Source: a virus. Taken from it: a stretch of DNA of 31,125 nucleotides. Both the position numbers and the translations under genes were made by a program. Below are positions 1 through 31,125 of the stretch, one piece after another. The stretch lies in IMG/VR virus record IMGVR_UViG_3300025645_000295, positions 1 through 31,125 of that record; one strand, given 5' to 3'. Positions within the stretch are counted from its first letter, which is position 1, and each line of letters begins with the position of its first letter. The notes under the pieces are model-generated. The model was not told the origin of the DNA and did no database searches. It worked only from the letters and a program-made list of their open reading frames with translations.

Positions 1-26
1 AAAATATAAAAAGCATACAACGTTTA

Positions 27-59
27 GTATATGAGCCGTTTTTTTTATGGCTTATATAC
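27..59. repeat. Inverted repeat / hairpin, 11-bp arms
   Basis: GTATATGAGCC (27-37) pairs with GGCTTATATAC (49-59) in 10 of 11 positions, and the remaining pair is G-U in RNA. The 11-base loop contains a run of eight T. It could be part of a terminator for a gene to the left of the window or an operator. The motif TTATATAC also occurs twice 12 bases apart (52-59, 64-71). Function unknown. Confidence 0.5.
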
Positions 60-79
60 ATTGTTATATACTGTTATTT

Positions 80-110
80 TTTGTGCGATGGCAAATATTA
101 ATTACCTTTA
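80..110 (+). promoter_or_regulatory. Bacteroidetes-type promoter
   Basis: TTTG at 80-83, a 19-base spacer, and TACCTTTA at 103-110 match the Bacteroidetes sigma-factor consensus TTTG-N(17-23)-TAnnTTTG except for the last base. Transcription would start near 115-117, giving a leader of about 100 bases before the ORF at 217. The palindrome at 123-142 lies just downstream of the predicted start, a position typical of repression. Confidence 0.5.
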
Positions 111-122
111 ATAAATAAAACA

Positions 123-142
123 TTTGTGATTATATTCACAAA
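123..142. promoter_or_regulatory. CRP/FNR-like palindromic operator
   Basis: TTTGTGA (123-129) and TCACAAA (136-142) are perfect inverted copies separated by six bases. The core TGTGA-N6-TCACA is identical to the CRP-family consensus. It lies immediately downstream of the promoter at 80-110, so it is probably a binding site for a host or phage regulator. Which protein binds cannot be told from the window. Confidence 0.5.
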
Positions 143-170
143 AAACACACTTAATATTATTTTTGATAAT

Positions 171-203
171 TGTTTTTCACCAATTATAAGTGTTTTTCAC
201 CAA
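171..203. repeat. Two 13-bp direct repeats, 20-bp period
   Basis: TGTTTTTCACCAA occurs at 171-183 and again at 191-203, exactly 20 bases apart, close to two helical turns. Both copies lie in the leader of the ORF at 217. They may be tandem protein-binding sites or a leader element. No homologous copies were noticed elsewhere in the window. Confidence 0.6.
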
Positions 204-216
204 AAAAATAGTTAAA

Positions 217-360
217 ATGGAAATATACAAAAATTACGAAATAAACCTTAAACCAAATCTTTGGGGATACTATGAAGGAATTAGTACAATAGATTGTGAT
301 GCACTAATAATTTTTGCTTTAACAATTGAAGAAATTAAAATTGAAATTGATCAGCTTTAA
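217..360 (+). CDS. Small protein of unknown function (47 aa)
   Basis: The ORF runs from ATG 217 to TAA 358-360 and encodes 47 residues starting MEIYKNYEINLKP and ending EIKIEIDQL. The stop overlaps the next start (TAATG at 358-362), which supports translational coupling to the RusA-like gene. The protein is acidic at the C-terminus, with no transmembrane segment or motif that I recognise. It is the first gene after the control region at 80-203. It is too short for homology to be judged by eye; the coding call rests on the overlap and position. Confidence 0.6.
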   Translation: MEIYKNYEINLKPNLWGYYEGISTIDCDALIIFALTIEEIKIEIDQL

Positions 361-686
361 TGCACAAAATACAAATCAAACCTTTAAGCGTTAACCAAGC
401 ATGGCAAGGCAAACGATTTAAAACGCCTTTGTATAAACAATGGAGCGTCCAAACTCTGTTGATGATGCCTAAAAAAATTGATATTCCAGAAGGCAAATTA
501 AAAGTTAAAATAAATTTTGGGTTTTCCAATTCAGGTAGTGACATTGACAATCCAGTTAAACCTTTTTTAGACATGTTCAAATTTAAATATGATATTAACG
601 ACAATCGTATTTATAAATTAGAGGTTGAAAAGTTTATAGTTAAAAAGGGGTTTGACTACATAGAGTTTATTATTGATAAATATTAG
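360..686 (+). CDS. rusA: RusA-family Holliday junction resolvase
   Basis: RusA-type enzymes are small dimeric, Mg-dependent endonucleases that cut Holliday junctions and other branched DNA formed during phage recombination and before packaging. The 108-residue length fits the family. The signature region is present: SDIDNPVKPFLDMF at residues 60-73 with acidic residues D61, D63 and D71 and K67, followed by YDINDNRI (78-84) carrying a further conserved acidic residue, D81. The gene starts at ATG 360, overlapping the stop of the upstream small ORF. Together with RecT and the helicase at the other end of the window it would form one recombination and replication module on a circular map. Family assignment is firm; the actual substrate is inferred. 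Confidence 0.88.
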   Translation: MHKIQIKPLSVNQAWQGKRFKTPLYKQWSVQTLLMMPKKIDIPEGKLKVKINFGFSNSGSDIDNPVKPFLDMFKFKYDINDNRIYKLEVEKFIVKKGFDYIEFIIDKY

Positions 687-694
687 TAATTTTG
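687..694 (+). promoter_or_regulatory. -7 promoter box, leaderless class
   Basis: TAATTTTG matches TAnnTTTG. A weak upstream TTTA (666-669) lies 17 bases before it. The box ends exactly 4 bases before the GTG start at 699, so transcription should start at or next to that codon. Confidence 0.55.
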
Positions 695-698
695 CTAT

Positions 699-1163
699 GT
701 GAATGTAATAAACGAGATTTGCAAGTTTGATGATTTCTTTCGAGATAGAGCGAAGCAAATAACAAACAACGCAAGTTATGCCGATGACATCGTTCAAGAG
801 ATGTACTTACGGCTGATGAATCCAACTTACAAAGTTCAGCTACAAGAGCAATTTGATCGAGGCGTTTTAAAATGGGGCTGCATCCGTATTATGTCGCAGA
901 TATTTTTAGGCCATATTAGAGATAATAAAAAGATGGTCTATACAGACGATTTAACGCACGTTTTAGGCTCGGTTAATGATTGCAGCTTTGAGAGGGTGCA
1001 GAATTGTTTGAGCCAACTTTATTGGTTTGATCGAGATATATTAACGCTTCATTTAATAGATGGGCAAAGTATCAAAGAAATTGTAAAAAACACAGGTATT
1101 CCAAGAAATACGGTTTACAATAGAATAAACATAGCAAAACAAAAATTAAAAAATGTGATATGA
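699..1163 (+). CDS. Sigma-70-like (ECF-type) factor
   Basis: The 154-residue protein has the two-part layout of a small sigma factor. Residues 25-40 (ASYADDIVQEMYLRLM) resemble sigma region 2, and residues about 107-151 form a region-4-like helix-turn-helix (FDRDILTLHLIDGQSIKEIV, then GIPRNTVYNRINIAKQKL). The start is GTG at 699; the nearby ATGs at 697 and 703 are closed or out of frame. A TAnnTTTG box ends 4 bases upstream, so the mRNA is probably leaderless. It lies between the resolvase and the tail genes, a sensible place for a regulator of late transcription, and overlaps the next gene by ATGA. Some phage proteins of this fold take part in packaging rather than transcription, so the role is inferred. 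Confidence 0.72.
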   Translation: MNVINEICKFDDFFRDRAKQITNNASYADDIVQEMYLRLMNPTYKVQLQEQFDRGVLKWGCIRIMSQIFLGHIRDNKKMVYTDDLTHVLGSVNDCSFERVQNCLSQLYWFDRDILTLHLIDGQSIKEIVKNTGIPRNTVYNRINIAKQKLKNVI

Positions 1164-1564
1164 AAAAACCGAAAGATTTAAGAACACAGGAAGGCAGAAA
1201 ATGGAAAGCCGAACAATCAAAAGGTTTAGGCGATACAATCGCAAAAGTAACTAAGGCAACAGGCATTGACAAATTAATAGGTGCGGTTGTTGATGATTGC
1301 GGTTGTGATGAGCGAAAGGACAAATTAAATAAATTATTTCCTTACCATAAAAATCTAACAATGACAATCGACCAACAACAAATTTGGATATTGATAAGGT
1401 CGCAATTATTTAGCAACATGGTTAGTCAAGAGAACAGGGAAAGATTAAGAATAATGTACAACGCTATTTTTAGCGATAAAAAACAACCGAGTACCTGCGC
1501 CCCTTGTATAATTAAGCAACGGGATAAAGTACATCAAGTTTACAAAAATGTGTGCAATGATTAA
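1160..1564 (+). CDS. Conserved phage protein with Cys motifs, function unknown
   Basis: This 134-residue protein begins at an ATGA overlap with the sigma-like gene. The N-terminal part is basic (MKKPKDLRTQEGRKWKAEQ), followed by GLGDTIAKVTKATGIDKLI and a CGCDERKDKLNKLFPY segment at residues 47-62. Further cysteines occur as CAPC (113-116) and C132 near the C-terminus. The GLGDTI...CGC-x(1-2)-R-x(4)-LN-x-x-FP pattern resembles proteins I associate with Bacteroidetes phages, but I cannot attach a function. Five cysteines in two clusters could bind a metal ion such as zinc. Its place just before the tail genes suggests a late structural or accessory role; that is inference. Confidence 0.7.
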   Translation: MKKPKDLRTQEGRKWKAEQSKGLGDTIAKVTKATGIDKLIGAVVDDCGCDERKDKLNKLFPYHKNLTMTIDQQQIWILIRSQLFSNMVSQENRERLRIMYNAIFSDKKQPSTCAPCIIKQRDKVHQVYKNVCND

Positions 1565-1811
1565 TAATATTTTAATAATGTTATTTGCTATTTGTTCAGC
1601 TTTTATAATTGCGTTAATTGATGTGTTTTATATTTCTAATCATAAAATTGACAAGGAATTTAAAGCGTTTAGATTTGGGATGTTTGCAATGTTTGCACTT
1701 TTAACCGCTTACACTTATGCGTTTGATTTGGTGATTATACTCAAGTTAATAATGTTCTCTTTTTTTTACTGGTTAGGTTTTAATATTTTTATTAAGCTAT
1801 TTAAACGATGA
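1548..1811 (+). CDS. Small membrane protein
   Basis: The 87-residue product is very hydrophobic. Predicted membrane segments are about residues 6-28 (from NNILIMLFAICSAFIIALI), about 43-60 (FGMFAMFALLTAYTYAF) and about 61-82 (LVIILKLIMFSFFYWLGF), with a basic C-terminus KLFKR. The start may be ATG 1548 or, nine bases later, ATG 1557, which overlaps the upstream stop less. The stop overlaps the next start (1808) by four bases. A holin-like or superinfection-related role is possible for a small phage membrane protein, but a separate holin candidate exists at 23426 and nothing here is diagnostic. Confidence 0.65.
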   Translation: MCAMINNILIMLFAICSAFIIALIDVFYISNHKIDKEFKAFRFGMFAMFALLTAYTYAFDLVIILKLIMFSFFYWLGFNIFIKLFKR

Positions 1812-2407
1812 AATACAAAATAGAAATTCCAACCTCATTAGATGATATTACACTTGCTCAATTTAAAGAGTATAGTTTAATGATTTCGAGGGAAACCGAA
1901 GAAGATTTAACGTTTAAAAAACAAGTGATTAATTTGTTTTGTACAGGTGACACAGAAAAGATTGAGTTTTTTAAGAAGAAGCAAATAGATTCAATATTTG
2001 CAGATTTTAATGAAATGCTTGAATCGGAGCGCAATATTTTTGAAAAGATAATTTCTATTGATGGCAAAGAATATGGTTTTATTCCTAACCTAAAAGATTT
2101 AAGCATTGGCGAGTTTTCAGATATTGAAACGCTTATGAAAGATGGCGTATTTGAGAACATTGAGAAGGTGTTAGCGGTGCTTTACCGACCCGTAATTAAC
2201 AAAGTTAAACACTTGTATAACATAGCCGATTACGATGGATTAAACGACAGAGATAAACTTTTTCTCAATAAATTTCCTGTGAAAAACTTTCATGGAACAA
2301 TGGTTTTTTTTTTGATTATCGCCAAAGAATTATTGATGCATACACACCAATTTTTGAAGGAGAATCAACAGACGGAAAACAAAAGTTTCAAACCTCCACA
2401 AGCATAA
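1808..2407 (+). CDS. Tail assembly chaperone, short (zero-frame) form
   Basis: The 199-residue protein starts at an ATGA overlap with the membrane protein gene. It is mostly alpha-helical and acidic (for example SLDDITLAQFKEYSLM and LKDLSIGEFSDIETLM), as in gpG-type tail assembly chaperones, which bind the tape measure protein and are absent from the finished virion. Near codon 166 the gene contains a run of ten T (2304-2313). In the zero frame translation continues as LIIAKELLMHTHQF and stops at 2405-2407. In the -1 frame an open stretch of 76 codons continues to 2541. This short-plus-extended design is the hallmark of lambda gpG/gpGT and analogues. The family call rests on architecture and on the sequence of the extension, because chaperones of this type diverge strongly. 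Confidence 0.7.
   Translation: MKYKIEIPTSLDDITLAQFKEYSLMISRETEEDLTFKKQVINLFCTGDTEKIEFFKKKQIDSIFADFNEMLESERNIFEKIISIDGKEYGFIPNLKDLSIGEFSDIETLMKDGVFENIEKVLAVLYRPVINKVKHLYNIADYDGLNDRDKLFLNKFPVKNFHGTMVFFLIIAKELLMHTHQFLKENQQTENKSFKPPQA
2304..2313 (+). promoter_or_regulatory. T10 slippery run (probable -1 frameshift site)
   Basis: Ten consecutive T follow ATGG. Zero-frame codons are GTT TTT TTT TTG; slipping back one base gives GTT TTT TTT TTT GAT and enters the open -1 frame. A U10 run also permits RNA polymerase slippage, so the shift could be ribosomal or transcriptional. A homopolymer length error in the assembly is an alternative explanation, which would fuse the two frames into one gene. Confidence 0.65.
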
Positions 2408-2541
2408 ATTGGGGCTGGTACGAGGCACTATTTACCCTTTCGGGAGGTGACATTACCAAATTTGAAGAAGTATCAAGAATTAATGTTGATACAGCTTTAA
2501 CCTTTATTTTGTATTTAAAAGATAAGAGCAAGCAAAAGTAG
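2311..2541 (+). CDS. -1 frame C-terminal extension of the tail assembly chaperone (gpT-like)
   Basis: The -1 frame is open from the T run to TAG 2539-2541 and has no suitable start codon of its own. It encodes 76 residues starting FDYRQRIIDAYTPIFEGES. The C-terminal part contains INWGWYEALFTLSGGDITKF and then EEVSRINVDTALTFILYLKDK. The pattern W-x-WY...L..L..GDI.K...V.......L..L.YLK is what I associate with the T-domain of phage tail assembly chaperones. Fusion with the first 168 codons of the upstream gene would give a 244-residue product. The extension fills nearly all of the gap before the next gene at 2564, which supports the frameshift reading. Confidence 0.65.
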   Translation, partial: FDYRQRIIDAYTPIFEGESTDGKQKFQTSTSINWGWYEALFTLSGGDITKFEEVSRINVDTALTFILYLKDKSKQK

Positions 2542-2563
2542 GCTTGTAAGGTGTTATTATAAT

Positions 2564-3067
2564 ATGGCAACATTCTTTAATTATGTAACCGATATTCGAG
2601 CAATTTGCAGCAGCCACCCACAGGTAGCCGCTAATTATTACGGTGACAACATACAAATTGATTCAGAATCAAAGAACCTTTACCCTGCAATAATTGTAGA
2701 GCCTGCACCTGCTAACATCGTTAACGGGGCGATTGATTACGTTATAAATATAGTTTGTGTTGATTTGATGAAGATTGACCGAAGCCATGATTTAGAGATT
2801 GATTCAAAAATCATTCAAATATTAACCGATATTATAGGTGATATTAAAATGAACGAGGCTTTTAAAGAGTTTAATATTGATCCAGATATTACATTAAATC
2901 CAATTGATCCATCACCCGAATTTAATGATTCACTTTTAGGGTGGTCGGTACAAATTACAGCAACTGCAAAACTTCAAAAAACAGGGTGTGCAAATAGCAT
3001 TATAAATAACAATACATTAGACGGCATAGGTAGCTGGATAATTGAAGATACATTTATCGTAGAATAA
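2564..3067 (+). CDS. Probable tail terminator / tail completion protein
   Basis: The 167-residue protein begins MATFFNYVTDIRAICSSHPQ and has a mixed alpha/beta layout: LYPAIIVEPAPAN, a strand-rich IDYVINIVCVDLMKI, then a long helix (HDLEIDSKIIQILTDIIGDI) and a C-terminal strand (GWSVQITATAKLQ). A strand-strand-helix-strand arrangement of this size, next to a tail chaperone, is what is seen in tail terminator and tail-completion proteins (lambda gpU-like), which cap the tail tube and join it to the head. The match is by architecture and context only. A general structural protein is the main alternative. Confidence 0.5.
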   Translation: MATFFNYVTDIRAICSSHPQVAANYYGDNIQIDSESKNLYPAIIVEPAPANIVNGAIDYVINIVCVDLMKIDRSHDLEIDSKIIQILTDIIGDIKMNEAFKEFNIDPDITLNPIDPSPEFNDSLLGWSVQITATAKLQKTGCANSIINNNTLDGIGSWIIEDTFIVE

Positions 3068-3074
3068 TAAAATT

Positions 3075-4778
3075 ATGGCAACAAGAACAACATTAAAAAG
3101 TTATTTTGAAACAGGTGACAAACCAACGCAAACACAATTTGAAGCGTTAATAGACGGAGTTCCAAACTTAACAGATTCAAGCGTTACTGATGCTGAATTT
3201 GCTCAATTAGATGGTGTTACATCACCTATTCAAACGCAGATAGATGGCAAGCAGGCAACGCTGGTCAATCAAACGAATATTAAATCGGTCAACGGTGAAA
3301 CTCTTTTGGGTTCTGGTGATTTAACGGTTTCATCTTCAGCAGCTTGGGGAGGTATCACAGGCACTTTATCAAGTCAAACAGATTTACAAGATGAACTAAA
3401 TTTAAAGGCAGATTTAACAGGGGCAACCTTTACAGGTGACGTTACTGCTCCAGATTTCATAGGTGACTTAAATGGGGCTGTTCGATTTGCTGCAAAAAAT
3501 GAAAGTGGTGCTACTTTATTAAAGGGTAAAGTTGTAGCAATTATAGGGGTGAGCGGAACAGAAACAACGGTTGATTTAGCCGATGCAGATAACGCATCAG
3601 CAAGACCAGCTTTCGGTTTAGTTTATGCAGATGCAAATAATAATGCAGCCGTTGAAGTTGTAACGTTAGGCGAATTAGCAGGCTTAAATACATCAGCATT
3701 TAGCGAAGGCGACACACTTTATGTTAGCACAACAGCGGGAGATGTAACAACAACACCACCAACAAGCGAAGCTGCCGACATTCAAAATATTGGTCGAGTA
3801 ATTAGAAGCCACGCAAGTGCTGGAATCATTAGAGTGGGTGGAGCAGGCAGAGCAAATCAAACGCCTAACTTAAATGATGGTAATGTATTCGTTGGTAACG
3901 CAAGTAATCAGTCAGTAGCCAGAGCTTTAGTTATTGCTGATACTACAGGCCTACAAACAGCTTTAGATTTAAAGGCTAACGTTGCTGCACCTACTTTTAC
4001 AGGCGATATAACTTCTAACACAGTAAATATAATATCAAACTCAACAGCAGCAACTACTCTTTTAATTGGTGATGTTACTCTTGGTGATACTATCACAGAG
4101 ATGAGGCTTCAGGCATATGGAGCTGACCTTATTAATTTACAAGACCAAGAAGTAACTTTAAAAAGTGACAGTCTTAAAATAACTGGTTCATTATCAACAA
4201 CTGCTCCAGCAACTTATTTAGGTTTATTATCAAGTACAGGTGTAGTAACAAAAAGAACACCAGCTCAAGTACTTGCTGATATCGGGGCTGCTCCTGCTTC
4301 AGGAGGTTCTTACTTACCACTTGCTGGGGGTGCAATGACTGGTGCAATTACAACTAATTCAACATTTGACGGAAGAGATGTAGCTGCTGATGGTGTAACT
4401 GCTGACGCTGCACTACCTAAAACAGGCGGAGAAATGACTGGAGCAATTACGGGCAACGTAGCAATTACAGGATTTAGACCATATTTAACGGAAACAGCAG
4501 GCAGAAGTTTAACTGTAGAAGATTCTGGCACTTTTATAATTGCTAATCTTGGAACAGCTATTTCATTTGAAATTCCATTAAATTCTAATGAAGCATTTAC
4601 ATTAGGTACTGAAATTGATTTTATTCAAAAAGGCGCTGGCGTTTTAAGGATTACTTCGGTAGCAGATGTTTTCTTAAATGGATTAGACTCAAACACAGTA
4701 CCGGTGACAGCTCAATGGGGTGGCGTTACAATAAAGAAGATAGCGGAAGACGAATGGATTGCAGTCGGTAAAATTTAA
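3075..4778 (+). CDS. Tail fibre protein
   Basis: This 567-residue protein carries the repeat units of phage fibres. The N-terminal part has FAQLDGVTSPIQTQIDGKQA; units of the type LQ-x-x-L-x-LKA...TFTGD occur twice (near residues 103-125 and 296-314), and GGAMTGAIT / GGEMTGAIT also occur twice (near 417 and 452). The middle (about 135-265; RFAAKNESGATLLKG onward, through VVTLGELAGLNTSAF and GDTLYVSTTAGDV) resembles a domain common in fibre proteins of aquatic phages. The C-terminus ends in a beta-rich section with GVTIKKIAEDEWIAVGKI, a common fibre terminus. The product probably trimerises and contacts the host surface. The adhesin at 4784 follows within six bases. Confidence 0.82.
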   Translation: MATRTTLKSYFETGDKPTQTQFEALIDGVPNLTDSSVTDAEFAQLDGVTSPIQTQIDGKQATLVNQTNIKSVNGETLLGSGDLTVSSSAAWGGITGTLSSQTDLQDELNLKADLTGATFTGDVTAPDFIGDLNGAVRFAAKNESGATLLKGKVVAIIGVSGTETTVDLADADNASARPAFGLVYADANNNAAVEVVTLGELAGLNTSAFSEGDTLYVSTTAGDVTTTPPTSEAADIQNIGRVIRSHASAGIIRVGGAGRANQTPNLNDGNVFVGNASNQSVARALVIADTTGLQTALDLKANVAAPTFTGDITSNTVNIISNSTAATTLLIGDVTLGDTITEMRLQAYGADLINLQDQEVTLKSDSLKITGSLSTTAPATYLGLLSSTGVVTKRTPAQVLADIGAAPASGGSYLPLAGGAMTGAITTNSTFDGRDVAADGVTADAALPKTGGEMTGAITGNVAITGFRPYLTETAGRSLTVEDSGTFIIANLGTAISFEIPLNSNEAFTLGTEIDFIQKGAGVLRITSVADVFLNGLDSNTVPVTAQWGGVTIKKIAEDEWIAVGKI

Positions 4779-4783
4779 AAAAT

Positions 4784-5650
4784 ATGATAGGAACGAGTTT
4801 TGGAAATAGTGCAAGTAGTGGAGGCGGTTTACCATTTATGACTGCAACAGGTGGAACTATTACAACGGATGGGGATTTTAAAGTTCATTCTTTTAGTTCA
4901 TCATCTAATTTTACGGTGACATCTTTAGGTTCAGACCCTACATATGGAGATAAAATTGACTATTTAGCAGTAGCAGGCGGTGGCGGTGGTGGTACATTAT
5001 TAGGAGCAGGTGGTGGAGCTGGAGGCTTATTGACAGCTACAAGTGCAACCGTATCAGCAACTTCATATACAACGACAGTAGGCGGCGGCGGAGCAGGTGC
5101 AACGGTTGCAAGAACACAAGGCGGCGCAGGAAGTAATTCTACCTTTTACGGAGTAACTGCAATCGGCGGTGGCGGAGGTGGTGCTAATGGCGTAGGTCAA
5201 CAAGATGGCGTAAGCGGCGGTTCAGGCGGCGGAGCAGTATCAGTAGGCATAGCAGGAGAAGGAACAGCAGGGCAAGGTAACGATGGCGGAGTAGGTAGAA
5301 CAGCATCTCCATATAATCAAGGCGGTGGCGGTGGTGCTGGTGCTGTTGGCGGAGATGGAACAAGTTCACCAAATAAAGCTGGCGATGGCGGAGTAGGTTT
5401 ACAAAATTCAATTACTGGTACTTCTGTATATTATGCAGGCGGTGGTGGTGGCTCTGCTTATGTAACAGATAATGGAGCTGTTGGAGCAGGCGGCGAAGGC
5501 GGCGGCGGAGATGGTGGAATAGTAGCAGGCAGCAACGCAGATGCTAACACAGGCGGCGGCGGCGGTGGCGGTGAAAGGGCTGTGGGTTACCAACCAGCAG
5601 GAGGTAATGGCGGTTCTGGTATTATAATCGTAAGATATAAATTTCAATAG
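4784..5650 (+). CDS. Glycine-rich tail adhesin (poly-Gly domain)
   Basis: The 288-residue protein begins with a short beta region (TGGTITTDGDFKVHSFSSSS, then YGDKIDYLAVAG) and continues with many GGGGG runs. It ends GGSGIIIVRYKF, the usual end of glycine-rich phage domains. Such tracts are known to pack as poly-glycine II helices in the receptor-binding adhesin gp38 of T-even-like phages, and this protein likely forms the tip of the fibre encoded just upstream. The Gly codons (GGC, GGT, GGA) make this the most GC-rich stretch of the window. Long antisense ORFs over the gene are composition artefacts. The exact receptor is unknown. Confidence 0.78.
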   Translation: MIGTSFGNSASSGGGLPFMTATGGTITTDGDFKVHSFSSSSNFTVTSLGSDPTYGDKIDYLAVAGGGGGGTLLGAGGGAGGLLTATSATVSATSYTTTVGGGGAGATVARTQGGAGSNSTFYGVTAIGGGGGGANGVGQQDGVSGGSGGGAVSVGIAGEGTAGQGNDGGVGRTASPYNQGGGGGAGAVGGDGTSSPNKAGDGGVGLQNSITGTSVYYAGGGGGSAYVTDNGAVGAGGEGGGGDGGIVAGSNADANTGGGGGGGERAVGYQPAGGNGGSGIIIVRYKFQ

Positions 5651-5651
5651 T

Positions 5652-5966
5652 ATGGCACACTTCGCAGAAATAGATGAATACAATATAGTTACAAGGGTTC
5701 TTGTATTTAATGATAATTATACAGATTCAGATTGCACAGCTTTATTAGGTGGCAATTGGATTCAAACGAGTTATAATAATAATATAAGAAAGAATTTTGC
5801 TGGTAAAGGATATACATACGATTTTAATTTAGATGCATTTATTGCTCCTAAACCTTACAATAGTTGGATTTTAAATACTGAAAATTGCAAATGGGAATCT
5901 CCGATTGAAAAGCCTGAAGGTGATTACATTTGGAATGAAGAAAATTTAAGTTGGGAAGAACAATAA
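5652..5966 (+). CDS. Small fibre-associated protein of aquatic phages
   Basis: The 104-residue protein starts two bases after the adhesin stop. It contains MAHFAEIDEYNIVTRVLVFND, then WIQTSYNNNIRKNFAGKGYTYD, then DAFIAPKPYNSWILN and CKWESPIEKPEGDYIWNEE. This order of motifs (MAHFA..., QTSYN, RKN-x-AG-x-GYTYD, DAFI-x-PKPY-x-SW, C-x-WE-P, Y-x-W-E) matches a family I know from cyanophages and other marine phages, where it lies beside tail fibre genes. The function is not established; a fibre assembly or virion accessory role is likely from position. Family recognition is by eye from conserved motifs. Confidence 0.7.
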   Translation: MAHFAEIDEYNIVTRVLVFNDNYTDSDCTALLGGNWIQTSYNNNIRKNFAGKGYTYDFNLDAFIAPKPYNSWILNTENCKWESPIEKPEGDYIWNEENLSWEEQ

Positions 5967-5975
5967 ATATAAAAA

Positions 5976-6497
5976 ATGAGTTTTCTACAATCTAAAAAAG
6001 TAGTTGATGAGTTCAATAAATTTAACGATGCTATTGTAGCACAGGCACGTTTGAATTTATCGAAAGGTGTTAACGCATCAGGCGCACTTTCAAAGTCGTT
6101 ATCTTCATCATATGAGCCTAAAAAGAATAGTTTTAGGTTAACTTTTTCAATGGAGGATTATGGGCAGTTTATTGATGAAGGGGTTAAAGGCTCAAAGAGT
6201 TCAGCAAAAGCACCAAACAGCCCATTTAAATATACTAATAAAATGCCACCATCGGGAGCATTGGACAGATGGGCAGCAAGAAAAGTATCAAGCGCAAGAA
6301 ATACAAAAGGTCAATTTGTTAGTCGCAAATCTTTAGTTTATGCGATTAGAAAAAGTATATTTTTATACGGAATAAAAGCAACACATTTTTTTACCGATGC
6401 TTTTGAGGCAAAAATGAAAGATTTTGATAAAACAATGTTTAAAATAATAGGTTTTGAGGTTGATGAATTATTAACCTTTGCAAAAAAAAATAACTAA
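5976..6497 (+). CDS. HK97 gp10-like tail/neck protein
   Basis: The 173-residue protein has the layout of HK97 gp10-like proteins: N-terminal helix (MSFLQSKKVVDEFNKFNDAI), a small middle with YGQFIDEGVKGSK near residues 62-75, a loop rich in Ser, Lys and Pro, and a C-terminal part with FFTDAFEAKMKDF. The Y-x-x-FIDEGVKG element is typical, corresponding to the Y-...-VE-x-GT signature in other members. Members sit at the head-tail junction or act in tail completion. It ends one base before the ATG of the next gene. Confidence 0.68.
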   Translation: MSFLQSKKVVDEFNKFNDAIVAQARLNLSKGVNASGALSKSLSSSYEPKKNSFRLTFSMEDYGQFIDEGVKGSKSSAKAPNSPFKYTNKMPPSGALDRWAARKVSSARNTKGQFVSRKSLVYAIRKSIFLYGIKATHFFTDAFEAKMKDFDKTMFKIIGFEVDELLTFAKKNN

Positions 6498-7772
6498 ATG
6501 GCAACAACAATAAACGAGGCTTCAGGAGTAGCAGATTTTGATAAGATAACAGCTTTGCAAGAGCCTTTAGTTGGTGTATTACTTGCCAGCCCAATACCCT
6601 TATATAAATTTAGATACATATTGCAAATTTATGTAAACAATGCGGCACAGGCTAAAATAAAACAGCAAAAAAATCAATTGTCTAGGGCAATAATTGATGC
6701 AGGCAGAATAATACGATCTTTTGAATTACCTAAATATGAGCAAAGTGCAGGCAATCCAATACACAACGCAAATGTTGCGGTGCAAGGTACGGGAATAGTT
6801 AAGTATATTCAATTAAAAGCAGGTCAAGAATCAGCAACATCAGCGACATCTAACCCTACTCAATCGCTTGCTGATGATACACAAACATTTTATTGCTTAA
6901 TGGGCAAATGGCAGTTTAAAGATGGTGTAAAACCCGATTTAACGCCATACATTTACCAAGATAACGCAGACAAAATAAAGTATTTAACATCCGCACCGCT
7001 AACGGTCAAAGCAAGGTTAGAAGATTATGGGATGATTGCATTTATGAATGCAAATTTAGAATCACCTGCATCTCCAATTGATACATTAACCTATGAAATT
7101 ACTTTTTTTGATTCGTCAGGCGTTCAAATTGGTTTGATAATTTCTAAGGAATTTCAAGCAAATTTATTTGGTGGGGCGGCAGTAACTACATTAGCTTACA
7201 ATAAAGAGCAAGAAGTTGCTTATTATCTACCTTTTGCACCTGCTAACATTGAAGCCATTACAGGCGTTACCATACCATCAAATGCGGCATCTTATACATT
7301 AGTATTGTATGATGACGCAGGTCAGGCGGTTTGGGAAACAAAAACGGTTGAATTGTATGAGGATTGTAAATACACAACAACCCGTTTAGGTTGGAGCAAT
7401 GAGTTTAATGCTTGGGATTATTTCAATTTTGAGTTGGCTCATACCGAAACAATAAACATAAGCAGAAAGAAATTAACCAAACCTTTTGGGAGTTGGGGTG
7501 CTGCATCTTTTGAATATCAAAATCACGAAAGAGGCGAATCAATTTATGACATATCAGGCGAGCAACAATTTACCGTTACCTCAAACTGGTTAAATGATGC
7601 AGATTTTATTTGGCTTAAAAGTATGTTGATGAGCAAAGATGTTCAAGTTCAAGACGGCAACAAATGGTTTGGCATTGTGATAACAGATTCATCATTTGAA
7701 TTGAAACAAGACATAAAAGGGCAGTTAAATAATTTGACCTTAACTTATAAAATGGCTAACAAATTAAGATGA
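6498..7772 (+). CDS. Large structural tail protein, function unknown
   Basis: The 424-residue protein starts MATTINEASGVADF directly after the HK97-gp10-like gene and overlaps the next large gene by four bases. It is beta-rich with an early segment YKFRYILQIYVNN, then KARLEDYGMIAFMNAN and a C-terminal part FNFELAHTETINISRKK. The latter part (GSWGAASFEYQNHERGESIY) has the look of a distal tail or hub component that binds its partner. The protein has no signal peptide. Position between the gp10-like protein and the tape measure supports a virion role, possibly tail tip or baseplate. I do not recognise a named family. Confidence 0.6.
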   Translation: MATTINEASGVADFDKITALQEPLVGVLLASPIPLYKFRYILQIYVNNAAQAKIKQQKNQLSRAIIDAGRIIRSFELPKYEQSAGNPIHNANVAVQGTGIVKYIQLKAGQESATSATSNPTQSLADDTQTFYCLMGKWQFKDGVKPDLTPYIYQDNADKIKYLTSAPLTVKARLEDYGMIAFMNANLESPASPIDTLTYEITFFDSSGVQIGLIISKEFQANLFGGAAVTTLAYNKEQEVAYYLPFAPANIEAITGVTIPSNAASYTLVLYDDAGQAVWETKTVELYEDCKYTTTRLGWSNEFNAWDYFNFELAHTETINISRKKLTKPFGSWGAASFEYQNHERGESIYDISGEQQFTVTSNWLNDADFIWLKSMLMSKDVQVQDGNKWFGIVITDSSFELKQDIKGQLNNLTLTYKMANKLR

Positions 7773-10156
7773 TTCAATTAATCGCTGTTAAAAATAACGC
7801 ACAATATTTTTTAGATATTGATAACAATGCTCAAATATCTATAAATTATCAAGCGTCTGACATTCGAGAATTTAGCGAAAGAACAAGCAATTTTACCCAA
7901 ACTTTCGAGCTACCTTTTACACCTGTAAACGATCAATTCTTTGATTTTATTTATAATGTAAATCAGGCTATTGATGGCGCAGATAATATACCAGACCCTG
8001 CAATATTTAACCTATACGAAAAAACACAATGCACTTTAGTGGTGGATTCAATACCACAGATTGAAGGGTATTTATATGTTGATTCTATAAATAAAACAAG
8101 TCGTAACTATTCGGTAACAATAATAGGTGAGCTTTCAAATTTTGTTGAATCAATCAAAGACAAAAAACTTAATCAATTAGATGCAACTTGGTTAAATACA
8201 TTTTCGCATGAATTAAGTTTAACTAATGTTATAAATAGTTGGGATGATTTAATAAGCTATTTAAGCGCGGGAGCTGACCGAAGTGTTATAAAATACCCAA
8301 TGATTCAGTACGGTATTAATAACCGCTTATGGACAACGGGAGGCAATGGAACTAATGACATTCAAGTTGATGCGGGAGCAATAAAAATAAACGAGTTAAA
8401 ACCTGCGTTCAATGTTAAAATAATGTTTAATCGAATATTTGCAGAAAGTGGTTTTGAATATACAAGCGACTTTATTACGAATAATGATTTTAACTTTTCT
8501 GATTTATATTTTAATTTAGCAGGTGACAAGCCTAACATGATAACAAGGCAAACTGCTTTAGGGTTTCAAGGTCAAAAAGGAGGCGATCAAAACCTAACAA
8601 CTTCTTTTGCGGTTGTTGACTTTCCGATAGTTTCAACTCCAAATTATAACCCAACAGGCAACTTAAATGGGGCGGGTACTATTTGGACTTGTTCAGTTGG
8701 TGGGAAATATTCATTTCAATTTAATGGTGAGGCATCTTTTGGGGCGGGGGTAACTACCGAGTTTAAATCTAAAGTTATGCTCAATCAAGCAGGCGGTGGT
8801 TTTAATGATTATACAACTTTTAACTCTGTATTTCTTAATACTGGACAGACTAAAAATTTTTATCATTCTTTCACAATTACTTTAGCGGCAGGTGACCAAG
8901 TACAAATACAGGCTTTGGCATTAAGTGCAAACACTAAATTATTATCAACCACAACGTGGCAAATGGTTAGACAGCCTTACTTGTTTGAGGGTGGTGATTT
9001 ATACATACAAGATAATTTGCCCGATATTAATCAGCTTGATTTTATTACAGCGGTTGTAAAGCATTTTAATATGATGATTGAGCCACAAGCGGACAACCCA
9101 AAAGTATTGCGATTAGAGCCTTACCCTGATTACATTGATGACGGTTTAGACGTTGATTGGACTGATAAACTCGACATCAGTAAAGAGCATTCAATAAAGC
9201 CTACAACAAATTTCAGAAGCAAGCAGTTAATCTGGAAATGGGCAGATGATAAAAACTATTTAGGCACTTACAGAAAAGATTATAATAAACGACCCTATGG
9301 AAGTTACAAGCTAATCGATGAGAGTGAGTTAGTTAGTGGTGAATGGAAGTATGAAAGTTTATTTGGTGATCCTGTAAATTTAACCGTAAGCCCAAATGTA
9401 GGAAGTGTACCAATTCAAATGTGTGTTATGGATTTATCGAGTAGAGATAAAACAGGGCTTGCAATTCCTTTAGTTGGTAAAACTAGAATGTTTTATTTTA
9501 AGAAAAAAACAATGACCAGCTCATATAAAATATATGATGGTGATGGATTAGCTTATACAAGTTTAAATGATTACGGTTATGCTGGTCATATGTCAGATGT
9601 TCCAAGTACATCAGAAGTATTTGATATTAATTTCAGTAATTCATATTCAAAAATATTTGATTCAAATCAATGGATCGGCGCACCAACTCAAAAAGATATA
9701 TTTACAAGTTACTGGGATAGGTTTATAAATGAAATTTACGGCAGCGATGCAAGAGTATTTACAGGTCATTTTAATTTAACCCCTGTTGATATATTTAACC
9801 TTAGATTTAACCACAAAATATTCATAAAGGATTGTTGGTATCGTATAAATAAAATTAGCGGATATGCTCCAAACAATAACTCTACTTGCTCAGTTGAATT
9901 AGTGAAGTTATTTGAGGCAAGTGTTGGCGGTGTTAATTGTGATTTAATACCAAGTTCATTTAATATAGATGGAACGGTTGACTTTATTGATGGCGTTGGA
10001 AATGCACAAACATCTACAAGACAATGCTGCGAAGATTTAGGATATACGTTTCAAGAGGGATTTTCAGAGGGTGAAGAAGCCAAATGCTATTGGCGTTTGT
10101 TCGGTGATCCAAACGACCCGAACGAAGCACCAAACTCTGGAACATTAGAAGGTTAA
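7769..10156 (+). CDS. Large tail tip / baseplate protein
   Basis: At 795 residues this is the largest product of the window. The N-terminus (MIQLIAVKNNAQYFLDIDNN, then ASDIREFSERTSNFTQTFEL and PFTPVNDQFFDFIYNVNQAI) follows a pattern I associate with tail proteins of Bacteroidetes phages: an R-x-S/T-x-N-x-T-x-TF-x-LP element followed by N-x-x-FF and a domain with CTLVVDSIPQIEGYLYVDSI. The rest is beta-rich with several aromatic strands. Near the C-terminus CCEDLGYTF and CYWRLFGD contribute a small Cys-containing module. It likely forms the distal tail structure that carries the fibre. It overlaps the upstream gene by ATGA. Confidence 0.62.
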   Translation: MIQLIAVKNNAQYFLDIDNNAQISINYQASDIREFSERTSNFTQTFELPFTPVNDQFFDFIYNVNQAIDGADNIPDPAIFNLYEKTQCTLVVDSIPQIEGYLYVDSINKTSRNYSVTIIGELSNFVESIKDKKLNQLDATWLNTFSHELSLTNVINSWDDLISYLSAGADRSVIKYPMIQYGINNRLWTTGGNGTNDIQVDAGAIKINELKPAFNVKIMFNRIFAESGFEYTSDFITNNDFNFSDLYFNLAGDKPNMITRQTALGFQGQKGGDQNLTTSFAVVDFPIVSTPNYNPTGNLNGAGTIWTCSVGGKYSFQFNGEASFGAGVTTEFKSKVMLNQAGGGFNDYTTFNSVFLNTGQTKNFYHSFTITLAAGDQVQIQALALSANTKLLSTTTWQMVRQPYLFEGGDLYIQDNLPDINQLDFITAVVKHFNMMIEPQADNPKVLRLEPYPDYIDDGLDVDWTDKLDISKEHSIKPTTNFRSKQLIWKWADDKNYLGTYRKDYNKRPYGSYKLIDESELVSGEWKYESLFGDPVNLTVSPNVGSVPIQMCVMDLSSRDKTGLAIPLVGKTRMFYFKKKTMTSSYKIYDGDGLAYTSLNDYGYAGHMSDVPSTSEVFDINFSNSYSKIFDSNQWIGAPTQKDIFTSYWDRFINEIYGSDARVFTGHFNLTPVDIFNLRFNHKIFIKDCWYRINKISGYAPNNNSTCSVELVKLFEASVGGVNCDLIPSSFNIDGTVDFIDGVGNAQTSTRQCCEDLGYTFQEGFSEGEEAKCYWRLFGDPNDPNEAPNSGTLEG

Positions 10157-10160
10157 AAAT

Positions 10161-10319
10161 ATGAAAGATTTAGTACATATACTTAAATTAATTCAAGACT
10201 TAGAAATTAAACCGATTTCTGATGAAATGAAAATAGCTTTAGGAAAGAACGAATTACCCCGCACTTTTAAGGGTGCTATTGATAAAGTTAAAATAGAGGC
10301 GAAATGGCTAAGAAAATAA
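10161..10319 (+). CDS. Small protein of unknown function (52 aa)
   Basis: ATG 10161 lies four bases after the stop of the large tail protein, and TAA ends at 10319, overlapping the tape measure start at 10304 by 16 bases. The product (MKDLVHILKLIQDLEIKPIS ... AIDKVKIEAKWLRK) is helical and basic at the C-terminus. Without it there would be a gap of about 147 bases in an otherwise tightly packed operon, which supports it as real. It may be a small tail-assembly accessory; no family is recognised. Confidence 0.6.
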   Translation: MKDLVHILKLIQDLEIKPISDEMKIALGKNELPRTFKGAIDKVKIEAKWLRK

Positions 10320-12037
10320 TTTATGCGGAGGTAGTAATCGACTCAGCACAAGCAGCTAAAAATACTGAGGAACTTTCTGAGCAGTTACAAATACAAAGGC
10401 AAGTTTTAATTGATTTAGAAAAACAACTTTACGAAGTTGAGGAGGCTCAAAAAGCGACTTCAAAAACAAATCTCTCAGCTCAAAAGAAATTAGCCGACCA
10501 AGCAAAAGTATTAAAAAGTGAAATTAAAAGCGAAAAGATAGGCTTAAAAGATTTAAATGCTCAAAAGAAATTAAACACAATAACGACAAGAAACTTATCA
10601 AAAGCACAAGCAGATTCTGGGCAGATACTTTTAGGAATTGATGAGTTTACAGGAGGCTATGCAAGTAGATTAAAAGATGTTTATCGGGGATTAATTCAAT
10701 CAGCAAAAGGTGTTAAAACATTTGTTAAGGGATTAAGCGGCATGAAAAAAGCATTAGTAGCCACAGGCGTTGGTGCTTTAGTTGTTGGATTGGGTTTAGT
10801 TGTTGCTTATTGGGATGAAATTATTGATTTAATAGAGGGAACAAATAGAGAATTAAAAGACCAACAAGATTTATTAGATAAGCAAATAAGCTCACAAGAA
10901 ACTAAACTCGGTTTTTTAAAACAACAACAAACTATTGATAAGTTAAACACAGGCGAAAATGTAAAAGCAACAAAAGAATATAAAAAGCAATTAATTCTTT
11001 TACAAGCCTTAAATATTGCACTACTTGAAAGTTTAGAAACTGAATTAAATTTAGAAATTGCACGAAATGAAGAATTAACTACATTTGAGAAAATTAAAAT
11101 ATTTGCAGGTGAAGTATTACATATAGGTTCTACAATTCAACAGGTAGCAGAATACACCAACGATGAAAGTGAAAAAACTCTCTCATTAGCAGAGAGAGTA
11201 GCTAAGCAAAAATCTACTAATTTAGATATAGAAATAGAATTAGCAAAGATAAATTCTGACGAAAGAGAAGCGGTAAAAGAACATGCGGCGCTACTAAAAG
11301 AACTTGATAAAACAGACGAAGAAGCAGATACAAATCTTTTTGATATAGAACTTGCTGACAATAGATTTGAGAATGATCAAAAATTACAAGTTAATCAAGA
11401 TTTTTTAGATGCACTATTTGAGCAAGGACTTGCAGCTAATTTAAAAGAGGAAAAAGCAGCAGAGGATAGAAACAAAAGAATCGCAGCAATGGAGTTAGCG
11501 ACTTCTAACGCAAAAGTTGAATCAGCTATTCAAGGTCTTAACGCTGTACAAAATATTACTAACGCCTTTACTAAAGACAATGAAAAAAGCCAAAAGAAAG
11601 GGTTTGAAATTAATAAAAAATTACAAATAGCGCAAACCATTATTGAAACATACAAAGGAGCTACGGCTATATTCTCAGCAGCAGCTTTAAATCCTACTAC
11701 TGTATTATTCCCTGCCCAACCATTTATTGCGGCAGGTGCTGCAATTGCTTCAGGATTAGCTAATGTAGCGACAATTAGAAAACAGAAATTTTCAGGCGGC
11801 GGAGGAGGCGGAGGAGGCGGAAGAGGCGGAGGCGGAGGCGGTTCATTTAGTGGTAAACCTTCGGGCGGTTTATCAGACAACTTTTTCCCTACTCAAATCG
11901 GTGCAATTCCACAAAATACATCAAATGTAAACGTTCAAAATTTAAACAACACACCACCAAGAGCGTACATAGTTGCAAGTGACATATCAGACTCAACAAG
12001 AGCGCAAGAAATATTAAAACAAAAATCAACAATGTAA
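10304..12037 (+). CDS. Tape measure protein
   Basis: The 577-residue protein has a long N-terminal coiled-coil region (about residues 15-105; for example TEELSEQLQIQRQVLIDLEK), a single hydrophobic segment at about 149-170 (ALVATGVGALVVGLGLVVAY), further helices rich in Lys, Glu and Gln, a second hydrophobic stretch near 450-485 and a glycine-rich tract (FSGGGGGGGGGRGGGGGGS). This order is typical of tape measure proteins, which set tail length and may enter the host membrane during DNA ejection. At 577 residues it is short, and if the usual rule of about 1.5 angstrom per residue applies the tail would be below 100 nm. It lies downstream of the tail tip genes and overlaps the protease gene by one base. 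Confidence 0.75.
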   Translation: MAKKIIYAEVVIDSAQAAKNTEELSEQLQIQRQVLIDLEKQLYEVEEAQKATSKTNLSAQKKLADQAKVLKSEIKSEKIGLKDLNAQKKLNTITTRNLSKAQADSGQILLGIDEFTGGYASRLKDVYRGLIQSAKGVKTFVKGLSGMKKALVATGVGALVVGLGLVVAYWDEIIDLIEGTNRELKDQQDLLDKQISSQETKLGFLKQQQTIDKLNTGENVKATKEYKKQLILLQALNIALLESLETELNLEIARNEELTTFEKIKIFAGEVLHIGSTIQQVAEYTNDESEKTLSLAERVAKQKSTNLDIEIELAKINSDEREAVKEHAALLKELDKTDEEADTNLFDIELADNRFENDQKLQVNQDFLDALFEQGLAANLKEEKAAEDRNKRIAAMELATSNAKVESAIQGLNAVQNITNAFTKDNEKSQKKGFEINKKLQIAQTIIETYKGATAIFSAAALNPTTVLFPAQPFIAAGAAIASGLANVATIRKQKFSGGGGGGGGGRGGGGGGSFSGKPSGGLSDNFFPTQIGAIPQNTSNVNVQNLNNTPPRAYIVASDISDSTRAQEILKQKSTM

Positions 12038-12627
12038 TGAAAACACCTATAATTGAATTAACAATAGACGATGAAGACGTTGAAGAAAATGGAATTTTTG
12101 CAATTAGCATCGTAGATTTCCCAGCGATTGAAAAAAATTTTATCGCACTTTCTAAAGAGAAAAAACAGGTTAGTATGGCAGCGGTTGATGATGATCAACA
12201 CCTTTTAATCGGTGCGGCATTGATACCTAATAAAATGATTCTTCGGCTAGATGAGGATGATGCACCATACTATATTCATTTTAGTAAAGACACCATCAAA
12301 AGAGCGGCTTACAGGTTCTTAAAAAACAATATGACACATAACCATACTTTGCAACATGATGAGCAAATCAAAGGCTTATACGTTGTTGAAAGTTGGATTG
12401 TTTCAGATCCTGCAAATGACAAATCAGCATCTTTAGGTTTAGAAGTTCCAAAAGGTACTTGGATGGTTGCAATAAAAGTTGACAATGAGGACATTTGGAA
12501 TAAACAAATTAAAACAGGCGAGGTAAAAGGTTTTAGTATCGAGGCTTATTTTGATGAGAAATTAAGAGCCATAAACAAAGATGTTTTAATTAGCAAAGCA
12601 GTTCAAGCAGCAAAAGAGATTATTTAG
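12037..12627 (+). CDS. XkdF-like prohead serine protease
   Basis: The 196-residue protein begins with DVEENGIFAISIVDFPAIEK (residues 14-33), the I-S-x-V-x-x-PA element of XkdF-type phage proteases, and continues with LLIGAALIPNKMILR, THNHTLQHDEQIKGLYVVES and GTWMVAIKVDN, KTGEVKGFSIEAYF. His candidates H101/H103 and Ser S119 in VESW correspond in position to the catalytic His and Ser of the S78-type fold. The enzyme cleaves scaffold and capsid precursors during prohead maturation. Here it is separated from scaffold and capsid (16297-17888) by terminase, glycosyltransferase and a minus-strand gene. The start overlaps the tape measure stop (TAATG). Confidence 0.8.
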   Translation: MKTPIIELTIDDEDVEENGIFAISIVDFPAIEKNFIALSKEKKQVSMAAVDDDQHLLIGAALIPNKMILRLDEDDAPYYIHFSKDTIKRAAYRFLKNNMTHNHTLQHDEQIKGLYVVESWIVSDPANDKSASLGLEVPKGTWMVAIKVDNEDIWNKQIKTGEVKGFSIEAYFDEKLRAINKDVLISKAVQAAKEII

Positions 12628-12635
12628 TATATTTG
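12628..12635 (+). promoter_or_regulatory. -7 promoter box before terminase genes
   Basis: TATATTTG is a full match to TAnnTTTG and directly follows the protease stop. Nineteen bases separate it from the terminase small subunit ATG at 12655. No clear upstream TTTG was found at the usual distance. Confidence 0.5.
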
Positions 12636-12654
12636 ATTAGTTAAATATTAAAAT

Positions 12655-13101
12655 ATGGCAGGAGGCAGACCAACAATATATACAGATGAATTAGCGGCTT
12701 TAATATGTGAGCATATTAGTAGTTCGACCAAAAGTCTTAGGACTATTTGCAAGGAAGTTGAAGGGGTTGAAGTTCAAACAATACTATCTTGGTTAAGAGA
12801 TAAACCAGAGTTTTTGGCACAATACACGCGAAGCAAGCAAGAACAAGCCCAAGCATTAGCAGATGAGATAATAGCAATTAGCGATGATGCTAAAAATGAT
12901 TATGTTGATGGCGAGTATGGAAGGGTAGGAAATTCAACAGCGGTACAACGTTCTAAATTAATGATTGATTCAAGAAAATGGATTGCATCAAAACTATTGC
13001 CTAAAAAATACGGTGATAAAATAGAGGTTGACAATAAAGGCAAAATAGATAATAACTTAACGGTTACAATCATCCGAAACAAAAAGGAAAAAGAGGATTG
13101 A
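12655..13101 (+). CDS. terS: Terminase small subunit
   Basis: The 148-residue protein starts MAGGRPTIYTDELAALICEH, followed by LRTICKEVEGVEVQTILSWL, a helix-turn-helix with W-L at its end, then FLAQYTRSKQEQAQALADEI and IAISDDAKNDY. A C-terminal LMIDSRKWIASKLLPKKYGD segment matches the D-x-RKW-x-ASK-x-x-PKKYGD pattern of Sf6/PBSX-like small terminases. The protein binds the packaging site and regulates the large subunit. It overlaps terL by four bases and has a TATATTTG box upstream. Confidence 0.9.
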   Translation: MAGGRPTIYTDELAALICEHISSSTKSLRTICKEVEGVEVQTILSWLRDKPEFLAQYTRSKQEQAQALADEIIAISDDAKNDYVDGEYGRVGNSTAVQRSKLMIDSRKWIASKLLPKKYGDKIEVDNKGKIDNNLTVTIIRNKKEKED

Positions 13102-14249
13102 ACTCCGAAGCTAATATAGTATTTGAGCATTTAACAGACTCAGATAAAAGGTTTATTATTGAGCAAGGCGGCACAAGGTCGGGCAAAACATATAATATCT
13201 TAATGTGGCTAATCTCTTATTGTTTTAAAAATACTGGTAAGACTATAACCATTTGCCGAAAGACATTACCCAGTTTGAAGGGTTCAGCATATCGAGATTT
13301 TATTGAGATACTAACAACGCTTGAATATTACGAAGCAACCGACCACAATAAAACGGAATCATTTTATAGCCTTAACGGCAATCTAATTGAATTTATAGCA
13401 ATTGACCAAGCGCAAAAGATTAGAGGGCGTAAACGTAACGTTTTATTTATCAATGAGGCAAACGAAATAACCTACGAAGATTTTTTCCAGTTAAACATGA
13501 GAACAACTGACCGAGTTATTATTGACTACAACCCGTCAGAGGAGTTTTGGGTTGAACAAATAAAGGTTAGAGATGATGCAGATTTTCATATTACAACATA
13601 TTTAGATAATCCGTTTTTACCTGCCGTTTTAGTGCGTGAGATTGAACGAATTAAAGAAATTGATGCTGACTATTGGCGAGTCTATGGGTTAGGCTTACAA
13701 GGCTACATTCGAGGTCAAATATTTATGAACTGGAAGGAATCAAATAAATTTCCTGACTCTGTTAAATGGACTTGTTACGGTTTAGATTTTGGATTTACAA
13801 ATGATCCTACCGCTTTGGTTAAGGTTGGCATTTCAGATGGTGAGCTACACGTTGAAGAGTTAATCTATGAGCATGGTTTAACGAATGACGATATTTGTGA
13901 AAGATTAAGGGGCTTCGGATTAAACAGAACAGATGTAATTGTTGCCGATTCAGCAGAACCAAAATCAATTGAAGAAATATACAGGCAAGGCTTTAATGTA
14001 AGAGGCGTTACAAAGGGCAAGGATTCAATATTAAACGGCATTGATATACTTAAACGACAACCATTAATTGTATGCGGTGAATCGCTTAATTTGAAGAAGG
14101 AATTTAAGAACTATAAATGGCAAAGCGATAAAAACGGCAATCATATTAATAAACCGATTGACTTTTACAATCACGCTTTAGATGCTTTGAGATACGTTGG
14201 CTTATTCAAATTAAAGATTGTTAACGCTGGAAAATATACGGTGCGTTAA
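13098..14249 (+). CDS. terL: Terminase large subunit
   Basis: The 383-residue protein carries both domains of the packaging motor. ATPase: Walker A GGTRSGKT (residues 24-31), Walker B VLFINEAN (115-122; N119 precedes catalytic E120). Nuclease, RNase H fold: D230 in YGLDFGFTNDP, D284 in VADSAEP and D362 in FYNHALDALRY. The chosen start is TTG 13098, overlapping the small subunit stop; the first in-frame ATG is at about codon 36, beyond Walker A, so a non-ATG start is needed. The enzyme cuts concatemers and pumps DNA into proheads through the portal. The overall type resembles PBSX/Terminase_3-family enzymes. Confidence 0.95.
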   Translation: MNSEANIVFEHLTDSDKRFIIEQGGTRSGKTYNILMWLISYCFKNTGKTITICRKTLPSLKGSAYRDFIEILTTLEYYEATDHNKTESFYSLNGNLIEFIAIDQAQKIRGRKRNVLFINEANEITYEDFFQLNMRTTDRVIIDYNPSEEFWVEQIKVRDDADFHITTYLDNPFLPAVLVREIERIKEIDADYWRVYGLGLQGYIRGQIFMNWKESNKFPDSVKWTCYGLDFGFTNDPTALVKVGISDGELHVEELIYEHGLTNDDICERLRGFGLNRTDVIVADSAEPKSIEEIYRQGFNVRGVTKGKDSILNGIDILKRQPLIVCGESLNLKKEFKNYKWQSDKNGNHINKPIDFYNHALDALRYVGLFKLKIVNAGKYTVR

Positions 14250-14257
14250 ATTTTAAT

Positions 14258-14265
14258 TACATTTG
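14258..14265 (+). promoter_or_regulatory. -7 promoter box with short A-rich leader
   Basis: TACATTTG is a full match to TAnnTTTG. The 14 bases before ATG 14280 contain AAACTAAAACTA (14269-14280), the leader motif shared with other genes of the window. Confidence 0.6.
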
Positions 14266-14279
14266 CTGAAACTAAAACT

Positions 14280-14603
14280 ATGAAAGACTACCAAAAAGAG
14301 TTTGAGGCGTTTATTGATTCGGATGAGTTTATAAATGATGAAGGTTGGAACGGAACTACCAACGGAAACAAAACAAGCTACTCATTCAAAGGCGGTGATG
14401 TTGTTATTGAGGTTGAAGAAAACCCGACAGAAAATTTGCTAAATGCTCTTAATTCTGCAATGGCAATACTACGATCTAAACGACTATCAAAGTTGCGGAG
14501 TACATTACAATCAGATTTTAGTATTGAGGCTTTAGAACGCAAGAAATCAATCGACAACGCTAAGTTAAAGATTGGAACATCAATAGGTTTACCAATAAGA
14601 TAA
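14280..14603 (+). CDS. Protein of unknown function (107 aa)
   Basis: The product is acidic at the N-terminus (MKDYQKEFEAFIDSDEFIND) with a beta segment (TSYSFKGGDVVIEVEENPTE) and a basic helical C-terminus (AMAILRSKRLSKLRSTLQSD, then LERKKSIDNAKLKIG). It has its own promoter box and the short leader type. It lies between terL and a 58-residue leaderless ORF. No family is recognised, and nothing indicates whether it is a virion or accessory protein. Confidence 0.65.
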   Translation: MKDYQKEFEAFIDSDEFINDEGWNGTTNGNKTSYSFKGGDVVIEVEENPTENLLNALNSAMAILRSKRLSKLRSTLQSDFSIEALERKKSIDNAKLKIGTSIGLPIR

Positions 14604-14604
14604 T

Positions 14605-14612
14605 TATATTTG
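14605..14612 (+). promoter_or_regulatory. -7 promoter box, leaderless class
   Basis: TATATTTG, a full match to TAnnTTTG, immediately follows the stop of the gene ending at 14603 and ends exactly 4 bases before ATG 14617. Transcription should begin at or next to the start codon. Confidence 0.6.
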
Positions 14613-14616
14613 TAGC

Positions 14617-14793
14617 ATGAGCTACTTAAATAATTTATTACATCGCCATCAAATCGACAGGCTATTAAAATACCAAGCAGTTATTTGTTCTAATTTAGGC
14701 GTTGATTCAACACTAGACGAAAAGAAAACAGCAAACAAAAAAATAGCTTTGCTTGATAGGTTGATCAGAAAAGTAGATAGAAAATTCTTTTAA
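14617..14793 (+). CDS. Small leaderless protein (58 aa), function unknown
   Basis: ATG 14617 to TAA 14791-14793 encodes MSYLNNLLHRHQIDRLLKYQ ... DRLIRKVDRKFF. It is helical and basic, with one cysteine and no membrane segment. The evidence for coding is the dedicated TATATTTG box with the 4-base spacing seen at other genes, and tight packing between neighbours (the next ATG is one base after the stop region, at 14795). Function unknown; it may be co-expressed with the glycosyltransferase. Confidence 0.6.
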   Translation: MSYLNNLLHRHQIDRLLKYQAVICSNLGVDSTLDEKKTANKKIALLDRLIRKVDRKFF

Positions 14794-14794
14794 T

Positions 14795-15757
14795 ATGAAC
14801 ATACATTTAACGACCTCAATGAGAGGCGGCGTAAACTATCACCGAATGGTTACGCCTCATGTAAACCTATTAAAAAAATACCCAGAGTTTAAAGTAGCCT
14901 ACTCCGTTGATGATCGTTCTTGGATTAAATTAGATTTGAGCAAGATTAATATCTTGGTGTTTACTCGTATGATTTCTTTGGAGGGTTTAAATTACAAAGG
15001 CGTTAACTATTCGCTTGAGGAAATTGTAAAGAAATACAAAAAGTTAGGTATTAAATTTGTTGTTGATATAGATGATTATTGGATTTTAGACCGAAATAAT
15101 CCGATGTATAAAAGTTTTGATAAACATTATCAGAAGCAAGTAAGATTATCGTTAAGGCTTGCCGACTTAGTTATAACAACAAACAAAAGGTTAGCCGATA
15201 GGATTAGACCGATCAACAAAAACATTGAAATAATACCTAATTGCATCGACAAAACTCATAATCAATGGGATTACTCACCACTACCAAAGAATACAAAGTT
15301 TGGTTATTTAGGTGCAACATCTCACAAGGAGGATGTTAATCTTATGGGCGTTGATTGGTCAGATTATGATGCAACTGCATTTGTTGAGATGTACAAGCAA
15401 AACGGGTTTAAGATTAAGAAAGGAAAAGATGTTTATCAATATGGAAAACTTTACAACAATATAAGCGTTTCACTTGCTCCAATAGTTAAGAGCGTATTCA
15501 ATAGTTGCAAATCAAATTTAAAGGTAATAGAGGCAGCCGCAAAAGGTCGAATGATTATATGCAGCGATGAACACCCGTACAAAGATTTTGAATCTGTTTT
15601 ATATGCCACAGACTGGAAAAGTCAGGTTGATTTATTAAAAGACTTTACACCCGATGCGATGCGTATTGTAGCCAAAAGGTTAAGCGATGAGGTTAATGAT
15701 AAATATAATTTAGATACTTGGACAGATTACAGGGCTAAAATCTACAAAAGTTTGTAA
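14795..15757 (+). CDS. Glycosyltransferase, GT4-like (GT-B fold)
   Basis: The 320-residue protein begins MNIHLTTSMRGGVNYHRMVT, the substrate-binding start of GT-B enzymes. It has VVDIDDYWILDR (residues 89-100), LADLVITTNKRLADRI, IEIIPNCID (145-152) and a C-terminal donor-binding region, SVSLAPIVKSVFNSCKSNLK followed by VIEAAAKGRMIICSDEHPY (about 224-262) with K239, S240 and E246 in the usual places. Such enzymes transfer a sugar from a nucleotide donor. In phages they glycosylate virion proteins, host surface glycans or modified DNA bases. Its place between terminase and capsid genes favours a virion or host-surface target; DNA glycosylation is a further possibility given the enzyme at 27782. 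The minus-strand terminator follows. Confidence 0.82.
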   Translation: MNIHLTTSMRGGVNYHRMVTPHVNLLKKYPEFKVAYSVDDRSWIKLDLSKINILVFTRMISLEGLNYKGVNYSLEEIVKKYKKLGIKFVVDIDDYWILDRNNPMYKSFDKHYQKQVRLSLRLADLVITTNKRLADRIRPINKNIEIIPNCIDKTHNQWDYSPLPKNTKFGYLGATSHKEDVNLMGVDWSDYDATAFVEMYKQNGFKIKKGKDVYQYGKLYNNISVSLAPIVKSVFNSCKSNLKVIEAAAKGRMIICSDEHPYKDFESVLYATDWKSQVDLLKDFTPDAMRIVAKRLSDEVNDKYNLDTWTDYRAKIYKSL

Positions 15758-15788
15758 TAAAAAAGCCCCAAATTAATGAGGCTGTTTT
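15758..15788 (-). terminator. Intrinsic terminator for the minus-strand gene, possibly bidirectional
   Basis: Read on the minus strand, AGCCTC and GGGGCT form a six-base stem (one T-G pair) with an eight-base loop, followed by six T. On the plus strand the same hairpin has one mismatch and is followed by GTTTT, so it may also stop glycosyltransferase transcripts. It lies between two convergent genes. Confidence 0.65.
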
Positions 15789-15820
15789 AAAATTATTAGG
15801 AGACTCGCACCCCCTTTGTT

Positions 15821-16006
15821 TTATACTGTGTGATTAAACCATCCGTGGTTGAAGTGTACTTTTACCACACACCACATATTTAATTTTCCAGAAGCAACAT
15901 TGTTAGCCTCTTCTTCGGTTTCAAACTTTGCAGTTTTACCGCCTTTACCTTTCATTGTGTTTAACGTTTCTTCGTTAAGTACTACAAATAATTTAGTTGT
16001 TTTCAT
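15821..16006 (-). CDS. Small minus-strand protein (61 aa), function unknown
   Basis: This is the only supported gene on the minus strand. I place the start at the ATG whose complement is 16004-16006 (MKTTKLFVVLNEETLNTMKG), because it follows a leader with AAACAAACTAAAAACAAACAAA, like other leaders in the window, and a matching promoter at 16036-16066. A longer reading to 16078 would run through that promoter. The product has KGKGGKTAKFETEEEANNVA and ends WCVVKVHFNHGWFNHTV. The KTAKFETEEEA-x-xA pattern resembles small domains that hold a beta strand and a helix. It has its own terminator, so it is an independent transcription unit, possibly a moron gene. Function unknown. Confidence 0.7.
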   Translation of the reverse strand: MKTTKLFVVLNEETLNTMKGKGGKTAKFETEEEANNVASGKLNMWCVVKVHFNHGWFNHTV

Positions 16007-16035
16007 TTTGTTTGTTTTTAGTTTGTTTGTTGATA

Positions 16036-16066
16036 CAATAGTAAAACAAATATTTAACATGACAAT
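16036..16066 (-). promoter_or_regulatory. Minus-strand promoter
   Basis: On the minus strand ATTG, a 19-base spacer and TACTATTG (complement of 16036-16043) form a near-consensus Bacteroidetes promoter, with A in place of the first T of TTTG. It lies 29 bases before the ATG ending at 16006. Confidence 0.5.
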
Positions 16067-16144
16067 GAAAAAAAACACTTATTTTTAATAAACCTTTGAA
16101 ACGTACACTACCAAAAGGATTGAGAGAATTGTAATTTATCTAAT

Positions 16145-16176
16145 AAAGCGAAACAAAAGCGAAACTAAAGCGAAAC
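16145..16176. repeat. Three phased 10-bp repeats, 11-bp period
   Basis: AAAGCGAAAC occurs at 16145-16154, 16156-16165 and 16167-16176, each copy starting 11 bases after the previous one, so all sit on the same face of the helix. They lie in the gap (16079-16296) upstream of the scaffold gene, beside the repeats at 16184-16221. Iteron-like protein binding or an origin or packaging role is possible. Nothing else with coding potential is seen in this gap. Confidence 0.75.
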
Positions 16177-16183
16177 GAAAGGC

Positions 16184-16221
16184 ATAAGATAAGATAAGAT
16201 AAAAGAAGATAAGATAAAAGA
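16184..16221. repeat. GATAA-type tandem repeats with a perfect 15-bp duplication
   Basis: ATAAG is repeated three times from 16184, and AGATAAGATAAAAGA occurs twice in tandem (16192-16206, 16207-16221) without mismatch. The tract is almost pure purine apart from single T residues. It continues the repeat array at 16145-16176. Confidence 0.75.
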
Positions 16222-16296
16222 ATATAACTAACTGATTTTTTTATTTTTCTAATTTGGGATTTTTACAGGTTATTTGTGTTATAGAATAAACAATCC

Positions 16297-16965
16297 ATGA
16301 CAAATCCCGTGAAATCATTTGGCGAAAACCTAATCAAGTTAGGTGAAAAGCTAGTTGGTGAGGCTAATACCGAGCTAACAAAAGAAGAAAAAGAAAATAC
16401 ACACAACGTAAAACTTGCTGAAGGAGTAACCGAAGAAGGCGTAAGAGTTTATTCAGAAGATGAAAGCTGGACAGTTGGATCAGAGGTGTTCGTTGAAGTA
16501 GATGGCGAAAGAGTGTTAGCTCCAATTGGCGAACACGTTTTAGCTGATGGCAGCGTTTTAGTTGTTGAGGTTGAAGGTATTTTATCCGAATACAGAGAAA
16601 CCGAAGAAGTAAAAGAAGATGTCGAGGTTGAGGTTGAGGAAAAAGTAGAGCAAGAAAAAGAGGCGGTTAATCCAAAATCTGTAATAGACAGAACAGAAAG
16701 AGAAATCAAATTTGAAAATGAGGTTGAATCTTTAAAAGCTGAAATTTCAGAACTTAAAAGCAACACCGAAGCGTTAACGGAATCAGTTACAAACACATTA
16801 GCTGAGTTAACTAAAAATATAACAGAATTAGCAGCACCTGCCGATTCAATCACATTAAATGCAGAGGCAAAAGAAACGGTTAAGAAAGAGCCTGTAGATT
16901 TATCTGCAATGAACACACAAGAAAAAATAGTACATTTTAATAAACAATTTAATACATTTAAATAA
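16297..16965 (+). CDS. Capsid scaffold protein
   Basis: The 222-residue protein directly precedes the major capsid gene, ending one base inside it. It is very acidic, with a Glu/Val-rich middle (EEVKEDVEVEVEEKVEQEKE) and a predicted coiled coil at about residues 130-180 (EREIKFENEVESLKAEISEL). The N-terminal half has a beta-rich element, GSEVFVEVDGERVLAPIGEH with VLADGSVLVVEVEGILSEY. The C-terminus (MNTQEKIVHFNKQF) could be the capsid-binding end. Acid-rich coiled-coil proteins in this place guide capsid assembly and are removed by the prohead protease, here encoded at 12037. Scaffold is assigned by composition and position; no residue is diagnostic. Confidence 0.72.
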   Translation: MTNPVKSFGENLIKLGEKLVGEANTELTKEEKENTHNVKLAEGVTEEGVRVYSEDESWTVGSEVFVEVDGERVLAPIGEHVLADGSVLVVEVEGILSEYRETEEVKEDVEVEVEEKVEQEKEAVNPKSVIDRTEREIKFENEVESLKAEISELKSNTEALTESVTNTLAELTKNITELAAPADSITLNAEAKETVKKEPVDLSAMNTQEKIVHFNKQFNTFK

Positions 16966-17888
16966 TGGCAAATTTATTGACTGGCAATTTTGCTGGAACA
17001 AAAGCACAGGGGTATTTGTACCCTGCGGTAATGACCGCGAACACATTAACCAACAATATTGTTGAAACACATGAGAACGTTAAGTACAAGTTAAACCTAA
17101 GAAATTTAGCAACAACAGGTTTTATCGCTGATGCAAATTGCGATTTCACAGCAAACGGAGCAGTTGCTTTGTCTGATGTAGTTTTAACACCGAAACAACT
17201 GGAAGTTAATATCCAACTTTGTAAGGATGATTTTAGAGATCAATGGGAAGCGTTAGAAATGAAAGGCAAATTATTAGGGCAAGACATACCTGCAAGTTTC
17301 CAAGAATTTTTTATTAGCAAAATCCAAGCATTAACTGCAAAAGATATCGAAACTACAATCTGGCAAGGTGCTGATGCAACCGAAGGACAATTTGACGGAT
17401 TTGAAGCGTTATTACTTGCTGATGATGATGTTACTGATGTAACAGGAACTACTTTAGACGCTGGTAATATTATAGGCGAAATTGGAAAAGTTTACGATGC
17501 AATTACTGACGCTGTATTTAGCCAACCAGAAGATGCATTTATCGCAATCTCTATCAAGGCTTCTAAACTTTATCAAACTGCATTGGCAGGATTTGGAACG
17601 GGTGGACTTGGTGCAAATGGTTATTTAAATCAAGGTTCAGTTGGAGCAAAACCAATGGATTACAACGGAGTTAGATTAGTTGTTTGTAACGGTTTAAGTG
17701 CAAATAAAATGGTAGCTACCGTTAAAGGTAACTTGCATTTTGGCACAAACGTTTTAACTGACATGAACGAAGTAATTATCTTGGATATGACTATGCTTGA
17801 TGCATCTCAGAACGTAAGATACGCTTCAGGATTTACCGCAGGTGTTCAAATTACTAACCCTACTGACATAGTATATTATTACAGCTAA
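16965..17888 (+). CDS. Major capsid protein, HK97 fold
   Basis: The 307-residue protein lies between scaffold and probable tail tube protein. It starts MANLLTGNFAGTKAQGYLYP and has a middle with QEFFISKIQALTAKDIETTI, WQGADATEGQFDGF and AFIAISIKASKLYQTALAGF, then VRLVVCNGLSANKMVATVKG, NLHFGTNVLTDMNEVIILDM and the end QNVRYASGFTAGVQITNPTD. The pattern of a helical spine, an A-domain with a late FG-x-N-x-L segment, and a C-terminal VRY...F-x-x-G-x-QI agrees with HK97-fold capsid proteins of Bacteroidetes phages. No long N-terminal delta domain is visible, which fits the presence of a separate scaffold. It is the expected most abundant virion protein. Confidence 0.82.
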   Translation: MANLLTGNFAGTKAQGYLYPAVMTANTLTNNIVETHENVKYKLNLRNLATTGFIADANCDFTANGAVALSDVVLTPKQLEVNIQLCKDDFRDQWEALEMKGKLLGQDIPASFQEFFISKIQALTAKDIETTIWQGADATEGQFDGFEALLLADDDVTDVTGTTLDAGNIIGEIGKVYDAITDAVFSQPEDAFIAISIKASKLYQTALAGFGTGGLGANGYLNQGSVGAKPMDYNGVRLVVCNGLSANKMVATVKGNLHFGTNVLTDMNEVIILDMTMLDASQNVRYASGFTAGVQITNPTDIVYYYS

Positions 17889-18400
17889 TGGCTTGTTTAG
17901 TATCAGAAGGTAGAGCATGGCAATGCAAGGAACAGACGGGGGGAATCTCGGCTATTTACTTTGCAAACTATGACGCATTAAGTGGGCAAGCTGCTCCAGC
18001 GTTAGGAATCATCCCCGAATTAACGGGAACGGTTCAATTATATAAGTATAGTTTACCAGAATACACAGCAAGTTTGACGGAAACAATAAACGCAAGTGTT
18101 GAAAACGGGACTTACTTTGTAGAGCAAGTTATTGAGATGACTTTGCACAAGTTAAGAGCAGACGAAAGAGCAGAGATCAAATTATTAGCTGCTGGCAGAC
18201 CAAAAATAATAGTTGAGGATAACAACGGAAATTTGTTATTATTAGGCTATGAAAAAGGCTGTAATATGTCGGCTGGTTCAGCACAAAGCGGAACGGCAGC
18301 AGGTGATTTATCAGGTTATCAATTAACTTTTACAGCAAACGAAGACAACACCGCACCATTTGTGGCTGGTCTTGGTAGTGCAACAATTAATAACCCGTAA
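17888..18400 (+). CDS. Probable major tail (tube) protein
   Basis: The 170-residue protein starts at a TAATG overlap with the capsid gene. It contains LYKYSLPEYTASLTETINAS, the VENGTYFVEQVIEMTLHKLR segment (residues about 71-90), RPKIIVEDNNGNLLLLGYEK and then GDLSGYQLTFTANED followed by PFV at the C-terminus. A beta-rich core with a VEDN-G-x-x-x-LLG segment and a GDLxGYxxTFxAxE end is a pattern I associate with tail tube proteins of Bacteroidetes phages. The stop is followed by a strong terminator, so this gene closes a virion-protein transcript. Another virion protein is the main alternative. Confidence 0.6.
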   Translation: MACLVSEGRAWQCKEQTGGISAIYFANYDALSGQAAPALGIIPELTGTVQLYKYSLPEYTASLTETINASVENGTYFVEQVIEMTLHKLRADERAEIKLLAAGRPKIIVEDNNGNLLLLGYEKGCNMSAGSAQSGTAAGDLSGYQLTFTANEDNTAPFVAGLGSATINNP

Positions 18401-18423
18401 GAATTAATCTTAATATTTATTTT

Positions 18424-18458
18424 AAAAGCCTCTCATTTATTTGGGGGGCTTTTTTTTT
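18424..18458 (+). terminator. Intrinsic terminator after the capsid operon
   Basis: AAAAGCCTCTC and GGGGGGCTTTT form a stem with T-G pairs around the loop ATTTATTT, followed by nine T. It sits 24 bases after the stop of the probable tail tube gene and separates the capsid operon from the portal operon. Confidence 0.85.
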
Positions 18459-18463
18459 AGGGA

Positions 18464-18491
18464 TTTGTTGCCTTGAAATGTGTTATATTTA
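18464..18491 (+). promoter_or_regulatory. Promoter for the portal operon
   Basis: TTTG (18464-18467), a 16-base spacer and TATATTTA (18484-18491), one base short of TAnnTTTG. It directly follows the terminator and ends two bases before ATG 18494, so the transcript is probably leaderless or nearly so. Confidence 0.5.
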
Positions 18492-18493
18492 TA

Positions 18494-18838
18494 ATGATTG
18501 GAATCTTTCAAAATACTGATTTTTTATATGTTGATTTATTTCAGCATGATCAAAGTATTACATCCGTTGAAAACTACGATTTAAACTTTGTTAATTCAAC
18601 CGATGGCACTATATACTCAATTGACGATTTAACGCCATTAGAAGCGTTTGAAAGGTACTTTAAATTCGATTTAAGTACATTAAGTTCAACGATGCCAGAC
18701 GGATTATATAGTTTTAATATAACTTTGGCATCATCAACGCTAATTATCTTTGCAGAAATAGCATATTTTGATAGAACTGCATCAATTGATTTTAGTGAAA
18801 ATAATATAACGACAACATACGCTATTAATGAAATCTAA
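18494..18838 (+). CDS. Protein of unknown function (114 aa)
   Basis: I place the start at ATG 18494 (MIGIFQNTDFLYVDLFQHDQ) because the promoter box at 18484-18491 leaves no room for the TTG at 18473. The product is beta-rich with YDLNFVNSTDGTIYSIDDLT and MPDGLYSFNITLASSTLIIF. Strand-rich small proteins before the portal gene are sometimes virion accessory proteins. It overlaps the portal gene start by 11 bases. No family is recognised. Confidence 0.55.
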   Translation: MIGIFQNTDFLYVDLFQHDQSITSVENYDLNFVNSTDGTIYSIDDLTPLEAFERYFKFDLSTLSSTMPDGLYSFNITLASSTLIIFAEIAYFDRTASIDFSENNITTTYAINEI

Positions 18839-20543
18839 AAAAACAGATAACACTTATGCATTATCCGCAGTTGGATATGCTGAAAGCGATACTCCCGAAA
18901 TAAAGTTTAATCGTACAGATGATTGGGTTGAATGGGGAGAAAATAACGATTATTACACATACATTGATACGTTATACATAGGCAGCGCAATTAATCACTC
19001 TTTAATTACCTCTATAAATCAAAGAATCTACGGCAAAGGGTTAACCTCTTTGAACTTTGCACCTATTGATATGGTGAGATTTAATAAGATTTTAGCACCC
19101 GAAGAAGTTTTTAGGTTTGTTGGGGATTATAAAAGACAAGGAAATGCAGCTTTGCAGGTAATAACTAACGGAGCTGGCAAGATTTTAGAGGTTAAGCACC
19201 TACCAATTGAAACGGTTAGACCAAATAAAGCAAATGAACTTGGGGTTATAGAAAAATATTGGTTTTCAAATAATTGGAGTGATTTACGTTCAGAAGAAAA
19301 CAAGCCTAAAGCATATCCCTCTTATGTGGTAGGTCAAAAAAAGAAAGGTACTTTTATTTACAGCCTAAAAAATTACGTTCCAAATAACCCTTATTTTGGC
19401 GTTCCTGATTACTTAGGTTCTACCAAGTGGATTGAAATGGACATTGAACTTGCAAACTATCATTTGAGCAATATTCAAAGCGGATTTAGCGCATCAACAA
19501 TAGTTCAATTTAATAATGGCGTTCCTTCACAACGTGAAATGATGCAGATTGAAAAAGGTTTTCAAAACAAGTTAACAGGCACGAACGGAAATAAGATTGT
19601 TTTTATTTATAATGAAAACGGATCAACACCCGCAACGATAACACAAGCACCAATACCCGAAGCTGACAAGCAATATGAAAGCATTAGCGCACAAGTTCAA
19701 CAGAATGTTTTAATCGGTCACAAGATTACAAGTCCGATGTTGGTAGGTATCAAATCAGATACAGGGCTTGGAAATAATGCAGACGAAATAAGAACGGCTA
19801 ACGAGTTATTGCAAAACGTTACAATTACACCGTATCAAGAAACGATTGAAAAGTTTTTACAGCCTTTGGCAATTGATATGGGCTTACACGTTAGGCTATC
19901 TTTTAAAGAACTTGAGCCAGTAGCTGCACCAAATGTGCAATTAAAAAAAGTTAAGTTAAGCATAGACGAAAGCTATGTTTTGCCTGATGATATTCAGGCC
20001 TTAATGGTTTCTAATTTAGATGAAAATGGCGACGATGAAGCCGAACTAACCGAGCAAGGTTTTGAATTAATACAAGAAACAGAGGTAGAGGGAAATGACG
20101 GCTTAGAAGTTGACGCAAGTTTAAACCTCGTTAGCCCTTGGGGCGTTGCTCCAAATAAAGGCAGCAAATACGATGTTAAGGCAAAAGACGGAAGCGGCAC
20201 TTGGTTAGTTAGGTATCAATATGATGTAGCTAAAAAGTACGCAAGCAAAGGCGAAATAATAGAAACATCAAGGCACTTTTGCAAAGAGCAAATTGACCGA
20301 GCAAATAACGGCAACCGAGTTTACAGGCGTGAGGTTTTAGAAAACTTATCAAATCCTGAGTTTGGAAGCTATGACATATTCACCTACAAAGGATCGTATA
20401 ATTGCCGCCATGTTTGGAAAAGAAAACTATATTTTAAAACCGAAGGCGAGAAAGGTTACAACGCTGTGGGCAATGTTCCTTATGTTGTGGCAAGAGTTAA
20501 CGACAAAAGAGCAACAACGCCAAATACACCCGTAGGATCATGA
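18828..20543 (+). CDS. Portal protein with an additional C-terminal domain
   Basis: The 571-residue protein has portal features: an N-terminal wing part with WVEWGENNDYYTYIDTLYIG (33-52), SLITSINQRIYGKGL, LEVKHLPIETVRPNKANELG (about 120-139), a YVPNNPYFGVPDYLG segment (183-197) and a stem region with MQIEKGFQNKLTGTNGNKIV and ITSPMLVGIKSDTGLGNNAD (300-319). The C-terminal region from about residue 440 appears to be a separate domain: YDVAKKYASKGEIIETSRHFC (C485) and YKGSYNCRHVWKRKLYF (C526, H528), about 130 residues. The portal is the DNA channel at one capsid vertex. The extra domain looks like a small Cys/His module, possibly related to minor head (MuF-type) C-termini. Confidence 0.82.
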   Translation: MKSKKTDNTYALSAVGYAESDTPEIKFNRTDDWVEWGENNDYYTYIDTLYIGSAINHSLITSINQRIYGKGLTSLNFAPIDMVRFNKILAPEEVFRFVGDYKRQGNAALQVITNGAGKILEVKHLPIETVRPNKANELGVIEKYWFSNNWSDLRSEENKPKAYPSYVVGQKKKGTFIYSLKNYVPNNPYFGVPDYLGSTKWIEMDIELANYHLSNIQSGFSASTIVQFNNGVPSQREMMQIEKGFQNKLTGTNGNKIVFIYNENGSTPATITQAPIPEADKQYESISAQVQQNVLIGHKITSPMLVGIKSDTGLGNNADEIRTANELLQNVTITPYQETIEKFLQPLAIDMGLHVRLSFKELEPVAAPNVQLKKVKLSIDESYVLPDDIQALMVSNLDENGDDEAELTEQGFELIQETEVEGNDGLEVDASLNLVSPWGVAPNKGSKYDVKAKDGSGTWLVRYQYDVAKKYASKGEIIETSRHFCKEQIDRANNGNRVYRREVLENLSNPEFGSYDIFTYKGSYNCRHVWKRKLYFKTEGEKGYNAVGNVPYVVARVNDKRATTPNTPVGS

Positions 20544-21094
20544 GTCAATCTAAAAGTTTATTTATATCACCCGACTATTTAAAAGAGTTAACAGCATTAA
20601 ATGCTAATGTTGATGATGTTGTTATTAGGGCAAATATTTTAAATGTACAACGTATGTACATCGAGCCTGTTTTGGGAACTGATTTATATGATGCTATTGT
20701 TAGCAAGATAAGCGGGGCAGGATTAACGGGCGATTACCAAACATTGGTAAATAAGTGGTGCGCCTCTGCGGTTGCTTGGTACACTATGGTTGAGCTAATA
20801 CCTACTATTGCGGTTGATATTGCAAGAGGTGGCGTGTATAGAGGCAATGCAGAGAATAGCAGCACCGCAAGCATTCAAGAAATTAATCTTTTAAGAGATG
20901 GTTATAGAAATAATGCCGAAAGGTTTACCGATAGATTAGGCGATTACCTTTGTAGTAATTCTAATCTATTTCCAGAATACAGCACAAACAGCAACGAAGA
21001 TTTAAGACCACAAAACACAAGTGCATTCAATGGCATTTGGTTAGGTGGAAATGATGAAACAGAATATGAAAAAAGAACAGGTCAAAGATATTAA
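20540..21094 (+). CDS. Head-tail connector protein
   Basis: The 184-residue protein overlaps the portal gene by ATGA. It is helical and starts MSQSKSLFISPDYLKELTAL, followed by VVIRANILNVQRMYIEPVLG, a TDLYDAIV segment, then AVAWYTMVELIPTIAVDIAR and LLRDGYRNNAERFTDRLGDY. The pattern ISP-x-x-L, N-x-x-x-x-x-I-x-x-x-Q, -x-x-x-I-x-x-x-LGT-x-LYD-x-I is what is seen in gp6-like connectors of Bacteroidetes phages (the DUF6712 type). Such proteins form a ring below the portal. Position directly after the portal agrees. Confidence 0.7.
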   Translation: MSQSKSLFISPDYLKELTALNANVDDVVIRANILNVQRMYIEPVLGTDLYDAIVSKISGAGLTGDYQTLVNKWCASAVAWYTMVELIPTIAVDIARGGVYRGNAENSSTASIQEINLLRDGYRNNAERFTDRLGDYLCSNSNLFPEYSTNSNEDLRPQNTSAFNGIWLGGNDETEYEKRTGQRY

Positions 21095-21170
21095 GCGGCT
21101 ACGAAAGCCTCACAAATTAAACGAGCAAAAATTAAAAGAATATTTAAAAATTAAAGATAATGGCAAATAG
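21051..21170 (+). CDS. Small basic ORF (39 aa)
   Basis: ATG 21051 to TAG 21168-21170 encodes MMKQNMKKEQVKDIKRLRKP and ends KLKEYLKIKDNGK, with 16 Lys/Arg. It overlaps the connector gene by 44 bases in another frame and the next gene by 11. It covers the otherwise uncovered 65-base gap. It could be a small DNA- or RNA-binding protein, or chance: the frame is AT-rich and A-rich DNA reads as Lys. A start at the second in-frame Met cluster (21066) is also possible. Confidence 0.35.
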   Translation: MMKQNMKKEQVKDIKRLRKPHKLNEQKLKEYLKIKDNGK

Positions 21171-21414
21171 AGCAATTAGCGGAATAGTAAGAAGCAATTT
21201 AGGTTCTTCAGTTTCAGTAACCCCAAACGATGGGGCAGATTTAACAGATGTAGGAGCAGCTATTTATGTCGGTGTTACAGGTGATTTAAAAGTAACAATG
21301 GCAGACGGTGTGGCGGTAGTATTTAAAAATATTCCCGTTGGATTTCATCCTATTTTAGTAAACAGAGTTTGGGCAACTGGAACAACTGCAACTGAAATTT
21401 TAGCCTGTTATTAA
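21160..21414 (+). CDS. Small beta-sandwich virion-associated protein
   Basis: The 84-residue protein contains SVSVTPNDGADLTDVGAAIY, VGVTGDLKVTMADGVAVVFK and NIPVGFHPILVNRVWATGTT followed by ATEILACY. The order VTP-x-DGADL, A-x-YVGVTGDLKVT, DG, F-x-x-IPVG and V-x-ATGTTAT-x-I-x-A is a conserved small module found in many phages and prophages beside tail or fibre genes. I recognise the module but not a firm function; it is probably a virion or host-attachment accessory. It overlaps the next start by one base. Confidence 0.65.
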   Translation: MANRAISGIVRSNLGSSVSVTPNDGADLTDVGAAIYVGVTGDLKVTMADGVAVVFKNIPVGFHPILVNRVWATGTTATEILACY

Positions 21415-22202
21415 TGCTTGTTAATCGGCTAAATAATACGCTACAATGTCAACCATTGGTAAGCGGTGGAGGTGCGCCTCCTTTCTCGCCTTCGGTTTTA
21501 AACCCTCTGTTGTGGTTAGATGCAGGAGTAGGAGCAAGCGCATCATCTTGGACGAACAGAGGCTCAGGCGCGACAGATGCAACACAAGGAACAGCAATAA
21601 ATCAACCCACTTATAACTCAAGTGGCTTCGGAACTAACTCAAAACCTTACTTGGTTTTTGATGGCTCTAATGATTTTATGGATTTGGGTACGGAATACTC
21701 TAAATTAACAGAACACACTTTATTCACTGTTCATATTAGAGGAAATAACCTTGATGATAATCAAGCCATCATTGCTGATGGTTCGGCAACAGGTGCTGGT
21801 AGTCCTAGTATAGCTGGTACTTCAATTGTACATAGATATAGAAATAAGCAGATTGATACCGTTTATGGTAATAGTCCTGCAAGTAATTATAGGATAACAA
21901 GAACACAGCAAACATTTGAAAGTACAACTGATGTATACATCTCAATGGATTCCAAAGAAAATGCAGTTGCATTGAACACAATCAAGGTAAATGGAACAAC
22001 CTATTCAGTTAGTGATGTTATAGGCACTGGAACAACAATAGCAGGAGCTCCAACTGAAACTTCAATAGGTAAATGGGGAGGTGAATCGTATGGATATTTT
22101 GACGGAAAAATAGCCGAAATATTAATATTTGATTCTGTATTAAGCACCGATGATATTGCAAGCATGGAAACATATTTAAACACTAAATACGCAGCATACT
22201 AA
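21414..22202 (+). CDS. Lectin-like (LamG/ConA-fold) virion protein, probable receptor-binding
   Basis: The 262-residue protein starts MLVNRLNNTLQCQPLVSGGG and has SPSVLNPLLWLDAGVGASAS, GFGTNSKPYLVFDGSNDFMD, LTEHTLFTVHIRGNN, then VYISMDSKENAVALNTIKVN, TSIGKWGGESYGYFDGKIAE and ILIFDSVLSTDDIASMETYL with a C-terminal NTKYAAY. The LxLWLDA start, F-x-G-x-ND-x-M strand, FDGKIAEILIFD strand and a final helix with Y-L-x-x-KY are the layout of a concanavalin-like LamG jelly roll, which often binds sugars. It is the second candidate host-binding locus of the window, separate from the fibre and adhesin at 3075-5650. Confidence 0.75.
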   Translation: MLVNRLNNTLQCQPLVSGGGAPPFSPSVLNPLLWLDAGVGASASSWTNRGSGATDATQGTAINQPTYNSSGFGTNSKPYLVFDGSNDFMDLGTEYSKLTEHTLFTVHIRGNNLDDNQAIIADGSATGAGSPSIAGTSIVHRYRNKQIDTVYGNSPASNYRITRTQQTFESTTDVYISMDSKENAVALNTIKVNGTTYSVSDVIGTGTTIAGAPTETSIGKWGGESYGYFDGKIAEILIFDSVLSTDDIASMETYLNTKYAAY

Positions 22203-22468
22203 TGAAAGCAGTAATATATAATACAGAAATATTAGCGGATGAACTACAAGATGTTTTATTCGAGATGTGCGAAGATTTATTTGTTGAAGGAACTACAAAA
22301 TATTGCAACGTAATCAAGCACCCTACAAAGTCACTTTGGGCTGTGCCGATTGTCGAAAGTGGTGAGTACTGGAGTAGAATAGATAGCGACCTACCTTTTT
22401 CAATTAAAGATAAGATAGTGGAGCTGCCGAGTGAGTGGTTTCCAGAACCGATAATAGAGATAGAATGA
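22202..22468 (+). CDS. Protein of unknown function (88 aa)
   Basis: The product (MKAVIYNTEILADELQDVLF ... LPSEWFPEPIIEIE) is acidic with ECEDLFVEG-like and WAVPIVESGEYWSRI segments. It starts at a TAATG overlap with the lectin-like gene and overlaps the next start by ATGA. Downstream comes the lysis cluster, upstream the receptor-binding locus. It may be a fibre chaperone, or an accessory; no family is recognised. Confidence 0.6.
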   Translation: MKAVIYNTEILADELQDVLFEMCEDLFVEGTTKYCNVIKHPTKSLWAVPIVESGEYWSRIDSDLPFSIKDKIVELPSEWFPEPIIEIE

Positions 22469-22722
22469 TGAATGAATTGATTATGCAACTCACAATAGGT
22501 GGAGGTGCAGCTGTGGCTTTAATACCGTATATAAAACATCAGGTAAAGCAGAACGCAAAGGAGATAGATGATATAAAGGTAAAGCTAACACTCAACGAGA
22601 GAAGCGATGGTACTCGTGATACTAAAATTGCGGTGATGGAATCACTTACAAGCAACATATTAAAGCGACTTGATAAGGTTGATAATTTACTTGAAAAGAT
22701 ACTTGAAAGGTTAAGCAAATAA
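22465..22722 (+). CDS. XhlA-like membrane protein (lysis accessory)
   Basis: I start at ATG 22465, which overlaps the upstream stop, rather than at the GTG 30 bases earlier. The 85-residue product has one N-terminal membrane segment (LIMQLTIGGGAAVALIPYIK) and then a long coiled coil (KQNAKEIDDIKVKLTLNERS, VMESLTSNILKRLDKVDNLL), ending LEKILERLSK. One membrane segment plus a coiled coil, just before an endolysin and holin, matches the layout of XhlA-type proteins that work with holins. Sequence motifs are weak; the call rests on layout and position. Confidence 0.5.
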   Translation: MMNELIMQLTIGGGAAVALIPYIKHQVKQNAKEIDDIKVKLTLNERSDGTRDTKIAVMESLTSNILKRLDKVDNLLEKILERLSK

Positions 22723-22733
22723 TATTACATTTG
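22703..22733 (+). promoter_or_regulatory. Promoter, leaderless class
   Basis: TTG at 22703-22705, a 20-base spacer and TACATTTG (22726-22733), a full match to TAnnTTTG. It ends exactly 4 bases before ATG 22738. Confidence 0.65.
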
Positions 22734-22737
22734 GCTC

Positions 22738-22971
22738 ATGGAAATTAAATTAATAGGCGTTAGTAATTTAAGAAGTGAGTACGGTGATTATGATCACGAT
22801 GTTATTTTGTCCAATGATTTAATAGAGTCTTCGGGTTTTGTTGATATTATTATTGATGATACCCCGATTACTTTAGACATTACTCAATTGTATGTAGCGA
22901 CAAAAGCACTATATGAAACCTACTCAATGGAGCAAGATAATCAAATCTATCAACAGCAAATTAGGAATTAA
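22738..22971 (+). CDS. Protein of unknown function (77 aa), leaderless
   Basis: The product is acidic: MEIKLIGVSNLRSEYGDYDH, DVILSNDLIESSGFVDIIID, then DITQLYVATKALYETYS and a Gln-rich end. The promoter box ends 4 bases before the ATG, so the transcript should be leaderless. The stop overlaps the endolysin start (TAATG), so the lysis genes are read from this promoter. No family is recognised. Confidence 0.6.
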   Translation: MEIKLIGVSNLRSEYGDYDHDVILSNDLIESSGFVDIIIDDTPITLDITQLYVATKALYETYSMEQDNQIYQQQIRN

Positions 22972-23435
22972 TGAACTTATCAAAAAACCTAACGTTAGCA
23001 GAGGTAACAAAGAGCAACACAGCAACCAGATTAGGCATTGAGAACATCCCTAACGGTGGCGAATTAAACAACCTTATAAACATAGCCGAGAAGATATTTC
23101 AGCCGCTTAGAGATTACTTTGATGTACCGATAGGTATTTCGTCAGGCTTTAGAAATCAAAACTTAAATAGGGCTATCGGTGGAAGTTTAACCAGTCAGCA
23201 TGGAAAAGGTCAGGCACTTGATTTAGATGGTGACATATTCGGTAATTGCGACAACATAAAAATCTTTAGATTCATACAACACAATTTAGATTTTGATCAG
23301 TTGATTTGGGAATTTGGAACGGAGTTAAACCCGTCTTGGGTACACGTTAGCTATGTGAGCAAAGAAAAAAATAGAGGGCAGATTTTAAAAGCGTTTAAAT
23401 TACGAGGTAAAACAGCTTACACAACATGGGGTTAA
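22971..23435 (+). CDS. Endolysin, M15-type zinc peptidase
   Basis: The 154-residue protein has the peptidase M15 core. A segment PIGISSGFRNQNLNRAIG (53-70) is followed by SQHGKGQALDLDGD (75-88), which contains the H-x(6)-D zinc motif with H77 and D84, and by WVHVSY with H125 as the third ligand. M15 enzymes of phages cut peptide bonds in peptidoglycan stem peptides or cross-bridges. There is no signal peptide, so export would need the holin encoded in the next gene, which overlaps by ten bases. Length and motif order match the M15_3 type. Confidence 0.88.
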   Translation: MNLSKNLTLAEVTKSNTATRLGIENIPNGGELNNLINIAEKIFQPLRDYFDVPIGISSGFRNQNLNRAIGGSLTSQHGKGQALDLDGDIFGNCDNIKIFRFIQHNLDFDQLIWEFGTELNPSWVHVSYVSKEKNRGQILKAFKLRGKTAYTTWG

Positions 23436-23809
23436 TAGATGCTATTAAAAACATAGCCAAATCACCAGCGAAAGAGATGGTTACAGGCGTTATTAATGGT
23501 GCTGCCGATGTAGTCGATAGATTCGTTCAAACACCTGACGAGAGAGCAGCTTTTAAAGTTGAGCTTGAGAAAGAAATAAGCAAAAGATGGTCGGAAGATA
23601 TGGCATCTGATTCTTTTTTAAGTAAAAATGTACGACCGTTAACACTAATTTTTTTAATCATTTCAACCGTTTTAATTATCTTCATTGATTCGGGTATCAT
23701 TGACTTTCAGGTAAATGAAAGATGGATTTCGTTACTCGAAACCGTATTAATGATTGTGATCGGTGCATACTTCGGTGGGCGTTCTTTTGAAAAGATAAAG
23801 AAAAAGTAA
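23426..23809 (+). CDS. Holin of the 3TM superfamily
   Basis: The 127-residue protein has an N-terminal amphipathic part (MGLIDAIKNIAKSPAKEMVT), an acidic helix (ERAAFKVELEKEISKRWSED), the family element SFLSKNVRPLTLIF (63-76) and two clear membrane segments at about 72-88 and 102-117 (ISLLETVLMIVIGAYF), with a basic end KIKKK. The S-F-L-S-K-N-x-RP element before the first membrane segment is typical of GTA-type 3TM holins. Directly after the endolysin, this protein should form the pores in the inner membrane. Confidence 0.82.
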   Translation: MGLIDAIKNIAKSPAKEMVTGVINGAADVVDRFVQTPDERAAFKVELEKEISKRWSEDMASDSFLSKNVRPLTLIFLIISTVLIIFIDSGIIDFQVNERWISLLETVLMIVIGAYFGGRSFEKIKKK

Positions 23810-23817
23810 TATATTTG
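23786..23817 (+). promoter_or_regulatory. Promoter, leaderless class
   Basis: TTTG (23786-23789), a 20-base spacer and TATATTTG (23810-23817): the best full-consensus promoter in the window. It lies at the end of the holin gene and ends exactly 4 bases before ATG 23822. Confidence 0.75.
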
Positions 23818-23821
23818 GCGA

Positions 23822-24538
23822 ATGTCAGAGATTAGACCAAGATTAAATGGCAAAAGAAAAAAGGCATTTTATAACTTAACAAAGGCTCAAAGTCGAATAT
23901 TAGTAATAGGAGATTTACATGAGCCTTTTTGTTTGGATGGCTATTTAGAATTTTGCAAAGAAACTTATGCTAATTATAATTGTAACAGAGTAGTTATTAT
24001 TGGCGATGTTATCGACTCACATTATTCAAGTTATCACGAAACAGATGCCGATGCATTAGGCGGTGGTGATGAACTGGAGCAAGCGATAAAGAAATTATCC
24101 AAATGGTATAAGGCGTTCCCTGATGCTGACGTAACACTTGGCAATCATGACCGTATCATTATCCGTAAGGCTCAATCATCCAATATACCGAGCAAGTGGA
24201 TCAAAGAATTTGGTGAGGTCTTAGAAACGCCTAAATGGCGGTTTGTTACCGATGTATATTATGATGGTGTTCGTTATGTTCATGGCGATAAAAGCGGAAA
24301 GCCTCGAATGGCTACAAGGCGCGATATGGTTAGCACCGTTTCAGGACATTATCATACTGATATGTATGTAGAATGGTCTTTCGGTAAAACAAGAGCAATC
24401 TTCGCTATGGCGGTAGGTTGTGGCATTGACTCAAAGAGTTACGCAATGGGTTACATGCAAGGGGGCAAAAAAGAAGCCATAGGAGTTGGTATAGTAATCG
24501 GAGGAAATACGGCTTTTAATGTAAAGATGGAATTATAA
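23822..24538 (+). CDS. Metallophosphoesterase
   Basis: The 238-residue protein has all metal-binding motifs of the calcineurin-like superfamily: GDLHEP (D31, H33), GDVID (D62), GNHDR (N108, H109, D110), VHGD (H154) and SGHYHT (H176, H178). Members hydrolyse phosphomonoesters or phosphodiesters with two metal ions. In phages such enzymes are thought to act on nucleotides, nucleic acids or phosphorylated proteins; the substrate cannot be told here. It has its own strong promoter and no leader and is followed by the small-RNA region. The start is ATG 23822. Confidence 0.9.
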   Translation: MSEIRPRLNGKRKKAFYNLTKAQSRILVIGDLHEPFCLDGYLEFCKETYANYNCNRVVIIGDVIDSHYSSYHETDADALGGGDELEQAIKKLSKWYKAFPDADVTLGNHDRIIIRKAQSSNIPSKWIKEFGEVLETPKWRFVTDVYYDGVRYVHGDKSGKPRMATRRDMVSTVSGHYHTDMYVEWSFGKTRAIFAMAVGCGIDSKSYAMGYMQGGKKEAIGVGIVIGGNTAFNVKMEL

Positions 24539-24541
24539 CAC

Positions 24542-24549
24542 TATATTTG
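24542..24549 (+). promoter_or_regulatory. -7 promoter box of small-RNA unit 1
   Basis: TATATTTG is a full TAnnTTTG match three bases after the metallophosphoesterase stop. A loose TTTA lies upstream at 24515-24518. No ORF with a start codon follows before the terminator at 24601. Confidence 0.55.
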
Positions 24550-24553
24550 CAAT

Positions 24554-24626
24554 TCATTTTGGAGGGGAGTAGTTTACCCTTAGTTTTAGTTTGTTAAAAG
24601 AGCCTCGTTTATTCGGGGCTTTTTTT
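24554..24626 (+). ncRNA. Putative small RNA 1 (about 73 nt)
   Basis: A promoter box at 24542-24549 and an intrinsic terminator at 24601-24626 enclose about 70 bases without a start codon. The body holds GGAGGGGAGTAG and then TTAGTTTTAGTTTG (24580-24593). The reverse complement of the latter, CAAACTAAAACTAA, agrees in 12-13 consecutive bases with leaders at 14280, 25424 and 30032. This suggests a base-pairing regulator, but expression and pairing are inferred. The exact 5' end is estimated from the promoter. Confidence 0.5.
24601..24626 (+). terminator. Intrinsic terminator of small-RNA unit 1
   Basis: AGCCTCG and CGGGGCT form a seven-base stem (one T-G pair) with loop TTTATT, followed by seven T. 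Confidence 0.85.
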
Positions 24627-24628
24627 AT

Positions 24629-24636
24629 TACATTTG
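24629..24636 (+). promoter_or_regulatory. -7 promoter box of small-RNA unit 2
   Basis: TACATTTG is a full match to TAnnTTTG, starting two bases after the first terminator. TTTA at 24608-24611, inside the loop of that terminator, lies 17 bases before it and may serve as the upstream box. Confidence 0.5.
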
Positions 24637-24640
24637 CAGC

Positions 24641-24732
24641 TACTTCTTGTTTAATCAACAAAGCAAACTTGGAAGGTAACGGGAGAACGCTTAATCCATT
24701 TATAGAGCCTTGCAGAAATGCGGGGCTTTTTT
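24641..24732 (+). ncRNA. Putative small RNA 2 (about 92 nt)
   Basis: The second unit runs from the box at 24629-24636 to the terminator at 24706-24732. There is no plausible ORF; the only ATG is inside the terminator. Its 5' part (CTTGTTTAATCAACAAAG, 24646-24663) is complementary in 16 of 18 positions to 24786-24803, at the promoter and leader of the next gene. The rest contains GGAAGGTAACGGGAGAACGC. No known RNA family is recognised, and it does not fold as a tRNA. Confidence 0.45.
24706..24732 (+). terminator. Intrinsic terminator of small-RNA unit 2
   Basis: AGCCTTGCA and TGCGGGGCT form a nine-base stem (two T-G pairs) closed by a GAAA tetraloop and followed by six T. GNRA tetraloops are stable, so this is a strong terminator. 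Confidence 0.88.
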
Positions 24733-24782
24733 GTGTTCATAAAAATAAATCAAAATAAATTAGGTGGTTTAACAATTGTTTA

Positions 24783-24790
24783 TATCTTTG
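24783..24790 (+). promoter_or_regulatory. -7 promoter box of the replication operon
   Basis: TATCTTTG is a full match to TAnnTTTG. The leader to ATG 24813 contains GCTAAAAC. The box overlaps an inverted copy (24786-24803) of a segment of small RNA 2. Confidence 0.55.
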
Positions 24791-24812
24791 TTGAACAAAC
24801 AAGCTAAAACAA

Positions 24813-25031
24813 ATGAAAAACTTAAAACACATCCACAACAAATGCAGCGACATCTTAGAGATGATTGATAACGCTGAGATTATGGTTCAACACCATACAG
24901 ATCAAATACAAAGATTGAAAACAGCAGGGTTAGACTACAAACATCAACTTCGCAGGTTAGTTGTAAATGCCGAAATTATCGAACGACTAAAATCATATTA
25001 TTTAAACCAAATACAAAAACTAACAAAATGA
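24813..25031 (+). CDS. Small coiled-coil protein (72 aa), function unknown
   Basis: The product (MKNLKHIHNKCSDILEMIDN, then AEIMVQHHTDQIQRLKTAGL and ending NQIQKLTK) is fully helical with heptad-like spacing. It starts the first operon after the small-RNA region and overlaps the next gene by ATGA. Small helical proteins are common at the start of early phage operons, but no function can be assigned. Confidence 0.6.
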   Translation: MKNLKHIHNKCSDILEMIDNAEIMVQHHTDQIQRLKTAGLDYKHQLRRLVVNAEIIERLKSYYLNQIQKLTK

Positions 25032-25384
25032 GAAAATTAAGCAGCTATTTTTTAAAGAGCAGAATTGAAAGTAACAACTATTCATTTATTGAGCTTGAAC
25101 ATTCTGAAACTGAGGACTTAAATATAAGCGAGCAATGCGGCACGTTCATAGTTTATTACGAAGACATAGATACCGAGATTGTTGTTGACTGGTCACGCAA
25201 GACTTTGACGGGCGTAGGCGTATCGTTTCAAGGGCAAGATGAACAAGTTGTTTTAGATGATAACATTAACATTGATGAAATATACTTTCAAGAATCTGAA
25301 AGCATGGCAAGAGTTCACATGATGCCAGCTTTTGATCCTGAACTTTCAAATTTAATTTCAGATATTATCGACAAAAAGTATTGA
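25028..25384 (+). CDS. Acidic protein of unknown function (118 aa)
   Basis: The product (MRKLSSYFLKSRIESNNYSF ... LSNLISDIIDKKY) is strongly acidic with a beta-rich middle (CGTFIVYYEDIDTEIVVDWS). It overlaps the previous gene by ATGA. The following promoter overlaps its stop codon. It belongs to the replication operon by position. No family is recognised. Confidence 0.6.
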   Translation: MRKLSSYFLKSRIESNNYSFIELEHSETEDLNISEQCGTFIVYYEDIDTEIVVDWSRKTLTGVGVSFQGQDEQVVLDDNINIDEIYFQESESMARVHMMPAFDPELSNLISDIIDKKY

Positions 25385-25409
25385 TTTATTAACAATTTTA
25401 TTAATTTTA
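25381..25409 (+). promoter_or_regulatory. Promoter of the recT operon
   Basis: TTG (25381-25383), an 18-base spacer and TAATTTTA (25402-25409), one base away from TAnnTTTG. The 14-base leader contains AAACTAAAACTA and ends at ATG 25424, with the same layout as at 14258-14280. Confidence 0.55.
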
Positions 25410-25423
25410 CCAAAACTAAAACT

Positions 25424-26338
25424 ATGAGCAATTTAATTACATCAACTCAGGTTGAGAATGCCTTAGCCAATAGAGTAAAATCTATCGGTGGAGATGAAAA
25501 GCAATTTAAGAAAGAAATTAGCTTTGCGATACAGCACGTTAAAAAGAATAATCAACTGCAAAAGGCTGATCATAATTCTATAATGGAATCCATATTGAAC
25601 GTGATGCAAGTAGGGTTATCACTTAACCCAGTCAGCAAATTAGGTTATCTTGTGCCACGTTGGGATAGAATGACCAGAAGCAATGTTTGCGCCTTCGAGC
25701 CATCTTATCAGGGTTATGTTAAACTATTAACCGATTCAGGCAGCGTTGAAACCGTTTACTCTCAACTTGTTTATGAAAATGATACATTTGATGTAAGTTA
25801 TGGAACAAGCACCGAAATAAATCACAAGCCTACATTTAAAAATAGAGGCGAAGTAATAGCCGTTTATGCCGTTGGAGTGTTACCATCAGGTTTAAAAGTC
25901 CCCGAAGTTATGACCATTGAAGAAGTCAACGACATAATGGAAATCTCAGAGTCATACAAGGCGTTTAAAGCCGACAAAATTAAATCTTGTATTTGGGTAT
26001 CAAACTTTGGAGAAATGGCGCGTAAGACCGTTATAAGAAGAATATTTAAATACCTACCAAAGACCGAATCATTTAACAAAATGGCAATGGCTGTTAGTTT
26101 AGATGAGTCAGATTACACAGCAACAGATGAACAACTAAATTATATCGAAAGTTTGCTTGAAACTTCATCAATTGCTATGGAAAAACAATTCCAAATAGAA
26201 AGCGAGTTTAATAGCTATTCATCTGAAGCTGCTCAAAAATGTATTTACTACTTGAAACAAAATCAAGTTGACCCGATAGATAGCGGTGGCAATTATTCAC
26301 AAACAGATATTAAAAACAAACTAAAACAATTGTCATGA
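25424..26338 (+). CDS. recT: RecT-family single-strand annealing protein
   Basis: The 304-residue protein has the RecT layout: LQKADHNSIMESILNVMQVG (45-64), LSLNPVSKLGYLVPRWDRMT (65-84), CAFEPSYQGYVKLLTDSGSV, and SYKAFKADKIKSCIWVSNFG followed by EMARKTVIRRIFKYLPKTES (about 202-221). The GL-x-LNP...YLVP...P-x-Y-x-G...K-L element and the M-x-RKT-x-x-R-x-x-KYLP element are diagnostic. RecT anneals homologous single strands during recombination-dependent replication. The expected exonuclease partner is not obvious, although the nuclease-like gene at 28862 is a candidate. It overlaps the next gene by ATGA. Confidence 0.93.
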   Translation: MSNLITSTQVENALANRVKSIGGDEKQFKKEISFAIQHVKKNNQLQKADHNSIMESILNVMQVGLSLNPVSKLGYLVPRWDRMTRSNVCAFEPSYQGYVKLLTDSGSVETVYSQLVYENDTFDVSYGTSTEINHKPTFKNRGEVIAVYAVGVLPSGLKVPEVMTIEEVNDIMEISESYKAFKADKIKSCIWVSNFGEMARKTVIRRIFKYLPKTESFNKMAMAVSLDESDYTATDEQLNYIESLLETSSIAMEKQFQIESEFNSYSSEAAQKCIYYLKQNQVDPIDSGGNYSQTDIKNKLKQLS

Positions 26339-26568
26339 ACAAGTATAAAAAATTAATGGAATTACGCCATAAGGTAATATGCGAAGTTAACGCAGTTGCC
26401 GATAAACTATTTGAGCTGAGAGATTTTAAACAACATTTAAAATTAGGCGAAAAAGAAAGAGTACTTGAAACCAAAAGGTTAAGGATGCAGGCTTTATATC
26501 CTGTGTGTGATAAACACGAAATTAACGAACAACAAATCTCAGAGATAATCTGGGGGTATAAAAACTAA
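26335..26568 (+). CDS. Small helical protein (77 aa), function unknown
   Basis: The product starts MNKYKKLMELRHKVICEVNA and has FKQHLKLGEKERVLETKRLR and a C-terminal DKHEINEQQISEIIWGYKN. It is helical and basic, with two cysteines. It overlaps the recT stop by ATGA and lies six bases before the DnaA-like gene. Position implies a role in replication or recombination, but no family is recognised. Confidence 0.6.
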   Translation: MNKYKKLMELRHKVICEVNAVADKLFELRDFKQHLKLGEKERVLETKRLRMQALYPVCDKHEINEQQISEIIWGYKN

Positions 26569-26573
26569 AAAAA

Positions 26574-27002
26574 ATGGAGTTAGACGATAAAAATATAAAT
26601 ACCGCTTTAGGTGAATTAAAAATACAAAGGCTAAAATTAGATATAGCTATAAATTCTTTGCAAGAGATACGGGGCGAAATAAAACCGAAGAAACTTGATT
26701 TAAAAGTTGAGGTTGGTGAGATTGCTAACTTTTGCATTGGTCATTTTGGAGTAGATTTGCGAGAGAAAATTAGAAGTCAGGATCATATTTGGTCAAGATG
26801 TTTTTACTTTAAATTAGCAAAAACTTACACACGATCAAGCCTTGAGAAAATAGGTAATGAGGTAAATCTTAATCATGCAACCGTCATAAACGGATTGAAG
26901 CGGCATGAAGATATGGAGGATTATAAAGATGCTGATTACTTGAGATTTATTGACAAAGCTGAAGAATGCTTTACAACACATTTATTAACACTAAACAATT
27001 AA
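26574..27002 (+). CDS. DnaA domain IV-like DNA-binding protein
   Basis: The 142-residue protein has an N-terminal coiled coil (residues 1-40) and a C-terminal part like the DNA-binding domain of DnaA: REKIRSQDHIWSRCFYFKLA (63-82) then KTYTRSSLEKIGNEVNLNHA and TVINGLKRHEDMEDY. The S-L-x-x-IG-x-x-x-x-x-x-H-x-TVI-x-x-L motif corresponds to the DnaA signature and its helix-turn-helix. The AAA+ ATPase domain is absent. The protein could bind DnaA-box-like sites to recruit or block the host initiator, or act as a phage origin-binding factor. Family is fairly clear, role inferred. Confidence 0.72.
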   Translation: MELDDKNINTALGELKIQRLKLDIAINSLQEIRGEIKPKKLDLKVEVGEIANFCIGHFGVDLREKIRSQDHIWSRCFYFKLAKTYTRSSLEKIGNEVNLNHATVINGLKRHEDMEDYKDADYLRFIDKAEECFTTHLLTLNN

Positions 27003-27012
27003 ATAAATAAAT

Positions 27013-27363
27013 ATGAGTGAATTTAAAGAGACAGGCAAAATACTTGCCATTAGAGAAGTTGAGCAAATTAGTGACTCCTTCAAAAAACGTAACATCTGGA
27101 TTGAAACGCAAGATCAGTATCCGCAGACATTGGAATTTCAATTCGTTCAGGACAAAGTGAGCGTTTTAGATAGCTACAAAAAAGATGATATTGTAGAGAT
27201 TAGCTTTAATCTTAGAGGCAGAGGCTACAAAAACAAAGAAGGCAAGGCAATGGTGTTTAACACGCTTCAAGGCTGGCGAATAGGTAAAGCGGAAGCACAG
27301 GAAGAACAAGCAAGCAGCGAGCCTGTTAAAGCCACCTCTGATGATGATGGTTTACCTTTCTGA
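27013..27363 (+). CDS. DUF3127 OB-fold single-strand DNA-binding protein
   Basis: The 116-residue protein has the DUF3127 pattern: a GKILAIREVEQISDSFKKRN strand pair, IWIETQDQYPQTLEFQFVQD, KKDDIVEISFNLRGRGYKNK and FNTLQGWRIGKA. The C-terminus is SDDDGLPF, the acidic tip found in SSB proteins, where D-D-x-x-PF contacts replication partners. The protein therefore is probably a phage SSB analogue that protects single strands for RecT. It lies in the replication operon, eleven bases after the DnaA-like gene. Confidence 0.82.
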   Translation: MSEFKETGKILAIREVEQISDSFKKRNIWIETQDQYPQTLEFQFVQDKVSVLDSYKKDDIVEISFNLRGRGYKNKEGKAMVFNTLQGWRIGKAEAQEEQASSEPVKATSDDDGLPF

Positions 27364-27418
27364 AAAAATAAGTTTAAAGATTTAGATTTGGTTTTTATAG
27401 CTAAATCAAAAATTTAAT

Positions 27419-27426
27419 TATATTTG
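27419..27426 (+). promoter_or_regulatory. -7 promoter box, leaderless class
   Basis: TATATTTG is a full match to TAnnTTTG. It ends exactly 4 bases before ATG 27431. TTTG at 27387-27390 is farther than usual (28 bases). Confidence 0.55.
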
Positions 27427-27430
27427 TAAA

Positions 27431-27532
27431 ATGAATGTCACAGATTCAAAATTATTTTTTTCTACCAAAGCCTTTAAGAGTGCCGCTGTGACCGGTATTT
27501 TTAGAGGCTTTTTTTATTTTAAAATATTATGA
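27431..27532 (+). CDS. Mini-ORF (33 aa) or small RNA with long hairpin
   Basis: ATG 27431 to TGA 27530-27532 encodes MNVTDSKLFFSTKAFKSAAV and ends RGFFYFKIL. The promoter spacing is that of the leaderless genes, and the stop overlaps ATG 27529 (ATGA), which argues for translation. Yet the 3' half is a 19-base-pair hairpin followed by seven T, which argues for a terminated small RNA of about 85 bases. It could be both: a leader peptide with an attenuator controlling the four-gene block downstream. The rest of the 27364-27528 gap shows no other feature. Confidence 0.4.
   Translation: MNVTDSKLFFSTKAFKSAAVTGIFRGFFYFKIL
27467..27515 (+). terminator. Long-stem intrinsic terminator / attenuator
   Basis: 27467-27485 pairs with 27493-27511 over 19 consecutive positions (four G-T pairs) with a seven-base loop CTGTGAC, followed by T up to 27515. 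It lies 14 bases before the next gene, so read-through or attenuation would control 27529-29260. Confidence 0.75.
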
Positions 27533-27792
27533 ATATATTAAAACAAGCAAATAGTATAGTTAACGATCGTTCTGAAGAAAAGGAAAGGGAGTATGGCCCT
27601 TTTAGCAATAGTATGTCAAAAGCATCTTTAATTGCTTCAGAGCTTACGGGTTTAAATATTAGCACCGAACAATTTTATTTGTGCATGGTGGCTTTAAAAA
27701 TGAGCCGAATGGCTTACAATTTAAAAGAAGATACATTAATGGACTGCGCTGCTTATATTGGGGCATTAAATAATTTTAAAAATGGAAAATAA
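27529..27792 (+). CDS. DUF6378-like protein
   Basis: The 87-residue protein contains DRSEEKEREYGPFSNSMSKA and ISTEQFYLCMVALKMSRMAY, then LMDCAAYIGALNNF. The pattern R-x(7)-YG-x-x-x-N, a helix, a K-x-x-R element and D-x-x-AYIG-x-L is that of the small helical DUF6378 family, found in phages near nucleotide metabolism genes. The function is unknown; Asp/Glu helices would be compatible with a MazG-like nucleotide-binding role. The stop overlaps the thymidylate synthase-like start by 11 bases. Confidence 0.68.
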   Translation: MNILKQANSIVNDRSEEKEREYGPFSNSMSKASLIASELTGLNISTEQFYLCMVALKMSRMAYNLKEDTLMDCAAYIGALNNFKNGK

Positions 27793-28540
27793 ACTAGAAC
27801 TACAATATAAAAAAATATTACAAGATTGTTTAAAATATGGAGTTTTAACAAGTAATAGAACAAACGTTGATACTTTAAAAACTTTTTCAAAAAAAATAGA
27901 GCTTAATTTAACTGAGGGGTTTCCTATTGTTACGGGTAAAAAAATATTTTTTAAAAAAGCCCTAGCTGAATTTAATTGGATATTTGAAGGAAAGACTGAC
28001 ATTAAATTTTTAAACGATAATAAAATTTTTTGGTGGGACAAGTTTGCTGAAAAAGGTATTGTACCTAAAAGCTATGGCCACCAGCTAAGAAATTTTGGAG
28101 GGAGTTTTGATCAAATAGAATATGTAAAAAATGAGTTGCTTACTAATTCAAGGCGCGGAGTTATTTCTTTTTGGAACCCTTTAGATTTAAAAGATCAAAA
28201 ACTACCGTGTTGCTATACAACTGCTGCTTTTGTAAAAGAAAACGACAAATTAAACATGTCATTAATGTTTAGAAGCTCAGATTTATTTTTAGGATTGCCT
28301 TACGATATTATTTTTGCAGCACTTTTGCTAAATAAAATGGCAGATTTAACTAATCTTATACCTTTTAAGCTGTCTTTAGAACTTTGTGATGCACATCTTT
28401 ATACTAGTCACATTAAGGGCGTTAAACAATATTTAAAACAACAAACATTTAAACTTCCTAATATTATTTATAAAAAAAATGGAATTTGTATATTAGAAAA
28501 TTATAATCATCAAAACTATATTAAAGCAGAAATGCACTAA
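27782..28540 (+). CDS. Thymidylate synthase-superfamily enzyme, probably dCMP-specific
   Basis: The 252-residue protein aligns with thymidylate synthase over its whole length: SNRTNVDTLKTF (R26), AEFNWIFEG (E63), KSYGHQLRNF, SRRGVISFWNPLDLKDQKLP, the catalytic-loop LPCCYTTAAF (C144 nucleophile), FRSSDLFLGLPYDI and CDAHLYTSH (H205, Y207). Three canonical residues differ: Asn in the GLPFNI element is D175, the His after the nucleophile is Y145, and Gln before RSSD is F163. Asp at the Asn position is the mark of dCMP hydroxymethylase (T4 gp42), and Asn-to-Asp in thymidylate synthase favours dCMP. The enzyme is therefore probably a dCMP hydroxymethylase or methylase. A divergent thymidylate synthase is the alternative. 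Confidence 0.8.
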   Translation: MENKLELQYKKILQDCLKYGVLTSNRTNVDTLKTFSKKIELNLTEGFPIVTGKKIFFKKALAEFNWIFEGKTDIKFLNDNKIFWWDKFAEKGIVPKSYGHQLRNFGGSFDQIEYVKNELLTNSRRGVISFWNPLDLKDQKLPCCYTTAAFVKENDKLNMSLMFRSSDLFLGLPYDIIFAALLLNKMADLTNLIPFKLSLELCDAHLYTSHIKGVKQYLKQQTFKLPNIIYKKNGICILENYNHQNYIKAEMH

Positions 28541-28550
28541 AACAAAAATT

Positions 28551-28862
28551 ATGAAACAAATTTTAAAAAATGAATTTGACCCTATTAGAAATTGGGCAGA
28601 TAAAAGAGGAATTTATAAAAGTGGAGATAGTAAAACTCAATTTTTAAAACTGCAAGAAGAAGCCGGCGAATTAGCACAAGCTATTTTGCACAATGATCAA
28701 CCTGAAATAATAGACGCTTTAGGTGACTTAGTAGTTGTATTAGTTAATCTTTCAGAATTATGCGGCTATAAGCTAGAATACTGCGTTAATTCAGCTTATA
28801 ACGTTATTAAAGATCGTGAGGGAAAAATGATTAATAATACTTTTGTAAAATCTTTAAATTAA
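28551..28862 (+). CDS. MazG-like nucleotide pyrophosphohydrolase
   Basis: The 103-residue protein has the all-alpha MazG motif: LKLQEEAGELAQAI with E36, E37 and E40, and PEIIDALGDLVVVLVNL with E52, D55 and D59, which bind the Mg ions. Such enzymes hydrolyse NTPs or dNTPs to monophosphate and pyrophosphate. Next to a dCMP-type enzyme it may act on dCTP, as gp56 does in T4, giving dCMP for modification and lowering dCTP. The specificity is inferred. It lies ten bases after the upstream gene, with an ACTAAAAC element in the gap, and overlaps the next gene by one base (TAATG). Confidence 0.82.
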   Translation: MKQILKNEFDPIRNWADKRGIYKSGDSKTQFLKLQEEAGELAQAILHNDQPEIIDALGDLVVVLVNLSELCGYKLEYCVNSAYNVIKDREGKMINNTFVKSLN

Positions 28863-29260
28863 TGAAAAAGCACCAATATAATATTCTTGGGGGTGTTGAT
28901 GAAATAAAAGCACACCCTCAGTTTAAAGAAAAAACTATTAATAAAAGCTATTATGGTTCAGAACTAAATAAATTTGCTGCAGAAAAATGCAGGAAAGATA
29001 TTGTGGTAAATAATATTGATTTGATTATTCATAATTATAAAAATAAAACAATTAAAATAGTTGAATCAAAACACAAAAATGAAAAGCTTTCTACTGGTCA
29101 AAAAATATTACTCCAAAAGTTATCTAAAATGGGAATAAAAACATATGTTGTGTATGGAGATTACCCTTATAAAGACAATAAATTTTCTGTTTATTCATTT
29201 CAAACTAATAGTTTTAAATACGGAACGGCAAAAGACCTTGCAAGGTTTTTAGAAAAATAA
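28862..29260 (+). CDS. PD-(D/E)XK-like nuclease candidate
   Basis: The 132-residue protein has SELNKFAAEKC (E34), NNIDLIIHNYKNKTIKIVES (D53, E68) then KHKNEKLSTGQKILLQKL (K70, Q80). The order E-x(n)-D-x(n)-E-x-K-x(n)-Q with strand-helix spacing is that of the PD-(D/E)XK nuclease superfamily. It could be a resolvase-like or restriction-like enzyme. It lies directly after MazG in the same AT-rich block. A role in cutting unmodified DNA, or as a partner of RecT, is possible but inferred. The family call is by motif only. Confidence 0.6.
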   Translation: MKKHQYNILGGVDEIKAHPQFKEKTINKSYYGSELNKFAAEKCRKDIVVNNIDLIIHNYKNKTIKIVESKHKNEKLSTGQKILLQKLSKMGIKTYVVYGDYPYKDNKFSVYSFQTNSFKYGTAKDLARFLEK

Positions 29261-29264
29261 ATAT

Positions 29265-29272
29265 TAATATTG
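29265..29272 (+). promoter_or_regulatory. Weak -7 promoter box with A-rich leader
   Basis: TAATATTG matches TAnnTTTG except one base. The 20 bases before ATG 29293 contain AAACTAAAAC (29274-29283), the shared leader motif. Confidence 0.4.
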
Positions 29273-29292
29273 TAAACTAAAACAAAATAAAA

Positions 29293-30006
29293 ATGGCAAA
29301 AGAACTACCATACTTTCAATTTGAACCTGCTGAATACTTAACTAAAGACATCAGCTTTTTAAGCCTTTCAACACAAGGTTTATTTATTAATCTTTGTGCA
29401 TATTATTGGCAGCGACAATGCCAATTAACTAAGGCTCAAATCTTACGACGATTGAGCTATCCTGATGAATTAAACGAGTTAATTAACGAGGGTATAATTG
29501 AACTTAATTATTCTGATGATGAGTTTGAAGACGAAGAAATTAGCATAAAATTCTTAGATTTTCAATATGACAAAGCAACCTCTCAAAGTTACGTTAATGC
29601 TAAGAATGGGGCAAAAGGTGGAAGACCACCAAAAGCGAAATTAAAGCCAAATGAAAGCGAATTGAAAGCCATAAGAGAAGAAGAGATAAGAGAAGAGGAA
29701 AAAAAAGAAAAAGAAAAAATAGAACAAGAAAAGAAAAAAGAACAAAAAATAGAAAGAGAAAAAAGGTTTAAAAGTTTTTGGAATTTATACAATAAAAAAT
29801 TAGGTATAAAAACAGCAAGCGCCAAATTTTATTTACTTGATGAAGCTGAAATTGATTTGATCTTTAAAACTTTACCCAAATACATTGCATCAACTCCCGA
29901 TTTAAAATTTAGGAAGAATCCATCAAGCTACTTAAACCAAAAGACTTGGAACGATGAAATTGATTTAAAAGCATTTAATGACATAACTCCCGAAAGTTTT
30001 TATTAA
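29293..30006 (+). CDS. Replication initiation protein (DnaT/O-like)
   Basis: The 237-residue protein has three parts. The N-terminal domain (MAKELPYFQFEPAEYLTKDI, then LSTQGLFINLCAYYWQRQCQ and SYPDELNELINEGIIE) is the winged-helix type found in phage replication initiators. A linker contains GAKGGRPPKAKLKPN and a long Glu/Lys coil (about 125-158). The C-terminal domain (FWNLYNKKLGIKTASAKFYL, then LPKYIASTPDLKFRKNPSSY and LNQKTWNDEID) is the helicase-loader-like end. Such proteins recognise the origin and deliver the DnaB-type helicase, which is encoded by the next gene. The linker region of the gene contains direct repeats (29671-29765). Confidence 0.82.
   Translation: MAKELPYFQFEPAEYLTKDISFLSLSTQGLFINLCAYYWQRQCQLTKAQILRRLSYPDELNELINEGIIELNYSDDEFEDEEISIKFLDFQYDKATSQSYVNAKNGAKGGRPPKAKLKPNESELKAIREEEIREEEKKEKEKIEQEKKKEQKIEREKRFKSFWNLYNKKLGIKTASAKFYLLDEAEIDLIFKTLPKYIASTPDLKFRKNPSSYLNQKTWNDEIDLKAFNDITPESFY
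29671..29765. repeat. Purine-rich direct repeats within the initiator gene
   Basis: ATAAGAGAAGA occurs at 29671-29681 and 29686-29696 (15-base period), and AAAAAATAGAA at 29714-29724 and 29744-29754 (30-base period). The whole tract is nearly pure purine. In lambda the origin iterons lie within the initiator gene, between its two domains; this tract has the same position. It may however simply encode the Lys/Glu linker. Confidence 0.5.
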
Positions 30007-30011
30007 ACTTG
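30004..30011 (+). promoter_or_regulatory. Weak -7 promoter box with A-rich leader
   Basis: TAAACTTG matches TAnnTTTG except one base and overlaps the upstream stop. The 20 bases to ATG 30032 contain AAACTAAAACTAA (30018-30030), the longest leader match to small RNA 1. Confidence 0.4.
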
Positions 30012-30031
30012 CAAACTAAACTAAAACTAAA

Positions 30032-31027
30032 ATGAGCAAACAAGTAGTAAATTCTCCGTTGTCGCTATTAGGCGAATTAAAACAAAGACGAAATACATAC
30101 GAGAAAAGAGGACTTTCAACGGGCTGGAAAAAAGCCGATGAATTTATGAGCCTTAAAAAAGGCTATCCAATAATGATTGGAGGCTATGCAGGTAGTGGCA
30201 AATCAGAAGTTGCTTTTGATATTGCCATAAACTCATCTGTTGACCACGATTGGTTATGGCTGATAGTATCTCCTGAAACTGGTGATCAGTTCGAGATAAT
30301 GGAGTATTTAATCGAAAAGGTTGCACAAGGTAAGCACATAGGTAAGAAATATCAAGGTGCTTTGTCAGATAGTGAATATGAATCAATTGTAAAATGGTTA
30401 CACAAGCACATCAGAATTTTAGACCGCCAAAGCGGTTGGGATGATGTATTCACAGGTTTAGATTTTAGCTTAAAGAATCTATTTGAGGTTGTTGAGAATG
30501 TTGAGAAACAATTAAAAGGGAAATTTGACGGAATCATTATAGACCCGTTTAACGAGCTTGATTTGAATTTAGGCGGCAATATAGCGGGAACGGTTAAAGA
30601 TGAGTTAGATGCGCTAATAAGATACACTAAGAAGAATAACTACCTAACTATTCTAACCAACCACGCAAATAACCGCCACGAAATCCAAAGCAAAGACGAA
30701 AACGGCAAATCATTCTTTTGGAAGCCACCAGCAACAAAAGAAGAATGGGCGTTTGGTCAACAATTTGCCAGAAAAGGTTATCAAATGTTATTTGTTTACG
30801 AGCCACCTATGCAATTTCAACATCTACAAAGAAACGAGGGCAATGTTGACTTTATGGAGTCGATTAACAATAATTATAATGTTAGGGAAATACTATGTCA
30901 AAAGACTAAGCCTAAAGGCGTTGGGAAAACTGGTAAATTTTGTTTACATTTCGACAGACAACATCAACGATATTATGAGATTGATTCATTAGGAATGAAA
31001 AAGCAAATTAAATACCCAAAATTATGA
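30032..31027 (+). CDS. DnaB-like replicative helicase (SF4 ATPase)
   Basis: The 331-residue protein has a RecA-like ATPase core: GLSTGWKKADEFMSLKKGYP (27-46), Walker A GGYAGSGKS (50-58), IVSPETGD with E82, Walker B FDGIIIDPFNE (165-175, D171) and TILTNHANN (206-214). The layout matches the C-terminal, motor half of DnaB helicases; the N-terminal primase-interaction domain is missing, which is common in small phages. It unwinds DNA at the fork and probably loads with the help of the initiator encoded upstream. It overlaps the next gene by ATGA. Confidence 0.87.
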   Translation: MSKQVVNSPLSLLGELKQRRNTYEKRGLSTGWKKADEFMSLKKGYPIMIGGYAGSGKSEVAFDIAINSSVDHDWLWLIVSPETGDQFEIMEYLIEKVAQGKHIGKKYQGALSDSEYESIVKWLHKHIRILDRQSGWDDVFTGLDFSLKNLFEVVENVEKQLKGKFDGIIIDPFNELDLNLGGNIAGTVKDELDALIRYTKKNNYLTILTNHANNRHEIQSKDENGKSFFWKPPATKEEWAFGQQFARKGYQMLFVYEPPMQFQHLQRNEGNVDFMESINNNYNVREILCQKTKPKGVGKTGKFCLHFDRQHQRYYEIDSLGMKKQIKYPKL

Positions 31028-31125
31028 ACGATATAATAGAATTAGACGCAAAGCATTTACAGGTTAAGGCAATTGTTAGCGTGTTTATTGATGAATTAAG
31101 TTCAGCGATGCCATCATCTAAATGG
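31024..31125 (+). CDS. Start of a gene that runs off the window
   Basis: ATG 31024 overlaps the helicase stop and opens a frame of 34 codons to the window end (MNDIIELDAKHLQVKAIVSV, then FIDELSSAMPSSKW). It is partial at the 3' end. The short fragment is helical; by position it belongs to the replication operon. No family can be named. Confidence 0.6.
   Translation, partial: MNDIIELDAKHLQVKAIVSVFIDELSSAMPSSKW

Follow-up and report, generated by a model that had tools for sequence, protein, structure and literature searches.

A conserved T9/T10 run between two frames of a phage tail assembly chaperone-like gene is a probable site of RNA polymerase slippage

A short and an extended form of one protein are the hallmark of tail assembly chaperones (TACs), and the −1 shift in their genes is a standard example of frameshifting by the ribosome. 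In the viral record IMGVR_UViG_3300025645_000295 (31125 bases, analysed at its full length and referred to here as the window) a gene of this appearance has its two frames meeting at an uninterrupted run of Ts. This raises the question of whether the two frames are really joined and, if they are, whether the ribosome or the RNA polymerase changes frame. The window phage is of the Flavobacteria type, and we propose that two forms of a probable tail-building helper, one short and one long, are made from this gene. The site consists of the following features.

1808–2407, plus strand: zero-frame ORF encoding the short, gpG-like product (199 aa).
2304–2313, plus strand: T10 run, the putative slippage site, containing the in-frame heptamers U_UUU_UUU (2305–2311) and U_UUU_UUG (2308–2314).
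2305–2541, plus strand: −1 frame extension (C domain, WGWY...LSGGDITKFEEV...LYLKDK) without its own start; the predicted fusion has 244 aa.

A preliminary description of this DNA had placed the zero-frame stop at 2407 and had the −1 frame open from the T10 run to 2541; our coordinates agree, and the window sequence has exactly ten Ts at 2304–2313. The −1 frame is open from 2272 (the previous −1 stop is at 2269–2271) to its stop at 2539–2541, which leaves 22 bases before the next gene (2564), and the +1 frame meets a stop at the very end of the run (2313–2315). The extension had been said to lack a start of its own. Indeed, it contains no ATG, and translation could begin at the earliest at a TTG, the 66th codon after the run. 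The description of T10 as an unusual, non-heptameric site did not hold, since the run contains the two in-frame heptamers listed above and phage P2 uses the U-rich TTTTTTG. In the zero-frame protein, residues ∼ 1–168 form a conserved domain and the tail after the run is variable. Both halves were folded separately, as plain translations, by structure prediction: the AlphaFold2 model of the zero-frame protein (pLDDT 91.6) has a long helix (158–192) that spans the shift site, and the model of the −1 domain is helical (pLDDT 74.3).

An independent contig, IMGVR_UViG_3300022164_000004, is 100% identical to window positions 1–3622, T10 included. The same contig matches 28362–31125 and bridges base 31125 to base 1; the 31125-base record is thus, as judged from this match, probably a complete genome with a circular map. 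The first relatives were one viral contig and the Nonlabens phages P12024L and P12024S; hundreds more came from profile-based scans of IMG/VR. The 0/−1 layout recurs at the matching protein position in the second, identical contig, in the two cultured Nonlabens phages and in 349 viral loci, which is well beyond chance. In most loci the frame 0 and frame −1 tblastn segments join near query residues 166–176. The homologous site was reached in 240 of 242 loci, the other two contigs stopping before it. After the run the −1 tail stays open for a median of 85 codons, compared with 52 for the zero-frame tail and 2 for the +1 tail, and the −1 domain could be aligned in 50 diverse members (motif KWGWY..IY.LA.GDI....V....L..CL..L.Y.KDK). 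The Nonlabens proteins gp40–gp41 (phrog_32199 and phrog_38404), annotated as two hypothetical proteins and ∼ 24% identical to the window protein, are members of the family, with T9 at the matching place and a −1 extension. Two scans of genome contigs for relatives found none, and no prophage or host was found that way. The preliminary description had envisaged, as findings that would speak against it, a T run whose length joins the frames without a shift, or homologues without a conserved −1 ORF. The opposite was observed for both. On this comparative evidence, the T-run junction is a real and widely conserved recoding site and not an error.

Distant homologues, reached via Flavobacterium phage 6H and matched weakly by the family profile, have a single continuous frame (Flavobacterium phages 23T and laban6-1, Cellulophaga phage Ingeline_1, Polaribacter phage Leef_1 and Microcystis phage Mea-Yong924-1). 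In Mea-Yong924-1 the profile match continues past the Phe-Phe site and takes in the WGWY domain without a change of frame; a further scan found no relatives of this protein. These homologues indicate that both domains are part of one protein. The Phe-Phe pair is encoded by T6 at the matching place in laban6-1, Ingeline_1 and Mea-Yong924-1, and none of the five continuous-frame homologues has a run of more than six Ts there, so homologues that need no shift do without the long run. In the phage 6H record itself, gp10 (10352–10927, minus strand) stops early. We considered a different shift site in 6H gp10 and rejected it because the near-identical 23T has one continuous frame (293 aa); the frame difference near the site in the 6H record is possibly an indel.

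In one set of scans the queries were either zero-frame peptides ending before the run or conserved motifs away from it, and those scans therefore could not select for the run. At the 240 sites obtained with such run-free queries its length is T9 (204 sites) or T10 (36 sites), with no other length found. Taking all scans together (349 loci, 264 distinct sites), T9 or T10 is present at 252 of the 264 sites and T7 or T8 at 12; when the sites are clustered at 70% identity, 104 of 105 clusters have a run of at least nine. Outside the site, 1.39 Mb of the same loci contain 105 T7 runs, 50 T8 runs and 20 longer ones, and Phe-Phe pairs elsewhere in these loci are encoded by TTTTTT in only 121 of 291 cases.

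The T9/T10 runs are found in all three codon phases. If the codon preceding Phe-Phe is numbered 1–3, the runs in the first 240 loci occupy positions 1–9, 1–10, 2–10, 2–11 or 3–11. The in-frame heptamer U_UUU_UUU requires positions 3–9 only, i.e. seven Ts; the two Ts beyond it can precede the heptamer, follow it or flank it, and a loss on one side pairs with a gain on the opposite side. When the right extensions were permuted among representatives of the 70% clusters, none of 20000 trials was free of runs shorter than nine, relatedness being ignored; the same permutation gave 1 such trial in 20000 with 50% clusters and 13 in 20000 with 40% clusters. It preceded the discovery of the T7/T8 clade described below and treated cluster representatives without regard to relatedness. 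On a tree of the first 123 clusters the register of the run changed at least 16 times and never fell below nine Ts; phylogenetically independent pairs gave three opposite and no same-direction changes, too few for significance. The comparison points to a minimum run length that is conserved independently of codon phase, with one clade deviating.

Upstream Shine–Dalgarno (SD)-like elements and downstream structures are common, though not obligatory, stimulators of −1 ribosomal frameshifting. Pseudoknot-free downstream RNA structure was not above that of shuffled sequences over 87 clusters (mean z 0.07) or in the window (z 0.19), and an upstream SD-like motif of five bases was found in none of the 88 clusters with at least nine Ts. 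The sole T7/T8 clade (L333 and L335–L348; GC 0.49–0.51) represents one evolutionary event; its loci have T7, or T8 in two cases. All of them carry GGAGGGG 9–15 nt upstream of the run, with an anti-SD duplex of −9.8 kcal/mol, compared with a best value of −6.0 and a median of −3.1 kcal/mol in the 88 clusters. The nearest relatives of the clade (L349–L361, ∼ 58% identity) have the same GC, lack the GGAGG element and keep T9, and base composition alone is thus not the cause. Downstream hairpins in the T7 clade were considered and discarded, as they did not consistently score better than shuffled sequences (z −2.1, −0.2 and 0.2). This clade appears to use ribosomal frameshifting with an SD-like stimulator in place of polymerase slippage.

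Two frames, a conserved site, a conserved −1 domain and a phase-independent minimum run length are properties that can be read from the aligned sequences. We infer the remainder, namely slipping by RNA polymerase and not by the ribosome, the proportion in which the two forms are made and a role as a chaperone. Ordinary transcription and translation would yield the 199-residue zero-frame protein. During elongation RNA polymerase would slip on T9/T10, with a net gain of one U or a net loss of two, and the slipped mRNAs, a minority, would place the downstream domain in frame, so that normal translation would give the fusion of ∼ 244 residues. Where the run fell below nine, in one GC-rich clade, SD-stimulated ribosomal frameshifting would have taken over. 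In our judgement it is probable that the TAC-like long form is made by such programmed slippage, with the one clade having switched to ribosomal frameshifting.

Support for slippage comes from the frame-blind minimum of nine Ts, the lack of detected stimulators and the literature taken together; the comparative evidence thus favours what the preliminary description had suggested in passing, a possible part for polymerase slippage. Bacterial RNA polymerase, whose hybrid measures 9–10 bp, slips with high efficiency in vivo on nine As or Ts (PMC5009743). The E. coli enzyme requires at least seven Ts, slips at ∼ 10% on T8 and prefers poly(T) (PMC6260861), and Tn with n > 8 is among the listed sites of programmed transcriptional realignment (PMC3711429). 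No TAC produced through transcriptional slippage came up in our literature search. At 699–1163 the window encodes a Sigma-70-like protein (Sigma70_r4_2, 6e-9), and a gene for Sigma-70 region 2 sits at a comparable position in the Nonlabens phages; a sigma factor encoded by the phage could bear on a mechanism that acts in transcription.

The main alternative, possible but doubtful for the family as a whole, is that the ribosome makes a programmed −1 shift on U_UUU_UUU or U_UUU_UUG, in the style of P2 E/E+E′. The run length would then be incidental or would aid tRNA re-pairing. An in-frame U_UUU_UUU is present in every member, though any run of nine implies it, and for this reason the sequence is always compatible with ribosomal slipping. 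The TAC of P2 shifts on TTTTTTG without detectable structure (PMC3091744), and the T7 clade with its SD-like element suggests that a bare heptamer can suffice. Ribosomal frameshifting does not, however, readily account for a nine-T minimum that also holds in phases 1 and 2, where eight and seven Ts would suffice, or for left and right extensions that compensate each other. Furthermore, neither an SD-like element nor downstream structure was detected in the members with at least nine Ts, and in E. coli the ribosome shifts poorly on U_UUU_UUU (PMC5009743).

Known systems resemble the window family in different respects. P2 gpE/gpE+E′ (phrog_166, Phage_TAC_7 type) shares a short and a −1 extended form, a U-rich site and the lack of detected downstream structure, and there are weak profile matches in the N domain. 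The P2 slip site, however, is T6G (GGTTTTTTGTC), whereas the window family has T9/T10 with a conserved minimum length; and P2 gene E directly precedes the tape-measure gene, whereas the window family, which has no named function, lies away from it. Lambda gpG/gpGT is alike in layout (two products, a −1 extension and a presumed unequal ratio) but relies on ribosomal frameshifting at GGGAAAG, unlike the T run of the window. In Thermus dnaX and Shigella mxiE and spa13, which undergo programmed transcriptional slippage, a homopolymer of ∼ 9 As or Ts joins two frames as here. Those are bacterial genes, whereas the present family is TAC-like and from phages, and it keeps its run in over 100 clusters, with each of the three codon phases represented.

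Other A/T runs were also noted. In Flavobacterium phage 11b the gene just before a putative tape-measure gene (17864–18530) contains an A9 run, from which a −1 extension of 114 codons is open; no other relatives of this gene were found. The tail genes of B124-14 and P12002L were scanned and contain no comparable A/T run. The window itself has a second T9 run (18450–18458) that follows GGGGGGC and lies between a gene ending at 18400 and one starting at 18473; it is possibly a terminator.

Whether the protein is a TAC can be judged from its profile matches and from its gene neighbourhood, which includes the following features.

2564–3067, plus strand: next gene (167 aa); its counterpart in relatives is a protein of ∼ 155 aa (phrog_30964).
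5976–6497, plus strand: phrog_29822 protein with a weak tail completion/Neck1 match; its counterpart in relatives lies two genes downstream of the TAC-like gene.
10304–12037, plus strand: tail length tape measure protein (phrog_24676, 1.3e-12; phrog_9483, 2e-12).

All TAC profile matches fall below curated cut-offs. Phage_TAC_7 (PF10109) matches 9 of 52 members (best 0.004, never over its curated cut-off) and phrog_166, likewise matched by P2 gpE, 14 of 52 (best 0.0011); the Pfam families shown other than PF10109 match one member each. By comparison of coordinates in 44 records, the best match is located on the TAC-like gene in 6 (PF10109) and 15 (phrog_166) of them. Pfam gave nothing consistent on the C domain. 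Comparison of the zero-frame model with the PDB yielded no convincing structural match (Foldseek best E 0.25, VIA-align best Z 2.8), PDB-sequence profile searches gave chance-level matches only, and matches in the viral library were mostly uncharacterised phage proteins, the Nonlabens protein included. The tape-measure gene lies 7.8 kb downstream of the TAC-like gene, with seven genes between, and in relatives the TAC-like gene directly follows the large terminase gene. It does not occupy the position between the major tail protein and the tape-measure gene that is seen in classical TACs, and because it does not adjoin the tape-measure gene we refer to it as TAC-like.

The recoding could be real and the protein another tail or head–tail component and not a chaperone. 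The gene order in relatives (large terminase, TAC-like gene, ∼ 155 aa gene, Neck1-like gene), away from the tape measure, is consistent with this, as is the lack of a confident TAC family match. We consider it unlikely, because the weak matches to TAC_7 and to the P2 gpE family are specific to this gene and a short plus an extended form is what characterizes TACs. The product is a probable, though not proven, member of the tail assembly chaperone family as far as these sequence data go. The gene with a −1 extension at the T run that the preliminary description had put forward as a tail assembly chaperone is upheld in this TAC-like form by its conserved architecture, the weak gene-specific TAC matches and the in-frame fused homologues.

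That the T run reflects a sequencing error or varies in phase at the DNA level, with the frames joined wholly or in part of the population, is very improbable. Homopolymers are mutable, and one locus (L095, 2555–3298) has T10 where relatives of 96–99% identity have T9 and reads as a single continuous frame, which is possibly an indel error or a natural allele. The joined state was nevertheless seen in only 1 of 240 loci, and the split is kept in the independent contig and in two cultured phages. That the −1 ORF is a separate protein made by re-initiation, as the Nonlabens records might suggest by annotating the extension as a separate gene whose ATG overlaps the stop of the preceding one, is hardly credible, since the window extension has no start before codon 66, an ATG occurs within the first 30 codons in only 2 of 88 clusters and the distant homologues are one fused frame.

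For phage annotation, phrog_32199 and phrog_38404, now classed as two unrelated families without a known function, would be two halves of one protein, and the TAC-like family is a warning that gene callers miss the long form. On balance, we lean towards a general picture in which a large TAC-like family of Bacteroidota-type phages has its short:long ratio set by polymerase slippage on a T9/T10 run whose length is strictly kept, with a GC-rich clade that swapped to SD-stimulated frameshifting. The existence of T9 members alongside a T7-plus-SD clade makes the choice of mechanism directly testable. The unrelated A9 TAC candidate of Flavobacterium phage 11b would widen homopolymer slippage among these phages. 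If the picture is true, phages can set the short:long ratio of a TAC at the level of transcription, and the same decision at the same position would be taken by two different machines.

Follow-up and report, generated by a model that had tools for sequence, protein, structure and literature searches.

Thymidylate synthase (TS) carrying the replacement N177D is switched from dUMP to dCMP and yields 5-methyl-dCMP (PMC8670742, citing Liu and Santi 1992 and Hardy and Nalivaika 1992). Positions 177 and 147 are also the two that best separate the TS homologues of cytosine-modified phage contigs from those of unmodified contigs, and pyrophosphohydrolases of the PRA-PH type co-occur with TS on the cytosine-modified contigs (PMC8670742). 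The hydroxymethylase signature comprises Asp (or Glu) at position -3 from the catalytic Cys, Ser (or Thr) two residues before the Tyr, and absence of the C-terminal tail, and the T4 variant D145N yields no 5-hydroxymethyl-dCMP (PMC6400193). In the CMP hydroxymethylases MilA and BcmA, Lys133' and Ala176 replace Arg and Ser (PMC5175136). Among phages, S144 has DNA that only restriction enzymes with sites made up of A and T will cut, and its cytosine may be modified, with no gene found (PMC7432712), while AXL1 is a relative of the 5-methylcytosine phage Xp12 and shows the same restriction behaviour (PMC9206674) and was used here in place of Xp12 (MT664984).

Here we analyse a TS-family gene in a phage record of 31,125 bases, the whole of which is referred to below as the window. 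We propose, with a rough probability of 0.6, that this gene encodes a phage deoxycytidylate C5-methylase of the TS family, carried in a mobile three-gene cassette.

A thymidylate synthase homologue altered at three base-facing positions

A second contig, L002 (IMGVR_UViG_3300022164_000004), bridges the end of the record to its start across a 429-base gap at 99.98-100% identity, which makes the record a circularly permuted, nearly full-length version of a genome of about 31.55 kb. Its recombination and replication genes encode RecT, a DUF3127 single-strand-binding protein, a replication-initiator-like protein, a DnaB-like protein and a VRR-NUC protein, and its structural and lysis genes encode terminase, portal, protease, tape measure and endolysin. 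Because DUF3127 matches only Bacteroides among 14 control genomes, the host is probably a member of the Bacteroidota. The features of the locus are as follows.

27529-27792 (+): DUF6378 protein of 87 aa, first cassette gene, overlapping the TS start (PF19905, 1.2e-11)
27782-28540 (+): TS-family enzyme whose pyrimidine-recognition residue is Asp; predicted C5-methylase acting on dCMP (PF00303, E 2.6e-57; ThyA residue mapping; model Z 34)
28202-28216 (+): L141-P142-C143-C144-Y145, equivalent to E. coli L143-A144-P145-C146-H147; nucleophile C144, Tyr for His147 (alignment; PMC6400193)
28268-28270 (+): F163, equivalent to E. coli Q165 (residue alignment)
28304-28306 (+): GAT codon of D175, equivalent to E. 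coli N177, predicted dCMP determinant (residue alignment; PMC8670742, PMC6400193)
28551-28862 (+): MazG/PRA-PH-type NTP pyrophosphohydrolase of 103 aa, third cassette gene (Pfam MazG 1.3e-7, PRA-PH 1.1e-4)

The central gene is an open reading frame of 252 codons whose product matches the Pfam thymidylate synthase family over its full length (residues 8-251). An AlphaFold model (pLDDT 92.7) has E. coli TS as its best PDB matches, with an rmsd of 1.4 Å over 247 residues that include the C-terminal tail, which aligns up to E. coli residue 263. Profile and model thus agree with the original prediction of a TS homologue. That prediction had named both E. coli ThyA and T4 gp42 for superposition; the former was recovered, and the latter is absent among the 50 structure matches listed for the model, which is no sign of its exclusion.

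Alignment with E. coli ThyA paired C144 with C146, Y145 with H147, F163 with Q165, R164 with R166, S165 with S167, D167 with D169, D175 with N177, H205 with H207 and Y207 with Y209, exactly as had been claimed for these nine residues. In E. coli numbering, which is used from here on for positions in the enzyme family, the catalytic set of the superfamily is retained (Cys, Arg126/127, Arg166, Asp169, His207, Tyr209, Glu58 and Tyr94), and the substitutions are Asn177 to Asp, His147 to Tyr and Gln165 to Phe. Residue 165 is likewise hydrophobic in T4 gp42 (Met), AXL1 (Leu) and S144 (Met). Several points had escaped the original prediction: L141 of the window enzyme is the unchanged TS Leu143, three residues before the nucleophilic Cys; C143 takes the place of Pro145; W83 is replaced by Phe, with W80 unchanged; the C-terminal IKA tail is present as IKAEMH, its final residues being EMH where TS has PVAI; and the gene belongs to a three-gene cassette. 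Judged by its residues, the lid differs in part from that of TS, in the change of W83 to Phe and in the EMH end.

The altered enzyme defines a conserved viral clade

Searches of viral contigs yielded a clade of 26 distinct sequences, the window's own included, the other members of which are 41-59% identical to the window enzyme. The clade is monophyletic (SH-aLRT 99), and its variants have not previously been described, the enzyme type itself being already known. The nearest public record is uncultured phage MedDCM-OCT-S28-C10, at 49-50% identity. D177, F165, C145, W79 and W80 are found in 26/26 members, so that the canonical Asn177 of dUMP thymidylate synthase is missing from the window enzyme and from the whole clade; position 147 is Tyr, or Phe in two members, and position 143 is Leu, or Ile in three. 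Between the window enzyme and that of a sister phage (L013), dN is 0.34 and dS 2.51, a dN/dS of about 0.14, and the clade enzyme is under purifying selection. Two further contigs carry the window gene with 0 differences over its 759 bases. Together, the identical contigs, the 26/26 conservation and the dN/dS rule out a sequencing error or a lone mutation. A cellular origin was likewise set aside, since no relative came up when 84,980 prokaryote species genomes were scanned with motif patterns; these were specific, and distant relatives could escape them. On a quick tree with long branches for T4 gp42 and CBA120, parsimony placed four changes at D177, and a single origin of this residue may still apply.

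Two damaged copies were seen. On a lone short contig, L003:4970-5727 is a copy of the window TS frameshifted by one deleted base, probably an assembly or read error. In L190 (contig of L137, G059:C1:7252-7971), four in-frame stops interrupt the aligned part of a TS-like stretch, which is a decayed or frameshifted TS gene.

The gene belongs to a mobile three-gene cassette

In the window the TS gene lies between genes for a DUF6378 protein and a MazG-type protein, the latter with an EExxE...ExxD motif (EEAGE...EIID). Counted from gene maps, DUF6378 is directly upstream of TS in 21/26 distinct clade loci and MazG is beside or near TS in 25/26. Bacteroidota-type phage loci without TS were collected through their DUF3127 gene, and none of these 32 had DUF6378 or MazG (0/32 for each), as against 9/12 and 12/12, respectively, of the TS-bearing contigs (Fisher p 3e-7 and 5e-11); as the latter contigs were found through TS, this contrast measures co-occurrence and not frequency. 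An empty site was identified in the relative L132. Its similarity to contig L020 breaks off at L020 position 12,693 and picks up again at 14,533, the two flanks lying 51 bases apart in L132. The block absent from L132 comprises DUF6378, TS and MazG, and runs from the start codon of the first gene to slightly beyond the stop codon of the third. The three genes form one mobile cassette that moves as a unit.

Many clade members (e.g. L022:2833-3651) have a longer MazG of about 245-270 aa, whose extra N-terminal part is weakly T5orf172/GIY-YIG-like. The PHROGs matched by the window DUF6378 protein are labelled 'phosphofructokinase' (phrog_474), which is questionable given its length of 87 aa and its link with nucleotide genes.

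Proposed mechanism

In the mechanism that we propose, C6 of dCMP would be attacked by Cys144, and Asp175, replacing the uracil-reading Asn, would bind N3/N4 of cytosine and aid protonation of N3. The one-carbon unit would come from 5,10-methylene-tetrahydrofolate, and the methylene intermediate would be reduced to methyl by the folate hydride, giving 5-methyl-dCMP and dihydrofolate; hydride reduction is expected because the enzyme retains the TS-type Leu141 and the C-terminal lid and has no counterpart of the Asp that activates water in the T4 hydroxymethylase. MazG, by analogy with T4 gp56, would hydrolyse dCTP to dCMP, feeding the enzyme and lowering the competing dCTP, and the DUF6378 protein would have some accessory role. 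Phosphorylation to the triphosphate would then fall to host kinases and its incorporation to the host polymerase, with some or all of the cytosine in the phage ending up as 5-methylcytosine; bulk incorporation into virion DNA is doubtful.

The predicted product is 5-methyl-dCMP

The residues at positions 143, 147, 165 and 177 were compared across TS types. The enzymes in the second line are ones that we take to be dUMP hydroxymethylases.

Thymidylate synthase: L143, H147, Q165, N177
CBA120, PaMx11, SPO1-like Goe16 and ctUhy936 (relatives of thymidine-hypermodified phages): D143, N147, N165, N177
T4 gp42: D143, T147, M165, D177
Xp12 relatives AXL1 and RDJL2/3: N143, P147, L/I165, D177
S144/ZCSE2: L143, Y147, M165, D177
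Window clade: L/I143, Y/F147, F165, D177

In this residue comparison, 177 follows the base (U or C) and 143 follows hydroxymethylation, by known or inferred chemistry. Over the TS homologues (L072, L074-L076), Asp at 143 and Asn or Asp at 177 vary independently and make a simple two-site predictor of methyl or hydroxymethyl and of U or C. The window enzyme has the methylase combination of Asp177, TS-type Leu143 and a lid, and lacks the set of the dUMP hydroxymethylases of SPO1/ViI/M6 type (Asn177, Asp143, Asn147, Asn165). Its product, we infer, is 5-methyl-dCMP.

A T4 gp42-like dCMP hydroxymethylase, in which water rather than hydride reaches the methylene intermediate, would instead give 5-hydroxymethyl-dCMP, which the phage's GT4-type glycosyltransferase (14795-15757) might glycosylate in DNA. 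D177 and a hydrophobic residue 165 are common to the window enzyme and T4 gp42, the C-terminus and W83 are changed, and the phage does encode a GT-B/GT4 enzyme. Against this, the residue at -3 from the catalytic Cys is Leu (Ile in three clade members) and not Asp or Glu, a Lys and not Ser or Thr lies two residues before the proton-abstracting Tyr, and the C-terminal tail is present. The T4 likeness put forward in the original prediction is therefore supported for D177 but not beyond it, the published signature (PMC6400193) being missing. The glycosyltransferase gene sits in the structural block, between terminase and head genes, and among 36 records compared occurs only in the window phage and its sister. 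Its model (pLDDT 88.6) matches GT4 enzymes at Z 24.7 (a sucrose-phosphate synthase) to 20.0 among 50 entries listed, none of which is the T4 DNA glucosyltransferase, and TS accompanies this glycosyltransferase in 0/19 other phage contigs, many of them fragments. T4-type glucosylation was set aside on the GT4 match and the lack of co-occurrence with TS, and for the latter reason the enzyme has no place in our mechanism; as evidence for hydroxymethylation it is weak. In phi92-like phages, relatives of the gene bear the annotation glycosyltransferase or 'putative disaccharide synthase'. We consider a hydroxymethylase unlikely. As the T4 signature is missing and the TS tail is retained, methylation is probably the reaction, and of the two products originally suggested, 5-methyl- and 5-hydroxymethyl-dCMP, it is the methyl form that Leu143 and the tail favour.

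Fate of the predicted product in the phage

A C5-methylase of this kind would leave 5-methyl-dCMP to be phosphorylated and incorporated. No match to the thymidylate-kinase or dCMP-deaminase families was found in the window or in its Bacteroidota-type relatives; as S144 has an annotated kinase that the kinase model likewise failed to detect, other kinase families are possible. Nor was a DNA polymerase recognised in the almost complete genome. The product would thus rely on host kinases, which may not accept 5-methyl-dCMP.

Tetramer counts revealed strong avoidance of C-containing palindromes in the window, with CCGG observed 3 times against 43 expected, GGCC 5 against 49, CTAG 10 against 60 and CGCG 7 against 30. 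Freedom from C-palindrome avoidance, a population-genetic proxy for restriction-proof cytosine and not its definition, is therefore not seen in the window. Related Bacteroidota-type phages also avoid C-containing palindromes, with or without the cassette, whereas in T4, AXL1 and S144, whose hosts differ, CCGG and GGCC are unavoided (observed/expected 0.8-1.2). Among the Bacteroidota-type phages, the median observed/expected ratio for C-palindromes was 0.71 in TS-bearing and 0.65 in TS-less genomes (p 0.36), and that for CCGG plus GGCC was 0.31 and 0.22, respectively (p 0.19); in the empty-site pair, the C-palindrome ratio was 0.63 for L020 and 0.67 for L132. The cassette leaves no detectable relaxation of site avoidance, perhaps because it was gained recently, because substitution is partial, because its target is something else than classical restriction, or because the product is not incorporated at all. 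The claim that the phage carries modified cytosine is thus partly contradicted, there being no recognisable kinase and C-palindromes being avoided as in cassette-less relatives, and we put the chance of modified cytosine in virion DNA a little below even.

The same data bear on the possibility that dCMP is methylated without the product replacing genomic cytosine, either because 5-methyl-dCMP serves the nucleotide pool, for example through conversion to dTMP by a host dCMP deaminase in a uracil-free route, or because partial substitution is aimed elsewhere than at classical restriction. This is consistent with the unrelaxed site avoidance, with the lack of kinase and polymerase, and with the dCMP deaminase gene adjoining TS in the marine relatives S28-C10 and L009. 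However, the Bacteroidota-type members are without dCMP deaminase, C-modified phages carry dCMP deaminases too (PMC8670742; S144, AXL1), and a recently gained cassette could leave the avoidance in place as a relic; we regard non-replacement as quite unlikely. A broader version, in which the mobile cassette of many small Bacteroidota phages makes 5-methyl-dCMP with neither a phage kinase or polymerase nor restriction-proof cytosine replacement, and is there for partial methylation that counters defences other than restriction, or for reaching thymidylate by a uracil-free route, seems fairly unlikely. If our main reading is right, it carries a paradox, namely why cassette phages still avoid C-containing restriction sites.

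Substrate specificity

Asp177 and a changed residue 147 occupy the positions tied to cytosine-modified phage DNA (PMC8670742), and the window enzyme is for this reason very probably specific for dCMP, as originally predicted; the altered residue 165 and the similar signature of S144 lend further support. CMP was ruled out, since the Lys and Ala of the MilA/BcmA type are lacking and R125 and S165 (R127 and S167 in E. coli numbering) are kept, which points to a deoxyribonucleotide rather than CMP as the substrate (PMC5175136). That D177 is merely tolerated in an ordinary TS still converting dUMP to dTMP is very unlikely, for although fold, nucleophile and lid are all TS-like and some other phage TS, e.g. 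that of Lak-B1, have D177 while keeping H147 and Q165, three base-facing positions are altered jointly and fixed in 26/26 relatives, and N177D is known to exchange dUMP for dCMP (PMC8670742).

Comparison with known systems

Phages KL1 and AH2 (PMC3483164) proved irrelevant as a precedent, their enzyme being a site-specific DNA methylase. T4 gp42 shares with the window enzyme D177 (its Asp179), the hydrophobic residue 165 (Met) and the catalytic Cys, and differs in D145, in S94-x-Y96 and in its truncated C-terminus, with about 23% identity over 111 residues. The Xp12-type enzymes (AXL1, RDJL3) likewise have D177 and a hydrophobic residue 165, with a PRA-PH pyrophosphohydrolase beside the AXL1 gene, whereas they have N143, P147, a long insert and no IKA tail, fall in another clade and come from phages encoding DHFR and dCMP deaminase. 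The MetaGPA TS homologues (PMC8670742) resemble the window enzyme in Asp177, an altered residue 147 and a co-occurring PRA-PH/MazG-type pyrophosphohydrolase; those contigs were assigned by modified-DNA enrichment, whereas cytosine modification in the window phage is a prediction, and this phage has no carbamoyltransferase.

The TS of Salmonella phage S144 (L077:5001-5885), identical to that of ZCSE2 (L066), shares with the window enzyme L143, D177, Y147, a hydrophobic residue at 165 (Met) and an adjoining NTP pyrophosphohydrolase, whose gene is directly upstream of TS. It differs in being only 25% identical and on a separate branch of the tree, and in that the S144 phage also has dCMP deaminase, DHFR, an annotated thymidylate kinase and a DNA polymerase. 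Some 60 phage records carry homologues of the S144 TS at at least 60% identity; an enzyme of the S144 type is also present in the cultivated Escherichia phage CF2 (KY608966), which grows on K-12 and whose TS is 73% identical to that of S144. The S144 TS gene is a candidate for the source of cytosine-type restriction resistance in this phage, and our reading, if right, would propose the responsible gene for S144 and its relatives.

Within the clade, the ThyA of S28-C10 (Votkovvirus; BAQ94086.1) has 49% identity to the window enzyme and an identical active-site signature, whereas the genes around it encode MazG, a P-loop protein annotated as dTMP kinase and a dCMP deaminase, and DUF6378 is absent. 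The engineered dCMP methylases N229D (L. casei) and N177D (E. coli) share with the window enzyme the TS scaffold, Leu143, the C-terminal lid and Asp at the recognition site; the window enzyme differs in being natural and in having positions 147 and 165 changed too. If our reading is right, it would define a cassette whose three genes move together and a two-position rule, in which 143 sets methyl or hydroxymethyl and 177 sets uracil or cytosine, and the clade would represent a large group of natural dCMP methylases on the TS scaffold, the counterpart of the engineered N177D enzyme.
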